From NCBI RefSeq assembly GCF_002109385.1, contig NZ_CP020814.1, positions 2,379,501 through 2,443,500 of the forward strand: a DNA stretch of 64,000 nt. Direction: 5' to 3'. Positions 1-64,000 of this stretch are shown here, piece by piece. Source of the stretch: Halalkalibacter krulwichiae. GTDB lineage: Bacteria > Bacillota > Bacilli > Bacillales > Bacillaceae_D. A program made the position numbers and the translations under genes. The notes beneath the pieces are model-generated. The model made no database searches and had not been told where the DNA came from. It saw only the letters and a program-made list of their open reading frames with translations. Within the stretch, counting starts at the first letter, position 1, and every line of letters starts with the position of its first letter.

Positions 1-57
1 ATGTGCATGATTCACTTCAAGTTCAGCTAAGAAATCTAAATAGCTGTATTTTCTCAT
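1..57 (-). CDS. 5' end of an unidentified gene (partial)
   Basis: Reading leftward from an ATG at 57-55 gives 19 codons (MRKYSYLDFLAELEVNHAH) with no stop before the window edge. A Shine-Dalgarno-like AAGGATGG lies about 7 bases upstream of the ATG on the minus strand. The fragment is too short to assign to a family; it is called because start and ribosome site agree. It is divergent from the next gene. Confidence 0.5.
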   Translation of the reverse strand, partial: MRKYSYLDFLAELEVNHAH

Positions 58-220
58 TACTCACACCATCCTTTATACCTAGACTATGTTCTTTTTCCTC
101 ATGTTGTTCATTTGGACAATCGCTCATATTTGTCTATTTATAGGCCTTATTACAAACAAAACTCTATTTTTACTAATAAGATAGAATTGAAACTTTAGTT
201 TTTAGAAAGGAGCGATTGTC

Positions 221-466
221 ATGTCTTACTATGATTTATGTTGTAGATATCACGGGAAAGTTGTAACGATTACTTGCTTAGACGGAAGAAGATACTCTGG
301 TAAAATTACACATGTTACAGATACTCATGTATACCTTCAACCAACAGGAAACTTTGGCGGGTTTGGGTATGGATGGGGCTATTATCGCCCTTGGGGTTGG
401 GGAGTGCCAATTGCATTAGCTGCTATTGGTGGTTTTGCCCTAGGTGCAGCATTATTTTGGGTATAG
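221..466 (+). CDS. Small Sm-like/Gly-aromatic membrane protein (81 aa)
   Basis: The first ~42 residues (HGKVVTITCLDGRRYSGKIT and following VYLQP) look like the strand pattern of a small Sm/Hfq-like beta barrel. They are followed by a Gly/Tyr/Trp-rich linker (about 45-60) and one hydrophobic C-terminal helix (about 62-81). Comparable short proteins with a 'GK(V/I)xxI...GxVxxV..vyLxP' domain and a Gly-aromatic tail occur in Bacillus genomes and have no known function. AGAAAGGAG precedes the ATG by about 8 bases. A repeat element with a terminator-like end begins 14 bases after the stop. The Sm-like fold is inference from pattern only. Confidence 0.75.
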   Translation: MSYYDLCCRYHGKVVTITCLDGRRYSGKITHVTDTHVYLQPTGNFGGFGYGWGYYRPWGWGVPIALAAIGGFALGAALFWV

Positions 467-479
467 CTGAATGAAAAGG

Positions 480-619
480 GTAAGGCTGGGACATAACTAG
501 AGTGTTTTATTGACAAATCTGGTCATAGTAACGTATATTTCCGGTGCGGATGCTAAGTAACGACGTCATTACGGTCGATTTTTCATTAATAAAACCTCTA
601 TTGTCCCGGCTTCTTTTTT
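480..619 (+). repeat. Interspersed repeat, short copy (terminator-like ends)
   Basis: The unit opens with GGCTGGGACATAAC and closes with ATTGTCCCGGCTTC plus a T-run, so its ends are inverted repeats able to pair. The same ends, an AGTGTTTTAT block, a GTATATTT..GCGGATGCT block and ATTACGGTCGA recur in the longer copy at 47964-48203. This copy lacks the GC-rich centre of the other. It starts 14 bases after the stop of the upstream gene and may act as its terminator. The remaining bases to 797 show no gene or clear structure. Confidence 0.75.
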
Positions 620-797
620 AATTTTATAAAGATATAGTGTTACAAAGAGGAATTTTAATAGTAATAGCCTATGCCTCTTCTTATTGTTCTGTTTGGGCTT
701 AAATCTAACTATGAAATAAAACTACGGTAAATGAAATTTACAAGCCCACATGAAAAAATCGCATTGAATTCTCGTCCAATACGATTTGTCAGAATGC

Positions 798-1493
798 TTA
801 TAATGATTCGATATCGACTCCATCGACATACTCCATTTGTTTTAACGTATAGTAAACATCGGTTGTATAAATCTTTTCATTAACAAGAAGTATGACATCC
901 ATTTGTTTTGCTTCACTGTCTTTTAAATCTTTTACTCGTACTTTCTTTGCTTTCATATGATTTTGTTTTAATTCTTTTAAAATGGCCGTTAATTGATTTT
1001 CAGAATGTACAATGATTCTTGCCTTTAGTTCCTTCTCTCGCAATGCTCTTGGCCCAATAAATTTAAATAAGAATGGTAAGATTTCAACACTAATTAACAG
1101 CAAGACGGTTGCTATTATTGCTTCTAGCCAAAATCCAGCTCCTGAGGCGATTCCTATTCCTCCTGCTCCCCAGATCATAGCTGCTGTTGTTAGTCCTGAG
1201 ATCATATCATTATTCCGTCTTAAAATGACACCGGCACCAAGAAACCCAATTCCAGAAACGATCTGCGCAGCTAGACGTAATGGATCCATCGGTTTGCTTA
1301 ATTCTTGTGAATAATGTTCTGCTCCAATAATTGAAACATGTGTGAGTAAGCAACTCATAATTCCAATAACAAGGCATGTTTTTAACCCAAGCGGTTTTCT
1401 TTTTAATTCTCTTTCCAATCCAATAACAATACAAAGAATAGTCGCAATCATTAGTTTAAATATAAAGCTATTTGGTTCCATTTCAAAAATCAT
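798..1493 (-). CDS. MgtC/SapB family membrane protein
   Basis: A 231-residue protein with four or five hydrophobic helices in the N-terminal ~140 residues, including the MgtC/SapB signature (GLERELKRKPLGLKT, then GIGFLGAGVILR and TTAAMIWGAGGIGIASGAG). A soluble C-terminal domain of about 85 residues (KELKARIIVHSE onward) resembles the ACT-like tail of MgtC proteins. Family members are linked to growth at low magnesium and to membrane-potential/ATP-synthase modulation rather than proven Mg2+ transport. GGGGGA sits 6 bases before the ATG. No M-box-like leader is visible in the short upstream region. It stands alone, with a terminator hairpin upstream belonging to the next gene. Confidence 0.9.
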   Translation of the reverse strand: MIFEMEPNSFIFKLMIATILCIVIGLERELKRKPLGLKTCLVIGIMSCLLTHVSIIGAEHYSQELSKPMDPLRLAAQIVSGIGFLGAGVILRRNNDMISGLTTAAMIWGAGGIGIASGAGFWLEAIIATVLLLISVEILPFLFKFIGPRALREKELKARIIVHSENQLTAILKELKQNHMKAKKVRVKDLKDSEAKQMDVILLVNEKIYTTDVYYTLKQMEYVDGVDIESL

Positions 1494-1627
1494 TTCATTC
1501 CCCCAACTTTTTTCTACTACATATTCGGTTAATAGGAGAAGAATTCCTTTTTAATCATCATAATGTTTTCGTTAAACCGACCTGTTAAAACGTCGTTTCT
1601 TTTATTAAAGGTGCCCATTTTTAAAAA

Positions 1628-1672
1628 GAGGGTGTCTTAAATGGTCATCTATAGTCCATTTAAGACACCCTC
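1628..1672 (-). terminator. Rho-independent terminator after the CAP protein gene
   Basis: Perfect 17-bp stem: GAGGGTGTCTTAAATGG at 1628-1644 pairs with its complement at 1656-1672 around an 11-base loop. On the minus strand it is followed by TTTTTAAAAA. It lies 60 bases past the stop of the CAP-domain gene. Confidence 0.85.
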
Positions 1673-1731
1673 GAAACAATAGCAAAGCTATTATCATCTT
1701 TTAAGCTTTTACTAAAGTTTCTATCTTTCAA

Positions 1732-2367
1732 TTAATTTGTCTGGATAAACATTTGAACCCACGCACCATGATAGAAGCCAACACCGATAGCATTATACTC
1801 CGGTTTTAAAATATTTTGTCTATGACCAGGTGAATTCATCCAATCTCTCATGACTTGTTCAGGGGTTGTTTGTCCTTTGGCAATATTTTCACCAGCTGAA
1901 CGATAACTAATTCCAAACGTTCGAAGCATGTCAAAAGGAGAACCATAGTTAGGACTATTATGCGAAAAATAATTTGCGTTAATTAAGTCCTCTGCCTTCT
2001 TATGTGCAACATTTTTCAAATCAGCACGGTGCTGCAATGGTTGTAGACCACGTTGACGTCTTTCTTGATTGACTAAAGACACCACTTGATCCTCAAAAGC
2101 ACTATGATGCGATGCCTCAGGCTTTAAGCGGATGACTTCGCCCACTTGCATGTTCGTTGGTACAACATCAGGATTTAAGCGCATTAGTTCACGATAATCA
2201 AGACCATACCGTTGTGCAATAAACCAGAAGGTGTCACCTCTTGATACTTTATAATGAGAAAAAGGTGGTTCATTAAACATCTTAACTGCTGCGTCTGCTT
2301 GAGGTTGAACTGAGAAGATTGACATCATCAGAACAATACCAAGCATAAATACGTTTACTCGTTTCAT
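1732..2367 (-). CDS. Secreted LysM + CAP (SCP/PR1) domain protein, YkwD/SafA-like
   Basis: A Sec signal peptide spans residues 1-26 (hydrophobic core FMLGIVLMMSIFSV, cleavage near QADA-A). A LysM domain follows at about 38-82 (HYKVSRGDTFWFIAQRYGL..LMRLNPDV), which binds peptidoglycan. A CAP domain fills about 92-211, with the family motifs HNSPNYGSPFDML, AGENIAKG and MNSPGHRQNIL. Bacillus relatives such as YkwD are secreted CAP proteins, and LysM/CAP combinations are frequent in spore or cell-wall proteins; the function is undefined. GGAGG lies 6 bases before the ATG. Monocistronic, with a strong terminator downstream. Confidence 0.9.
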   Translation of the reverse strand: MKRVNVFMLGIVLMMSIFSVQPQADAAVKMFNEPPFSHYKVSRGDTFWFIAQRYGLDYRELMRLNPDVVPTNMQVGEVIRLKPEASHHSAFEDQVVSLVNQERRQRGLQPLQHRADLKNVAHKKAEDLINANYFSHNSPNYGSPFDMLRTFGISYRSAGENIAKGQTTPEQVMRDWMNSPGHRQNILKPEYNAIGVGFYHGAWVQMFIQTN

Positions 2368-2574
2368 TTCATACCTCCGCTAAATGTTTTGTTCAATTAT
2401 ATTTTCTCTACCTTGAACAAAACGATGCACAGAAACGGTAAATTTCCAATGTTAATTTTATTAATTTCTTTGAGCAAAAAAATAAGCCAAGTCGAACTAA
2501 AGCCCTTTTACCCTATTCTGTCAAGTTGTATAACATTTCTTACCATTCATTCTGTTTCAAGAAATCATACCAAG

Positions 2575-4887
2575 CTATTCTATTTGCTTTTCAAATGAAG
2601 TACTTGGACAGTTCAATAGTAAAGGGCTTACTGTATCATGATAAAGTAATTCCAGAGAGTGCATAGCCCTCGTGCAAATTGTATAAAGTAACTTACTTTC
2701 ATTTTTATTTGCATAAATTGATGAAGATACATTCGGAATTATTACAGCATCAAACTCTACCCCTTTTGCAAGGTAAGAGGGGATAATCAACACACCAGAA
2801 TCGAAGCCTGCAGAATCCTTTGTGATTAACCGTACATCTAACTCTTTATGCAATGCATTAAATAATGTTTCACTTTCTGCTTTTGTCTTACAAATAACCG
2901 CAACTGTTCCATATGATTCGAGCTTTATCTTAATTCGTCTCGAAAGTGCCAGGATTAAGTCTTTCTTATCTTTCACTTTTATGACTTTAGGCTTTTCACC
3001 ATTTCGATTAAACGGTTCAATCGATGCTTGCACAATATGTTTAGCAAATTCAATAATCTGACTCGTAGAACGATAGCTCTGTTTCAAATCATATTTAATG
3101 ATTTCGCTCGACAAAAATAACGTTTCAAGTGTCAGAAAGCTACTCGTGTTGGAATGCGCATAAATCGATTGGTTAAAATCTCCTAACACTGTCCATTTTG
3201 CGCGCGGAAACATCTGTCTAATAAAGGCAAATTGAAACGGTGAATAATCTTGAGCTTCATCAATAAAAACATGTTTAATCAGTGTGTTTATTTGGAAACC
3301 TTCCAATTTTCCTTTTAAATATAAGTATGGAGTTACATCCTCATAAAGAAAAAACTTTTCTTTAATTTGTTCAACCGTTGTGGAACAAATTTCAGGCCAA
3401 TGTGTCATGAATTCATTTAATTCCTTTTTGAATAAATTCAAGTAAATAGATGTAACATCTAGAAAGCGAAATTGACTAATGGAATCCCTTACTCTTTTCA
3501 GTTTACGCTTTACAACTAACGCTCGTAACAATTCTTGCTCTCGCTCATACTGATAGAATACATCGGATTCTTTTTGTTTCTCTTTTTCAACCTTGTTGTG
3601 AACCTTCGTTAAAACTTCTATGTCTAATAACTCTATTTCCCGATCAACCCACTCTTGTTTTTGTTCATTAAGTTCAAAAGCCCTTACTTCTTTTAACAAT
3701 TGTTCAGAGACTATATGTAGTCTATTTGGGATTGGGATCGTTCGATCAATTCGATAAAAATATTTTTCGATTTTTGCTTTTGAAAATAGAGTATCTTCAC
3801 GAAAGATAATATCTTTAAAAATCATTCCACTTGAACTTAATGAATCGATTAAATGGTCAATATAATTTATAAATTGAATAGAAGATTTCACTTTAATTCC
3901 TTCAATCCGTGCAGCATATTGTGGGTCTTCTTTTCTATGTAGGACATACTCCATTTGATCAAACTGATCTTCTAGACGCCAATTAGAACCTAATCTATGT
4001 TGCAAATAAGACTGAAATGTTGTCTGCTGCATATTTTCTTCTCCGAGCTCTGGAAGGACCGTTGAAATATAACTCGTAAATAAAGGATTTGGAGAGAACA
4101 GAACAATCTCATCAGCCGAAAGAGTGTCACGGTAACGGTAAAGTAAGTAAGCAACTCTTTGTAAGGCCGCTGATGTTTTTCCACTTCCTGCTACTCCTTG
4201 TACAATTAATAGACGGCCTTTTTCATTACGAATAATTTGATTTTGTTCTTTTTGAATAGTAGCAACGATATTCTTCATCTCAGAATTTGATTGATTGCCC
4301 AACACTTCCTGAAGCAATTCATCTCCAATTGTAATTCCAGTATGAAACATATGTTGGATCTTACCATTTTTTATAATAAACTGTTTCTTAACTTTAATAT
4401 CTCCAGCAATCGTTCCCATTGGGGTGTCGTATTGTCCCGCGCCAACTCCATAGTCATAATACAAACTAGATATTGGAGCACGCCAATCATAAACGTAAAA
4501 TTCCATTCCTGTCTGATCAACAAAAGACGAAGTTCCAATATAAATTGACTCAGAATTGCTCTCACCATTTTCTAAAAAATCGATCCTTCCGAAATAAGGA
4601 GAATGTTTTAACTTGTGTAGATTGTTTAATTGTTTAATGTCGTGCTTATGCCTTCTTTCGCTCTCTGACATAAGTTCAGCCTGTTGTTTAATACTTGCAA
4701 ATGTTTCGGCTGCCTCTTCAGCATTATCTAAATTAACGGTTACATCTTCCCAGAAATTTTTTCGAATATTGATTACATCGGTTTTAACGTCACCGAGTTT
4801 TTCTTTTAAGTCATGTTCCCTTACTATCACTTCACTTAATACAAAATCCACACGTTCCTGCTCTTCTTTCCATTCTTTTTTGTTCAT
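2575..4887 (-). CDS. helD: HelD-type RNA polymerase recycling ATPase
   Basis: A 770-residue superfamily-1 helicase-like ATPase, close to the ~774 residues of B. subtilis HelD. The N-terminal ~110 residues form a charged coiled-coil arm typical of HelD (KEEQERVDFVLSEVIVREHD..). Walker A is VAGSGKTSAAL near residue 235 and Walker B is FIDEAQD near 540; LGDFNQSIY and QSYRSTSQI are UvrD-like motifs. HelD binds RNA polymerase and removes stalled enzyme from nucleic acid. I prefer the ATG at 4887 to the in-frame GTG two codons earlier because GGAG lies 7 bases upstream. The gene stands alone with no evident partner. Confidence 0.92.
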   Translation of the reverse strand: MNKKEWKEEQERVDFVLSEVIVREHDLKEKLGDVKTDVINIRKNFWEDVTVNLDNAEEAAETFASIKQQAELMSESERRHKHDIKQLNNLHKLKHSPYFGRIDFLENGESNSESIYIGTSSFVDQTGMEFYVYDWRAPISSLYYDYGVGAGQYDTPMGTIAGDIKVKKQFIIKNGKIQHMFHTGITIGDELLQEVLGNQSNSEMKNIVATIQKEQNQIIRNEKGRLLIVQGVAGSGKTSAALQRVAYLLYRYRDTLSADEIVLFSPNPLFTSYISTVLPELGEENMQQTTFQSYLQHRLGSNWRLEDQFDQMEYVLHRKEDPQYAARIEGIKVKSSIQFINYIDHLIDSLSSSGMIFKDIIFREDTLFSKAKIEKYFYRIDRTIPIPNRLHIVSEQLLKEVRAFELNEQKQEWVDREIELLDIEVLTKVHNKVEKEKQKESDVFYQYEREQELLRALVVKRKLKRVRDSISQFRFLDVTSIYLNLFKKELNEFMTHWPEICSTTVEQIKEKFFLYEDVTPYLYLKGKLEGFQINTLIKHVFIDEAQDYSPFQFAFIRQMFPRAKWTVLGDFNQSIYAHSNTSSFLTLETLFLSSEIIKYDLKQSYRSTSQIIEFAKHIVQASIEPFNRNGEKPKVIKVKDKKDLILALSRRIKIKLESYGTVAVICKTKAESETLFNALHKELDVRLITKDSAGFDSGVLIIPSYLAKGVEFDAVIIPNVSSSIYANKNESKLLYTICTRAMHSLELLYHDTVSPLLLNCPSTSFEKQIE

Positions 4888-5099
4888 TCGCACACTCCAT
4901 ATGAAAGGATTTGGTTACATTAGTGGTATATAACAAATTCAATAAAGATATGTAAACATCCTTCAAAAATTTTAGTGAGTAACCGTTTTCTAAGCTATTT
5001 ACGAATCGACTTATTAAACTCAATCTTCATTGGATAAAAAAGAACCTTATGAATAATGGTGTTCAACGCGAACAAGCTAATAGAAAAGGAGGCTCACTT

Positions 5100-5360
5100 A
5101 TGTCAGACACTTATATTCAAAGCATTCTTAACCAAGTTCAAAAAACAATTGATCAATCTCTTACTGAATTAATGGAGGTTAAAATGATACGTGAAAATGA
5201 CCCAACTGAATTTTCGTATCTACAACATGAATTAAACGAACTTGAAGAGAAACTAGCCTCTCTATTACAAGATCAAAATTGCAGCTCTTATTACCCAAGT
5301 TTACAAGACGCTCATAAACGAATTTGTGAAGTGCAAGATATTATGATTAAAGGGATCTAA
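5100..5360 (+). CDS. Small conserved Bacillus protein, YtzC/DUF2524-like
   Basis: An 86-residue, mostly helical, acidic protein with a heptad-like central segment (LQHELNELEEKLASLLQ), two adjacent helices and two or three cysteines. Length and the C-terminal pattern recall the YtzC/DUF2524 family, but this is a tentative memory-based match. The ATG at 5100 is chosen because AAAGGAGG lies 8 bases upstream; an in-frame ATG at 5049 would add 17 residues and has no ribosome site. No function is known. A bidirectional terminator follows 15 bases after the stop. Confidence 0.7.
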   Translation: MSDTYIQSILNQVQKTIDQSLTELMEVKMIRENDPTEFSYLQHELNELEEKLASLLQDQNCSSYYPSLQDAHKRICEVQDIMIKGI

Positions 5361-5375
5361 ACAGCTTAAAAAAGC

Positions 5376-5408
5376 CGCTGAAAAAGAGAGATGACCTCTT
5401 TTTCAGCG
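5376..5408. terminator. Bidirectional terminator between convergent genes
   Basis: CGCTGAAAAAGAG (5376-5388) pairs perfectly with CTCTTTTTCAGCG (5396-5408). It separates the small + strand gene from the convergent mhqD. Confidence 0.8.
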
Positions 5409-5435
5409 ACTTTCCTTTCAGCCCGCTCCCTTTCA

Positions 5436-6041
5436 CTAATAGTGCTCATTGAACCATGCTTGCGCTTGTTCTACTTCTTCCCTTACTAATTGATGACCAC
5501 CCTCTACCCAATACTCTGTTACATTTGCATTAGCCTTTTGCAAGTTATCGATTAACTCTTTTGTTTCATTAAACGGTATGAGCGGATCCCGTTTACCGGC
5601 TCCTACAAATACATTGACATTTGATAGATTTGGCAATTGCACTTCGCGTCTTGGTACCATCGCATGGAATAATATTGCTCCATTTAATGCTTTTTCATGA
5701 TGATACATCATACTCGCCGCAATATTTGCTCCGTTCGAATAGCCAATAGCTACAACCTGATTGCGATCAAATTCGTATTCCTCCGCTTTTTCATTTACAA
5801 ATTCATTTAATTCATTGGTTCTAAATAGTAAATCTTCCTCATCGAACACTCCTTCGGACAGACGTCTAAAAAAACGAGGCATACCATTTTCTAAAACGTT
5901 TCCTCGTACACTTAAGACTGATGCACCTGGTGCGATCATATCGACTAATGGTAATAGGTCATGCTCATTTCCGCCTGTTCCATGTAGTAATAGAAGTGTT
6001 GGGCCACCCTTGTTTATTCCCTTTTTAAACAAATGTTTCAT
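5436..6041 (-). CDS. mhqD: MhqD-like alpha/beta-hydrolase (carboxylesterase)
   Basis: A 201-residue phospholipase/carboxylesterase-type hydrolase. It has LLLHGTGGNEHDL at about 15-27 (oxyanion-hole region), nucleophile elbow GYSNGAN near 107, catalytic Asp in GKRDPLIPF near 155 and His in EGGHQL near 184. In B. subtilis MhqD belongs to the MhqR regulon, which protects against quinones and catechol. It is the last gene of an operon with mhqR and mhqE; the mhqE stop and the AAAGGAG for mhqD overlap. The ATG at 6041 fits that ribosome site better than the GTG two codons upstream. The natural ester substrate is unknown. Confidence 0.88.
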   Translation of the reverse strand: MKHLFKKGINKGGPTLLLLHGTGGNEHDLLPLVDMIAPGASVLSVRGNVLENGMPRFFRRLSEGVFDEEDLLFRTNELNEFVNEKAEEYEFDRNQVVAIGYSNGANIAASMMYHHEKALNGAILFHAMVPRREVQLPNLSNVNVFVGAGKRDPLIPFNETKELIDNLQKANANVTEYWVEGGHQLVREEVEQAQAWFNEHY

Positions 6042-6048
6042 CTGCACA

Positions 6049-7019
6049 TTACTCCTTTGTTTGTAATGGTTTTAATTTCGCTTCAATTTCAGTTCTTCGA
6101 CTTTCAAAATATGGAGGTAGTGACAACTTTTCTCCTAAATGTTCAAACGCTTCATCCGCCTCAAAGCCAGGACCATCCGTTGCAAGTTCAAATAGAATTC
6201 CATTAGGTTCTCGAAAATATAGAGATTGAAAATAGTATCGTTCTACAAACCCTGAAGTTGGAATTCGTCTTTTCTTCAAATAGTCAACCCAACCTCTTAA
6301 TTCTTCTTCAGATTCTACCCTGAAAGCAACATGATGTACGCTCCCTCGTCCTGGTCGCTCGCGTTTGTCCTCTCCATTTTCTTCAAGGAATATTTCTGCC
6401 CCCGCTCCACCTTCACCTGTTTCAAATACCCGAAGCTTTCGATCTTGAAATGTGAATGGGTTTTTTTCTTTAAAACCTAATACATCCGTTAGAACGTTCG
6501 CGGTTAAGTCAGCTTTGGAAACCGTTAATGTTATTGGTCCTAAACCAATAATTCCATGTTCAACAGGCACAGAGCTTTTATGCCATGGCGTTCCCCTGCT
6601 ACACCATGATTTGTTTCATCTGATACAAGCTCTAATCTTTGTCCTTCAAAATCAAGAAACGATAATGATTGACGTCCATACTTTGTCACTATTGAGTCCT
6701 GTTTAACATTGTATGTTTCAAAACGATTTTTCCAATATGTAATTGATTCATCTGTCGGAACTCGTAATGAAGTTAAAGAAATGCTATTTGTGCCATGATA
6801 CGTATGTCCAGCGAATGGAAGCTCAAAAAAAGTAAGATCGGTTCCAGGGTTCCCTCTTTCATCTGCATAGAACAAATGATATACCGATGTGTCATCTTGA
6901 TTTATTGTTTTTTTCACAAGTCTTAAACCAAGTATTTTCGTATAGAAATGATAGTTTTCTTTCGCATTCGCAGTAATTGAAGACACATGATGTTGTCCTA
7001 ACAAAGGTTTCATAATCAT
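6049..7019 (-). pseudogene. mhqE: MhqE/MhqO-type ring-cleavage dioxygenase, frameshifted
   Basis: Two adjoining frames together give a full ~310-residue double-glyoxalase (VOC) dioxygenase. The N-terminal half (7019 down to about 6590) has GQHHVSSITANAKENYHFY and FYADERGNPGTDLTFF. The C-terminal half (about 6595 down to 6049) has GSVHHVAFRVESEEE and FREPNGILFELATDG, with His and Glu metal ligands in place. The reading frame jumps at a run of four C (6593-6596). Adding one base would restore the expected ...VAGGTPWHKSSVPVEHGI... Family members are glyoxalase-like hydroquinone/catechol dioxygenases controlled by MhqR. Either a real loss of function or a homopolymer sequencing error. The start overlaps the mhqR stop (ATGA). 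Confidence 0.85.
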
Positions 7020-7459
7020 TCTTCCCCCTCCATATTACGTCTAGCTTTCTTTAATAAATATAGTAAATGCTTTTGCTCCTTTTCAGTGAGACCTGAAAAT
7101 TGTTCTGCTTGATAGGCTTCTTGTTTAGGGACGAGTTCTGCATATACCTTTCTACCTTCAGATGTTAAAGAGATATGCTTCGTTCGCCATTCTTGTTTTT
7201 TTTCAACAAGTCCACTTTTCTCCATTTTAGAGAGCATTTGTGTAATATTCCCTTTCGTCACAAGTAGTTTATCCGCTAGATCTTTCTGTGAGATTGGTTG
7301 ATGGGCTCCAATTTGGACAAGTAGATCAAACTGTGCAATGCTTAATCCCCATTTTTTTAAATGTTGATTAGATCGTCTGTTACTAAGGTGATAACATTGA
7401 GCTAAGCGGTACCATAGTAGAACCCCCAGTCTTTTTTGTTTTGAACTTTTAACAGACAT
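7016..7459 (-). CDS. mhqR: MarR-family repressor MhqR
   Basis: A 147-residue MarR-type winged-helix regulator: N-terminal dimer helix, recognition region ISQKDLADKLLVTKGNITQ at about 75-93, wing KKQEWRTKHISLTSEGRKVY at about 108-127. B. subtilis MhqR (YkvE) represses dioxygenase, hydrolase and azoreductase genes until quinone-type electrophiles appear. Co-location with mhqE and mhqD supports this identity. Its 3' end overlaps the mhqE start by 4 bases. A perfect inverted repeat 31 bases upstream of the start suggests autoregulation of the whole operon. Confidence 0.88.
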   Translation of the reverse strand: MSVKSSKQKRLGVLLWYRLAQCYHLSNRRSNQHLKKWGLSIAQFDLLVQIGAHQPISQKDLADKLLVTKGNITQMLSKMEKSGLVEKKQEWRTKHISLTSEGRKVYAELVPKQEAYQAEQFSGLTEKEQKHLLYLLKKARRNMEGEE

Positions 7460-7489
7460 TTATGTGCCTCACTCCTTTTCCTTCCATAC

Positions 7490-7515
7490 GTATCAGTTTA
7501 TAACTAAACTGATAC
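7490..7515 (-). promoter_or_regulatory. Probable MhqR operator
   Basis: Perfect 11-bp inverted repeat, GTATCAGTTTA then TAAACTGATAC with a 4-base spacer, just upstream of mhqR. A minus-strand TTTACA -35-like element next to it places the repeat between or over -35 and -10. MarR dimers typically bind such palindromes. Assignment to MhqR is by position. Confidence 0.7.
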
Positions 7516-7564
7516 AATGTAAATATATTACTTACTAATATTTAGTTCCCTTATTATTCACCAA

Positions 7565-7599
7565 AAAGAGTCCCTCAGTATGAAATTGAAGGACTCTTT
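7565..7599 (-). terminator. Terminator after the HAD hydrolase gene
   Basis: AAAGAGTCC (7565-7573) pairs with GGACTCTTT (7591-7599), followed on the minus strand by the T-rich complement of AAAAA. It sits 10 bases past the stop of the HAD gene and insulates it from the divergent-side mhq promoter. Confidence 0.7.
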
Positions 7600-7609
7600 A
7601 AAGTGATCG

Positions 7610-8401
7610 CTATTTGTTATTTAATTCAGATAGAATTGGAAATAATTGATCTAAGTGTGTAATCTCATAAGTAGGTTGCACTTCATTACGCTCTTTATTA
7701 TGGCGATTAATCCATACAGACTTCATTCCCACTCTTGATGCACCTAGAATATCTGTCATTAAATTATCCCCTACCATGATTGCTTCGTCTTTTGTCATAG
7801 CCATTTTCTCAAGAGCATGGTCAAAGATTGACGGGTCCGGTTTCCCTCTTCCAAATGCTCCAGAAATAATAATATGATCAAAATATGGAACAAGTTCTGG
7901 TGTAATTGTTAACTTTGTATTTTGTAAATCTGGAGAACCATTTGTTAAAAGCAATAGTTGGTAATTTCCTTTGAGCTCATCCAAAATTTGAAATGATTCT
8001 TCGTAGACAAATGGAAGTTTCCTACGCTCTGCAGGAAACCGTTCAGCCAACTCTTCCCCAAAATCCGGATCTTCGATTCCTAATGCTTTTAATCCTCTTG
8101 TCCAAGCCTCTTTACGATAACTAGGTACAATTTCTTTCATTTTACGAAAGTTTTCTTCATCATCTAAGAAATTACCCCATAAACCTTCAAATGGATTAAT
8201 TCCAATCATTTGCGTAAATTCATAAGTCTCATAGCTAGCATAAAGCTCTCTAGCTTCCTTTCGTACAGCTTCCTCAAGAGCAATTGGATCAACATTGTAC
8301 TTTTCCTGTGCTACTAGACATGTAGCTTCAAAAGCTTTTTCCACGCTCTTTTGGTCCCAAAGAAGAGTATCATCAAGGTCAAAAAAGATTGCTTTAATCA
8401 T
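7610..8401 (-). CDS. HAD-superfamily phosphatase (YsaA-like)
   Basis: A 263-residue HAD hydrolase with motif [11 protein letters not shown] at residues 5-14 (nucleophile Asp), motif [10 protein letters not shown] near 150, motif III Lys in [10 protein letters not shown] near 183 and motif [12 protein letters not shown] near 206. A helical cap lies between motifs I and II. Best remembered match is B. subtilis YsaA, described as a phosphoserine phosphatase, but substrate cannot be read from sequence. The ATG at 8401 (MIKAIFF) is chosen over one 11 codons upstream because AGGGGGAG precedes it and it begins directly at motif I. Monocistronic between terminators. Confidence 0.85.
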
Positions 8402-8469
8402 CGTTTTATTCTCCCCCTGCAACAATTTATCCACTCTATAAGATTACCGCTATAACTGAGAGAAGTAAA

Positions 8470-10428
8470 CTAGATTTGTGAACGATCTGTTATTATCTTG
8501 ACTCCGACTGGTAAAATTTCTTTAATAATTGATTGAAGAGTCTCATCTTGATGGATCTTCTCATCTAAGATTGAAACAATTCCTTTGTCTTTATGTGTAC
8601 GAATTAAGCGACCAATTCCTTGTCGTAAACGTAACAACATGTAAGGTAAGTCAACTTCTTCAAACGGATGACTAACAGATTTTCTTTTCGCTTGAAAGAC
8701 CGGATCGTTTGGCGGGAATGGCAAAGACCAGATGATTACATTAGATAAAGATTCTCCTGGAATATCTAACCCTTCCCATAACCGAACAGCACAAAGAACT
8801 GAGTTAATATCCTCTTGAAAATTCGAGATAAGCTGACTTACTTCTTGGTCTCCTTCAAATAGCATGTTCCATTTTGAAAATGTCGGTTCTTTCGTTGCGT
8901 ATTGTTTAAACATTTGCAATTCTTCTCGAGTTGTAAAAAGCAATAGTGCTTTTCCATTTGTTTCTTCAATTAACCTGGCCGTCATGGCGAGTTTTTCTTG
9001 TACAGACGGGTTAAAAGGTGCAAATATCTTCATTTGCTCTTCATAATCGAAGGGAGATTCAACCGTAAACGATTGATATTCTTTAATACCTAAACTATTA
9101 GCCATATAAGTAAAGGAGTCATTCGTTGATAGAGTAGCTGAAGTGAAAATAAACGGTATCTTTTTAGAGAATACACTCTCTTCTAAAACTTCTTCTACCA
9201 TACGTGGCATAATCACAAGTTTTGTTCCAACTTCATCTTCTTCTACCCATGTGATTACATTGTTTTGCTCTACAAAAATAGAAAGCGCATGGCGAATCAT
9301 ATCTAAATGTTCTTCTACAATTTTCAATTGGTATTGATCAATTGTGTACATTTCACTTTCAAAGACAATCTCATCTTCTAAACGTGCAATTAAATGAACC
9401 ATTTGTCTAGCTTCATCAATTAGAGAAGAAGTGAATGCAAGCTCCCTCCGATTGGATCCCTCAACCGTTTTTGTATGATCACGTAAAACAAACGAAAAAT
9501 GCATGCTTTGCGAGATTAATTCATCCACTAAGACAGCAAACTCTTCACGTACATCATTTTCTAACAAACGTGTTAACAGTTCCTCGACAATGTCATGACG
9601 CAATTGATAGGTCAAAGCCTTTTGTGCTGCAACTTCTAGTAAATGACCTTCATCAAAGATAACTGTGCTAGCTTCAGGCAATAACGGTAATTGGCCTTCA
9701 CGCTTTCTCGAATCATACGTCCAAACATGCTCCATATAAAAATCATGTGAACAAATAATTAAATCAGAAGACTTTCGATAGTGTTCACGAGAAAGTGTTT
9801 GACCACAACGATGACGTTGGTCACATACGAAACAATCCTGAAAAGCGTCCCATCCAATTTCTGACCATTGTTCATCACTTAGCTTAGGGTAATTTTTCCG
9901 ATCGCCATACGGAAAGAACGACTGCATTGTTTGATTTCCTTTAACGAATGAAGGTAAATCACCATATATATCATCGAAACTTGAATCATATTGATCATTA
10001 GACCGTTCTCGATCAAGCTTTTGTAAACATAAATATTGATCTTTTGATTTTGCCAATCTAGCATCTATCTCCAAATTCAAAATCTTTGAAAGCTTATCTA
10101 TATCTCCGCCTTTTTTTACTAATTGCTCAATTAAAGATTCATCTGCACACGCAATAATCGCTGGCTTTCTCGTATATCTTGCATAACAAATAGCATAAAG
10201 TAGATAAACGATTGTTTTCCCTGTACCAACTCCTGCTTCTGCAAACATAATCTTTTTATCAATAAAAGCCTTTTCTAACTGAAAAGCCATGTATATCTGT
10301 TCATCACGCAACTCTAATCCTGCCTCTGGTAGGATGTCATAGAAAACATCTCCAATCCATTCATTCAATTGGTCAAAAAATGGTTGGCTTCGATCAAAAT
10401 TAAAAGGTAATTGCTCGTTTGTAGTCAA
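8470..10428 (-). CDS. ypvA: DinG/XPD-family ATP-dependent DNA helicase (YpvA-like)
   Basis: A 652-residue superfamily-2 helicase of the XPD/DinG group. Walker A is EAGVGTGKTIVYLLYA near residue 70 and DEGH box IFDEGH near 255. The C-terminal domain has TSATLSTNDSFTY near 430 and RLRQGIGRLIRT near 605. Four cysteines between Walker A and the DEGH box (YLCLQK and CFVCDQRHRC) match the iron-sulfur cluster site of this family, which opens DNA duplexes or resolves structures such as G4. Length fits B. subtilis YpvA (~640) and lacks the exonuclease domain of long Bacillus DinG. Start codon ATG at 10428. Confidence 0.88.
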   Translation of the reverse strand: MTTNEQLPFNFDRSQPFFDQLNEWIGDVFYDILPEAGLELRDEQIYMAFQLEKAFIDKKIMFAEAGVGTGKTIVYLLYAICYARYTRKPAIIACADESLIEQLVKKGGDIDKLSKILNLEIDARLAKSKDQYLCLQKLDRERSNDQYDSSFDDIYGDLPSFVKGNQTMQSFFPYGDRKNYPKLSDEQWSEIGWDAFQDCFVCDQRHRCGQTLSREHYRKSSDLIICSHDFYMEHVWTYDSRKREGQLPLLPEASTVIFDEGHLLEVAAQKALTYQLRHDIVEELLTRLLENDVREEFAVLVDELISQSMHFSFVLRDHTKTVEGSNRRELAFTSSLIDEARQMVHLIARLEDEIVFESEMYTIDQYQLKIVEEHLDMIRHALSIFVEQNNVITWVEEDEVGTKLVIMPRMVEEVLEESVFSKKIPFIFTSATLSTNDSFTYMANSLGIKEYQSFTVESPFDYEEQMKIFAPFNPSVQEKLAMTARLIEETNGKALLLFTTREELQMFKQYATKEPTFSKWNMLFEGDQEVSQLISNFQEDINSVLCAVRLWEGLDIPGESLSNVIIWSLPFPPNDPVFQAKRKSVSHPFEEVDLPYMLLRLRQGIGRLIRTHKDKGIVSILDEKIHQDETLQSIIKEILPVGVKIITDRSQI

Positions 10429-10503
10429 AAGGAATGCCCCCGTATCATTTATAAGTCAATTGATAATTATCATTGAAACATTTTAATTTGTCAAAACAAA
10501 AAA

Positions 10504-10538
10504 TGTGACTCAAAAAGGTTTTTCCCTTTCAAGTCACA
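10504..10538 (-). terminator. Terminator after the YciI gene
   Basis: TGTGACT..AAAGG and CCTTTCAAGTCACA form an imperfect ~13-bp stem with a T-rich flank on the minus strand, 24 bases past the YciI gene stop. Confidence 0.6.
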
Positions 10539-10561
10539 ATTTGATTGTTTTGTAGCCTACA

Positions 10562-10816
10562 TTACATTCCCCACTCATGCAACTCTAGTGTTCTAACACC
10601 TTGAATTACATAAGGGTCTTTCTCAGCTAACTCTTTAGCTTCTTCAAAAGAACTAGCTTTATAAATGACCATTCCTCCTGCACCATCAACAAACGGTCCT
10701 TTAGCAAAGACTTTTCCTTCTTCTTCCAGTTGCTTTAAATAATTTAAATGATCCGGACGATATGTAGCATTTAGTTGTTCATTTTCCATGTGAAGTATTG
10801 CAGCGAAATAAGCCAT
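10562..10816 (-). CDS. YciI-like family protein
   Basis: An 84-residue single-domain protein of the YciI family (dimeric alpha/beta barrel, ferredoxin-like). It shows the conserved His/Asp region RPDHLNYLKQLEEEGKVFAKGPF and the GGMVIY..SSFEEAKELAEKDPYV segment. YciI proteins are proposed enzymes using a conserved His-Asp pair; no substrate is established. GAGGAG lies before the ATG. The downstream hairpin at 10504-10538 ends transcription, so it is probably transcribed alone or with the CBS gene 32 bases upstream. Confidence 0.88.
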   Translation of the reverse strand: MAYFAAILHMENEQLNATYRPDHLNYLKQLEEEGKVFAKGPFVDGAGGMVIYKASSFEEAKELAEKDPYVIQGVRTLELHEWGM

Positions 10817-10848
10817 AAGTAAAATCTCCTCTTCATTTGAATGTGTAA

Positions 10849-11262
10849 TTAACTGTTTCCATTATCAATCGATTTAGCATAATATTCAATAATCTCTCGC
10901 CTTCTTATAATCCCGATAAAAATACCGTGATCATCAACTACCGGAACAAAGTTTTGAGAAATAGCAAGCTTGAACAGACCCTTCATTTTCGAGTCGATCT
11001 TGACGGGCATGTTCTTCACTCTTCTCTTAATATCTTTCAGCTGAATTTGTTCAGCCATTTCAAGAGAGAAGGAATGTGTGTTCTTTATTTGCCAAAGCAA
11101 ATCGCCTTCGGTCAATGTTCCTATGTATTTACCGTGCCGATCAATGATTGGTACAGCTGAATATTTGTGAAACTCCATTTTCTCAAGTGCTTGTCTCATC
11201 GTGGATTCAAGCTCCAAATAAGCGACTTCAGCTTTAGGCAATAAGAAAAATGAGATATTCAT
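10849..11262 (-). CDS. Two-CBS-domain protein
   Basis: A 137-residue protein made almost entirely of a CBS pair: CBS1 about 14-70 (STMRQALEKMEFHKYSAVPI..GTLTEGDLLW) and CBS2 about 78-132 (KIDSKMKGLFKLAISQNFVPVV..GIIRRREIIEYY). Such stand-alone pairs bind adenosine nucleotides and regulate partners. The N-terminus MNISFFLLPKAEVAYLELES is typical of a Bacillus-specific subgroup distinct from the c-di-AMP binder DarB (YkuL). GGGAAGG precedes the ATG. The partner is unknown. Confidence 0.85.
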   Translation of the reverse strand: MNISFFLLPKAEVAYLELESTMRQALEKMEFHKYSAVPIIDRHGKYIGTLTEGDLLWQIKNTHSFSLEMAEQIQLKDIKRRVKNMPVKIDSKMKGLFKLAISQNFVPVVDDHGIFIGIIRRREIIEYYAKSIDNGNS

Positions 11263-11437
11263 AGACGACCTTCCCTTTCACAACAGTTTAGACATCTCAA
11301 AATCTATTATACTCGATTATAAGGAAATTTTCCAAAAACTGTTGCTAAGAAATTGCAATTTCATTTTATAATACATATTGAAAGAGGACAACCTTAAAGA
11401 GTCATCCTCTGTGGCTAGAACTGTATGAGTTTTTTAA

Positions 11438-11689
11438 TCAAATGAGAAGTTCATAAATTCCGTTTAGTTGCTTCACCCGCTCTTCATCTTGCTCATTTTT
11501 AGCATAATCTAATTCATATTGCAAAATTAAATTCAAAATCGTTGCTTCATTGTCTTCAAGATCGCGGACAAACTCATCTTCATTCATATATTGGTTATTT
11601 TCGAGTTTATTGTAAATGCGCTGACAAATTTGATGGTTTTCTAGATGATTCGATAATGATTCCCTTAAAAAGGCTAAATTAGTATCCAT
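11438..11689 (-). CDS. csgA: CsgA, sigma-G-dependent forespore protein
   Basis: An 83-residue acidic helical protein. The segments LAFLRESLSNHLENHQICQR, DEFVRDLEDNEATILN and KQLNGIYELLI closely match what I recall of B. subtilis CsgA, a small forespore protein made under sigma-G; its molecular role is unclear. I take the ATG at 11689 because AAGGGG lies 8 bases upstream and the B. subtilis protein starts at the equivalent MD; a GTG three codons earlier is possible. It fits the spore-gene-rich surroundings. Confidence 0.8.
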   Translation of the reverse strand: MDTNLAFLRESLSNHLENHQICQRIYNKLENNQYMNEDEFVRDLEDNEATILNLILQYELDYAKNEQDEERVKQLNGIYELLI

Positions 11690-11770
11690 TTCTGTCACCC
11701 CTTCTGAGTTTATGAACTATTTTAGGTTGTGAAAAAAATGAGAAAAAATACATTATTTATAAAGAAAAGA

Positions 11771-11794
11771 GACTCCCAATAAACTTTGGGAGTC
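11771..11794 (-). terminator. Terminator after ilvE
   Basis: GACTCCCAA (11771-11779) pairs with TTGGGAGTC (11786-11794), followed by TCTTTTCTTT on the minus strand, 15 bases past the ilvE stop. Confidence 0.75.
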
Positions 11795-11808
11795 ACCATG
11801 TAACATTA

Positions 11809-12879
11809 TTATTTTACTTCGACAGTCCAATCATATGGGTCAGCTACTTTGCCTGTTTGAATACCTGTTAGTGTATCGTATAACTTCTGCGATAATTCCC
11901 CAATTTGTTTATTGTTAATGATCATTTTTCGACCGTCCCAATTTAATTCACCAACAGGAGAGATGACAGCAGCCGTTCCTGTTCCAAAAGCCTCTTCTAC
12001 CTGTCCTTTATCATAAGCATCATATAGTTCCTCTAAAGAGATTCTTCTTTCTATAACCGGAACACCCCAATCTTTTAACATTTCTATAATGGACATTCTT
12101 GTAATGCCTTCTAATATACTGCCACTTAATTCAGGAGTAATTACCTCTCCATTTATTTTAAAGAATACATTCATACTTCCTACTTCTTCTATGTATTTCT
12201 TTTCAACTCCATCAAGCCAAAGCACTTGAGAATATCCTTCTTGTGTTGCCTTTTCCTGTGCTTTATATGCTGCCGCATAATTTCCAGCTGTTTTAGCTGT
12301 TCCTGTTCCTCCTCGAACGGCTCTCGTATATTCATCTTCAACGTGAATCCCTACAGGTTGAATTCCCTCTTTATAATAAGACCCTACTGGCGACAAAATA
12401 ATCATAAATTGATAAGTCTTTGATGGTGCAAGGCTTAAGTTTGGTTCAGTCGAAAATATAAATGGTCTAATGTATAAGGAATTTCCTTCAGCCGTTGGGA
12501 TCCAATCCTTTTCAATTTCAAGCAATTTTTTCAAACATGACAAAGCAAATTCTTCATCAATCGTCGGAATGCTTATTCTATCACTTGACAGATTTAATCT
12601 TCTGAAATTTTTCTCAGGTCTAAATAAAAGGATCCGGTCATCTTCTGTTCGATATGCTTTTAATCCTTCAAATACAGTTTGTCCATAATGAAAAATCATG
12701 GCCGCTGGATCTAAAGTAATTGGCTCATAAGGTACAATTCTTGGGTCATACCAACCTTTTTCCTCAGAATAATCAATTACAGCCATATGATCAGAAAAAT
12801 GTTTTCCAAATGCAATGTTGTCAGCAATTGGTTTAGGTTTTAAACTTTTAGTATACGTAACATCAATATTCATTGTCAT
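11809..12879 (-). CDS. ilvE: Branched-chain amino acid aminotransferase
   Basis: A 356-residue fold-IV PLP aminotransferase that interconverts branched-chain 2-oxo acids and valine, leucine or isoleucine using glutamate. Visible marks are FHYGQTVFEGLKAYR near 65, the PLP lysine in GTAKTAGNYAAAYKAQEKA near 197, EVGSMNVFF near 233 and FGTGTAAVISPVG near 310. Length matches Bacillus YbgE/YwaA. I prefer the ATG at 12879, 8 bases after AGGAG, to an in-frame GTG three codons earlier. It is transcribed alone; no T-box leader is recognisable upstream. Confidence 0.92.
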   Translation of the reverse strand: MTMNIDVTYTKSLKPKPIADNIAFGKHFSDHMAVIDYSEEKGWYDPRIVPYEPITLDPAAMIFHYGQTVFEGLKAYRTEDDRILLFRPEKNFRRLNLSSDRISIPTIDEEFALSCLKKLLEIEKDWIPTAEGNSLYIRPFIFSTEPNLSLAPSKTYQFMIILSPVGSYYKEGIQPVGIHVEDEYTRAVRGGTGTAKTAGNYAAAYKAQEKATQEGYSQVLWLDGVEKKYIEEVGSMNVFFKINGEVITPELSGSILEGITRMSIIEMLKDWGVPVIERRISLEELYDAYDKGQVEEAFGTGTAAVISPVGELNWDGRKMIINNKQIGELSQKLYDTLTGIQTGKVADPYDWTVEVK

Positions 12880-13003
12880 AACTTTCACTCCTAAGAAATA
12901 CGAATATGTAATTATTGTAAATAGAACTTTTAAGGATTACAAGAAATTCCTTCCTCTTAATAGCTTAAGGAAAACATTTGAAATTGATATTTCTTTTTAA
13001 AAA

Positions 13004-13040
13004 AGCGACTTAAAGGTTTGTCCTTAACCTTTAAGTCGCT
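13004..13040 (-). terminator. Terminator after the 163-residue basic protein gene
   Basis: Perfect 15-bp stem AGCGACTTAAAGGTT / AACCTTTAAGTCGCT with a 7-base loop, followed by TTTTTTAAAAAG on the minus strand. Confidence 0.85.
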
Positions 13041-13052
13041 CTGTAAAATCAC

Positions 13053-13544
13053 TTACTTCTTTGCTCTTTTTTCTAATTCTGCCTTTACCTCTACTTGAAA
13101 CGCAGCGAATTGACTATGTTCTAATTTCTTCGATTGATTCTCAACTACATCTTCTAATAGTTGTTTATTTTTATAAAACTCATCTTTATCTGCATTATAG
13201 TAAAATCTTACTACATCTTCTTCCTTGAGAAACTTTTTTCCTAATTTTAATAAGAAAGTAACTGGAAGTCCGCGGACTGTAACATCATCGTTCCTTGGTA
13301 CAATGTTTTCCTTCTCTGAAGCCTGCTTCTTCTCTCCTTGATCTCCTTCAACGGTTAATAAGATGTCTTTTACTACCTCTTTTTGACTTAGAGCTTTCTT
13401 TAAAGCCTTTTGTCTAATTCTCTTTTTCTTAGACTTAACGTTTACTTTTTCCAATCCGATCGCCATAAATTGCTTCAATTCAATTCCACTATCCTCCATT
13501 GCCTTTTTCAACTCATTTTGTCTTTCATATGTACGTTTCAACAA
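13053..13544 (-). CDS. Unidentified basic, lysine-rich protein
   Basis: A 163-residue highly charged protein with an N-terminal Lys/Arg-rich part (VKSKKKRIRQKALKKALSQK), a polar linker near 70-85 and a helical C-terminus ending KAELEKRAKK. No signal peptide or membrane helix. I do not recognise the family. The probable start is TTG at 13544 with AAGGGG about 11 bases upstream; an ATG at codon 16 is an alternative. It has its own strong terminator, which supports its being a real transcription unit. Confidence 0.6.
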   Translation of the reverse strand: MLKRTYERQNELKKAMEDSGIELKQFMAIGLEKVNVKSKKKRIRQKALKKALSQKEVVKDILLTVEGDQGEKKQASEKENIVPRNDDVTVRGLPVTFLLKLGKKFLKEEDVVRFYYNADKDEFYKNKQLLEDVVENQSKKLEHSQFAAFQVEVKAELEKRAKK

Positions 13545-13800
13545 TTCAAAAACCCCTTACTTTCTTAAGATGTCATAGTAAACTGAGAGCACTGTTAGAT
13601 TTTCTCCATTTACTATAGTACCAAAAAACCTACTTCTTTTGTGTGTCAATAAACATTTTAATAAAATGTGTATTTTTTTACAGTATACTTGCTTGTCCGT
13701 AAAAAAGCTGTCGTAAATTGTTTGAAGACTAATTTTTTGACTTTATATTTGTTACTATGTAAAATCGAGGCTATCTTACATAACGAAAGGAGTTATGAAT

Positions 13801-14520
13801 ATGACACAATCATTAACTGGAAAAGTCGCATATGTGACTGGTGCAGGTAAAGGAATCGGGAGAGCAACAGCCATTGCTTTAGCTCAAGAAGGTGTACAAG
13901 TGGGGCTATTGGCTAGAACGGAAGAAGACTTAATTGAAGTAGCCAAACAAATTGAAAGAGCAGGAGGAAAAGCGGCTTACGCTAGCGCTGATGTTTCTTC
14001 CTTAGAACAAGTTGAGAATGCTGTACAACACTTGACTTCTGAACTTGGTCCAGCCGATATATTGATTAATAATGCAGGAACAGGTAAGTTTGGCTCTTTT
14101 TTGGAGTTAGACCCAACTGAGTGGAAGAAAATGATTGATATAAATCTAATGGGAGTTTACTATGTTACTCGCACTGTACTTCCACAGTTAATCGAAAAGA
14201 ATGGTGGCGACATTATTAATATTTCTTCAACAGCCGGTCAAAAGGGCGCACCCGTTACAAGTGCATATAGTGCATCTAAATTTGGCTTATTAGGCTTGAC
14301 GGAATCTCTCGCCCTCGAAGTACGAAAGCATAATATTCGTGTTACTGCTTTAACTCCGAGTACAGTTGCTACTGAATTAGCTTTTAAAGAAAACTTAACT
14401 GATGGTAATCCAGAAAAAGTTATGCAACCAGAAGATCTAGCTGAGTACATGGTTGCGCAATTAAAACTACATCCACGAATCTTTGTGAAATCGGCAGGGT
14501 TATGGTCTACTAATCCGTAA
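13801..14520 (+). CDS. yoxD: Short-chain dehydrogenase/reductase YoxD (FabG-like)
   Basis: A 239-residue SDR with the NAD(P) motif TGAGKGIG at 12-19, NNAG near 90, catalytic Ser in [11 protein letters not shown] near 143 and Tyr-Lys in [10 protein letters not shown] near 157-161. The C-terminus ([29 protein letters not shown]) is nearly identical to what I recall of B. subtilis YoxD, annotated as a 3-oxoacyl-ACP-reductase-like SDR of unknown substrate. The ATG at 13801, 8 bases after AAAGGAG, is better placed than the ATG at 13795. Only gene on the + strand here; a terminator follows. Confidence 0.9.
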
Positions 14521-14529
14521 ATTGATTTA

Positions 14530-14556
14530 GCACCTGCTAATCCTTGTAGCAGGTGC
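14530..14556 (+). terminator. Terminator after yoxD
   Basis: GCACCTGCTA (14530-14539) pairs with TAGCAGGTGC (14547-14556), followed by GTTTCCTTT. It also separates yoxD from the convergent ger operon. Confidence 0.75.
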
Positions 14557-14596
14557 GTTTCCTTTCAATTCCATTCTTATAAGAAACTTTACTTTT

Positions 14597-15787
14597 CTAG
14601 TCTAACTGCTCTATAAAGCTTTTCGTTCTCATTCCATCTCTTCTTAAATAAACACTAGCTTTTACAGAAATATCGGCGCGTTTAAATTCTTCATTCCAAT
14701 CTTTAATATGTTTCTTAAACTGCTGATAATGCTGCTTTCTTAATTGTTCTCCAAAACCAAAAATATCGATTCCATAGTCTTCTTGAACAACCGCTATTGT
14801 AGTTTCTAGCTTTGTTTCGAGATGTTCTTTCATCAACTTTTGATACTTCTCATAAGTTTTTATGTCGTCTAATGAGTCAGGACATTGATTATCATGAATA
14901 TCGCCTTCTACAACAATCTGAACGTTTATCTTAGGAACGAGGTCCACAAATTCCGTGTCTATCTTTGTATGAGAATTAAAAATTTCCATTGCAAAAAAAC
15001 CATCTTCTCCACAACGTGCTGACGTAGTCGTTTGGTCAATATCTTGAATCCACATATAATTTCTCGTTTCTTCAACAGATAAAAAACCTTTCAATTGGTC
15101 ATCCTCAAAAAGAGCCATACCATCAAATTCAATTAAAGCACGTAAGTCTAACTCTTTATTATTTTCAATATTACTTCCTTTATCTGGATTTCCAGTAACC
15201 GTTACCGCTGCTGCAACTGGTTCTTTTCCGACTGCCGTTAACGAAAAGATAAAATCAGGCAAGGCAGTTTGCGGATAGCCTCCCCAATTTTCTTCAATCG
15301 TTGTAATTTGTTCATAGATCTTTAAAGAAGGAACCTTTTGAATTGGATATGTTGTCGTAATGACATCCGATGCAGATACCCCTCTTGCGACAATTATTTG
15401 AAAATCATTTCGAAATTGACCACTTTTCTCTAGGAATTGCAGAAACTTGGACAATCCTTGTTTAGCTACTTGTTCATCTACAATCAACGTACGAGCATGT
15501 GAGAAATTCAATTCCCTTGTAATCCCCATATTCATCTTAGTTAATAACTCTGCCATAGTTAATCCTTTTAATTCATATGTGATACTTGGTGTCAAGCCTT
15601 CTGACATTGACGGGTCTAATTCACTTGCATTAATACCTTCAATTGTTAGACTAAATGTATCTCCTTCACCCGCTTCTAGCGCTAGACCTGTCACTAAAGT
15701 TACTTCGTTAATTTCCTTTCGATCCCAGCAACCAGAAAGACAAAGGAGTATGATTAGAGAAATAGGAATCAACGTTACTCTTCTCAT
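14597..15787 (-). CDS. Germinant receptor C subunit (Ger(x)C lipoprotein), operon 2
   Basis: A 396-residue GerC-family lipoprotein: signal peptide of about 20 residues ending in lipobox LSGCWD with Cys 21, then the Ger(x)C domain (KEINEVTLVTGLALEAG, SHARTLIVDEQVAKQG near 95-110). C subunits sit on the outer face of the spore inner membrane and form the GerABC nutrient receptor with A and B subunits. The start overlaps the stop of the A-subunit gene by 4 bases. It is last in the D-B-A-C operon, ending convergent to yoxD. Germinant specificity cannot be inferred. Confidence 0.92.
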   Translation of the reverse strand: MRRVTLIPISLIILLCLSGCWDRKEINEVTLVTGLALEAGEGDTFSLTIEGINASELDPSMSEGLTPSITYELKGLTMAELLTKMNMGITRELNFSHARTLIVDEQVAKQGLSKFLQFLEKSGQFRNDFQIIVARGVSASDVITTTYPIQKVPSLKIYEQITTIEENWGGYPQTALPDFIFSLTAVGKEPVAAAVTVTGNPDKGSNIENNKELDLRALIEFDGMALFEDDQLKGFLSVEETRNYMWIQDIDQTTTSARCGEDGFFAMEIFNSHTKIDTEFVDLVPKINVQIVVEGDIHDNQCPDSLDDIKTYEKYQKLMKEHLETKLETTIAVVQEDYGIDIFGFGEQLRKQHYQQFKKHIKDWNEEFKRADISVKASVYLRRDGMRTKSFIEQLD

Positions 15788-17385
15788 GAACCTTCCTCCT
15801 TTGATAAAGAAGGAAGTGGCTGTTTTTGATCTTCCTTTTGATCTGCTTTAGCTGAAAGATAATTAGGTCTTTGTTGCATGACTTGCATAGGTAATCTTAC
15901 AAAAACATCTTTTTGATCTTCCATTATTAATGGGCCCATTGGAGCCAAATATGGAACACCATAAGATTTTAAATTACATAGATGAGTGATGATTAATAAA
16001 AAACCAATTAACGTCCCTAGAAGACCAAGTGCAGCTGTTATTAAAATGAGTGCGAATCTTAATAATCTCGTGGCGTTTGCAAAGGAATAGATCGGTGAAA
16101 CAAAGCCAGCCATTGCCGTTAATGCTACAACGATAATAAGCACATGAGATACAACTCCAGCTTCTACGGCAGCTTGTCCAATTACTAGCGCACCAACAAT
16201 TGAAACAGTTTGTCCAACAACTCTAGGCATTCTAACTCCGGCTTCTCGTAGTATTTCAAAAGTGATTTCCATCAAAAGCAATTCTACAACTGCTGGAAAC
16301 GGGACACCTTCCCTTTGCGCTTGAATCGATACTATTAAACCAGTTGGAATTAATTCGTGATGAAAAGTCGTTAAACCAATATACATAGATGGTAAAAGCA
16401 AAGCTATTAAAAAAGCAAGGTACCTTAACATTCTGAGCATGGAAGCCATCATAAAGCCTTGATAATAGTCCTCACTCACTTGAAAGAAATCTGTAAAGAC
16501 AACCGGTGTAGAAAGGACAAAAGGACTTCCATCAACGACAATAGCTACTTTCCCTTCAACTATGTCTGCAGCAATCGCATCTGGCCGATCCGTATGATAA
16601 ATCATCGGAAATGGCGTAATAACTTTATCAACTAAATACTCTTCAACATTACCTGAATCAAAAACGGCATTTGTAGAAATGTTTTCAATCCTTTTCCTTA
16701 CCTCATTTACAATGGAATCATTTGCAACATCATCTAGATAGACCATACAGATTGACGTTTGAGTATCTTTGCCAACGATAAAGTTTTCACTTTTCAGGTG
16801 TGGATTCTTAATTCTTCGTCTAAGCAAACTAACATTAGTCGTTTTGACTTCTGTAAAACTATCTTGGGGTCCTCTTATTATTGTTTGTGTTTGTGATTGA
16901 TCAATAGATCGTTTGTCTGTCGTCGTTGTCATAATGGCAAGCCCGTCTGATAGACCACCAACTAGTAGAACGGTATATCCAGATAAGATATACCATACCA
17001 CTTCATGATTATACGAAACATCGACGACATTCTGACTTGGAAGATACTCTTTCTGGAATAATTTAAGATCAGAAGAACTAGAAATGGTCTCTTGTTTCTT
17101 ATGCGCTACAACTAAAGCAGGCCTAATTGCTTCTTTTATAGCTTGAGCATCGACCATAGTGGATAAATAAAGAATAAGCCCTTCTGAATTTCCAACCAAA
17201 ACTTTTTCTATTTTGAAGTCAAAGGTTTTATCGAAAACTGCATTAAATTCTTCTTCATTTTTGTTTAATGAAGGCGAAATGTTCTTCTTTCCTTCTTGGT
17301 CTTCAATTAAATCATCCGGAGTGGTTTGGTTATTTACTTCATCAATCTTCATGGAAGAAATAATCTGTTTAAATACCTTTTTCAC
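15784..17385 (-). CDS. Germinant receptor A subunit (GerA family), operon 2
   Basis: A 533-residue GerA-family protein. A soluble N-terminal half (about 1-290, containing IIRGPQDSFTE and SLLRRRIKNPHLKSE) is followed by about five membrane helices (about 300-490). The conserved block VPFPAVVELLLMEITFEILREAGVRMP is visible near 365-390. A polar tail follows. In sporulating bacilli A subunits assemble into an oligomeric membrane channel opened by nutrients. Start and stop overlap the neighbouring B and C genes by 4 bases each, indicating translational coupling. The gene order B-A-C differs from the usual A-B-C of operon 1. Confidence 0.92.
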   Translation of the reverse strand: MKKVFKQIISSMKIDEVNNQTTPDDLIEDQEGKKNISPSLNKNEEEFNAVFDKTFDFKIEKVLVGNSEGLILYLSTMVDAQAIKEAIRPALVVAHKKQETISSSSDLKLFQKEYLPSQNVVDVSYNHEVVWYILSGYTVLLVGGLSDGLAIMTTTTDKRSIDQSQTQTIIRGPQDSFTEVKTTNVSLLRRRIKNPHLKSENFIVGKDTQTSICMVYLDDVANDSIVNEVRKRIENISTNAVFDSGNVEEYLVDKVITPFPMIYHTDRPDAIAADIVEGKVAIVVDGSPFVLSTPVVFTDFFQVSEDYYQGFMMASMLRMLRYLAFLIALLLPSMYIGLTTFHHELIPTGLIVSIQAQREGVPFPAVVELLLMEITFEILREAGVRMPRVVGQTVSIVGALVIGQAAVEAGVVSHVLIIVVALTAMAGFVSPIYSFANATRLLRFALILITAALGLLGTLIGFLLIITHLCNLKSYGVPYLAPMGPLIMEDQKDVFVRLPMQVMQQRPNYLSAKADQKEDQKQPLPSLSKEEGS

Positions 17386-18509
17386 GTTTCAACCCCTCCA
17401 GACATAGATTGATTCTTTTTTCTTTTTTTCATTAAAATAATGACAAATAAAAGAAGCGGAATACCAAATTGCATGGGAAGGTGAAGAATGTATGGCACAA
17501 TTTGCAAACCTTCTTCAAAATGTTCAACAATATTGTTGGAACTAAGGACAGCAAAAAAAGGAATCAAGCTGATAACAGGAAAAATAAATTTCTGGTACGG
17601 TATTTTAAAAACATATTCAATCCCTTTTAAACCAGCATAAAAGAACACACTCACCTTAATGTAAACACCACACATTAAAATAAAGACAACTAATATGTCG
17701 ACTCTATCAATAAATTGCATTAACATAATTTCTCTTGCTGCAGTCATTAAAGGGAATAACGTTCTCACTTTCAGATCAACACCAAGTGTAGCAACTTGAA
17801 TAACATTAGAAAAAGTAATTAAAATTCCACTTGTTGCGATCGCCGCAATCCCAACTTTCCCTGTATAAGTAAAACGAGTTACAGCGGTCATAATGACAGT
17901 AAATACAATAACCTCTCCGTAAGGAAACGTAATTAAGGTTGGGAACAACGCATTTAAAACTGGTCGAAACCCGTCCCCCAGTATTGGGAGTAAATGGGAA
18001 AATTGTAGCTCACCACTGAAAAATAATAAAACCCCTACCACAATTAATATTCCAATTATATAGGGGGAAATAATTTCTGTAACTCTTGCCAATACTTCAA
18101 GTCCTAAATACACGGTATAAAGTACCGGAAACATCATGACAATTGAAATCACTTCAACAGGTGTAACAGGAAGAATGGTCACCTTCATAAGCTCTCCGAA
18201 ATCACGAATATTTCTTGAGGCAATATACAAGAAATAAAGAGCATAAAGTATACAGATCATATTGCCAATGACTTTTCCTAGAGTGTAGGTAAGCATATCA
18301 TATAAGTTTCGCTGATCTGCTTTCGTAATTAAATAATAGTAACTGTATACAATCATCACTCCAACAGATGCTGCAATCAGCTCAGCGATCCATAAATCTT
18401 GACGCGCCTCTTCCCCCGCCCCAACAACTACGGCTGTCCCAATTGAGAAAATGGTAATCAATATATATAATTGCCATAGTGAAATTTTTTCGTTCCCATT
18501 CGCTTTCAT
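17382..18509 (-). CDS. Germinant receptor B subunit (GerB/spore permease family), operon 2
   Basis: A 375-residue protein with ten predicted helices of the APC-type spore germination permease family (begins EKISLWQLYILITIFSIGTAVVVGAG). B subunits carry the nutrient-binding pocket of Ger receptors, resembling amino acid transporters. It follows the small two-helix protein gene by 7 bases and overlaps the A gene by 4 bases. The ligand is unknown. Confidence 0.92.
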   Translation of the reverse strand: MKANGNEKISLWQLYILITIFSIGTAVVVGAGEEARQDLWIAELIAASVGVMIVYSYYYLITKADQRNLYDMLTYTLGKVIGNMICILYALYFLYIASRNIRDFGELMKVTILPVTPVEVISIVMMFPVLYTVYLGLEVLARVTEIISPYIIGILIVVGVLLFFSGELQFSHLLPILGDGFRPVLNALFPTLITFPYGEVIVFTVIMTAVTRFTYTGKVGIAAIATSGILITFSNVIQVATLGVDLKVRTLFPLMTAAREIMLMQFIDRVDILVVFILMCGVYIKVSVFFYAGLKGIEYVFKIPYQKFIFPVISLIPFFAVLSSNNIVEHFEEGLQIVPYILHLPMQFGIPLLLFVIILMKKRKKNQSMSGGVET

Positions 18510-18516
18510 AACGGCC

Positions 18517-18759
18517 TCACTTCTCTGTCGGTCGTGTCTTTAGATTTTGCTTTTTCTTGTAGCTTTGATAATCTGTTATTACTGCGGCAAACAGGCCTAT
18601 TACTGCCCACACTGTAACAATCGTTCGACGTGTTCCTAACTCGAATGGATATACTTCCTTTATACTTTCTATAATGAACTTTTCAAAAATGATCGCATCA
18701 AATATAGCCATTGAAAACAGCATTGAAACTAGAATTGTTAAATAAATAACCGTAACCAC
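18517..18759 (-). CDS. Small two-helix protein, probable Ger D subunit
   Basis: Two hydrophobic helices (VTVIYLTILVSMLFSMAIF and RRTIVTVWAVIGLFAAVITD) are separated by an acidic loop, with a basic tail. Small two-helix 'D' proteins are known from several Bacillus ger operons and modulate receptor function. The gene opens this operon, 7 bases before the B subunit. The start is uncertain: the GTG at 18759 (80 aa) has AAGGTG 6 bases upstream; an in-frame ATG (18780) and a TTG (18840, 107 aa) lie further up without a good ribosome site. Confidence 0.7.
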   Translation of the reverse strand: MVTVIYLTILVSMLFSMAIFDAIIFEKFIIESIKEVYPFELGTRRTIVTVWAVIGLFAAVITDYQSYKKKQNLKTRPTEK

Positions 18760-18884
18760 TATTATCACCTTCAGCCACATAAGTAGGTTATTTCTAGAAT
18801 TGCCACTCTGAGTTAAATTATGTAGATTTAGCAAAATCAACTAATCATTTTGTGTTTTCGAAAACATTTTCTCTTAAACAAAAA

Positions 18885-18934
18885 ACTCCCATAAGGTAGC
18901 CAGATCTTTCACTATCCGTCTACCTTATGGGAGT
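18885..18934 (-). terminator. Terminator after ger operon 1
   Basis: ACTCCCATAAGGTAG pairs with CTACCTTATGGGAGT around a 20-base loop; TTTTTGTTTAAG follows on the minus strand. It separates the two ger operons. Confidence 0.85.
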
Positions 18935-18966
18935 CATACATTATCTATGGCTTGTTTTCTTCACAA

Positions 18967-20085
18967 TTATTTGATTGCGCCAGTTGAAATAATTCTAGTT
19001 TCTACATGTGTAGAGATTTCCGCTTGCTTAAAAGCTTGATTCCACATTTCCTTCGTCCATCCTTTTGCATTTCGAATTCGAAATGGATCTCCAAAACCTA
19101 CTGGATCAATGGAAAGTTCTTGAAAATGATTAACAGTTGACAAAACTTTTTCTTCTAGTTGTGATTCAATTGCTAGCTCAATCTCTTTTCTCTGTTCATT
19201 TTCTTCTAGATTTCTAACCCCATCATAATCAACAACACTTCCTCTAATGTATAAATAGATATAAATGGTTGGCTTCTTTAAATTCCCGTTCACCTTTGTG
19301 TGATACTTAGTATCTACAAACTTTAATATGACCATTTCATCCTCTTGCCTATTGGAACGAACAGGCGGAGGAATCATAACAGCTATATCTGGTAATTTTT
19401 TTCTCTTTTTCATCGCTTCAACTAGTTTTGCCTGCTCAGGATCTAATAAAGCAACCATTTTATCATTTTTAAATAAAGCGACCTTCGTAATTTTAATTGA
19501 TTGTTCATCAATCCTTTCTAAATATGGAACGGAAGGATCAGACACTTCATCGGTATTACGAAATACAAAATCTCGAATCGTTGTAAATGGGCTAAACGCC
19601 GTTAACGTTCTCGGTGTTAATAACTCAGTTAAATATATGTTTAGTTCAGGCTTGTCTTTGTATTCGGCATTGAGGAGTTCTTCCACACTTCCTTTGACAA
19701 CAGCAATAAAGATGTTTGCACCTATATGAGGGTCACGATATAAATTTTCTACTATTTTCCAAATGCCAATGTTTCTTGCATATTCTTCACTAAATAAAAT
19801 CACACGTAATTGAGCTGGGGATAACGTTTTATCTGTTAAGGTTGAAATATCCATTAATGACTGATGCGGCAATCTTACGTCTGTCTGAAAATGTTGAATG
19901 GCTTCCTGTGCTGATTTATTAGGCTGGGGGATGGTAACAGAAACTCTAGTATTTTCTTCGTCTATGTAGTCAAATCCCATTACTCCTATCATTCCTAAAT
20001 CCTCAATAACAGGTCTATCGATATGTGGATTGTTACAACCACTCATACAAACTAGAAGAGTCAGAATGAAAAACATTTGCTTCAT
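18967..20085 (-). CDS. Germinant receptor C subunit (Ger(x)C lipoprotein), operon 1
   Basis: A 372-residue Ger(x)C lipoprotein with a short signal peptide and lipobox CMSGCNN (Cys 17). Family segments include DLGMIGVMGFDYIDEENTRV, LSPAQLRVILFSEEYARNIG near 85-105 and a C-terminal EVELAIESQLEEKVLS-like region. It should be tethered to the spore inner membrane as part of the receptor. The start overlaps the B gene stop by 4 bases, and it is the final gene of the A-B-C operon with a terminator 33 bases on. It is diverged from the operon 2 paralogue. Confidence 0.92.
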   Translation of the reverse strand: MKQMFFILTLLVCMSGCNNPHIDRPVIEDLGMIGVMGFDYIDEENTRVSVTIPQPNKSAQEAIQHFQTDVRLPHQSLMDISTLTDKTLSPAQLRVILFSEEYARNIGIWKIVENLYRDPHIGANIFIAVVKGSVEELLNAEYKDKPELNIYLTELLTPRTLTAFSPFTTIRDFVFRNTDEVSDPSVPYLERIDEQSIKITKVALFKNDKMVALLDPEQAKLVEAMKKRKKLPDIAVMIPPPVRSNRQEDEMVILKFVDTKYHTKVNGNLKKPTIYIYLYIRGSVVDYDGVRNLEENEQRKEIELAIESQLEEKVLSTVNHFQELSIDPVGFGDPFRIRNAKGWTKEMWNQAFKQAEISTHVETRIISTGAIK

Positions 20086-21200
20086 GAAGATGCAGCCTCC
20101 TCTGTTTGCTGTTTTTGCTTTCTATGCTTGATCTTATTCGCAATTAATAACAAAATGGGGACAAGGATTAAACCATAACCGTAAAACACACCCCAATCAT
20201 CAAATATAATATCTTGGATATCATATGGGATTGGTCCAGCAAAGAGAAACCACGAAATAAAAGCGACGATGATTAAATGCCAAGTCCGGTTTTGGTGATG
20301 AGAAAAAAGTGCATCTAAGCCTTTCTTCGCAACCCACAAATAAACAGCGGTTGTCGACAAAATGAGAAAAACCCATAATGTTGTTCCAAATGTTTCTATC
20401 CTTTCGACAAACTCTAATTGCACGGCTTGTAACAAATTTAAAACAGGAAACAACAACTGATCTAATTGCCACGGAGAAAAATAGACGACACTTCCTAATG
20501 AAACAGCGACATAATAAGAAACGGCGATCCAGATACCAATTGAAGTGTGAACAAATGCTTTTTTCTGATCTTGGATATAAGGGTAATAAAACAAGATTAA
20601 TCCATAACCGAACATCGACATAGAACCATGAAATAATGCTTGTAACCACCCGTACATGCTAATCTCAAATGTTGGAATGGCATTATACCAGTTGCCCATT
20701 TGAAAAGGCCATCTTATAAAATAGACGAGCCAACCTGTAACAAAGAAAGAAAAAATACAAAATCTAGCTAGTGATTTAACACCACCATGTGCAATGCAAT
20801 ACATGACAAAGTAAAGCAGGATAGATGGGACTGCTATTGTATACTCCGGCAATGTAATAGTTTGTAAGACACGGACATAACTCCGACTTACACTACAGCA
20901 TGCTAACAGCGCGTAAACAAAGAAAATAACATTTAATCCTTTTCCAACAACTTTCCCTAACACTTTTTCTGAAATTTTAAAAAGATGATCATTGGGGAAT
21001 TTTTTACAAAGCATTATTATCGGAATTAACGTAGCATTTGCTAATATCCCAAGAAAAATGGGAACGAGCCATAAATTATAACCAGCATCGCTAATGTCGC
21101 TCGGTAAAGAAAACAATCCAATACCAATCATCGTATTTTGCGCAAGAAAAATAACATGATATTTATTTAATTTCTTGAAATTCCCTTTATCCATTTTCAT
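20082..21200 (-). CDS. Germinant receptor B subunit, operon 1
   Basis: A 372-residue GerB/spore-permease protein with about ten helices (starts KYHVIFLAQNTMIGIGLFSLPSDISDAG, the discontinuous helix-1 region typical of APC folds). It overlaps the A subunit stop by one base and the C subunit start by 4. The likely ribosome site is inside the A gene. The nutrient ligand is not inferable. Confidence 0.92.
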   Translation of the reverse strand: MKMDKGNFKKLNKYHVIFLAQNTMIGIGLFSLPSDISDAGYNLWLVPIFLGILANATLIPIIMLCKKFPNDHLFKISEKVLGKVVGKGLNVIFFVYALLACCSVSRSYVRVLQTITLPEYTIAVPSILLYFVMYCIAHGGVKSLARFCIFSFFVTGWLVYFIRWPFQMGNWYNAIPTFEISMYGWLQALFHGSMSMFGYGLILFYYPYIQDQKKAFVHTSIGIWIAVSYYVAVSLGSVVYFSPWQLDQLLFPVLNLLQAVQLEFVERIETFGTTLWVFLILSTTAVYLWVAKKGLDALFSHHQNRTWHLIIVAFISWFLFAGPIPYDIQDIIFDDWGVFYGYGLILVPILLLIANKIKHRKQKQQTEEAASS

Positions 21201-22699
21201 TACTCCTCATCTAAAGGACGGACCAAATCTTTTTTCGCTCTTGAAATACCCGCTCGTGCGACAAAGAATTTTACCGGAACACGTATAATAGAATTCAAGA
21301 TATCGGTTGGCTTCCTCGGTATCACTGGCGAGAAGTATGGTGTGCCAAGTGATGTCATATTAAGTAGATGATTAAACATCCAAGCAAACACAATCATCTG
21401 ACCATACATTCCAATTGCACCTGCTGCAATAATATAAAAGTAACGAACAAAGCGTATTGCATTACTCATTAAGTAACTCGGTGGGATAAACGACAACAAA
21501 GCTGTTACCGCAACTAATACAATTAAAATATTACTAGCGAGTCCCGCTTCAACAGCCGCTGTTCCAATGACAATCCCACCAACAATACCAATGGTTTGAC
21601 CAATCTTAGTCGGCATTCTTGCACCCGCTTCTCTTAGTACTTCGATAACCATTTCAATAATTAGAGCTTCTAAAACAGGCGGAAATGGAACCTGAGCTCT
21701 AGATTCTGCTAATATACGTAACAATTGTGGTGGGAGCATTTCGGGATGGAAAGTTAAAACTGACACATATGTTGAAGTTAGCAGGATTGAAATAAAAAAG
21801 CCAGCTAACCTTAATGTCCTAAGTAAAGTCGCTGTAGTCCATCGATTATAATAATCCTCTGGAGAAAGAAACATTTCTAAAAATGAAGCTGGTAAAATCG
21901 CAGCTTCGGGACTACCATTCATCATGACAATTATTTTTCCATTCAACAATGAACCAACGACATTATCACTCCGTACCGTTAGGCCAAATTGTGGAAATGG
22001 TGAAAAGGGTTTGTCCTCTAGCATTTGTTTTAGGACTGGTAGGCCAATAAAGCCTTCGTACTCAACATTTTCGAGTCTTCTTAAAATTCGGTCGACATTT
22101 TCCTGGTTTGCAATGTTATCCATATACAAAACGATAATATTGTTCTTCGTTTCCGTTCCAAGCAACATTGATTTTGATTTCAATTGTGGTGAACGAATCC
22201 GTTTTTTAATTAATGATAAATTAGTTTCTACACTCTCAACAAAAGCATCTTGCGGACCCATAACCGTTGTTTCATTCTCAGGTGTAGTAATGGATCTGTC
22301 AGATGCACTGAATGTATTAATTTCAATGATAGAACCTTCAAACATTAAACAAGTATATCCACTACATATATCATGGATGAGCTTTGGAAGCTCATCGTCA
22401 TTAAGGGATGTGTAATTTTTAAATATCTCGTCAGGGTTTTCAGAAGTAGCTTGATTAAGAGGGTTAAAAACCATGTCATTTAGTATGGTTGATTCAACGA
22501 GTGCTGATAAGTAAATAACGGTAACGAACGAGCCTCCGACCTTTACTTCCTTCATCACAAGGTCGTCTATATTGTCTAAACGTTTCAAAAGGGCTTTCTT
22601 CGTTATGGGTTCTTTAATGCCCGGAGTGGCTTTGTTCTCATCGTGAGGTTGAGGCTCAAAGAACTGTTTGAATTTAAATCCTTTCTTTCTCCGACTCAT
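21200..22699 (-). CDS. Germinant receptor A subunit, operon 1
   Basis: A 499-residue GerA-family protein: basic, polar N-terminus, soluble domain about 30-285 (VMGPQDAFVESVETNLSLIK, IRSPQLKSKSM), then membrane helices about 295-470. The motif QVPFPPVLEALIIEMVIEVLREAGARMP is seen near 345-375. First gene of the operon, with GGAGGG 7 bases before the ATG. As a spore gene a sigma-G promoter is expected, but I could not fix one convincingly in the short upstream gap. Confidence 0.93.
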   Translation of the reverse strand: MSRRKKGFKFKQFFEPQPHDENKATPGIKEPITKKALLKRLDNIDDLVMKEVKVGGSFVTVIYLSALVESTILNDMVFNPLNQATSENPDEIFKNYTSLNDDELPKLIHDICSGYTCLMFEGSIIEINTFSASDRSITTPENETTVMGPQDAFVESVETNLSLIKKRIRSPQLKSKSMLLGTETKNNIIVLYMDNIANQENVDRILRRLENVEYEGFIGLPVLKQMLEDKPFSPFPQFGLTVRSDNVVGSLLNGKIIVMMNGSPEAAILPASFLEMFLSPEDYYNRWTTATLLRTLRLAGFFISILLTSTYVSVLTFHPEMLPPQLLRILAESRAQVPFPPVLEALIIEMVIEVLREAGARMPTKIGQTIGIVGGIVIGTAAVEAGLASNILIVLVAVTALLSFIPPSYLMSNAIRFVRYFYIIAAGAIGMYGQMIVFAWMFNHLLNMTSLGTPYFSPVIPRKPTDILNSIIRVPVKFFVARAGISRAKKDLVRPLDEE

Positions 22700-22781
22700 T
22701 AAACAACCCTCCTTTTAAATAATCCCTTACCATAAACCTTCCCTATGATCTATGCGAATATGTAGATTAGTTTTAAATAAA

Positions 22782-22818
22782 AAGAAAAAGACAGACCTAT
22801 AAAGTCTCTCTTTTTCTT
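22782..22818 (-). terminator. Terminator after the GGCT-fold gene
   Basis: AAGAAAAAGACAGAC pairs with GTCTCTCTTTTTCTT (one mismatch), followed by TTTATTTAAAAC on the minus strand. Confidence 0.7.
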
Positions 22819-22823
22819 AGTTT

Positions 22824-23204
22824 TTACATTGGTTTAACATCAAACCAATTGCCACTTTTAATTAATTGATCACAATTATGAAAAGTCTTTCCTGCAATAT
22901 AAACAAAAGCATGTAACGTATAACCTTCTGTATAAATCTGTCGAATCACTCTTATATACTCATTGTCACTTCCTGTATGCGAATAACCTTCTAGTACATC
23001 AACATGGTTCAGCAGCTCTTGATTTACTTCATATACTTCTCCCCAAACAATTGCATTTTGGTGGTCTTTTAAAATAGGATAGCCCTTTTTCGTGTCATGG
23101 AGCTCACCATAAACCCAACAATTTTCTTTGAGTAAGATTGCTTTATCTAGAAATGTATGGTTAGCTCCTCCTTTTCGAAGCGTTCCATAAACAAATAATT
23201 TCAT
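22824..23204 (-). CDS. Gamma-glutamylcyclotransferase-fold (AIG2/GGCT-like) protein
   Basis: A 126-residue single-domain protein beginning with the family motif FVYGTLRKGGANH; the conserved acidic residue lies in DVLEGYSHTG near 71-80. The GGCT-like fold covers gamma-glutamyl cyclotransferases and gamma-glutamylamine cyclotransferases (BtrG, YtfP, YkqA groups), so substrate is open. GGGAG lies before the ATG. It lies downstream of and in the same direction as the amidohydrolase gene (33-base gap), so the riboswitch-controlled transcript may also include it. Confidence 0.85.
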   Translation of the reverse strand: MKLFVYGTLRKGGANHTFLDKAILLKENCWVYGELHDTKKGYPILKDHQNAIVWGEVYEVNQELLNHVDVLEGYSHTGSDNEYIRVIRQIYTEGYTLHAFVYIAGKTFHNCDQLIKSGNWFDVKPM

Positions 23205-23237
23205 CGCTGATCACTCCCTATCAAATATGCTTTAAAG

Positions 23238-24575
23238 TTACGTGAGCTCACTTATCCTCTTAATCATTCTTTTGATTGAGCCATTGGCCTCTTTAAGTAC
23301 TATTGATTTATCAATCGTTTTCAAAATTCTATTTTCCATAACGATTTTCCCATTTATAATCGATGTCTCAACATCAGCTCGTGTTGCAGAATACACAATT
23401 CTAGAGATTGGATCAACATCATAAGAAGGATACGTATGAAAATCATTTAAATTAAGGATGATAAGATCTGCTTTTTTGCCAACTTCAATTGAACCTATCT
23501 CGTCTCCTAACCCGATTGCTTTCGCTCCGCCAATTGTAGCCATTTTTAATACCGTTCTGGCATCCATTGATGTTGGCCCATTCGCAGGCTTTTGAATCAA
23601 AGCTGCTAAACGCATTTCATTAAACATGTCTAAATTATTGTTGCACGGTGCTCCATCGGCACCAAGACTAACGGAGATTTCACGATGTAGCAAACTTGGA
23701 ATCTCCGCAACTCCAGAAGCTAATTTTAAATTTGAACCTGGACAATGACTGACATGAACTCCTCTTTCTTTAATAATTTGTTTTTCACGATCGTTTAACC
23801 AGACACAATGAGCTAAAATAAGACGTTGATTTGCCAGCTGTAAGTAATCTAAGTACTCTATGTTTCTCATTCCCGTTTCTTCTTCTACTATTTGAATTTC
23901 TCCTCGGTTTTCAGAAGCGTGAGTGTGAACATTAACCTCATACGAGGAAGATAACGTTGAAACTTCCCTAAGTAATGTCTCTGTACAAGAGATGACAAAA
24001 CGTGGTGAGAAAGCATATTTAATTCTGCCGTGATCAAAGTTATGCCATTTCTCTAATAAATCAACACTTTCTTGTATCGAATGTTCAGTCGATTCTTGCA
24101 AGGCTATTGGGACTTCATCTCCTTTATCCATCATCACCTTACCTGATAATGCACGAATCCCACTTGAAGCGATCGCCTGAAACGCTAAATCTGTAAAGTG
24201 AACAGTTTCCATATCGACAATTGATGTCGTACCGCTTTGGATTAACTCTCCTAATCCAAGCAAAGCAGAATAATACAATGATTCCTCGTCATGAGCTGCT
24301 TCAAGCGGCCATATACGTGTCTTTAACCAATCCATTAATTCTAAGTCATCAGCTCTACCTCTAAAAAGAGTTTGACATAGATGTACGTGTGTTTGAACAA
24401 AACCAGGAATGACAGTTTTATTCCTTCCATCAATAACCTTCTCTACATCATTTACTTTCAAATCTACTCCTATTTCTTTAATCCGGTCGTGTTCAATCAG
24501 TATATCGCATTTTACTATCTCATTTTTCTCATTCATTGTAACAACTTCAGCTTGCTTAATTAAAACTTTGCTCAT
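23238..24575 (-). CDS. Purine deaminase-type amidohydrolase (TrzA/SsnA/5'-deoxyadenosine deaminase group)
   Basis: A 445-residue metal-dependent amidohydrolase (cog0402). The metal site HxH is in PGFVQTHVHLCQ near 60-66. VNVHTHASENRGE holds the third His near 215, LILAHCVWL the fourth near 247, and GADGAPCNNN the metal Asp near 298. Relatives deaminate guanine, 8-oxoguanine, S-adenosylhomocysteine, methylthioadenosine or 5'-deoxyadenosine; sequence alone does not choose. The ATG at 24575 is picked because GAGGTG lies 6 bases upstream; upstream codons run into the riboswitch terminator. The purine riboswitch at 24611-24704 points to a purine substrate or purine-degradation role. Confidence 0.88.
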   Translation of the reverse strand: MSKVLIKQAEVVTMNEKNEIVKCDILIEHDRIKEIGVDLKVNDVEKVIDGRNKTVIPGFVQTHVHLCQTLFRGRADDLELMDWLKTRIWPLEAAHDEESLYYSALLGLGELIQSGTTSIVDMETVHFTDLAFQAIASSGIRALSGKVMMDKGDEVPIALQESTEHSIQESVDLLEKWHNFDHGRIKYAFSPRFVISCTETLLREVSTLSSSYEVNVHTHASENRGEIQIVEEETGMRNIEYLDYLQLANQRLILAHCVWLNDREKQIIKERGVHVSHCPGSNLKLASGVAEIPSLLHREISVSLGADGAPCNNNLDMFNEMRLAALIQKPANGPTSMDARTVLKMATIGGAKAIGLGDEIGSIEVGKKADLIILNLNDFHTYPSYDVDPISRIVYSATRADVETSIINGKIVMENRILKTIDKSIVLKEANGSIKRMIKRISELT

Positions 24576-24610
24576 GTTCATCACCTCACTAGTAATAGAT
24601 ACAAAAAAAC

Positions 24611-24704
24611 TACGAAAAATGTGCCCATGCACATTTTTCGTAGCGAGGAATTTGCGGTTCCAAAGTAGAGACCCCCAATCCATATTATTGAGGTTATACG
24701 AAAG
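24611..24704 (-). promoter_or_regulatory. Purine riboswitch with overlapping terminator (ON-switch layout)
   Basis: On the minus strand the aptamer runs 24704-24637. P1 is TTTCGTA/TACGAAA. J1/2 is TAA. P2 is CCTCAAT/ATTGGGG closing loop AATATGG. J2/3 is GTCTCTAC. P3 has loop CCGCAAA, and the final junction is GC before P1'. This follows the guanine/adenine riboswitch pattern, with the pocket equivalents of U22, U47, U51 and C74 kept; C74 predicts guanine-like specificity, while the usual A73 is G and P3 is short. P1' is also the 5' arm of a terminator (CTACGAAAAATGTGC / GCACATTTTTCGTAG, then seven T), so aptamer and terminator exclude each other. Confidence 0.85.
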
Positions 24705-24774
24705 ATAGTTAAACTTTAACTGAATTTTCAATATTCAGCTACAAGTTAGTAAGAATATCTATCATATCCTTTTC

Positions 24775-25914
24775 TTATCTGGTTTGATGCAAAGGTTTCC
24801 CTACATTATGAGATCTGTCATTTAATTTTTTTCCAATTCCTTTTTCAATTAGGTCTAAGTAATGTCGATCTTTTGAAGCCACAAATGTAATTGCACGCCC
24901 AACTTCTCCCCCACGTCCTGTTCGTCCAATCCGATGTATATAGCTTTCGACATCATGTGGAATATCATAATTGAATACATGTGTTACACCTTCCACATCC
25001 AACCCCCTAGCTGCCACATCTGTAGCAACTAAATATTGTACTCTAGCTTCACGAAACATACTCATCACTTCTTCTCGCTTAGCTTGGGACAATCCACCAT
25101 GTAATACTTCGACTAAATATCCTTTTTCGTGTAATGCTTCATATAATTTATTCGTTCTTCTTTGCGTACGACAAAAGATAATCCCTAAAAACGGTTGTTC
25201 CTCTTTAATAATTGCTCGTAAAGCTTCCTGCTTGCCACGATCTGTCGTCTTAATGACAATTTGTGTAATCTCGTCTAATATCATGCTTCTTTTTTTAATT
25301 GAAAGGTGTTCAGGGTTCTTTAAATATTTGCTAGAGAGTTGACGAATTTCTTCTGGCATCGTAGCTGAAAATAACAAAGTTTGTCGATCATTTGATGTTT
25401 GTTCAATGATTTTCTCTACTTCACCTAAAAAGCCCATATGCAACATTTGATCTGCTTCATCTAACACTAGCTTTTTTACGTTGTGTAAACTTACCGTTTC
25501 ACGACGAATGTGATCAAGAAGTCTACCTGGTGTCGCGATGATAAGGTGAATTGCACCTGCAAGCTTTCTTAATTGTTGTTCTACATCTTGCCCTCCATAT
25601 ATAGGAAGAACATGGCATTCCGGATAGGCTTCAAGTAACTTCTGGGCTTCCGACGTAATTTGAAGAGCTAATTCCCTAGTTGGTGCAATAATGAGAGCTT
25701 GTACAGACCGATCATTGGAATCAATGGAATCAATAATTGGTAAAAGAAAAGCAAATGTTTTCCCTGTACCTGTTTGTGATTGAGCAATCACATCTTTACC
25801 TTTCAACACGAGAGGGATAGCTTTTTCTTGTATTTCTGTCGGATCTGTAATTCCTAATAATTTCATTTGTTCAACTAACATTTGACTAATTCCTATATTT
25901 TGAAAATTACTCAT
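24775..25914 (-). CDS. yfmL: DEAD-box RNA helicase, YfmL-like
   Basis: A 379-residue minimal DEAD-box protein. It has Q motif ITDPTEIQEKAIP, Walker A SQTGTGKT near 48, PTRELA, VLDEADQMLHMGF near 152, SATMP, FCRTQRRT, and HRIGRTGRGG near 335. It lacks the long basic tail of CshA and the RNA-binding domain of DbpA, and its length fits YfmL (~376), which acts in ribosome assembly and cold growth in B. subtilis. AAGGTAG precedes the ATG. It stops 71 bases upstream of the riboswitch aptamer that controls the next gene. Confidence 0.85.
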   Translation of the reverse strand: MSNFQNIGISQMLVEQMKLLGITDPTEIQEKAIPLVLKGKDVIAQSQTGTGKTFAFLLPIIDSIDSNDRSVQALIIAPTRELALQITSEAQKLLEAYPECHVLPIYGGQDVEQQLRKLAGAIHLIIATPGRLLDHIRRETVSLHNVKKLVLDEADQMLHMGFLGEVEKIIEQTSNDRQTLLFSATMPEEIRQLSSKYLKNPEHLSIKKRSMILDEITQIVIKTTDRGKQEALRAIIKEEQPFLGIIFCRTQRRTNKLYEALHEKGYLVEVLHGGLSQAKREEVMSMFREARVQYLVATDVAARGLDVEGVTHVFNYDIPHDVESYIHRIGRTGRGGEVGRAITFVASKDRHYLDLIEKGIGKKLNDRSHNVGKPLHQTR

Positions 25915-25937
25915 CTTTTTTCTACCTTTCTACAATG

Positions 25938-25969
25938 AAAGTCGGCGTTCTTACAAAGAAGCCGACTTC
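25938..25969 (-). terminator. Weak terminator after the MATE gene
   Basis: GAAAGTCGGC and GCCGACTTC form a 9-bp stem with a ~14-base loop; only a short T tract follows on the minus strand, so read-through into yfmL is possible. Confidence 0.5.
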
Positions 25970-26013
25970 ATATATCTAACTTTAATGATTATACTGTGTT
26001 TAGGATCGAGGGA

Positions 26014-27438
26014 TTATGAGGAATTTGATGTTGCAGATACAGAAGGATGATTACCATCTTTGTTGTTGCTACCAAAGAAAGTCTCTCTATCTCGGTAAAG
26101 TAATGCTCCCGCGAGCAGAAAGGCAAAGAAATCAGAGATCGGAAAAGCAAGTACAACGCCATAAACCCCAAAATAGTGCGGCAAGATTAATACAAGTGGT
26201 ATTAAGAAAACAAATTGTCTTGATAAGGAGAGGATTAGAGCTTGCTTCGATTTACCTAAAGCTTGATATAACCCACTTCCAATTACTTGTACTCCAATTA
26301 AAAACACAGCAGAAAACATAATCCGAAGAAACTTAGCCCCTTCTTCTATAACCACTTGGTCAGACGTAAAAATTATCATTAACCAATGTGGAACGAGCAT
26401 AACTAGCGCGAAAATAAAAAAGGAAATTAAGACGGTTACTTTCAAGCCTAGCCGAACCGTTTCATGTAACCTCGCAAAATTTTTAGCCCCATAATTGTAA
26501 CCAACAATTGGCTGCATCCCCTGCATAACACCCATCATTGGCATCACAGTAAACATGATAATCCGTTGGATGATGCCAAATACTCCAACATGAAAATCTC
26601 CACCGAATTTGACAAGCATCGTATTTATTGCGACCATCATAACACTTCCCGCTGCTTGTTGGGCAAAGGCAGGTAATCCTACAGCGATCACTTCTTTTAC
26701 TATTTTCAGTTTTATTTTTAAATCAGTAACATGGACCTGTAAGGAACTCTTCCCTGTTAAGAAATATCTTAGAATAACTATTGTGACTGATGCCTGTGAA
26801 ATAACCGTCGCTATCGCTGCACCTTGAACGCCCATATTCAGCCAAAAAATAAAGATAGGATCCAGGATAATATTGATGACAGCTGGAATAATCATTGTCA
26901 TCATCGCAAACTTCGCATTTCCTTCAGAACGAACGATATTGTTTGTTGCAAATGCGTAAGAAAAGAAAAAGGTTCCAAGTAAGATTGGAAACATATAGGC
27001 TGATGCATGATAAATGATGGCATCTGTAGCTCCAAATAAACGTAGCATCGGGTCAAGAATCGTAAAAGCTGCAATCATACCAACTAAACTGATAATGATG
27101 ATAACAGAAATTATATTTCCAAAAACATGGTTTGCTTCTTGTTCCCGCCTCTCTCCTAACCTTCTTGAGATAACCGAAGCACCACCAATTCCCATTGCTA
27201 CCGATACGGCCATCATAATCATCATGATCGGAAAGGCAATCGTAACTCCTGCTACACCTTCTATCCCTACTCCATATGAAATAAAAATCGTATCTACGAC
27301 ATTATATAAAGCCATCACAAACATGCCAATCATCGCCGGAATTGATAAATCTTTTAATAATTTTGGGATTGGTTCGTTTCCAAGCTTTTCACTTTGTATT
27401 TTTTGTTTCATAAAAACACTACTTTCTTGGTATGACAT
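26014..27438 (-). CDS. MATE-family multidrug/metabolite exporter
   Basis: A 474-residue MATE transporter with twelve predicted helices in two homologous halves. Typical segments are IPAMIGMFVMALYNVVDTIFI near 33-53, GGASVISRRLGER near 105, and the second-half FGIIQRIIMFTVMPMMGVMQGMQPIVGYNYGA near 290-320. MATE exporters use Na+ or H+ to expel cationic compounds; this one resembles the MepA/NorM-like Bacillus group. The start is uncertain: the first ATG lacks a clear ribosome site, and the ATG at codon 10 (27411) has only AAGAAAG upstream. Confidence 0.9.
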   Translation of the reverse strand: MSYQESSVFMKQKIQSEKLGNEPIPKLLKDLSIPAMIGMFVMALYNVVDTIFISYGVGIEGVAGVTIAFPIMMIMMAVSVAMGIGGASVISRRLGERREQEANHVFGNIISVIIIISLVGMIAAFTILDPMLRLFGATDAIIYHASAYMFPILLGTFFFSYAFATNNIVRSEGNAKFAMMTMIIPAVINIILDPIFIFWLNMGVQGAAIATVISQASVTIVILRYFLTGKSSLQVHVTDLKIKLKIVKEVIAVGLPAFAQQAAGSVMMVAINTMLVKFGGDFHVGVFGIIQRIIMFTVMPMMGVMQGMQPIVGYNYGAKNFARLHETVRLGLKVTVLISFFIFALVMLVPHWLMIIFTSDQVVIEEGAKFLRIMFSAVFLIGVQVIGSGLYQALGKSKQALILSLSRQFVFLIPLVLILPHYFGVYGVVLAFPISDFFAFLLAGALLYRDRETFFGSNNKDGNHPSVSATSNSS

Positions 27439-27753
27439 TAATTATGCATTTATAAAAGAAATCAAATAATCAATAGCAAACAACCGTTCTACGTTTTAAA
27501 ATCTATTATCGTGTGCTTAGATTACATTAAAATAAATTCATGATGACAACCTCGTTATTATCGTCAACTCTTCCTTTTACCATTTCAAATCATACACCGA
27601 TTAAATCTTACAATCAACTACTTTATTTCGCCTACCTAATTATTTTCAAATAAGAATATTAAAGTTTCCTTCTCATTTTTACACCCTTGCCTATTCCTTA
27701 ACATATAGTATCTAAACAATCGGTAAATGACCGATGAAAGGAGTTGAAAGAAA
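27439..27753. promoter_or_regulatory. Divergent intergenic region with a small palindrome
   Basis: This 315-base AT-rich gap holds the divergent promoters of the MATE exporter and the permease. ATCGGT AAATG ACCGAT (27719-27735) is a small inverted repeat just before the permease ribosome site (GAAAGGAG) and could be an operator. I see no other structure or gene. Confidence 0.35.
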
Positions 27754-29174
27754 ATGGTATTAACAGCACCTCACTGGATCTATTTAATAGGTACATTTGT
27801 GATTATTTTGACAATGTTATTTAGACAAAATGTTGTAGTCCCTGCCGTATTAATGACGTTCTTTGTAGGTTGGGTCTATTCAGGCTCTTTTTCAAGTGGA
27901 TTACAAACCATTTTTGAAGCTAGTTTAACAGCAGCTGGTGAGCTTTTTAATATATTCCTTATCATTGCTATAATGACTGCTCTCCTTCATTCATTAAAAG
28001 CAATTGGTGCAGATGAACAAATGATTACACCATTTCAGAAGTTCATGAAAAACGGTCATATTTCATTTTGGGTAATTGTTGGTGTAACATATGCAATTTC
28101 TCTTTTCTTTTGGCCAACTCCAGCAGTCCCATTAATTGGAGCATTGCTTATTCCAGTTGCCATTCGTGCAGGTCTTCCACCAATTGGGGCAGCGATAGCG
28201 ATATCTTTAGCCGGTCAGGGAATGGCTTTATCTGCAGATTACATGATTAAGATTGCTCCGATGCTAAATGCAACATCCGCAGGTGTATCCGTTGATGCTG
28301 TAGCCAACCGTGCTTTAGTTCTTTCAATTATTACAGGTGCAATTGCATTGTCTTATGCATACTTTTCAATTAGAAAATCCATTCAGAAGCCTTCAAAACA
28401 ACATTTGCAAACATGGGAAAAAAGTAGCGGAATGGAACTCGAGGAAAAGTCCGTTGTGCCAAAACAATCAAAAAAAGAACGTGTTCTATTTGCATTTATT
28501 GTTCCGCTTTCCTTTCTCCTCATCGTCATTTACATGATTTTATCGATGTTTACAGAATCCATCCCTGGTTTAGAGGGGGCGCTGGCGCATCATTAATCGG
28601 AGGAACAGCGCTTCTTTTGCTCATTGCTGCAACATTCTTTTACAACATACGTAAATCGTTACCAAATGTAAGCGATTTTCTTGTAAAAGGCTTCCTATTT
28701 GCCTTTAAAGCAATGGGGCCTGTTATTCCAATCGCTGGTTTCTTCTTTATTGGGAGCGGAGAATTTTCAGCTCGTATTTTTAAAGTCGAAGCAGAATCTG
28801 CTCCTACATTCTTGTTTGATCTTGTTCAGGCAGGTCAACAAATTATACCTGAAAGTGCTATATTAGCAGCATTTGGTATTCTTTTAATCGGGATGATTAC
28901 AGGATTAGATGGTTCAGGGTTTTCTGGATTACCACTAGTCGGAGCATTGTCTGGAGCACTAGGACAGTCGGTTGGAATGGATACAGCGACTCTAGCTGCA
29001 ATTGGTCAAATGGGTTCCATTTGGGTTGGTGGAGGAACGTTAATCGCTTGGTCTTCACTAGTAGCGGTGGCTGGCTTTGCAAAAGTTCCAGTAATGGAAC
29101 TCGTACGAAAAAGTTTCATCCCTGTTATGCTCGGCTTAATTATCTCAACAATTGCTGCGATATTATTTTTCTAG
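27754..29174 (+). pseudogene. Polytopic permease of the ion-transporter type, frameshifted
   Basis: Two frames together encode a membrane protein of about 473 residues with roughly 11-12 helices. Frame 1 (27754 to about 28575) ends in IPGLEGALAHH-stop. The continuing frame resumes as GAGASLIGGTALLL and runs to 29174. The switch falls in a run of five G (28575-28579), and a sixth G would restore PGLEGGAGASLIGG. Conserved stretches such as FFWPTPAVPLIGALLIPVAI and TGLDGSGFSGLPLVGALS suggest a substrate path of the ion-transporter superfamily. The substrate is unknown and I do not recognise a named family. Break may be real or a homopolymer error. Confidence 0.75.
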
Positions 29175-29184
29175 CGTGAAAGCT

Positions 29185-29220
29185 AAAGAGCCGTTGAGAT
29201 ATTGTTCTCAACGGCTCTTT
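29185..29220. terminator. Bidirectional terminator
   Basis: Perfect 15-bp stem AAAGAGCCGTTGAGA / TCTCAACGGCTCTTT with a 6-base loop between the convergent permease and metY genes. Confidence 0.85.
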
Positions 29221-29229
29221 AAAATAGGA

Positions 29230-30641
<1,412 letters not shown>

Positions 30642-30650
<9 letters not shown>

Positions 30651-30848
30651 ACTTTCAATAATTTGTTTTACTCTTCCTACTTGGCCATTTTGTAATCTAA
30701 CTTTAATTCCATGTGGGTGGTAAGGAGATTTTGTTAGTATGTCCTTCACAATTCCCCGCGTTGTTTTCCCAGTACGTTGATCTTGCTTCAAGATAATATC
30801 AACTTCTATTCCCGACTTTATATGCTTTCTTTCTTGACCAGAGATCAT
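30642..30848 (-). CDS. ywbE: YwbE family protein (DUF2196)
   Basis: A 68-residue protein with the strongly conserved family core IILKQDQRTGKTTRGIVKDI followed by PHGIKVRLQNGQVGRV, matching B. subtilis YwbE. The pattern is that of a small beta-rich (KOW-like) domain; function unknown. AAGAGG precedes the ATG. It follows the 46-residue membrane peptide gene by 53 bases on the same strand. Confidence 0.9.
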
Positions 30849-30901
30849 TTGATTCCTCTTTTCTTGGACTAGATGAAGTCTCTCAATAGTCCCTTTTTTC
30901 C

Positions 30902-31042
30902 TTATCCTAAATTGGAACTAATGACTGAGCCATGTTGATGTAAATTAGGTTCATTCTCTGCCGTTAATACATAATATCCTATGATTACAGCTACTAAGAT
31001 CGCTATAGCAGAAAATAACCAGGTTCGAACCGTTTTTGTCAT
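30902..31042 (-). CDS. 46-residue single-helix membrane peptide downstream of copA
   Basis: ATG at 31042 with GGGAGAGAGG upstream and a TAA at 30902-30904. The product starts MTKTVRTW, has one hydrophobic helix (LFSAIAILVAVIIGYYVL) and ends with a short outside tail holding HQHGS. It lies 21 bases after the copA stop on the same strand, so it may be co-transcribed with the copper genes, and the His pair may bind metal (inference). I do not know a named family. Confidence 0.65.
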   Translation of the reverse strand: MTKTVRTWLFSAIAILVAVIIGYYVLTAENEPNLHQHGSVISSNLG

Positions 31043-31063
31043 TTTCCTCTCTCCCTTTCATAC

Positions 31064-33475
31064 TTAAAGGTTCGTTTTTTGCAATCTAAGTGCATTTAAG
31101 ACAACCGATACAGAACTAAATGCCATTGCAGCTCCTGCGACCCAAGGTGCAAGTAAACCAATTGCTGCAATCGGAATTCCTACGGAGTTATAGACAAAAG
31201 CAAAAAAGAGATTCTGCTTTATGTTCACCATTGTTTTGCGGCTCATTATAATTGCATCTGCTACGCTATTTAAGTCCCCGCGCATTAAGGTAACATCAGC
31301 TGCTTCGATAGCCACATCCGCCCCTGTTCCAATTGCCATACCAATATCTGCTATAGCTAATGCTGGAGCATCATTTAATCCATCACCCACCATAGCTACC
31401 TTCTTGCCTTTTCGTTGAAGCTTTTCAATAGCAGCGCTTTTTTCTTCTGGAAGAACTTCAGCTACAACATGATCGATCCCAACTTGTTTCGCAATCGCTT
31501 TAGCCGTACGCTCGTTGTCTCCTGTTAACATAATGACGTCAAGTCCAAGGTTATGCAACCTTTCTACTGCCTGTTTCGATGTGGGCTTAACAACATCAGC
31601 TACCGCAATTAAACCTGCAAATTGACCAGCTATAGCAACAAGCATCACTGTTTTACCATCATTTTCCAAACGGGTCATTTCTTCTATTGCGTCCATAAAT
31701 AATACGTTTGCTTCACTTAATAATTTTTTTGTACCAATTAACATTGAATAACCATCAACAACAGCTTCTATCCCTTGACCTGGCACTGCTTTGAATTGAT
31801 CAACATTTGATAAAACAAGTCCTTCTTTTTCTGCCTGGTTTACAATAGCTTGCGCTAACGGATGTTCTGATTTACTCTCAGCCGAAGCAATTAACTTTAA
31901 TAGCTCTTTCTTATCAAATGTTTCCTCAGGTAAGAGATCCGTTACCGTTGGCTCCCCTTTTGTAACCGTTCCTGTTTTATCTAAAACGATGGTCTGTATC
32001 ATTTGAGTATTTTCTAAATGTTCACCACCTTTAAACAGTAATCCTAGTTCAGCGGCACGACCCGATCCTGCCATAATAGAAGTTGGCGTTGCAAGTCCCA
32101 ATGCACACGGACACGCAATAACTAGAATAGAAATTGTCGGAATTAGCGCTTGCCCAACATTCCCTGGTGTAATAAAAAGATACCATATGAAAAAGGAGAC
32201 TATCGCAATCCCAACAACAACCGGGACAAATACCCCTGAAACTTTATCTGTCATCCTTTGTATATTCGCTTTTGAGCCTTGGGCATTTTCCACGATTTTA
32301 ATGATTTGTGATAATGCCGTATCTTTTCCAACCTTCTCAGCAATCATTGTTAGAGAGCCATTCTTATTTAGAGTGGAGCCAATAACTTCATCTCCTTCTC
32401 CTTTATCTACTGGTATACTCTCACCTGTTATCATTGACTCATCAACAGCAGAATGTCCAGCAATAATCAAACCATCAACTGGTATTTTCTCTCCTGGTTT
32501 CACGATAAGTCGGTCCCCAACGTGAACATTTTCAAGCGGTACAGAAACCATTTTTCCATTTCGAATTACGGTAGCGCTTTTCACTTTTAAACCAAGGAGC
32601 TTCTGAATTGCTTTGCTCGTTTTCCCTTTTGCTCGTACTTCAAATAACTTCCCTAATACGATTAAAGTAATAATGACTGCCGATGTTTCAAAATATAAAT
32701 CTGGCATTACGATTCCAAGTTGCATTGCTTCAAACCCAAGATAAATACTATAAAAATAAGCAGCAGAAGTACCTAAAGCGACAAGTACATCCATATTTGC
32801 ACTCTTGTTTCGTAGTGCTTTATAAGCCCCTATATAAAATTGTGAACCGACTACAAATTGAACAGGAGTAGCTAATGCAAGTTGTACCCAAGGATTCATA
32901 AACATGTCAGGCATCCAAATAAACGATGTAAATTCAAAATGAGTGACCATTGCCCAAACAAGGGGTAATGTTAAAATTATGGAGAACAAGAATTTACCTA
33001 ATTGCTTCTCCATCTCTTTCTCTTTCGAGTTCTCTCGTTCTCTCGTTCTTTCTTTTTCCTTTAACCCGAAACCTAGTTTCTCCACAGCAGATTTCATATC
33101 TGGAACGTCAATTGCACCTTCTAAAAACTGTACGCTTGCCGTTTCTAATGCTAGATTTACATTTGCCTGCTTGATACCTGGCAATTGATTTAACTTTTTT
33201 TCAATCCGATTGGCACAGGCCGCACAAGTCATACCAGATACTGTGAAATCCGCCTTCAGCTCACGTACTTGGTATCCTAGACCTTCTACTTTTTTCGTTA
33301 ATTGATCGACGGATACTTCTTCAGGGTCATACTTTACGCTGGCACGCTCCGTAGTCAAGTTCACATTAGCATCTGCAACTCCATCAATCCTTTTAATTCC
33401 TTTTTCTACCCTAGTTGAACAAGCAGCACAGGTCATTCCAGAAATAGAAAAAGTAACCTCTTTCTCTTTAAACAT
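31064..33475 (-). CDS. copA: Copper-exporting P1B-type ATPase CopA
   Basis: An 803-residue Cu+ exporter. Two heavy-metal-binding domains with GMTCAAC (Cys-x-x-Cys) lie at about 11-17 and 79-85. The membrane CPC motif is in [11 protein letters not shown] near 455. The phosphorylation site is [10 protein letters not shown] near 500, HP motif SEHPLAQ near 545, and hinge [12 protein letters not shown] near 700. It pumps cytosolic Cu(I) out using ATP. The ATG at 33475 follows GAGGTGG; an upstream GTG is less well placed. A CsoR-type palindrome sits 20 bases upstream, and csoR and copZ lie just before it. Confidence 0.96.
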
Positions 33476-33494
33476 TTGTTCCCACCTCACCCAT

Positions 33495-33509
33495 TACCCC
33501 TATAGGGTA
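33495..33509 (-). promoter_or_regulatory. CsoR-type operator upstream of copA
   Basis: TACCCCTATAGGGTA, a palindrome with TACCC..GGGTA arms as expected for CsoR sites, lies directly upstream of the copA ribosome site and downstream of the copZ stop. It suggests copA has its own copper-responsive promoter or a second CsoR contact. Confidence 0.7.
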
Positions 33510-33555
33510 TAAATACGTTATAAGAAAACGCGCCAAATTAGGCACGTTTATTGTA

Positions 33556-33762
33556 TTACACAACATCATATCCTTGATCTTCAATCTCCTCTTTAATGTC
33601 ACTTAAAGAAACCTCTTTATTATTAAAAGAAACATCAACTAGACCTTTTTCTAGATTGACTTTGACGGATTGAATACCATCAAGCTTACTTACACTTCCT
33701 TCAACTGCTGAAACACAATGATTACAAGACATTCCTTTTACTTCAATTGTTGCTTTTTCCAT
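33556..33762 (-). CDS. copZ: Copper chaperone CopZ
   Basis: A 68-residue Atx1-like chaperone with the copper motif GMSCNHC at residues 10-16 and the usual beta-alpha-beta-beta-alpha-beta pattern ending EDQGYDVV. It carries Cu(I) to CopA. AAGGTGAT lies before the ATG, and a perfect CsoR-type palindrome lies 46 bases further up. About 80 bases separate it from copA. Confidence 0.96.
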   Translation of the reverse strand: MEKATIEVKGMSCNHCVSAVEGSVSKLDGIQSVKVNLEKGLVDVSFNNKEVSLSDIKEEIEDQGYDVV

Positions 33763-33807
33763 GATCTCATCACCTTTTTTCGTTTGATCAATTGCATTTT
33801 ACCATAC

Positions 33808-33819
33808 TACCCTAGGGTA
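33808..33819 (-). promoter_or_regulatory. CsoR-type operator upstream of copZ
   Basis: Perfect 12-base palindrome TACCCTAGGGTA between csoR and copZ, matching the core of known Bacillus CsoR sites. Copper binding to CsoR should release it. Confidence 0.75.
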
Positions 33820-33842
33820 ATCAATCAATAAAAATGCTTGAC

Positions 33843-34148
33843 CTACGTTTTTGTTAGTCTTTCAATAACATCCATAAGTTCGGAGATTGCTTCCTCACCA
33901 TTTCCTTTTTGTATAGCTCCTGCTACACAATGTTTTGTATGATTTTCCATTAGCTGCAGGCTTACTTTTTTCATTGCTGCATTAATTGCAGAAATCTGAA
34001 TCAAAATATCAACACAGTACCGATCACTTTCAACCATATTTTGAATTCCGCGGACTTGACCTTCAATTCTTTTTAATCGATTTATAAGTTGCTCTTTCTC
34101 ACGAGAATGTCGATGATCAACTGTTTTTAGTTCAATTTCTTTTGACAT
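33843..34148 (-). CDS. csoR: Copper-sensing repressor CsoR
   Basis: A 101-residue CsoR/RcnR-family helical repressor. The copper ligands Cys-His-Cys are visible: SDRYCVDIL near 46 and ENHTKHC near 71-75. The basic face RLKRIEGQVRG is near 27-37. The ATG at 34148 follows GGAGAGG; the reading frame extends upstream but lacks a ribosome site. It precedes copZ-copA and should repress them when copper is low. It follows a Met-rich membrane protein gene by 46 bases. Confidence 0.94.
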   Translation of the reverse strand: MSKEIELKTVDHRHSREKEQLINRLKRIEGQVRGIQNMVESDRYCVDILIQISAINAAMKKVSLQLMENHTKHCVAGAIQKGNGEEAISELMDVIERLTKT

Positions 34149-34194
34149 CGCCAACCGTCCTCTCCTTTTTCTTCCTATTACTATTATACATAAA

Positions 34195-34782
34195 TTACTT
34201 CTTGTCAAACAAAGTCATATTTAAAACTTCATGATGATCTAGATGTGGTTTCATTTGATCTACCGGAAAAATGGGACTGCCTTTCTCGAGTACTAAAAAG
34301 GCAAACAATACGACTAATAATGCAATGATTGGATTTTGAAGAAATTGTAAAACACGAGATTTAGTTTGCGAGTAAAACAATCGAATTGTGCATAGTAGCA
34401 TAACTAAGCTAATCATATATAAAAATTTCAGTATTGTATCTTCTTGACCAACAGGTGACATTACACCTACCATCGCACCCATCATACCGCCCATTAATCC
34501 TGCTAGCATACCCTCTATACAAGCTAGTAATTGAGCTGGCAAACCAAGGAAAGCCCCTATCGTCATTCCAATGACAATACTTAAAATGGTTGCTTCAATA
34601 AAATTTCCTCTAAATAAAATACCCAGTAAAGTTCCATATAAAACCCCTGCTGCCATTCCACCAGCCATAGTCGTCATCATTGTATTCATTTTCTCTTCTT
34701 CACGGTTACAAACAATGACTAGATAGTAGCAAATAAATAACAAAGCCGTCCCAATTAAATATAGAAATAAACCTGTTGACAT
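34195..34782 (-). CDS. Methionine-rich membrane protein heading the copper cassette
   Basis: A 195-residue protein with about five helices. The cytosolic/membrane border is rich in Met (NTMMTTMAGGMAAG near 33-46; MLAGLMGGMMGAMVGVM near 92-108). The C-terminal tail contains HLDHHE. Met and His clusters suggest Cu handling, supported by its place 46 bases before csoR on the same strand; function is otherwise unknown to me. The ATG at 34782, 6 bases after GGGGGG, is preferred to the ATG two codons earlier. Confidence 0.75.
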   Translation of the reverse strand: MSTGLFLYLIGTALLFICYYLVIVCNREEEKMNTMMTTMAGGMAAGVLYGTLLGILFRGNFIEATILSIVIGMTIGAFLGLPAQLLACIEGMLAGLMGGMMGAMVGVMSPVGQEDTILKFLYMISLVMLLCTIRLFYSQTKSRVLQFLQNPIIALLVVLFAFLVLEKGSPIFPVDQMKPHLDHHEVLNMTLFDKK

Positions 34783-34987
34783 ACTCATCCCCCCTATCCT
34801 TTTCTTGTATTATCCTATTTCAATCTATATAGGTTTAGTACAAGATAACAACCTGAAGCTAGGAGTTAGTTTTTGAGTGAATCAACATGTCTAACATTAA
34901 GGGGATTAAACTGTGATTCGTGGAGTATTTTGTCTGGCATCAACAGATTTTATAATAAGGGCGCCACACACAATGAGAGTTCCTTTA

Positions 34988-35788
34988 TTACGGGACATGA
35001 ATCTCCTTTAATTCAGGAAAGACTTCAAGTACACGTTCAATTGGAATGGCAAGTCCTTCACTTTCCTCGCCACTTCTAAGAGAAGGAATCGTTCTTGCAT
35101 ACACTACACCTACAACTTCCCCCTTTTGTGAAAGGACTGGACTGCCACTGTGCCCTGGGAAAATGGCATTCGAAATTTTCAGGACTTGAAAAGGGAATTC
35201 ATTGTTTAGAATTTCTCCTTCATTGATAATTTGAGTTTGTGTTAATGGATTTCCAATCACATATATTTTTTCACTTTGCTTTGCATCTTCTATTTGAAAC
35301 CGCAAATACGGGAGGTCTTCTTCACTTTGTACTCGTAATAAGGCAACATCTAAATCCACATCAGACTTCATTACTTCTGCATGTAATATTTCCCCATTTG
35401 GAAAGATAGCAGCAATTGGATCCCGACTATCTATAACGTGGTGATTTGTTAATATAAGTCCTTCAGGGTGAATGTTAAAACCAGTCCCTCTACCTCCGTT
35501 TCCTTGAATCGTAACAACAGCTTCTTTAAATTCATTTATATTTTCTAACTGGCTTAACTCATCCGATGTTCGAACTAACTCACGATTATCTGATGAATAT
35601 AAATTGAACCAAATGTTTGCTACTTGTAAAAGGAGAAGAAGAACCAAGCAAATGCCAATTAAACGAAAAAGCCTCTTTTTTGATTTTTTCTTTTTAAAAT
35701 CTTCTTCTGACTCTTCTTCATCAAATAGAAAGTCTTCTGGAGTTGGGACATACTCTTCTTCTTTGTTATCTTCAGGTTGATCTTTCAA
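34988..35788 (-). CDS. Membrane-anchored trypsin-like serine protease (HtrA-type, no PDZ)
   Basis: A 266-residue protein: acidic cytosolic N-terminus, one membrane helix at about 40-62 (LFRLIGICLVLLLLLQVANIW), then an extracytoplasmic S1C protease domain. The catalytic triad is visible as His in LTNHHVI near 115, Asp in DVDLDVALLRV near 143 and Ser in GHSGSPVL near 217. Unlike HtrA/HtrB/YyxA it stops without a PDZ domain. TTG start with AAGGAGGGGG upstream. Substrate unknown. The ~200 bases after its stop, up to the copper cassette, show no gene. Confidence 0.85.
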   Translation of the reverse strand: MKDQPEDNKEEEYVPTPEDFLFDEEESEEDFKKKKSKKRLFRLIGICLVLLLLLQVANIWFNLYSSDNRELVRTSDELSQLENINEFKEAVVTIQGNGGRGTGFNIHPEGLILTNHHVIDSRDPIAAIFPNGEILHAEVMKSDVDLDVALLRVQSEEDLPYLRFQIEDAKQSEKIYVIGNPLTQTQIINEGEILNNEFPFQVLKISNAIFPGHSGSPVLSQKGEVVGVVYARTIPSLRSGEESEGLAIPIERVLEVFPELKEIHVP

Positions 35789-35954
35789 TGATTCCCCCTC
35801 CTTTACACATGTCTAAACTTCCATATCTTAAGTGTAACAAATATAGACTCTCTTTAATAGAAAGCAAATTGTTATCACTATACGCCTCTTATAATGGTCG
35901 AACGAATTAATTTGTTTTATACTAGAGCTACACATATGAAAAAGGAGGAAGTTT

Positions 35955-36302
35955 ATGGAAGTCATTACAATCGATGTTGTCCAAAAGGCCATTAACTCTT
36001 TTGTGAATGAAGACATATATTTACATCTTGAAACAACAAATGGCGCGTATGCATCACACTTTGATGAATCGTTTTTTTCAGCAAGTGCGTATATTCGTAA
36101 TGCGAGAGTTAAGTATGAACATGGCAAAATCATCGGACAAGGTCCCTTCCGAGTCGGACTCAAAATCGAATTAGGCTGGGTTTATGCAGAAGGATTAACA
36201 CATTTTGAAATCGATGATTTAGGCAGACTGTTATTGGCCGGTCATGGAAATGATGGAAAACTAGGAGTTGCACTGGAAATCAGTAAAACCCCTTTTGAAT
36301 AG
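35955..36302 (+). CDS. yojF: YojF family protein (DUF1806)
   Basis: A 115-residue protein matching the YojF/DUF1806 family (YLHLETTNGAYASHFDE, then YEHGKIIGQGPFRVGLKIEL and GWVYAEGLTHFE). In B. subtilis yojF precedes yojG (bshB2) exactly as here, with a 15-base gap. It is linked to bacillithiol formation by position only; biochemical role unknown. AAAGGAGG precedes the ATG. Confidence 0.92.
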   Translation: MEVITIDVVQKAINSFVNEDIYLHLETTNGAYASHFDESFFSASAYIRNARVKYEHGKIIGQGPFRVGLKIELGWVYAEGLTHFEIDDLGRLLLAGHGNDGKLGVALEISKTPFE

Positions 36303-36317
36303 AAAGGAGCTCATGCA

Positions 36318-36986
36318 ATGAATAAAGAACGACACGTTCTCGTTGTCTTTCCACACCCAGATGATGAAGCATTTGGCGTATCCGGAACGCTCGCAATGCA
36401 TATTGCAAATGGTACCCCAATTACATACGCTTGTTTAACGTTAGGAGAGATGGGACGTAACCTAGGTAATCCCCCATTTGCCACTAGAGAGAGCCTGCCA
36501 AAGATTCGCAAAAAAGAATTGCTTAAAGCCGCTGAAGCAATTGGCATTTCAGATTTAAGAATGCTGAGGTTCCGAGATAAAACAATCGAATTTGAAGATG
36601 ACGAAAAAATGACTCAACTGATTGAATCTTTAATCACGGAACTAAATCCGTCTCTTGTCATTAGCTTTTATCCTGGTCACTCTGTGCATCCAGATCATGA
36701 AGCAACAGCTCGAGCCGTTGTTCGTGCAATTCAACGTATGCACAAAGACGACCGCCCGAATTTGCACTGTGTCGCTTTCTCGAATAATCATGAACAAGAA
36801 ATCGGACCAGCCGATATCATGATAAATATAGAACCATTTGCCGAGCAAAAGAAAAATGCAATTAGGGCACACCTTTCTCAAACGGCTTGGATGTTAGAAG
36901 AAATGGAGCCCAAGTGGAAAGCTGGTGATAAAATTGCCATGGAATGGCTTCATACAGAACGTTTCTGGACTTATCGTTTCACCTAA
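36318..36986 (+). CDS. bshB2: Bacillithiol biosynthesis deacetylase BshB2
   Basis: A 222-residue LmbE-like zinc deacetylase with PHPDDEAFG at 12-20 (zinc ligands and catalytic Asp) and third ligand HPDHEA near 117. It removes acetyl from GlcNAc-malate to give GlcN-malate, the second step of bacillithiol synthesis, in partial redundancy with BshB1. GAAAGGAG precedes the ATG. Co-transcribed with yojF; a terminator follows. Confidence 0.93.
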   Translation: MNKERHVLVVFPHPDDEAFGVSGTLAMHIANGTPITYACLTLGEMGRNLGNPPFATRESLPKIRKKELLKAAEAIGISDLRMLRFRDKTIEFEDDEKMTQLIESLITELNPSLVISFYPGHSVHPDHEATARAVVRAIQRMHKDDRPNLHCVAFSNNHEQEIGPADIMINIEPFAEQKKNAIRAHLSQTAWMLEEMEPKWKAGDKIAMEWLHTERFWTYRFT

Positions 36987-36990
36987 TCAA

Positions 36991-37035
36991 AAGCTTTCTC
37001 GAAAAGTTAAATTGACTTTTCGAGAGGCTTTTTTT
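36991..37035 (+). terminator. Terminator after bshB2
   Basis: AAGCTTTCTCGAAAAGT pairs with ACTTTTCGAGAGGCTT, followed by a seven-T run. Confidence 0.88.
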
Positions 37036-37110
37036 CAATTCCTTGCACAATAATAGGTATTCATCTATAATATATGATTTATGAAATGGTTTAAGAGAGG
37101 AGTGATCAAA

Positions 37111-37632
37111 GTGCTTTTAACAAGACTTGGGGCTGATTCTATTAAAAAGGACCCAGAGGAGTTAGAGCAAAATTTAGAAGAACTAGAATTTCAAGTATTT
37201 CGAATGCAAGAAAACATGAAAGAAATCGCCAAAAGATGGCAAATTCTAGGGATTGAACAAACTATAAAAGAAAAATGGGTGATTGTGTCCATTGTAGATG
37301 ACGGCCATGTCTGTAAAATCATGCTAAATGACTGCGAGTCTGCATTCCGCGGAAGCTGGGACTACTCCATTCAGGCAAAATATGAAAACCAATCAACGAT
37401 TTTCATAGGCGACATTAAAGGCGAAGAAAATAAAGGCTACGGCTCGATCTGCATGGATTATTTGAAAGAGCATGCACAAGAACAAAACGTCCAATACATC
37501 AAAGGCGACCTCGCCAAACGTGACTTTGACCATCTTGACAGACTCATCCATTTTTATGAAAAGCATGATTTTGATGTTGAGGTTGATTATGAAGATCAAT
37601 CCGGTGAGATTATTTGGAATTCACGTTATTAA
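37111..37632 (+). CDS. GNAT-like acetyltransferase domain protein
   Basis: A 173-residue protein. After a charged helix (about 15-55) comes a C-terminal half with GNAT-like features: FIGDIKGEENKGYGSICMDY (acetyl-CoA loop plus helix) and FYEKHDFDVEVDYED at the end. Substrate unknown. A GTG start at 37111 is preferred because AGAGGAG lies 8 bases upstream; the ATG ten codons earlier lacks one. The last bases of the gene and its hairpin are partly repeated at 38759-38808. Confidence 0.65.
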   Translation: MLLTRLGADSIKKDPEELEQNLEELEFQVFRMQENMKEIAKRWQILGIEQTIKEKWVIVSIVDDGHVCKIMLNDCESAFRGSWDYSIQAKYENQSTIFIGDIKGEENKGYGSICMDYLKEHAQEQNVQYIKGDLAKRDFDHLDRLIHFYEKHDFDVEVDYEDQSGEIIWNSRY

Positions 37633-37676
37633 TGAAATGATTTAAAAGGGTCATATTCGACCTCTTGGGTCATACA
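37606..37676 (+). repeat. Direct repeat, left copy (gene 3' end plus hairpin)
   Basis: GAGATTATTTGGAAT (37606-37620) and, 16 bases on, a hairpin block (AATGATTTAAAAGGGTC...GACCTCTTGGGTCAT) recur at 38759-38808, where the two are fused. The left copy includes the last codons of the acetyltransferase-like gene. Confidence 0.7.
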
Positions 37677-38176
37677 TGCAAGTAATCAAATTACAAACTA
37701 GATAAAAAATTAGCTAAAGCTTTTATCTAGTAAATCGCGGCTTTTTTTATAGTTAAAGTAGCCTGTCCATAAATACCAAAAGTTGTTCGAATGTCTTTAT
37801 GTCAAAGTCTCTTGAACGAACAACTTTTGGGTTAATACGCTTGTTAAGTAAATAAGTTTTGCGTATGTCCCAAACCGTAAAACTTATGCGCCATTTCAGA
37901 TTAATTTCCTATTTAAGTTATAGCCTTAAACTTTTCATCATTATTACCATGCCCACCCCAACACCGCTAGAAAACTCTTGTTTCTCCATAGCTCCTTGCG
38001 ATTAACTGTGAATCATTTGCTTTATTTTATGACAATTGATCATCTGTTATATCCTATTTAACCTTCCAACACAGTAAAATTTCACCTTAAAAGCCCATGT
38101 ATTTTGATTTCAGATTATCCAATGAATAATTCTCCCTCTTCAGTTGATAATACAATGAGAATAGGAGGAATTACTT
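37677..38176. other. Gene-free segment with a long hairpin
   Basis: This 500-base gap has no credible gene. It contains a hairpin with a perfect 14-bp stem (CCAAAAGTTGTTCG at 37776-37789, complement at 37817-37830, 27-base loop) lacking a T-run. A T-rich terminator-like stretch lies at about 37712-37750. It precedes the CBO0543-like gene and may be part of inserted DNA. Confidence 0.4.
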
Positions 38177-38647
38177 ATGATTGAACGCTCCATAATTAGA
38201 TTCGGTTTTATTTTCGGTATTATATCGATAATTACTTTATTTAAAAAGCCATCGGTTAAAATTTGGTTTCCTTTATATATAATTAACTGTATTGTAAATT
38301 ACATATTTGACAAAATTCTAGTGGAAACAAAACAAGTAGAATATCCAATAAGGTTCATGCCAAAAACGTTCAAAATAAATGTAGTTTACTTAGTCTGCCC
38401 TTTCTTATCAATTTGGTATTGTCAATCAACATATAACTCTAGACTAACTGGATTAATAAGTAAGCTTATACTTTTCGCTACTCCTCAAGCCATTTATGAA
38501 ATTTTACTTGAGAGGAAAACAGATACACTTAAATTCAAAGGTAGTTGGAAATGGTTGTACTCATTCTTCCTAGTTTTTGTAGTGAAAATTATTTCTAGAG
38601 GCTTACTCGAAGTAATTAAAAAATCTCCAACCAGTAAAAGTACTTAA
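38177..38647 (+). CDS. CBO0543-type membrane protein
   Basis: A 156-residue membrane protein with about four helices (RFGFIFGIISIITLF, VKIWFPLYIINCIVNYIFD, INVVYLVCPFLSIWY, LYSFFLVFVVKIIS). It resembles the 'CBO0543 family' of short Firmicute membrane proteins of unknown function, often found in several copies per genome. AGGAGG lies 8 bases before the ATG. It sits inside a 1.1-kb segment bounded by direct repeats. Confidence 0.75.
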   Translation: MIERSIIRFGFIFGIISIITLFKKPSVKIWFPLYIINCIVNYIFDKILVETKQVEYPIRFMPKTFKINVVYLVCPFLSIWYCQSTYNSRLTGLISKLILFATPQAIYEILLERKTDTLKFKGSWKWLYSFFLVFVVKIISRGLLEVIKKSPTSKST

Positions 38648-38758
38648 TTCAAGCGCTTGATGTCAACCTTTTGAAAGCTTCTACAAATTAAAGTAGTCAT
38701 GATGAAAAAACTCATGTTAAAATGTTGAATTTTAGTCAATTCGGGAAATTGCCCATCT

Positions 38759-38816
38759 GAGATTATTTGGAATGATTCAAAAGGTCATATCGACCTCTTG
38801 GATCATTTTTTTGTCA
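38759..38816 (+). repeat. Direct repeat, right copy, with terminator hairpin
   Basis: GAGATTATTTGGAATGATTC.. repeats the 3' end of the acetyltransferase-like gene. It continues into a 16-bp hairpin (AATGATTCAAAAGGTC / GACCTCTTGGATCATT, two G-T pairs) and a seven-T run, so this copy has a complete terminator while the left copy has no T-run. Confidence 0.75.
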
Positions 38817-38836
38817 TGCTTTAGAGGAGTTGGTTG

Positions 38837-39316
38837 TCAAAATAATTTAATTCTTTTTTTGGGGGTAAGTAAATGACTGACAGTTCCTGTGATTAATCCG
38901 AGAATAGCTCCACCTAACACTTCTTCAGGTAAGTGTCCCAACCTCTCACGCAGTTTATCCGTGCGTGCTTTGCTCATTATTTGATCTTTGTGCAGACCAG
39001 TTAATTCCTCAAGCTCAAGGTCCATCTCATTTACTTTTATTGTTAATTCTCCTGTTTGCCTTCTTATTCCTTGAGCATCGTACATAACAATTAACCCGAA
39101 AACAGTTGATAATGCAAAGTCAACTGAAGAAATGCCCCTTTCTAATGCCACAAAAGTAGCTAGGGCTGTAACACCTGCTGAGTGTGAGCTAGGCATACCT
39201 CCAGTTTCAACCAGAAGCTTTGGCTCCCACTCCCCTGTTTGTGCCTTATTTATTGGAATCTTCAACACTTGTGCAATTCCGATTGTGGCTAATGCTGTTA
39301 TCATTGGACGATTCAT
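38837..39316 (-). CDS. yuiD: YuiD-like divergent PAP2-family membrane protein
   Basis: A 159-residue membrane protein of the DUF212/YuiD family, a divergent acid phosphatase/vanadium-haloperoxidase relative. The core GGMPSSHSAGVTALATFVAL near 39-60 carries the Ser-His of PAP2 motif 2, and MYDAQGIRRQTGE near 77-90 is family-typical. Substrate and function are unknown. The ATG at 39316 follows GAGAGGTGAG. Confidence 0.88.
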   Translation of the reverse strand: MNRPMITALATIGIAQVLKIPINKAQTGEWEPKLLVETGGMPSSHSAGVTALATFVALERGISSVDFALSTVFGLIVMYDAQGIRRQTGELTIKVNEMDLELEELTGLHKDQIMSKARTDKLRERLGHLPEEVLGGAILGLITGTVSHLLTPKKRIKLF

Positions 39317-39448
39317 CAATCTCACCTCTCCCTTATCGTGTGAAGACGTAATAAGAAGTATTCATAATGCTTTATTTCAAAAATTAGAAAAAGCTGATGC
39401 AAAAGGGAATTTTTGTTGCAGCAGCTTTCTTTATTCATTCTTCTTTTC

Positions 39449-40324
39449 TTACTTATTTCTTTTTCTTTTGTATAAGAATAGAATCGTTAAAACGAATAGC
39501 AAAAGAAAGACTGGACTAAGACCAATCAAAAAGACAACTGCATTTGAAGAAAAGCTAATGAACCCATTTATTGTTTGAATGAAAAGTTTTTTTGACCTTT
39601 CCCAAGTGTTAAGATGATTTCCTTGTATACGAGCCGAGAGCTTATCTTCACGTATGGAAATCGTAAGTGTCGAGAATTCAACTTGATTTTCAATATATTG
39701 CTTCCTTCCTACTAACTGTTCTATTTCTTCTTGAACTCTCGCTAATTCATTTGAAATATTCAATAAATCCTCTGTATTATTAGCTGATTCCATAAATCCA
39801 AGTAGTCTTTCTTCCACTACGTGTTTCGATTTTAACCTTGATTCTATATCAACATATTCTTCTGTTACATCCATTCCATTTGTTTGCTGCTCAAGAACCT
39901 TCCACTTATCTTCTAATTGCGTAAGCATTGGTTGAAATTCTGTTTTCGGTACCCGAACATCGAGTGTCCCTATGAGGTCACCACTATCCATTTCTTGATG
40001 AGAGGAGTGTATAATATAGCCCCCCATTTTTTCAACATTTTTTTCTATTTCGTTCTTAGCGTGCCAATAATCTTGAACTTCAACTAACACATTGCCTTGA
40101 TACGTGACCATACGATCTTCCGAATTACTGTTTTCAGTCCTTAAAATCGTTTCTGATTCAAAAACTTCGTGCTCTTCTGAGCTAATGGAATGATCTAATG
40201 TAGCTAAATCTGGTTCAGCAAAAAATTCAGGGCTTGTTGATTTTCCTTGGTTACTGCATCCCCCAACGACAAATACTATTGCTATTGTTATTGTAACCAA
40301 AATGAGTTTCCACCAAATACGCAT
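39449..40324 (-). CDS. DUF4349 lipoprotein
   Basis: A 291-residue lipoprotein: N-terminal signal with lipobox VVGGCSN (Cys near 22), DUF4349 domain about 70-255 with DVRVPKTEFQPMLTQLE, YVDIESRLKSKHVVEERL and a helical ELARVQEEIEQLVGRKQYIE stretch. A C-terminal membrane helix (about 262-285) and a basic end KRKRNK follow. The family is widespread and uncharacterised. The ATG at 40324 follows GAGGTGAG by 4 bases. Divergent from the next gene. Confidence 0.88.
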   Translation of the reverse strand: MRIWWKLILVTITIAIVFVVGGCSNQGKSTSPEFFAEPDLATLDHSISSEEHEVFESETILRTENSNSEDRMVTYQGNVLVEVQDYWHAKNEIEKNVEKMGGYIIHSSHQEMDSGDLIGTLDVRVPKTEFQPMLTQLEDKWKVLEQQTNGMDVTEEYVDIESRLKSKHVVEERLLGFMESANNTEDLLNISNELARVQEEIEQLVGRKQYIENQVEFSTLTISIREDKLSARIQGNHLNTWERSKKLFIQTINGFISFSSNAVVFLIGLSPVFLLLFVLTILFLYKRKRNK

Positions 40325-40414
40325 TGATCTCACCTCTATTTTTTAATGAGACGTTTTCACAAACTAAATGGTTACATGATACGTACTTTATTCTAACTAC
40401 TGGAGTGAAATAAA

Positions 40415-41953
40415 TTGGAGATTGTTGAACAAGTTACCCATTTACAAGTCATTAATCAGTTTTGGATTCTATTGTTTTTTCTTGTTCCAATGGTATTAAT
40501 TTCTCGAACAATTGTTGCCGGAACGAGATTCTCACCTGTACTAATCATTGTTATATTTGGATTATTACTCGGTTTTATCTTAGTTTCTGTAGGCATCGCT
40601 TCCCCTGGCTTACTCGAGTTTCCATTTGTTGACCTTATGTCTAGAACAACCATTATTGCCTTAATCGTCTCCTTCTTCGTTGGAGGACAAGAGCTACGAA
40701 AGATTTTAGGCAACATTGAGCTTGAAGTTGATGATATTGTTGTACCTTCAGATGAGGAAACGTTATTAGGGACGAGTCGTACTCAATTAATTTTTATCAT
40801 TAGAGCCTTTTTCCTACTACTTGGAATTGAAGGCTTTACTCGGATGATCTTACAAGGTCAGAATGCAGATGGCCTTGCCAATTACAACCCCCTAATTGCT
40901 TACATCGGTATCGTATTAGCAATTATCTTAATTGATAATCGCGCGCAAATAAAAGATAAACATCTCTATATACGAAAAGGTCTTATAGAGCTTGGTTTAA
41001 TTATTATCATCTTACTAGTTTCCTTTTATATTGCTGAGTGGTTTCAGTCAATCATTGCACTTCCACAAATCTTCTTTGCAATGATGATCTCTGCAGCTTT
41101 AGGAGCTATTTTTCACCAATGGACTTTTGGCCCAACAGTCCGTTCCCTTCTTTTTGCTGGAATACCAGTGGTATTAGCTGCAAACTTTATGGTAGGTGGG
41201 TCCCGAATTGGAGATGCATTTACTATTGAAGGAATGAACTCGGTTCTCTTTTACGGTTTCTTCGGTCAATTGTTCTGGATGTTTGGCGGTATTTCTTTAG
41301 TTATGTTATTCGCAAAGACGACTCACACACGCAACTTAGCGCCAGGTATGGCAGGTTCATTATCTCATTCTGGTTTAACAGGTGCTTGTACAGCTGGTGA
41401 CTTTGGTCAAGTAGCAGCAAAGCGAGCACCGATCATGATTAACATCCCGTTCTTTGGACATATTTTTGTATTTTCAATCTTAGCTATTAGTGCAGAAAGA
41501 GGATCTTTGTGGGTCGTTCCAACAGTGGTTCTCGTTCTAATTGGAATCGCTTTAACGGGATTATCACTTTTTCACTTAAGAAAAGCTGAAAACGAGGATA
41601 GGAAAGAAGTAAAAGCACTTATGCAATTTTCATTTGGATGGCAGATTTGTGCCGTTTTTGGGGGACTAGCGCTGTTAAGTTTAAGCCAAATGTCTTTTGA
41701 TTATTCCGCTATGGCTCAAACATCAGCCATTTCTCACTTCGGTCTTTTTGCTGCAATACAAGGTGGGATGTTTGGAACAGATGCTGCATTGCTTATCCCT
41801 TTTATTTTCTCAATGCCATTTCTAGTCCATCCACTTGTGTTTTATATGTTTGGGAAAGCAATGGAATTAGACGGAGAAATGCCTAAGAAGCCTGTATACA
41901 CGTTGGCCATAATTGGTGTTGTAGGGATCGCTTATGCTATTTTTCTAACGTAG
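40415..41953 (+). CDS. Large unknown polytopic membrane protein
   Basis: A 512-residue protein with about 13 hydrophobic helices and a short acidic cytosolic loop near 100-118 (IELEVDDIVVPSDEE). A conserved-looking central loop THTRNLAPGMAGSLSHSGL continues with TGACTAGDFGQVAAKRAP near 305-342, between helices. It has the look of a transporter but I do not recognise a family. TTG start at 40415 with GGAGTG 8 bases upstream. It stands alone between a divergent lipoprotein gene and the SCP2 gene. Confidence 0.8.
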   Translation: MEIVEQVTHLQVINQFWILLFFLVPMVLISRTIVAGTRFSPVLIIVIFGLLLGFILVSVGIASPGLLEFPFVDLMSRTTIIALIVSFFVGGQELRKILGNIELEVDDIVVPSDEETLLGTSRTQLIFIIRAFFLLLGIEGFTRMILQGQNADGLANYNPLIAYIGIVLAIILIDNRAQIKDKHLYIRKGLIELGLIIIILLVSFYIAEWFQSIIALPQIFFAMMISAALGAIFHQWTFGPTVRSLLFAGIPVVLAANFMVGGSRIGDAFTIEGMNSVLFYGFFGQLFWMFGGISLVMLFAKTTHTRNLAPGMAGSLSHSGLTGACTAGDFGQVAAKRAPIMINIPFFGHIFVFSILAISAERGSLWVVPTVVLVLIGIALTGLSLFHLRKAENEDRKEVKALMQFSFGWQICAVFGGLALLSLSQMSFDYSAMAQTSAISHFGLFAAIQGGMFGTDAALLIPFIFSMPFLVHPLVFYMFGKAMELDGEMPKKPVYTLAIIGVVGIAYAIFLT

Positions 41954-42004
41954 TCTCATTAACAGGGGAGGCAATCAACTAACTTAGCCTCCCTTTTTGA
42001 TTTA

Positions 42005-42337
42005 TTATACCGATTGATAGCTTTTGACAATTTCTTGCAGTTTCAAGGCTAAACCTACTTTACCATCTACCTTTAATTGGCCAGTCATAAAAGCCATCGT
42101 TGCATTTAAATCATTATTTAACAATTTTGATAAATGTTTTCTAGAAAGCTTCAAAGAAACATCAGCTTGATTTGGAGTACCTTCATGAATAAGGGCTTTG
42201 CCCTCTTTTAATTGAATTTGAAAGAAGTCTCCTTCCGTTAATTCTAATTGAAAAATACGATCCTTCTCAGCTTGAATATGTTCTGGATTTGCATTTACCC
42301 TTGTAATAAATTGATTTAATTCAGTTATACTACTCAC
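42005..42337 (-). CDS. SCP2 sterol-transfer domain protein
   Basis: A 110-residue stand-alone SCP2 (sterol carrier) domain: IFQLELTEGDFFQIQLKEGK, ADVSLKLSRKHLSKLL and MTGQLKVDGKVGLALKLQEI are the usual strands and helix. In bacteria such domains bind lipids or fatty acyl groups; role unknown. GTG start at 42337 is placed by AAGGAGGTG, 6 bases upstream. Confidence 0.88.
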   Translation of the reverse strand: MSSITELNQFITRVNANPEHIQAEKDRIFQLELTEGDFFQIQLKEGKALIHEGTPNQADVSLKLSRKHLSKLLNNDLNATMAFMTGQLKVDGKVGLALKLQEIVKSYQSV

Positions 42338-42469
42338 CTTTCCCACCTCCTTCTCACACTTCTTTCTATATCAAGTTATTCGCTAATGATGTAAGCGATT
42401 CCTTTTTTGTTGATGTATAACATTTGCAAGGTAAGCAATAGTAAAATAGACAGGAGGTATAAACTTTTT

Positions 42470-42577
42470 ATGGAAACAATGAGACTACTTCAGTACATTT
42501 GTTCAATTCTAGGTACAGGATGTTTAGTTTTCACTTATATTCAAATGGCTAAAAAAAACAAACGTGAGAAAGGGTGA
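42470..42577 (+). CDS. 35-residue single-helix membrane peptide
   Basis: ATG at 42470 with a strong AGGAGGT about 10 bases upstream; TGA at 42575-42577. The product has one hydrophobic helix (LLQYICSILGTGCLVFTYI) and a very basic tail ending KKNKREKG, the layout of small stress or sporulation membrane peptides. A hairpin AGAAAGGG/CCCTTTCT overlaps the stop and could terminate it. No family recognised. Confidence 0.55.
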   Translation: METMRLLQYICSILGTGCLVFTYIQMAKKNKREKG

Positions 42578-42592
42578 TTCTCCCTTTCTAAT

Positions 42593-42638
42593 AAAAAGAG
42601 CTGAATTAGAGGTCCCTCCCTCTAATTCAGCTCTTTTT
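42593..42638. terminator. Strong bidirectional terminator
   Basis: Perfect 19-bp stem AAAAAGAGCTGAATTAGAG with its complement, 8-base loop, A/T-rich arms serving both strands; it ends degV-like gene transcription. Confidence 0.88.
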
Positions 42639-42647
42639 CAACTGCTA

Positions 42648-43496
42648 TTAGCTTTCATCTGTATAGTACATTAACGCGATCGCCCCAGGACCAGTATGTG
42701 TACTAATAACCGGAGATGTCTCCGTAATTGTCACAGGGATAGAGTTAATTTGTTGTAACGCATCTTTTAACTTATTCGCTAAAGCATCCGCTTCAACTTG
42801 AGCAATACCAATCGCTTTCACCTTTAATCCCTTTGTCTCCTCAATAAATTGCTTCTTATAATATTCAATTGCTTGCATATGTGTACGCACCTTGGTAACA
42901 GGAGTATATACCCCATCTGCTAAAGAAGCGATTGGCTTAATACGAAGGAGAGATCCTAACATTGCTTTCCCTCGGCCAATTCGTCCACCTTTTGCTAAAT
43001 ACTCTAATGTATCGACCATAATATAAAGGGACGAGTGTTTTCTTATCTCTTCAAGACGGTCGACGATTTCTTCTAGACTTCGACCTTCTAGAGCCATTTC
43101 AGCTGCCTCAATGACTTGAAATCCTAAAGCATGAGAGATATATTTAGAATTAATAACAGTGATTTGGTCACCTACTAAATCAGCACCCGCTTTTGCTGAA
43201 TTAACAGTCCCACTCATTCCCTCTGTTAAATGGATGGAGATAATATGGCTCGTACCAGGTTCTGCTAACAATTTTCGATAGGTTGCTTCAAATGAACCAG
43301 CAGAAGGTTGTGAACTTTTAGGTAATTCGTCAGAAGAAGTAAGCAACTTTACAAATTCTTTTTTTGTAATGTCTACTCCATCTAGATACGTTTGTCCTCC
43401 AACGGAGATGGACAATGGAACTACTTCTATTTTGTATTTCTTTATTAATTCATCTGATAAATCACATGTTGAATCGGTTACAATTTTTATTGTCAT
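42648..43496 (-). CDS. DegV family fatty-acid-binding protein
   Basis: A 282-residue DegV/FakB-type protein. It has IVTDSTCDLS at 4-13, KSSQPSAGSFEATYRKL near 59-75, LTEGMSGTVNSA near 92-103, and GRIGRGKAMLGSLLRIKPI near 172-190. Such proteins bind one fatty acid and, as FakB, present it to FakA kinase. No fakA is in this window, so the exact partner is not shown. AAAGGGG precedes the ATG. Confidence 0.92.
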   Translation of the reverse strand: MTIKIVTDSTCDLSDELIKKYKIEVVPLSISVGGQTYLDGVDITKKEFVKLLTSSDELPKSSQPSAGSFEATYRKLLAEPGTSHIISIHLTEGMSGTVNSAKAGADLVGDQITVINSKYISHALGFQVIEAAEMALEGRSLEEIVDRLEEIRKHSSLYIMVDTLEYLAKGGRIGRGKAMLGSLLRIKPIASLADGVYTPVTKVRTHMQAIEYYKKQFIEETKGLKVKAIGIAQVEADALANKLKDALQQINSIPVTITETSPVISTHTGPGAIALMYYTDES

Positions 43497-43603
43497 ACAC
43501 TACATTCCCCTTTTAAAATTAAATCCAAATTCTCTAAAACCCTTTCCATAGCAATAACTTGTTTTATCATACCACAGTTTAAATTGATGGTGATATTGAA
43601 AAG

Positions 43604-45724
43604 CTACTTACCTAATGTAAAACGAATGTCTAAATACGTAATATGATCAGGTAATGCCTCCTTAATTGGCTTTAGTCGTTCGCTCCCTATCTGTTCTACA
43701 ACTTCAAGTATAAGCTTACGAGCTTCCTCTTCTACATATTGTTCAAGAATAAGTTCAAATCCCTCTTCTTGGGCTTTTAATAAATGCTTTATAATGGTTT
43801 GCTCTGTCAAGGATAATGTTTTAGCTAACTGTTCTACACTTTCTCCTTTCTGAAAATGCTTTGCCGTTTCCAAGTATTGACCAGCTTTTCTTTTGTTCCC
43901 AAGTGAGGGCTTTGATGATGATGATTGCTGATCGATTTGTGGCTTTTTGTCTTTAAAAATAGCAAGTAAATTTAAAAAGGCTTGTCCATATTTTTCTTGT
44001 TTTTGTTCACCAACCCCAGAAATATTTGAAAATTCCTCATTCGTTAATGGGATATAACGACTCATTTCTCGTAATGTTTTATCTGAAAAGACCATATAAG
44101 GTGGGATGTTATTCTCTGAAGAAAGCTGCTTACGTAAGTCACGTAGTGCCTCAAACACATCATCTTGTTGATCTGGCTCAACTTCAGTCATCGTTTCCAT
44201 TACAAAAACGTGTTGCTCTCCTAACAATACTTGTATCGCTTTTTCTGTAAGCTGTATTGTTGGATAACTAGTTCCCACGAGTAATAAATAACCTTCTGCT
44301 AGTAACAAATCTATAAATTCTGCAACGTTCTTTTGTGATAAATGACTTAACAATCCGTAAGTTGTGGTCGTTGTTAAATTCATCTGTTTTATTTTTTGGT
44401 TATTCGATCCAACTAAGATCTGTGCAATGATCGTCTTTCCAAATCGTTCTCTTGTTCTTTTCACTGTAGAGAAAACCATTTGAGCCTCTTTTGTTTTATC
44501 GATCTTCTCACCTGTTTGTAGACAATTCGAACATTTTCCACATGTCTTATCCGTGTCGTCACCAAAGTAATGTAAGATATACTGCTGCAAGCAACGTTCA
44601 GTATGACAAAGAGCAGTCATTTGCTGAAGTTTCTTATACTCCATTTCTTGGCGCGTTTCATTTCGGTTAGATTGTTCTATAAGAAATGTTTGAGTTCTGA
44701 CATCTTGAGGACTAAATAGGAGAATACATTCACTTTCTTCACCATCACGGCCGGCCCGTCCTGCTTCTTGATAATATGCTTCAATAGTACGAGGGATATT
44801 GTAATGAAGCACATATCGTACGTTCGATTTATCAATCCCCATTCCAAAAGCATTTGTCGCAACAATGATTTTAATCTCATCATGAATAAATGCTTCTTGA
44901 CTTCTTGACCGTTCTACTTCACTCATTCCGCCATGGTAAGCCGCAACGTCCAATCCTTGCTCTTTTAATTGTTGATAAATTTGCTCAACTTCCTTACGTG
45001 TTGAAGCATAAATGATTCCTGAATCTTTATTTTTTTTCGAGATGTAGGTATTAATAAATTGCTTTTTATTAATACCTTTCCTCACTTTGAACGTTAAGTT
45101 TGCTCTTTCAAATCCTGTTTTAACAACTTGCTCCTTATTGATTTGTAAATATTCTTGTAAATCTTGGCATACTTGTTCAGTTGCTGTTGCTGTTAAGGCA
45201 AGAACCGTTGGGCTTTGTTTTAGTTCCTGTAACCAACTGGTTATGGATAGGTAACTCGGGCGAAAATCATGTCCCCACTGTGACATACAGTGTGCTTCGT
45301 CAATTGCCACCAGAGAAATGTTCACTGAATTGATAAGTTGTTTAAATTGCATTTGATCAAGTCGTTCAGGTGCAACATAAATTAACTTATATTCTCCTTC
45401 TCGTATTTTAGTTTGTCTCTTTCGTTCTTCTTCTACACTAAGCGTACTATTTAAATAAGTAGCAGGAATATTCAACTCCATTAATGCATCAACCTGATCT
45501 TTCATCAATGAAATCAAAGGTGAAATAACAAGTGTAACACCTGGATTCACTAATGCTGGAACCTGGTAACAGAGCGACTTGCCACCACCAGTTGGCATGA
45601 TACCAATTGTATCTTTCCCCTGAAGTACTAACTGGATGATGTTTAATTGTCCTTCTCTAAAAGAATGATATCCATATATTGAACGAAGCTTTTCTTGTGC
45701 TTGTTCAAGCAAATTCATACTCAT
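43604..45724 (-). CDS. recQ: RecQ-family DNA helicase
   Basis: A 706-residue 3'-5' DNA helicase: Walker A MPTGGGKSLCYQ near 44, DEAH box AIDEAHCMSQWGHDFRPSY near 141, motif VI QEAGRAGRDGEESE near 318. The RQC zinc site uses CLQQYILHYFG..CGKCSNC near 375-400. An HRDC domain follows (about 510-590, KTLREMSRYIPL). A C-terminal helix-turn-helix (about 625-660, SVEQLAKTLSLTEQTIIKHL) completes it. All three accessory modules make this the long RecQ form used in fork repair, not short RecS. AAGGGGGAG precedes the first ATG by 5 bases. Confidence 0.93.
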   Translation of the reverse strand: MSMNLLEQAQEKLRSIYGYHSFREGQLNIIQLVLQGKDTIGIMPTGGGKSLCYQVPALVNPGVTLVISPLISLMKDQVDALMELNIPATYLNSTLSVEEERKRQTKIREGEYKLIYVAPERLDQMQFKQLINSVNISLVAIDEAHCMSQWGHDFRPSYLSITSWLQELKQSPTVLALTATATEQVCQDLQEYLQINKEQVVKTGFERANLTFKVRKGINKKQFINTYISKKNKDSGIIYASTRKEVEQIYQQLKEQGLDVAAYHGGMSEVERSRSQEAFIHDEIKIIVATNAFGMGIDKSNVRYVLHYNIPRTIEAYYQEAGRAGRDGEESECILLFSPQDVRTQTFLIEQSNRNETRQEMEYKKLQQMTALCHTERCLQQYILHYFGDDTDKTCGKCSNCLQTGEKIDKTKEAQMVFSTVKRTRERFGKTIIAQILVGSNNQKIKQMNLTTTTTYGLLSHLSQKNVAEFIDLLLAEGYLLLVGTSYPTIQLTEKAIQVLLGEQHVFVMETMTEVEPDQQDDVFEALRDLRKQLSSENNIPPYMVFSDKTLREMSRYIPLTNEEFSNISGVGEQKQEKYGQAFLNLLAIFKDKKPQIDQQSSSSKPSLGNKRKAGQYLETAKHFQKGESVEQLAKTLSLTEQTIIKHLLKAQEEGFELILEQYVEEEARKLILEVVEQIGSERLKPIKEALPDHITYLDIRFTLGK

Positions 45725-45798
45725 TCCTACTCCCCCTTCTTGAATTGATACAGCAGGTCTTGGATAACTTATAAATAAAATTTAATTGAGGTGATATT

Positions 45799-46062
45799 AT
45801 GAATATGACGTTAAAACAAAAGAACACGATTTGTTTAGTAATTGTTTCACTCATTATGTTAGCACCAATATTTATTACAATGTTTACTGATGTAAGATTT
45901 AATTCCGCGATTAGGATATTTCCACTGGATTTTTCCTTATATTTTGCCGTTTTATTAGGAGCCATTATTGTAAATTACTCCATGAGGTCGACAAAATTGT
46001 TAACAGTAACAATGCTAGCAACTGTTGGCGGACTAGCTGTCTATTTTTTTTGGTTCATCTAA
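45799..46062 (+). CDS. Small three-helix membrane protein, unknown
   Basis: An 87-residue protein almost entirely hydrophobic: helices ICLVIVSLIMLAPIFITMF, FSLYFAVLLGAIIVNY and LLTVTMLATVGGLAVYFFW separated by short polar turns. GAGGTG lies 6 bases before the ATG. Divergent from recQ. No family recognised. The ~290-base gap after it contains the ykpA promoter and no gene. Confidence 0.65.
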   Translation: MNMTLKQKNTICLVIVSLIMLAPIFITMFTDVRFNSAIRIFPLDFSLYFAVLLGAIIVNYSMRSTKLLTVTMLATVGGLAVYFFWFI

Positions 46063-46308
46063 TTAAATGTCCATCGTAACATGTTCTCTATAGACGGTCG
46101 AGCTTTTTCACATGTTTGCAATAGCATCTTAACTATTAATTTGTTGCCCTTAGATCAACATAAATTTAGTTTAAAAAGTTCTTCTGAACAGACCACTTTT
46201 TAATATAACTATTTTTCTTCAATGGTTCGACGACAATTTGAAGGAAAATAGCTTAGAAAAAAGAAAAGAATGAAAAAAAGGTTAGAAAACTAGCCCCAAT
46301 GTCCACAA

Positions 46309-47948
<1,640 letters not shown>

Positions 47949-47963
47949 ATCCTCTTATTAACT

Positions 47964-48203
47964 GAGGCTGGGACATAACGAAAGTGTTTTATCGAAAATA
48001 CGAACCATGACAACCTTTGTGTAGGAAATATACGCATGACTCCTGCTGATGATCAAAAGGCAAGGGTGAGCCCCACAGTGCGTGCGTTAGCACGAGCAAG
48101 CTCTCAACCGCCCGCAGAAAGAGGAGTATATTTAGAGCGGATGCTACGCTATTACGGTCGAATTGGTCGTCAATCAAAACTCTTTTGTCCCGGTCTCTTT
48201 TTT
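47964..48203 (+). repeat. Interspersed repeat, long copy (terminator-like ends)
   Basis: It begins GAGGCTGGGACATAAC and ends TTTTGTCCCGGTCTC plus T6, an inverted-repeat pair as in the copy at 480-619. The centre holds an inner pair (GAAATATACGCATGACTCCT against AGGAGTATATTT) and a GC-rich block with GTGCGTGCGTTAGCACGAGC and CAACCGCCCGCAGAAAG. The centre resembles dispersed repeats seen in Bacillaceae intergenic regions. It lies 16 bases after the ykpA stop, in the same orientation relative to the gene as the first copy. No gene in the 345-base gap. Confidence 0.8.
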
Positions 48204-48293
48204 ATTCACCTAACACCATTATAAATATGGTAGTAGAATAAACATGATATAGTTATTGGTTAGTGTATGAACTAAATAGTGAGGGTGGTCAAT

Positions 48294-49205
48294 ATGACTG
48301 TTCGGACAGCTTACTTGTTAGCAGCCTTAGGAGCTGCTTGTTGGGGCTTAATTGGGCTTTTTGTTCAGAATTTGTATAGTTTTGGATTGACCCCATGGGA
48401 TGTTGTTGCGATTCGATCCATTTTCGCCGCTGTGATATTATTGATCTACATGCTTCTTGTAAAGAGACAACAACTCAAAATAAAAGTCAATCACCTTCCG
48501 CTTTTTATTGGTTCTGGAATTGTGAGTATTGTTTTTTTTAACTGGTGCTTTTTTACCGTAATGGAAGATGCTTCACTCTCATTGGCAGTTGTCTTGTTAT
48601 ATACGGGACCTTTATTTGTAACGATTTTATCAAGAATGTTGTTTAAAGAGCTTATCACTTTTAAAAAGATGTTAGCCATTCTTACGACATTAGCTGGCTG
48701 TGCGTTTGTCGTTGGTTTTTTGCCTTCTGCTAACACATTTATAACAGTATCAACTCTTTTAATTGGGTTAAGTTCAGGCTTCTTTTACGCACTTTACAGT
48801 ATTTTCGCTAAATTAAGTAGCCGTTATTACGGTGCATTAACGATTACAGCATATACGTATTTTTGTGCTGCCTTATTTATGGTCTTCACTAGTGACTTCA
48901 CTTACAATCTTTCTATTTTTCTCTCTTGGAGTGTCCTACTAAATAGTTTAGCTCTCGCTATAATTCCAACGATTATTGCGTTTCTGCTTTATACAAAAGG
49001 TTTAAGTTACATAGAATCAAGTCGTGCTTCGATTCTCTCGACAATTGAACCTGTTGTAGCTATTTATATAGGATTCATCGTATTTCAAGATGTTCTTACT
49101 CTGTGGCAATGGTTCGGGGTTATTCTTGTGATTGCATCAATTATTCTTGCTACTTCAACAAATAAAAAAGAAAATAAAAAAACAACGTCAGCTCATGCTT
49201 CTTAA
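48294..49205 (+). CDS. EamA-family (DMT) transporter
   Basis: A 303-residue drug/metabolite transporter with ten helices in two EamA repeats (LAALGAACWGLIGLFVQNLY at the start; LIGLSSGFFYALYSIFAKLS begins the second near 155). The conserved SSRASILSTIEPVVAIYIGF segment is near 245-265. Substrates of such exporters are usually amino acids or small metabolites; not predictable here. The ATG at 48294 follows GAGGGTGG; an upstream in-frame GTG is less likely. Confidence 0.9.
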   Translation: MTVRTAYLLAALGAACWGLIGLFVQNLYSFGLTPWDVVAIRSIFAAVILLIYMLLVKRQQLKIKVNHLPLFIGSGIVSIVFFNWCFFTVMEDASLSLAVVLLYTGPLFVTILSRMLFKELITFKKMLAILTTLAGCAFVVGFLPSANTFITVSTLLIGLSSGFFYALYSIFAKLSSRYYGALTITAYTYFCAALFMVFTSDFTYNLSIFLSWSVLLNSLALAIIPTIIAFLLYTKGLSYIESSRASILSTIEPVVAIYIGFIVFQDVLTLWQWFGVILVIASIILATSTNKKENKKTTSAHAS

Positions 49206-49804
49206 AGCATTCGTCTCTGACGTTGTTTTCTTCTTTTTAACAATTGTAATGCGACCACTATCACAACAATCGCCACCAAACTATAGATCAAGTTCTGGAC
49301 AAAACTAGTCCAGTCGGTAATGGACCTTCCATAATAAAATCCAATAAAAAAATAAATAGAAAGCCAAATGAAGGCAGAACTAAAGCTTATAATCGCAAAA
49401 AATCGATACGTAATACCTGACATTCCAATACTAAAAGGCACAGCATGACGAATAAATGGAAAGTAATAACTAAAACTAGCTGCCTTTAACCCATATTGAT
49501 CTAGTAATTCTCTCCCTTTTTCAGCTCTAGAATACCAGATTGATTGTTTATTTTTATCTAGATTCGTAGAACTGTAAACTGCCTGACCAATGATATAAAG
49601 TAACGTTCCATGTAAAACAATGCTACTATACAAAACTAAAAATGTTGGAATTGGGTCTAATAATTTTGTAGTAGCCAATAATCCGCCACTCATTAAAAGT
49701 ACTTCATTGGGCACCGGAAAGAAAAACAAACCAATTGCGACAATAAAGAATAAGGCAATGTACCCATATTGTCTAATAAAGTCTACAAAGATAAGTAGAT
49801 CCAC
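49202..49804 (-). CDS. DedA/SNARE-associated membrane protein
   Basis: A 200-residue DedA-family (VTT domain) protein. It shows FFFPVPNEVLLMSGG near 26-40, and re-entrant-loop motifs SYYFPFIRHAVPFSIGMSGI near 112-131 (the conserved RxxxP around Arg). It ends in a helix and a very basic tail KRRKQRQRRML. DedA proteins include phospholipid and undecaprenyl-phosphate translocases. GTG start with GAAGGGAGG upstream. Its 3' end overlaps the convergent EamA gene by 4 bases. Confidence 0.88.
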   Translation of the reverse strand: MDLLIFVDFIRQYGYIALFFIVAIGLFFFPVPNEVLLMSGGLLATTKLLDPIPTFLVLYSSIVLHGTLLYIIGQAVYSSTNLDKNKQSIWYSRAEKGRELLDQYGLKAASFSYYFPFIRHAVPFSIGMSGITYRFFAIISFSSAFIWLSIYFFIGFYYGRSITDWTSFVQNLIYSLVAIVVIVVALQLLKRRKQRQRRML

Positions 49805-49857
49805 TTATTTTCCTCCCTTCAAATTAGAGGTTTCGTAGTTGATCTATTGTAAAAAAT

Positions 49858-49878
49858 AAGACAGCATACTGCTGTCTT
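49858..49878 (-). terminator. Terminator overlapping the stop of the DUF6501-like gene
   Basis: AAGACAGCA / TGCTGTCTT 9-bp stem with 3-base loop, followed on the minus strand by ATTTTTTA. Confidence 0.75.
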
Positions 49879-50077
49879 AACCTTTGAAATAATCTTTATA
49901 ATAGCCACCGATTTTACCAGTGTTATCAATCACAAAATAAAATTCCTCGGTTTCATTTTTTAATTCATATGATTTTCCAGCTGTTAATGCGCGATTTACT
50001 AAGTACTTCTTTGCATCCGTGTGAATACACTCAACGGTGCGGAGTGTTTCACGCTCTGTCCACGTTTGATGAATCAA
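49877..50077 (-). CDS. Small conserved Bacillaceae protein, DUF6501-like
   Basis: A 66-residue soluble protein with the patterned core TVECIHTDAKKYLVNRAL and ETEEFYFVIDNTGKIGGYYK, which I associate with the short DUF6501 family; unknown function. The start is TTG at 50077 with a weak AAGTGAG-like site, so an alternative start is possible. Confidence 0.7.
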   Translation of the reverse strand: MIHQTWTERETLRTVECIHTDAKKYLVNRALTAGKSYELKNETEEFYFVIDNTGKIGGYYKDYFKG

Positions 50078-50185
50078 AACTTTCAGCTCACTTTCTAAAA
50101 TAGATGTATAATTTCATTATAAAGACATTTCCTTAATTTGCAAACATTATCCCATCACGTAACGCAATTGTCATTTATATAGAAA

Positions 50186-50211
50186 AGAGACTAACGCAAT
50201 TGTTAGTCTCT
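50186..50211 (-). terminator. Terminator after odhAB
   Basis: AGAGACTAAC / GTTAGTCTCT perfect 10-bp stem with TTTTCTA following on the minus strand, 15 bases past the odhB stop. Confidence 0.8.
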
Positions 50212-50225
50212 TCATTCTAATTAAA

Positions 50226-51470
50226 TTAACCTTCTAACAAAAGATTTTCAGGATCTTCCAATAAATTCTTTACCGTCACTAAGAATCCAACAGCTTCTTT
50301 TCCATCAACAATACGATGGTCGTAAGAAAGTGCAATATACATCATTGGACGATTTTCAAAGCGCTCTTGATCAATTGCTACTGGACGCCATTGAATCTTA
50401 TGCATTCCAAGAATTCCTACTTGAGGAGCATTCAAGATTGGAGTTGACATTAATGATCCGAACACTCCACCATTTGTAATCGTAAATGTTCCACCTTGCA
50501 GATCAGAGATTGATAATTTATTATCACGAGCTTTTTTACCCAATTCTCCAATTCCACGTTCAATACCAGCAAAACTTAGACGATCAGCATCACGTAATAC
50601 TGGAACTACTAACCCTTCATCTGTTGAAACGGCACAACCAATATCATAGTACTTCTTAATTAGAAGTTCGTCGCCTTGAATTTCAGCATTTAATAACGGA
50701 TATTCTTTTAAAGCAGCAACTACTGCTTTAGTGAAGAATGACATAAAACCAAGCTTCACACCATTTTTATCAACAAATGCATCTTTACGACGACTACGAA
50801 CGTCCATAACTGCTGTCATATCAACTTCATTAAATGTTGTAAGCATAGCAGCTGTTTGCTGAGACTCAACAAGACGCTTGGCAATCGTTTGACGACGACG
50901 AGACATTTTCACACGTTCTACAGGCTTAGTTGGATCATCTGAAGTAACAGATGCTGCTGGAGCCTTTTTAGCTGGTGCTGGAGTAGAAGCAGCTGGTGCT
51001 GCATTATGTGATTCTACATCTTGCTTGCGTACTCGACCAAGTGGATCTTGAGTAGAGACTGCTTGTAAATCAATTCCTTTTTCGCGTGCTAATTTCCTAG
51101 CAGCTGGTGAAGCAAGTAGACGGCCAGCTTGAGGCGCTTCTTCTTTTTGTGGAGCAGGAACTGTTTCTTTTACTTCTTCCTTTTCAGGAGCTGGTGCAGC
51201 TGCTTCAGCAGGTGCGGCACCTTCATTTGCACTTGCACCTTCATCGATAACAGCAATTACTTCTCCAACTTCTACTGTATCGCCTGGCTCTCTTTTGAAT
51301 TCTTTGATAACACCTGAATGTTCTGCAACAATCTCAACATTTACTTTGTCAGTTTCTAACTCAGCAATATATTCACCCTGGTTAACATGTTCTCCAACTT
51401 CTTTTAACCACTGAGCAATCGTTCCTTCTGTAATCGACTCTGCTAGTTCTGGTACTTTAATTTCAATCAC
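50226..51470 (-). CDS. odhB: 2-oxoglutarate dehydrogenase E2 (dihydrolipoyl succinyltransferase)
   Basis: A 414-residue E2 subunit. The lipoyl domain is about 1-78 with the lipoylated Lys in [11 protein letters not shown] near 42. An Ala/Pro/Glu linker follows (about 80-115), then the E3-binding domain about 118-155 ([18 protein letters not shown]). The catalytic core is about 180-414 with [16 protein letters not shown] holding active His/Asp near 385. It transfers succinyl groups to CoA in the TCA cycle. GTG start with GAGGAGG upstream, 15 bases after odhA. Partner E3 is not in this window. Confidence 0.95.
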
Positions 51471-51485
51471 GGAAAAGGCCTCCTC

Positions 51486-54341
51486 TTATTGTTTACGTGT
51501 CAACGATTCATTTACAATACGTTCTTGCTCTTTCTTATGAGCAACCGGATCTCCTTCAGCAGGGCTTGAACGGTGAGTTCGGCCAATATAACTTACAGCT
51601 GCCCCTTCTGGAGTGATCTCACGAATACGAGATTCAATATAAGGCCAAGCGCCCATATTTTTAGGTTCTTCTTGTACCCAAACAATCTCTTTTAAGTTTG
51701 TATAGCGTGCAAATAGTTCACGGATTTGTTTTTTCGGGAATGGGTAAAGTTCTTCCACTCTAGCGATATGCAGCCAATCCCAATCCTTATCTGTTTCTTT
51801 TTGAATACGATCAGATAAATCAATTGAAATTTTACCACTACTTAAAACAATACGCTCAACTTTATCCGTTTCGCTACCGAGTCCCGCCTGTTCAAAAACA
51901 GGTAAAAACTCACCTTCACTAAATTCAGAATGTGTTGATGCAACAACTTGATTACGTAATAAGCTCTTAGGTGTCATTATAATAAGTGGACGAACAGCAT
52001 CCTTTTCAAGGATTTTCGCCTGTCTTCTTAAAATATGGAAATACTGCGCTGCAGAAGTACAATTTGCAATCGTCCAGTTATTTTCCGCTGCTAAAACTAG
52101 GAAACGTTCAACACGACCACTTGAATGTTCAGGACCTTGCCCTTCATATCCATGAGGCAATAGAATTACGATACCTGATTTTTGTCCCCATTTAGCACGA
52201 CCTGCAGAAATCCATTGGTCAAATATTACTTGTGCACCGTTAGCAAAATCGCCAAATTGAGCTTCCCATAGTACTAATGTTTCAGGTGCTTGAACATTAT
52301 AACCATACTCAAATCCCACTACTGCTTGCTCTGATAAAGGACTATTATACACAGCGAATGATGCATTTGCTTTTTCAAACGTATGAAGTGGAGTATGAAG
52401 CTCATTCGTTTTGCTGTCATGTAAAACTAAATGACGATGTGCAAATGTACCGCGCTCTGAATCTTGACCTGTTAAACGAATTGGTGTGCCATCGTGAAGG
52501 ATTGTAGCAAATGCTAGTGTTTCGGCAAGTGCCCAATCGATTTTTCCGTTTTCATCAAATGATTGCAAGCGACGCTTTAAGATTTTTTCAAGCTTAGTGT
52601 TAGCTGAAAAACTTTCTGGCCACCTTAATAGATCTTCGTTGATGTCTTTTAATACATCTAGAGGAACACTTGTTTTCACTCTAGGTAGTCCGTTAACTAC
52701 AACATCTGGTGGTGACATTTCTTTAATTTCTTTTGATTTGTTTTTAACAACATCATCATATTGAGATTGAAGATATTCTTGAATCTCTTTATCTAACTCA
52801 TCACCGTATGTTTTTTCAATAACAGCTTTGTCTGCAAGTTGATTCGCATAAATTGCACGCGCTGTTGGATGCTTACGAATGATGCTATATGTGTGTGGCT
52901 GTGTTACAGCTGGTTCATCCATTTCATTATGACCTAGTCGTCTATAACCGATTAAGTCTATTAAGAAATCCTTTTTAAAACGCTTGCGATATTGTACTGC
53001 CAAATGAATTGCCGCAATACATGCTTCAGGATCATCTGCATTCACGTGAACAATTGGAATTTCAAACCCTTTTGCAGGATCACTAGCATATGTAGTAGAA
53101 CGTGAGTCATACGTCTCCGTTGTAAAGCCAATATTGTTATTAGCAATGATATGAAGAGACCCGCCAGTCTGATAACCTTTCAATCTGCTAAGGTTTAATG
53201 TTTCTGTTACAATTCCTTGACCAGGAAAAGCTGCATCACCATGAATCAGAATTGAATAAGCTTTCGATACCGTTTGCTCAGGGAAACCTTTTGACGTTCG
53301 TACTTCTTGTGCTGCTCTAGCATATCCTTCAACAATTGGACTAACAAACTCAAGATGACTTGGGTTATTTGCTAGTGAAACAGTTGCTTCAGCCGTATTT
53401 TCTTCACGAATTTGACGATCTGCACCTAAGTGATACTTAACATCGCCCGTCCAGCCATTTATTCCTTTAGAACCTCCGGAAGGATCTTGATCCTTACTTG
53501 GTGCATGTAAGAATTCTGAAAAAATCATTTTATATGGTTTGCTCAAAGTATGTGCTAATACATTTAAACGACCGCGGTGTGCCATTCCAATTAGAACATT
53601 TTGAGTTCCTTCATGAACGACTTCACGAACAGCTTCATCTAACATCGGTACTAAAATGTCTAAACCTTCAATAGAGAAGCGTTTTTGTCCTACAAATGTA
53701 CGATGAATAAATTTCTCAAATCCTTCAACTTGTGTTAAACGCTTTAACAGGTTAAGGCGTTGTTGTTTCGTCATGTTAGGCAGATACATTCCAGATTCAA
53801 CCATTTTCATTAACCATTCGCGCTCTTCCATGTCGTGAACATGATTAAATTCAAAAGCTACCGTTTTTGTATAAACATCTTTCAGATAATTAATGGCATC
53901 TAAACCGTTTTTAACGTGTGCTGGTGCGTTCGTACAAAGCATATCTACAGGAACTTCCTTTAAGAATTCTTCTGTAAGATCATACTGACTAAGCTCCAAC
54001 AAATGACTATTATTATCATTTTTAGTAATAGGATTAATATCTGATACTAAATGGCCTTTCCTACGTATCATATCAGCCAATTTCACAGCATTTACATATT
54101 TCCTTACCAAATCGGGTGAGGCAGCAGAAGCAATCGCATTGGCTACAGGTTGTGCCTGGTTTTGACTTTGAACTTGAACATCCGATGGTGGTGGACCCCA
54201 AATTTCAAATAACTCTCTTAGATCCTCTTCTACAGCTTCAGGGTTTTTTGAATACTCTTCATAAAGCTCAATTGCTACGCCAAGATTTGGACCATGAAAC
54301 CCTTGCCATGGTTCTTCCGCTTTGTGCCCCTTGCTTGACAT
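51486..54341 (-). CDS. odhA: 2-oxoglutarate dehydrogenase E1
   Basis: A 951-residue thiamine-diphosphate enzyme that decarboxylates 2-oxoglutarate and passes the succinyl group to OdhB. Marks include the N-terminal [16 protein letters not shown] (E2-contact region), [15 protein letters not shown] near 250, and the TPP-binding [19 protein letters not shown] near 368-386. The C-terminal half has [18 protein letters not shown] and [22 protein letters not shown] precedes the ATG. The leader has a near-consensus catabolite-response element, consistent with carbon control of the TCA cycle. Confidence 0.96.
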
Positions 54342-54359
54342 AATTTAATGACCTCCTAG

Positions 54360-54376
54360 TTTAACTTGAAGTTAAA
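54360..54376 (-). promoter_or_regulatory. Inverted repeat in the odhA leader
   Basis: TTTAACTTGAAGTTAAA, a 7-bp palindrome with a 3-base centre, lies directly upstream of the odhA ribosome site. Operator or weak hairpin; the binding protein is not evident. Confidence 0.4.
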
Positions 54377-54394
54377 TCTATGAATTTTAAAATA

Positions 54395-54408
54395 ATATAA
54401 CGCTTTCA
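54395..54408 (-). promoter_or_regulatory. Candidate cre (CcpA) site over the odhA promoter
   Basis: TGAAAGCGTTATAT matches 12 of 14 positions of the Bacillus cre consensus TGWAANCGNTNWCA. It lies between a TTAAAA -35-like and a TATTAT -10-like element 17 bases apart, where CcpA would block transcription. The rest of the 54342-54664 gap is AT-rich with no gene. Confidence 0.5.
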
Positions 54409-54664
54409 TGAATATTTTAACATGTTTGACACAATTATTAAAGGTAATATTCATGAAAAATTCATTTTTTTTAGATCGATCTAACCCTCTTGATTCCTAA
54501 AATTTTAGAAAGTAGAATTAACTTCAGTACAATTGAAATTTTAAAACTTTTTATTCAGAAAATCTAGTTATTTCTGAGAAAAGCTTGAAAATTTTTCTAC
54601 ATTTAACCAAAACCTAACCAAAACCGTCTAAATTCAGGATGAAATCACAAAGGATGAAAAACTA

Positions 54665-55240
54665 ATGATCGTAATCGACCAAACAAATAAGCAAATACTC
54701 TCAAGTTCATGTCTAAATTGCCAAGACCCGTCATTTCAGCCACCTAATCGTTCTTTTCCAACAATTGGATGTTGTTCACATAGCCCTAATTTCTACTTAC
54801 TTGAAATAGCTAATATGTGCTGACAAGATCCAGTCTTTTTTTATTCAAAGATTCTGAATCATCCACAAGCAGAAATAGATCCCTTTTCAATCAAAATTCA
54901 TGCGAATGTAAGCTCTCATTACATGCAAGAAAAGACTGAAGGACTTTCGGAAATGGAAAATGAGGATCTCAAGCTTTCTTATTCAACGTGCCAATTCTTT
55001 TATAATGGCTGTACTTTAAAACCATCATTTAAGAGTGCTGTATGTCGAACTTTTATTTGTATGACTATTGAAGAGTCACTTTCTGAGACTAAACAAGATG
55101 AACTTCAATACTGGAATCGAGTTTTTCAAAAGGAAGAAAAAGACTTCCAAGCCTTTCATGTAAAAGAATTACAAAAACGTAATATCAATCTATTAGATAA
55201 TCCGCACAAGCTCATAAAGTATTTTCAAGAGGATGTATAA
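54665..55240 (+). pseudogene. Cys-rich conserved protein interrupted by an in-frame TGA
   Basis: One continuous frame of 191 codons is broken only by TGA at 54821-54823 (codon 53). Before it: SSSCLNCQDPSFQPPNRSFP, IGCCSHSPNFYLLEIANMC. After it: QDPVFFYSKILNHPQAEIDP and STCQFFYNGCTLKPSFKSAV, ending YFQEDV. Both halves look like one Bacillus family of Cys-rich proteins (paired cysteines suggest metal or Fe-S binding), function unknown. AAAGGATG precedes the ATG. The simplest reading is a nonsense mutation; an internal start at 54923 could give a 105-residue C-terminal piece. Confidence 0.75.
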
Positions 55241-55297
55241 AGAATCTAAAACAATTAGGTGCTTTCTTTAACCCTAATTAGAAATGGGTAGCTATGA

Positions 55298-55334
55298 CCT
55301 TGAGAGGAGTAAATCACTCTACTCAAGGCTTTTT
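55298..55334 (+). terminator. Terminator after the Cys-rich gene
   Basis: CCTTGAG..GAGT / ACTC..CTCAAGG stem followed by CTTTTTA on the + strand, between convergent genes. Confidence 0.7.
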
Positions 55335-55336
55335 AG

Positions 55337-55621
55337 CTATTCTCCATCATCTTGTTGAATAAACCAACCAATTAACTGCTTCTTTTCACTTTCTGTAAAT
55401 TGATACAGTGGTGAATCGCAGCCCTCTTCTCTTAAAATGACTTGAAGCACCTCACCGGATTCTCCAACAATGATCAATGCTTCTGGTTCTTCAAGTTCAT
55501 CCGGAACATCGCCATCAAATGTTACAACAAAGTGCTTCCACTGTTGTACAGAATAAGAATCAATTATCTCAAAATTCCGAAGCTTACATTCACTATATTT
55601 TTCAAAAGTTAAATCAATCAT
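55337..55621 (-). CDS. Conserved hypothetical protein (94 aa)
   Basis: A 94-residue acidic protein with alternating strands (NFEIIDSYSVQQWKHFVVTF, ALIIVGESGEVLQVILREEG) and a C-terminal helix (TESEKKQLIGWFIQQ). It has no signal or membrane segment. I do not recognise the family. AGTGAGATATAGGG precedes the ATG; the ribosome site is moderate. Confidence 0.65.
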   Translation of the reverse strand: MIDLTFEKYSECKLRNFEIIDSYSVQQWKHFVVTFDGDVPDELEEPEALIIVGESGEVLQVILREEGCDSPLYQFTESEKKQLIGWFIQQDDGE

Positions 55622-55786
55622 CCCTATATCTCACTTTCTACTTGATAATAATTGGTTTTCTCTCTTGTTACGTCCAAATAACCACCTATACTAGCTTCAT
55701 TTTACCAGTTTGTCTCAACAATGCATAACTATTTTGTTTCGTTACATAATTGAATCATAAGATAAATAATGGAGTGATTAAAACAA

Positions 55787-56023
55787 ATGGAAATGAACTT
55801 ACCATCAAAAGAAAGTCAAATCCCTTGTTTAGTTAAAATTGAGCCTGAAAATGGAATCTATACATTACGAACCTTTGATACAAGCGGTCGTCAATTTTCA
55901 AATGGACATGAATTGGTTGCTTGGATCAAACGAAACTGGGAACCTATTCAATTTCAAAACCCTGATCAGTATATCCAGTTGTTACACGCAATTAAAGATG
56001 AATTAGCTGATTTATACGAGTAA
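55787..56023 (+). CDS. Small conserved hypothetical protein (78 aa)
   Basis: A 78-residue soluble acidic protein: strands CLVKIEPENGIYTLRTF, then GHELVAWIKRNWEPIQF and a C-terminal helix YIQLLHAIKDELADLYE. GGAGTG lies upstream of two close ATG codons. It lies 71 bases before the YtaF/MntP-like gene on the same strand. Function unknown. Confidence 0.65.
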   Translation: MEMNLPSKESQIPCLVKIEPENGIYTLRTFDTSGRQFSNGHELVAWIKRNWEPIQFQNPDQYIQLLHAIKDELADLYE

Positions 56024-56094
56024 TAATCAGAAACGATTCTAGCATAGACAAGCAAAGCATATACTCTCAACACAACATTTGCTGAGGTGGGTAT

Positions 56095-56610
56095 ATGCTA
56101 GCTTTCATCCTTCTTCTACTCCTTTCTGTACTCGTAAGCATCGATGCTTTTGCAATTGGTTTCTTATTTGGATTAAAACGGATTCGGATACCACTCGTCA
56201 TTATCGGACTCATTGCACTATTTTCAAGTTTCGTTATATTCTTTTCGATGGGAGTAGGACGGTTTATCGGGGAAATTATTCCTTCTTCTATCATTCAAAC
56301 ATTTGCTGGAATTTTGTTAATCGGCATCGGTTTATATAATCTTTTCTTTGATATGCCAGTATATCGCAAATCTTATTTTGTGATGATCGCTTTATTAATG
56401 AATGTTGATAGCTTAGGTTATGGAATTCAAGCCGGTCTCGCTGAACGCTCCTTTTGGTTTGCTCCTTTAGCTGGGATTATTATTTTTACTGCCTTTATTA
56501 TTGGAATCATTTATGGGCATGAGACAAAAAGTCGCTTTATTCTACGTTATATGGCTGTTATTCCTAGTATGATCTTTGTTATTTTAGGGATCAGCAAACT
56601 CCTTGCATGA
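56095..56610 (+). CDS. MntP/YtaF-like membrane protein
   Basis: A 171-residue protein with six helices in two repeats, each opening with the family Asp motif: VSIDAFAIGFLFGLKRIRIP near 14-33 and LMNVDSLGYGIQAGL near 100-114. The MntP group exports Mn2+; YtaF is its sporulation-associated Bacillus relative. Which role applies is not clear. GAGGTG lies 5 bases before the ATG. No yybP-ykoY Mn riboswitch is visible in the short leader. Confidence 0.82.
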   Translation: MLAFILLLLLSVLVSIDAFAIGFLFGLKRIRIPLVIIGLIALFSSFVIFFSMGVGRFIGEIIPSSIIQTFAGILLIGIGLYNLFFDMPVYRKSYFVMIALLMNVDSLGYGIQAGLAERSFWFAPLAGIIIFTAFIIGIIYGHETKSRFILRYMAVIPSMIFVILGISKLLA

Positions 56611-56750
56611 AACTACATAATACGCTTCATTGGCTTCCATTACTTCGAACGCTGTCTCATTTTATCAAAATATGCGCTTGCCTTGGAAATAATCGAGGAT
56701 TGATATGCTGAAATGTTGCTTTTCCTAATATAATCATGCTAATAAATAAA

Positions 56751-56791
56751 AACAGATCCACTTAACAATCGTTAAATGGACCTGTTTTTAT
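56751..56791. terminator. Bidirectional terminator
   Basis: AACAGATCCACTTAAC pairs with GTTAAATGGACCTGTT (wobbles), flanked by TTTTTA on the + strand and TTTTTATTTATT on the minus strand; it closes both the MntP/YtaF gene and the peptide gene. Confidence 0.75.
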
Positions 56792-56812
56792 TTATAACTT
56801 TCACAATCAAAT

Positions 56813-56935
56813 TCAAAAGGCTTGATCAACAGTTTTAACTCGATCGCTTCCATTTGGAATTGCTAAATCAGATGTTTGCGGAACTGCTAAAACGATTAAA
56901 GCAATGGCCACTATACCTAACATAGCTTTTTTCAT
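56813..56935 (-). CDS. Exported 40-residue Phr/AimP-like signal peptide precursor
   Basis: ATG at 56935, TGA at 56813-56815. The start MKKAMLGIVAIALIVLAVPQ is a classic short Sec signal (KK, then a hydrophobic core). A polar segment follows, ending RVKTVDQAF. This is the shape of Phr and AimP pheromone precursors, whose mature peptide is cut from the C-terminal part. Its AAGGAGG ribosome site lies inside the last codons of the receptor gene (stop 56941-56943), so the two are translationally coupled. The mature peptide is unknown; TVDQAF or a nearby 5-6-mer is a guess. Confidence 0.75.
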   Translation of the reverse strand: MKKAMLGIVAIALIVLAVPQTSDLAIPNGSDRVKTVDQAF

Positions 56936-56940
56936 AACCA

Positions 56941-57936
56941 TCACCTCCTTCCCCCATTATTCAATTGTTCCAGAGGTAACTGTTGAAAGTAATAATCACC
57001 TGCTAATTCAAAATATTTACTTGATTTTTGAAAATAGAGATGTTCACCTGTCGCTAAGCCTCGATAATACTGTTCAAAACCATGAACATAATCGTTACCA
57101 ATTCCAGCCTTTACTTCATCCAGTACAACCAAAGCTTTTTCTCTTTGATTCTTTTTAATCAAGTAAAAGACTAGCTCCAGTTTCTCGTCCATCCTTGTTT
57201 CATAATCTAAATTTAAATTAACTTTCTCTGACTCATTCCAATAACACAATGTAAAGTTCCTGTTCATTTGGGCCTGCGTCAATATTCTAGTATGTTGAAT
57301 AAGTTGTGCAATTTGTATAGAAGCTTCAAAATGCTTGAGGGCCTGTTTTCGATCAGAAAGGATATAAGAATTTCCTAAATTGTTATAGGCGATTGCTTTC
57401 ATAAGTGGTGTTAACGCAATTTCTAACAATTCTTTGCCGCAAGCTCTTGATTGTTCAAGCTCATTTTGATGAAGATGAATCGCTTGCATGATTAACTTTT
57501 GTCTACAAAGTAGTGATGTTTTCATAAATCCATCTTGGAGATTCGGAATTTCTACTTTAACAAGTTCACCCAACGAGGTCCTCATTTCAAAATTTTTCAT
57601 ATCATAATAATTATAAAGTTGAAAAACTTTAATCAAAGTCGATAATTCTTTTGATTGAACTCTCTTATAGGTTAATTGCTTAGTTACGTCAATTATATCT
57701 TTCTCTTGCTTATATACTAAATGATCAATTAAATATACCTCTGCCCACTCTCTGCTTTCTTCATTTGAACTCATTAAAAGCTTTTCCATTAACTTTTCAA
57801 GCAAATCTGATTTACCATTTATAACTAGATATTCCAAAGAAACTCTAGCTAGGTATGAATCTGGGTCAATATGAGCAACAAACAATTCTAGGTCATCAAT
57901 CGAATTAAATAGATCTGCTGTTATTGTTTTATACAT
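56941..57936 (-). CDS. AimR/Rap-like TPR peptide receptor without DNA-binding head
   Basis: A 331-residue all-helical repeat protein. The segments LARVSLEYLVINGKSDLLEK, MKAIAYNNLGNSYILSDRKQ, ALKHFEASIQIAQ, YYRGLATGEHLYFQKSSKYF and QQLPLEQLNNGG follow the C-terminal TPR-like domain of AimR arbitrium receptors. AimR proteins are about 380-390 residues with an N-terminal helix-turn-helix; this one begins roughly where that ends, and no HTH is encoded just upstream. GGGGG precedes the ATG. It is followed by the exported peptide gene. RNPP membership is well supported; DNA binding is not expected, so a protein target (as for Rap) is inferred. Confidence 0.8.
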   Translation of the reverse strand: MYKTITADLFNSIDDLELFVAHIDPDSYLARVSLEYLVINGKSDLLEKLMEKLLMSSNEESREWAEVYLIDHLVYKQEKDIIDVTKQLTYKRVQSKELSTLIKVFQLYNYYDMKNFEMRTSLGELVKVEIPNLQDGFMKTSLLCRQKLIMQAIHLHQNELEQSRACGKELLEIALTPLMKAIAYNNLGNSYILSDRKQALKHFEASIQIAQLIQHTRILTQAQMNRNFTLCYWNESEKVNLNLDYETRMDEKLELVFYLIKKNQREKALVVLDEVKAGIGNDYVHGFEQYYRGLATGEHLYFQKSSKYFELAGDYYFQQLPLEQLNNGGRR

Positions 57937-58153
57937 ATACCAACCCCCTTAATTTTATTATTCAGAAACATAATGATGACTATTTCGGACACTTTACTTT
58001 TTTTTCCTTCTTTTTCTTCACCAAAATCTTTTTTAGGTCTTTGTACCCGACTATTTCATTATTCATTGTTTTCCTTTTTCTAGGTAATTAACTATACGAA
58101 TCATTTCATAGTCGAATATGCTACTAAAGACTATACAGAAATGGGGGATCATA

Positions 58154-59254
58154 ATGTCAGAACAACTCATTGTACCTTGGGATCTCGATGGTACTCTTGA
58201 AGATGACTTTTTTGTACCAGAATATATAGTTGATATGGCTCAAGTTGTCCTAACTCACTATGACTTAAAGGTCAGCCATCTCGAAGTTGTCACTACAAAA
58301 GCGGACAAAGGTGGCCTTATTTGGAAAATGGAAACTGATAAAGGTCCATTTAGTTTAAAAATCCTTCACAGGAGACCTGGACGAAGTCAATTTAGCCTTG
58401 GTGCACAAGAATATTTAGTAAAAGAGAAAGATGCTCGAGTTCCTCCTCTTTTCAAAACGAAAACAGGAGAAGATTATGTTGAAATGGGAGGAAAACTTTG
58501 GTTTGTAGCCGAATGGGTGGAACCTCTTTATCCAGTAGCAAATGATTTAGAGGGAGCTAAGTTACTCTGCCATGCACTCGGTGAATTTCATCGTCTTTCA
58601 AAAGGTTATGTTCCGCCAAAAGGAGCGGAAAAGCCAAGCCGCGTCCATCGTTGGCCAAAATCTTATGAGAAAGTCTTAAAGAAAATGGATTGGTTCCGCA
58701 AAATCGCCATCTCCTATCCTGAAATGCCGGCAAGTCAAGCTATCCTCAACCATGTCGATATGTTTGAACAACAAGCACATCAAGCACTTGAACAACTTAA
58801 ACAATCTTCCTACTATGAGTTAGCAGCTAGAGGTAATACATCTTGGGGTCTCGTCCACCAAGATTACGGCTGGTCAAATGGTCAAATGGGGCCGAATGGA
58901 ATGTGGATCATTGATTTGGATGGCGTTGCTTATGACCTTCCAATTCGAGACTTGCGTAAACTGATTACAGGCCAAATGGATGATATGGGTGTTTGGGATG
59001 TCAATTGGATGAAAGGTATGATTGAAGCGTATCATGAAGCGAACCCAATTGAAGAGGAACTATATGAGATTCTTCTAATTGATATGTCTTTACCAAACGA
59101 ATTTTATAAAAACGTAAAAGAAATGGTCTATGAACCAACTGTTTTTCTAGACTCTGAAGTTGAAGCTCTTTGTAATCGAATTGCCGAGACAGATAAAACA
59201 AAATGGCCAGCAATTGAAGAGTTAAAAGAGTGGAAAGGAGTTCAGTCTAAATGA
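58154..59254 (+). CDS. cotS: CotS/CotI-family spore coat protein (kinase-like fold)
   Basis: A 366-residue spore coat protein of the CotS/CotI (YtaA) group. It keeps the phosphotransferase motifs LVHQDYGWSN (HxDxxxxN) near 225-234 and WIIDLDGVAYDLPIRDL near 243-259, so it resembles aminoglycoside-kinase-fold enzymes. It overlaps the following glycosyltransferase start by 4 bases, the reverse of a cotSA-cotS order. The ATG at 58154, 7 bases after GGGGG, is preferred to one 12 codons earlier. A weak sigma-K-like -10 (CATAGTCGA) lies upstream at about 58105, consistent with mother-cell expression. Confidence 0.85.
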   Translation: MSEQLIVPWDLDGTLEDDFFVPEYIVDMAQVVLTHYDLKVSHLEVVTTKADKGGLIWKMETDKGPFSLKILHRRPGRSQFSLGAQEYLVKEKDARVPPLFKTKTGEDYVEMGGKLWFVAEWVEPLYPVANDLEGAKLLCHALGEFHRLSKGYVPPKGAEKPSRVHRWPKSYEKVLKKMDWFRKIAISYPEMPASQAILNHVDMFEQQAHQALEQLKQSSYYELAARGNTSWGLVHQDYGWSNGQMGPNGMWIIDLDGVAYDLPIRDLRKLITGQMDDMGVWDVNWMKGMIEAYHEANPIEEELYEILLIDMSLPNEFYKNVKEMVYEPTVFLDSEVEALCNRIAETDKTKWPAIEELKEWKGVQSK

Positions 59255-61089
59255 AAATTCTCATGATCTGTACCGAAAAACTGCCTGTTCCTGCAGTTAG
59301 AGGCGGAGCCATTCAGACTTATATTGACGGAGTCTCACCTACACTTGCTAAAAATCATGATCTAACGATTTTAGGAACAACAGATGACTCTTTGCCAAAC
59401 GATGAGAAAGTTAACAACATCAGATATGTACGAACACCTGGTGGACTGTTAGAAGATTATCGTGATAATGTTAAGCAATTTCTTCAGTCATCAGAAGCTG
59501 AATCCTATGACCTAATTCACATTTTTAATAGACCTAGATTAGTGCTTGCTGTAAGAGAATGTGCCCCAAACGCCCGCATTGTTCTAAGTATGCATAACGA
59601 TATGTTTAAACTAGAAAAAATCGACCCTGAAGAAGCTGAGGCTGCAATTGATCAACTTGATAAAATTATTACTGTTAGTGATTATATAGGGAAAACCATT
59701 TCAGACTTATTTCCAAAAGCAGCTGGTAAATTAAAGACCATTTATTCTGGTGTTGATATTGATCGTTTCGTCCCTCCTCATTCAAAAAAGGCATTAGAAA
59801 TGCGTGAAGAGATTAGAAAAGAACACAATCTAAATGGCAAAAAAGTCATCTTATTTGCCGGTCGTCTTTCAGCCAATAAAGGAGCAGATATCCTCGTTCA
59901 AGCCATGCCACTTATCGCAAAGAAACACTCCGACATCGCTCTCGTACTCGTTGGAAGCAAATGGTTTAGCGTCAATGAAGTAAGTGACTATGTAGCCTAT
60001 GTACGTTCATTAGCTGCTAGATTGCCAATACCAGTTGTTAATACTGGATTTGTTGCCCCAAGTGAAATACAAAAATGGTTTGCTGCAGCGGATGTTTTCG
60101 TCTGCCCTTCCCAATGGCAAGAACCTCTCGCAAGAGTTCATTATGAAGCGATGGCATCAGGACTACCTATTATTACGACGGCACGAGGTGGGAATCCTGA
60201 AGTTATTAACCCTAATGAGAATGGATATGTTGTTGAGAACCCTGAAGAACCACAAGCATTTGCCGACCTCTTAATTCCTTTACTATCCGACCCTAAACTA
60301 GGAAAGAAATTAGGACTGAATGGTAGAAAATTAGCCGAAGACAACTTCACTTGGAATCGTGTCATTAATGACATTTCGACTGTATGGGATGAAGTCGAAC
60401 ACAAAATAAAAAACAAAATTTCAATTACAGCTGAACAAGAAGCAGATGAAATCAAAGAAAAAATGATTGTAGATACTTTAGATGAGGAAAATAAGGTAAC
60501 AACTAGTGAAATGAAAGAATTGGATGAACAGCCTACCATTATAGAAAGCGTAGAAGTAGTTGATGAGCTTGAAATGGTTGATGTTGAGACGAATGAACCT
60601 TCTACAGAACCTGAAGTTGAAGCTCCTGTAGGGTTTGAAGAGCTTGAATTAGTCGGAGAACCTAACAAAGAAGGAACGCTTGAAACCAAAGAGAAAGTAA
60701 CGGAAACAGTCGATGATTCATTAGAAAAAGAAGAAGAACCTGTGGATATAAATGACTCATCACAAACAGAATATGATCAAGTGGTCGATCTTTCTAAGCA
60801 TCGTGCAAAAACAAAAAAACCAAGAAAATTACAATTGTCAGACATTATAAACAACCCATTATTTATTGACTCGCTACTCTCAAATGTAAAAATGAAGACT
60901 GGAACAAGTCAAAACGATAATGAGACGGCGCAAAAGATTATCAGTGATTTCGAAAAGCTTCTAAAAGGTCAACTTGATTTGCAAAATCCTCAAACTACGA
61001 GAGAATATATTCAATCAATCAATGACATCACATCCGCTAAACTTTTTTACAAAATAGCCAATAAAAAAAGACGAAGAAGAAATAATTAA
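59251..61089 (+). CDS. cotSA: CotSA-like GT4 glycosyltransferase with long acidic tail
   Basis: A 612-residue protein. Residues 1-385 form a GT4/GT-B glycosyltransferase: PVPAVRGGAIQTYID near 12-26, AGRLSANKGADILVQAMPLI near 205-224, and EPLARVHYEAMASGLPII near 290-307 with the EX7E motif. This part equals CotSA of B. subtilis (377 aa), a spore-coat protein. Residues about 390-510 are a Glu/Val/Thr-rich acidic tail, then a basic patch HRAKTKKPRKLQ. A further ~85-residue helical end (SDIINNPLFIDSLL.., IANKKRRRRNN) follows. The extension is unusual. A terminator follows directly. Confidence 0.85.
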   Translation: MKILMICTEKLPVPAVRGGAIQTYIDGVSPTLAKNHDLTILGTTDDSLPNDEKVNNIRYVRTPGGLLEDYRDNVKQFLQSSEAESYDLIHIFNRPRLVLAVRECAPNARIVLSMHNDMFKLEKIDPEEAEAAIDQLDKIITVSDYIGKTISDLFPKAAGKLKTIYSGVDIDRFVPPHSKKALEMREEIRKEHNLNGKKVILFAGRLSANKGADILVQAMPLIAKKHSDIALVLVGSKWFSVNEVSDYVAYVRSLAARLPIPVVNTGFVAPSEIQKWFAAADVFVCPSQWQEPLARVHYEAMASGLPIITTARGGNPEVINPNENGYVVENPEEPQAFADLLIPLLSDPKLGKKLGLNGRKLAEDNFTWNRVINDISTVWDEVEHKIKNKISITAEQEADEIKEKMIVDTLDEENKVTTSEMKELDEQPTIIESVEVVDELEMVDVETNEPSTEPEVEAPVGFEELELVGEPNKEGTLETKEKVTETVDDSLEKEEEPVDINDSSQTEYDQVVDLSKHRAKTKKPRKLQLSDIINNPLFIDSLLSNVKMKTGTSQNDNETAQKIISDFEKLLKGQLDLQNPQTTREYIQSINDITSAKLFYKIANKKRRRRNN

Positions 61090-61091
61090 TA

Positions 61092-61131
61092 GGATAAAAC
61101 CTTTCCTTATCACTAAGGAAAGGTTTTATCC
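61092..61131. terminator. Bidirectional terminator after cotSA
   Basis: Perfect 18-bp stem GGATAAAACCTTTCCTTA with its complement and a 4-base loop between convergent cotSA and ytcB; no long T-run, so strength rests on the stem. Confidence 0.7.
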
Positions 61132-61145
61132 ATTCATGAAACAAT

Positions 61146-62099
61146 CTATTCTTTTATATTGCCTATTTGTTTTATATAATCAATTTCCCTCATCAAACCT
61201 TCTTTTAAACTAATACGCGGTTGATAGTTTAGCAATCGCTCTGCCTTAGTTATATCAGCCCACGTGTGCATTGGCTCTCCAATTGCTTTTTTCTCAAATT
61301 GGATTTTAATGTTCTTATTTAATAATTGCTCAAGTAATCTAATTACTTCTATTACAGAAGCCCTTTCTTTTCCCCCTATATTAATTGTTTCACCTACCAC
61401 GTTATCAGCAAAGGCTACTGCCGCCGTAGCAGTTGCACAATCAGTAACAAAAGTGAAATCTCGTGATTGTTTTCCATTGCCAAAAATGTGTATTGGTTGA
61501 TCTTCGAGGGCATGACGAATGAATTTATGAAAAGCCATATCACTTCTTTGTCTAGGTCCATAGACTGTAAAATACCTGAGAATAACAGTTGGTACTCCAA
61601 AGCTTTTCCGATAAACATGGCACAAATATTCGCCTGTTAATTTCGTAATACCATATGGGGAAAGTGGTTCAGGCTTTGCTTCTTCAGATACTTTCCCTTC
61701 TTTTTCACCATAAATGGATGAAGTAGATGAATAGATAAACTTGCTTAATGAAACATTTTTACACGCTTCCAATAATCGTTGGGTCACATCAATATTATTC
61801 CTTACATATTTTTTAAAATCTGTGCCCCAGCTAGAACGAACGCCCGGAATACCTGCTAAATGAAAGACATAATCTACTCCTTCTAAATACTTTTCCCAAT
61901 CTATTGTCAAAAGGTCCTCTTGAATAAATTGAAATTGAGGGTTTGTTACGAGGCTTACAATATTTTTTTCAGTAATCAATTTCTTGGTAGGTCCAATGAA
62001 ATAATCAATACCGATTACATTAACATTTTTCTGTTGAAGAAGTTGTTCACATAAATTTGAACCAATAAATCCAGCTGCACCTGTTACTAATATTTTCAT
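61146..62099 (-). CDS. ytcB: NAD-dependent nucleotide-sugar epimerase/dehydratase YtcB
   Basis: A 317-residue extended SDR: TGAAGFIGSNL at 6-16 (NAD), catalytic Ser in YSSTSSIYGE near 128 and Tyr-Lys in SPYGITKLTGEY near 150-154. It fits UDP-glucuronate or UDP-glucose 4-epimerase-type enzymes. In B. subtilis ytcB lies next to ytcA in a sigma-K/GerE-controlled spore-surface glycan operon. Its ATG overlaps the ytcA stop by 4 bases. Together with YtcA it could convert UDP-glucuronate to UDP-galacturonate (inference). Confidence 0.9.
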   Translation of the reverse strand: MKILVTGAAGFIGSNLCEQLLQQKNVNVIGIDYFIGPTKKLITEKNIVSLVTNPQFQFIQEDLLTIDWEKYLEGVDYVFHLAGIPGVRSSWGTDFKKYVRNNIDVTQRLLEACKNVSLSKFIYSSTSSIYGEKEGKVSEEAKPEPLSPYGITKLTGEYLCHVYRKSFGVPTVILRYFTVYGPRQRSDMAFHKFIRHALEDQPIHIFGNGKQSRDFTFVTDCATATAAVAFADNVVGETINIGGKERASVIEVIRLLEQLLNKNIKIQFEKKAIGEPMHTWADITKAERLLNYQPRISLKEGLMREIDYIKQIGNIKE

Positions 62100-63370
62100 G
62101 ATCTAGCCACCCCTATATATGTTAACCCATGGTGTTTAATAACTCTTGGACTTAAACAATTACGGCAATCTAGTAATAGATCTCCTGCCATTCTATTTGT
62201 CACTTGATTCCAATCAGCCTGTAAAAAATGTGGCAAGTCTGTTGCGATGATTAATGCACTTGCATGTTCTACTGATTTATATAGATCGTCATGTAATGTA
62301 GCACTTTTAATATGTGTTACAACCGGATCATAGACATGAACTTCTGCTCCTTCTTCTACTAAACGTTCAATTAGTTTCATAGCTGGGGAATGACTATTAT
62401 CATCGCTATTTGGATTGAAAGCCGCTCCCCATACCGTTATTTTCGTTGACTTTATTTGTTGTAGTTCTTTTAACTTGTCAAGATATACATCAACTAAACG
62501 ATCATTAATTTTTTGGGCTGCTTGAAGGAGATAAGGAGGAGTGCCACGTTCTAAAGACTGGTTTCCAAGTGAAGCTAAGTCTAATGGAAGACAAGAACCA
62601 CCATAACCTAAACCAGCTTGTAACAAATGAGGTCCAATTCTTGGGTCTGTCCCTAGTCCAAGGGCAACGTCATTAATATCGACTTTGTACGAATCACTAA
62701 TTTGCGCTAGTTCATTAATAAAAGCCAATTTCACTGCTAAAAACGCATTAGATGCATATTTAATCATTTCTGCACCATTTAGATTTGTGATAATCATAGG
62801 GGCATCAATTTTCTGGTACAACTTCTGCAGGATCGTAATCGGTTTTGGATTATCGACACCTAATACAATTTTGTCAGGATGTAACATATCAGCAATCGCT
62901 GTTCCTTCCCTTACAAATTCCGGGTTCGAAACAACATCGAAATATTCTCTTCCAAGTCCCCCTTCTTCAAACATATTTATCATTTGTTCATTCGTTCCAA
63001 TAGGTACTGTACACTTCGTTAGAATGACTTTATAAGAATCTATTAATGGAATAAGATCTTTTGCTACATCTAAATAAAAAGTTAGGTTTGTACTTTTATC
63101 CATGCCTCGTTCGGTTGTTACCGTGATAAAAACAATTGTACTTTTCTTCACCGCTTCCTTGAAATTTGTCGTAAATTTTAATGTCCCTCGTTCGGTATTT
63201 TTTAAAATAAGCGACTCTAAGCCAGGTTCGTAGATAGAGCTTTTACCATCTAGTAATCTCTTTATCTTTTCATTGTCATAATCTACACAAAACACTTTAT
63301 GTCCAAAGTCGGCTAATACAGCTGAAGTCGTTAATCCAACATAATCTGCGCCAATCACACATACATTCAT
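62096..63370 (-). CDS. ytcA: UDP-glucose 6-dehydrogenase family protein YtcA
   Basis: A 424-residue nucleotide-sugar dehydrogenase: NAD motif GADYVGLTTSAVLADFGH at 7-24, TVERGM near 105, SNPEFVREGTAI near 147, and catalytic Cys in GYGGSCLPLDL near 257. The family motif is normally CxPKD; here the Lys is Leu while Cys and Asp remain. It oxidises a UDP-sugar to the uronate with two NAD+. GAGGAG precedes the ATG. Divergent from ytdA across a 184-base promoter region. Confidence 0.92.
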   Translation of the reverse strand: MNVCVIGADYVGLTTSAVLADFGHKVFCVDYDNEKIKRLLDGKSSIYEPGLESLILKNTERGTLKFTTNFKEAVKKSTIVFITVTTERGMDKSTNLTFYLDVAKDLIPLIDSYKVILTKCTVPIGTNEQMINMFEEGGLGREYFDVVSNPEFVREGTAIADMLHPDKIVLGVDNPKPITILQKLYQKIDAPMIITNLNGAEMIKYASNAFLAVKLAFINELAQISDSYKVDINDVALGLGTDPRIGPHLLQAGLGYGGSCLPLDLASLGNQSLERGTPPYLLQAAQKINDRLVDVYLDKLKELQQIKSTKITVWGAAFNPNSDDNSHSPAMKLIERLVEEGAEVHVYDPVVTHIKSATLHDDLYKSVEHASALIIATDLPHFLQADWNQVTNRMAGDLLLDCRNCLSPRVIKHHGLTYIGVARS

Positions 63371-63554
63371 AGCTTCGACTCCTCACAATAAGATAAAACC
63401 CAATTTTTATATCTTATTAGAAGCCATAAAGATGAGTGTCGGCTAATAGCCTATATGTGTAAACGCCCTTTTAAAAATGGACTACTTCCAAATACTCATT
63501 TAAGAGAATAAGATATCAAGACTAATAAGCACTTTCAAAAAAGGGAGGGGAATC

Positions 63555-64000
63555 ATGCATATTAAGAAGGCCATTATACCTGCTGCTGGTTACGGAACTA
63601 GAAGCCTCCCGATTACAAAAGTAATCCCAAAAGAAATGTTTCCGATTAAAGGAAAACCAGCTATACATTATATCGTCGAAGAAGCGATTACTGCTGGAAT
63701 TGAAGAAATTTTGATTATCGTTTCCCGAAATAAAAATATGATTATTGATTACTTTGACCGATCACTTGAATTAGAATCGTTTCTAGAAAAGAGCAATAAG
63801 CTTCATCTATTAAAAAAGCTCTCCTTACCAAATATTCACATACAATATACACGTCAACCCTTTGCCCGTGGACTTGGTGATGCTATTTCATTAGGTGAGC
63901 CGTTTGTGAACAATGAACCGTTTGCTGTCCTGCTCCCCGATGACATCTTTTTAGGAGCTAGTTTAAATGAACTTATAGATGTATATAAAGAAACCCAAAA
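63555..64000 (+). CDS. ytdA: UTP-glucose-1-phosphate uridylyltransferase YtdA (partial)
   Basis: The first 148 codons of a GalU/GtaB-family nucleotidyltransferase run off the right edge. The nucleotide-binding signature AGYGTRSLPITKVIPKEMFP is at 10-29, YIVEEAITAGIEEILII near 44-60, and the UTP/metal site LLPDDIFLG near 123-131. It makes UDP-glucose from UTP and glucose 1-phosphate. Next to ytcA it should feed the spore-surface glycan pathway, as B. subtilis ytdA does. AAGGGAGGGG precedes the ATG. Confidence 0.9.
   Translation, partial: MHIKKAIIPAAGYGTRSLPITKVIPKEMFPIKGKPAIHYIVEEAITAGIEEILIIVSRNKNMIIDYFDRSLELESFLEKSNKLHLLKKLSLPNIHIQYTRQPFARGLGDAISLGEPFVNNEPFAVLLPDDIFLGASLNELIDVYKETQ

Follow-up and report, generated by a model that had tools for sequence, protein, structure and literature searches.

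The locus described here raises the question of what an arbitrium-type receptor does on a bacterial chromosome once the part that binds DNA is gone. The window analysed is a 64,000-nucleotide stretch of the genome of Halalkalibacter krulwichiae, within which an AimR-family receptor lacking its helix-turn-helix (HTH), here termed headless, is encoded on the reverse strand directly ahead of an exported-looking peptide. The homology and predicted fold of the receptor, the absence of the HTH, its origin in one clade, its pairing with a peptide gene and the conserved, partly tandem core of that peptide are established. It is quite likely that the two genes form a chromosomal peptide-pheromone pair whose receptor acts through a protein partner, and not through an operator.

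A headless receptor and its peptide gene

The receptor gene (56941..57936, reverse strand) runs from an ATG at 57936 to the end of a TGA at 56941 and encodes a 331-aa TPR protein. The AimR model PF22871 of Pfam matches residues 19-326 (E 1.6e-68), positions 63-364 of the 365 in profile NF038310 are covered, and solved AimR chains align from chain residue 62-71 onward. Because these matches all start past the AimR head, the HTH part is absent from the window receptor; the initial annotation had read this helical-repeat protein as AimR without its HTH, and profile, solved-chain and predicted-structure matches agree with it. Upstream of the ATG the frame holds 4 further open codons (335 aa from stop to stop), and in the predicted model two short helices alone (residues 7-11 and 16-22) stand ahead of the first repeat. 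The last ~12 AimR residues, which form the capping helix, are missing as well. The AimR-type TPR domain, a defining feature of AimR-AimP arbitrium, is present. Likeness to both AimR and Rap structures had been anticipated, and the first part held: AimR is the top match of the predicted receptor, but the likeness to the Rap fold is modest and an unrelated TPR protein scores almost equally. PF22871 matches no other protein encoded in this genome, and thus the host has no full-length AimR for the window protein to work through. PF20038 matched neither this genome nor any control. Five headless proteins score 188-210 bits against the NF038310 equivalog cut-off of 70; since this is far in excess, such proteins are publicly annotated as lysis-lysogeny receptors, and most named clade members bear the NCBI name "AimR family lysis-lysogeny pheromone receptor". 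The "lysis-lysogeny" name is misleading for a chromosomal protein without a DNA-binding domain.

The peptide gene (56813..56935, reverse strand) begins at an ATG (56935-56933) 5 bases past the receptor TGA, and its Shine-Dalgarno sequence AGGAGG (56949-56944) is formed by the last two Arg codons of the receptor, 8 bases ahead of that ATG. This arrangement, exactly as first annotated, suggests that translation of the peptide gene is coupled to that of the receptor. The 40-aa product has the basic start, hydrophobic core and polar tail of a predicted exported propeptide, again in keeping with the original description. On its 3' side lies a strong, terminator-like hairpin of 20 pairs with a T tail (56747..56790, reverse strand; folding z -7.9 for 56736-56812). 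Owing to the 5-base gap, the embedded AGGAGG and the closing hairpin, the pair resembles a short, separate unit.

The neighbours of this unit include a convergent MntP/YtaF-like gene downstream (above the Pfam cut-off, below that for YtaF), a divergent CotS-family coat protein gene upstream of the receptor (TIGR02906, 315 bits), genes for a glycosyltransferase, an epimerase and a UDP-sugar dehydrogenase, odhA, and three small open reading frames without a family near the pair. As the initial annotation had stated, no phage genes were found among the neighbours examined; the phage carriage typical of AimR-AimP is absent. The suggested role in sporulation fared less well. Coat-glycan neighbours recur in five loci of the same genus, with the pair of G010 on the opposite flank of the glycosyltransferase, but the pair elsewhere lies beside genes for PRPP synthetase, a thioesterase, an aldo/keto reductase, a chromate transporter or PEP carboxylase. 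The link to sporulation is thus weak, and control of the spore coat as a general function was rejected, since neighbours differ between families. Because they vary in this way, a trans-acting protein target fits better than a neighbouring gene. A conserved 96-aa gene, without a match in Pfam, lies beside the pair in four loci and near the cotS-like gene in several same-genus genomes (L064:10636-10926, with kin in L063, L065 and L066); it was rejected as the partner because it is found in 10 of 13 same-genus genomes, receptor-less ones included, and is missing from the genome of the window. Its match in G008 contains two in-frame TGA codons.

Distribution and origin of the headless clade

A protein search returned 15 relatives, 14 of them headless (325-343 aa) and one with the head (391 aa); those named by organism belong to Halalkalibacter, Evansella and, in one case, Alkalihalobacillus. 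By whole-genome search, 5 of the 13 genomes from the window's genus carry a headless gene, as do 4 of 4 from a genus labelled g69 and 4 of 35 from a third family, where one carrier has two copies. Six genomes in an order-level draw of 397 carried one at E 1e-30, the window's own counted. At E 1e-50 in a class-level draw of 398 only the window's own did so, three others being matched through full-length genes. A search of genome contigs with the window protein as single query returned no related loci. In total, 13 genomes carry 14 headless genes, and relatives from the protein search bring the number of distinct headless proteins to 23.

The HTH is absent from all 23 by length and reading frame, and its columns are empty in 20 of 20 aligned proteins; five headless proteins start at NF038310 position 57-72, while P0017 spans 3-365. 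A remnant of the head was also sought in the 1.5 kb upstream of 10 loci (228 bases in G010, where the contig ends), and none was recognised (best chance match E 0.12) in a search that recovered its control locus. The initial annotation had named an in-frame HTH in close relatives, lost here only through mutation, as evidence against its reading, and none came to light in the frames, the upstream regions or the aligned columns. A phylogeny built on the TPR part separates all 20 headless rows from the 22 full-length ones with support 99/99 and requires one change, and for this reason the head was most simply lost once; the G432 protein and both G434 copies, included in the counts of 23, were left out of the tree and the 20-row alignments. 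On sequence grounds, the headless receptors are one clade spanning three families, and not an accident.

Several related arrangements were noted in passing. In all four g69 genomes (L068-L071) a near-identical stretch with the palindrome TGGAATAATTCCA, a possible operator, lies just upstream of the headless gene. The full-length AimR paralogues of this genus have no peptide gene by a simple scan, and in two of the genomes, at L109 (G205 C1:1885000-1897000) and L110 (G181 C15:28000-40000), the genes beside the paralogue look by eye like molybdenum-cofactor genes. On contig 7 of G044 (92182-100446; L009, L028) seven full-length AimR-family genes are clustered; downstream of the single gene inspected lies a propeptide whose repeats contain GG.

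The signal core and the surfaces of the receptor

A same-strand, exported-looking peptide gene lies directly downstream of 13 of the 14 headless genes, and the gene after the remaining one encodes another headless receptor, which has a peptide gene. The peptide gene is thereby conserved with the receptor, as a genuine pair had been expected to be, and the adjacent propeptide of AimR-AimP systems is present, its export being predicted. In G434 (L108:5620-7889), tandem headless receptors share a single peptide gene downstream of the second. The motif [SND]-x-R-[VI]-x occurs in 13 of 13 propeptides, with Pro five residues ahead of the core Arg in nine; this motif was picked after the data had been seen, and in shuffled tails it appeared in at most 4 of 13 over 20,000 shuffles. 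It was not found in four propeptides of full-length AimR-type receptors. In the window the core is GSDRVK (56834-56851), within the codons for PNGSDRVK (56834..56857, reverse strand), and would represent the mature signal, the exact ends being provisional. Cores elsewhere are GSDRVK, GSDRVN, DNIRIN, DNIRVN, TSPRIE, TSPRIQ, GSPRIQ, VDFRVR, ASFRVR and ASFRVC.

In six propeptides the core occurs in 2 to 6 copies whose codons differ silently, and these silent differences are the informative part of the repeats because the copies were chosen as exact protein matches. A common C-terminus had been expected from the propeptide alignment, but the alignment shows an internal core instead. Only in G421 is a core at the very C-terminus, and since the protein there stops directly after the R-V-R of its last copy, the mature peptide may end just after R-V-R. 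The AimP peptides of SPBc2 (GMPRGA) and phi3T (SAIRGA) place Arg fourth of six, as does GSDRVK, but AimP has a single C-terminal RGA (xxxRGA), whereas the clade core, xxxR[VI]x, is internal or repeated. Tandem pheromones within one propeptide are known in Rap systems (PMC11343458). Among AimR systems located chromosomally but not in prophages, almost 90% are reported to have no propeptide (PMC9765709), a pattern to which the headless clade is a clear exception.

The TPR body of SPbeta AimR contacts the DNA backbone through K79, R82, N109, N143 and K145 (PMC6458997). At K79, Lys is found in 0/23 headless proteins, 8/9 phage or plasmid AimRs and 14/20 other full-length receptors, and at K145 in 3/23, 9/9 and 16/20, respectively. 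Asn at N109 is likewise reduced (9/23, 9/9 and 14/20), R82 is Arg in nearly all (23/23, 9/9 and 19/20), and N143 is variable in all groups. In the peptide groove, D360 of AimR, which holds the AimP Arg (PMC6458997, PMC6340889), is Asp in 20/23 headless, 9/9 phage or plasmid and 4/20 other full-length receptors, with D314 its counterpart in the window. F276 is kept in 22/23 and N239 in 15/23 headless receptors, N206, R228, T236 and N329 in 0/20 each and N202 in 3/20, and so the peptide is probably not bound exactly as AimP is. AimR is reported to dimerise through its C-terminal cap (PMC6340889), which corresponds to the last ~12 residues missing from all 12 proteins in the window's branch and is kept in the other headless receptors (g69 and Evansella-type).

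Variation is also distributed unevenly along the headless receptors, where the ratio of mean pairwise difference in the peptide-binding C-half to that in the N-half is 1.42 (95% 1.23-1.66), the N-half being the less variable. The ratio is 1.87 in the window's branch and 1.47 in the Evansella-type branch, compared with 1.10 for phage or plasmid AimR and 0.98 for other full-length receptors, a far more diverged set whose ratio may be flattened by saturation; by tree length the values are 1.79 vs 0.80. Within g69, the ratio for headless receptors (1.32) is indistinguishable from that of the full-length paralogue (1.24). The overall pattern fits a partner that stays constant at the N-half and a signal that changes at the C-half.

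Proposed output and relation to known systems

In the proposed mechanism, the propeptide would be exported by Sec and cleaved extracellularly, leaving a short peptide around GSDRVK (or PNGSDRVK) that an oligopeptide permease would re-import. The peptide may then bind in the concave groove of the receptor, its Arg pairing with D314, and thereby close the TPR superhelix, altering what the conserved N-terminal half can hold. With neither the DNA-binding head nor the DNA-facing lysines retained, the output would be protein-partner binding, as in Rap, and not an operator. The initial proposal that the switch acts on a protein instead of DNA is supported by the lost lysines and the more constrained N-half, the partner itself being putative.

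Gene control through a separate DNA-binding protein, with the receptor as anti-repressor or co-activator of, for example, the divergent spore-coat operon at 58118, is a sub-case of the protein-partner reading and does not contradict it. The receptor is divergent from a cotS-like gene in the window, G001, G006 and G009, and a plasmid Rap is described by title as an anti-repressor of conjugation (PMC7430634), but this position is not kept in G010 or in the other two families, which makes the sub-case rather unlikely. Silencing of another AimR system, by a headless protein that has no partner of its own but captures a peptide or joins a phage or host AimR of full length, is improbable. It could draw on the paralogues in the four g69 genomes and on the dimerising cap (PMC6340889) kept in g69 and Evansella-type members. 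The cap is absent from the window's branch, the window genome and the other four same-genus carriers have one PF22871 match each, the receptor retains its own peptide gene, and a constrained N-half would be needless.

It is very improbable that the pair is what remains of a prophage arbitrium module in decay, retained by chance. Mobile elements hold 87% of AimR matches (PMC9765709), and the head, and in the window's branch also the tail, has been lost. Against decay, none of the 14 headless genes has an internal stop, one clade extends across three families, and the core repeats are kept at the protein level despite silent changes. Phage and plasmid records contain relatives at 29% identity or below only, and a pattern scan of viral contigs with the headless alignment returned none, a result that speaks only against close relatives because known phage AimRs were likewise not returned.

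The protein-partner reading places the pair between two known systems. With AimR-AimP of SPbeta and phi3T it shares homology over AimR residues ~43-377, receptor-then-peptide gene order on one strand, a Sec-type propeptide, and the Arg of the signal with the Asp of the receptor; it differs in its missing HTH and DNA-facing lysines, its chromosomal site without phage neighbours, its core, and several AimP-anchoring residues. With Rap-Phr it shares an HTH-less TPR receptor with an adjacent propeptide, as well as the tandem pheromones, but the Rap N-terminal three-helix bundle PF18801 is absent from the Pfam matches of the window receptor up to E 1. By descent the pair is AimR, it probably functions like Rap-Phr, and the defining features tested place it fully in neither system. 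"Subfamily 21" of Alkalihalobacilli, reported as a chromosomal branch within AimR in a sequence tree from close kin of this organism (PMC12700828), may well include the headless clade, in which case the pair is already catalogued as a candidate system. In the available text of that source HTH loss is attributed to Rap and to subfamily 17 of Anoxybacter fermentans, and not described for subfamily 21, while Rap has been described elsewhere as the sole RRNPPA subfamily without a DNA-binding domain (PMC9765709). Among literature titles and abstracts, no description of an HTH-less AimR clade was found.

PF18801 matched in 0 of 18 genomes, carriers and non-carriers, an absence of Rap that is judged by one model; among 14 control genomes Bacillus subtilis matched and, oddly, Methanocaldococcus jannaschii. 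The window receptor is therefore not known to coexist with a Rap. Tentatively, in alkaliphilic Bacillaceae-type bacteria with no recognisable Rap, an arbitrium-type receptor may have lost its head once and left the phage world, becoming by independent evolution a second Rap that inhibits a protein under pheromone control and so governs a decision of the host, for example on sporulation or competence. If the HTH was lost separately within AimR while the peptide remained, the change from reading DNA to binding proteins would be a route open to repetition, and the headless clade provides a natural comparison for locating the TPR surface that carries the output.
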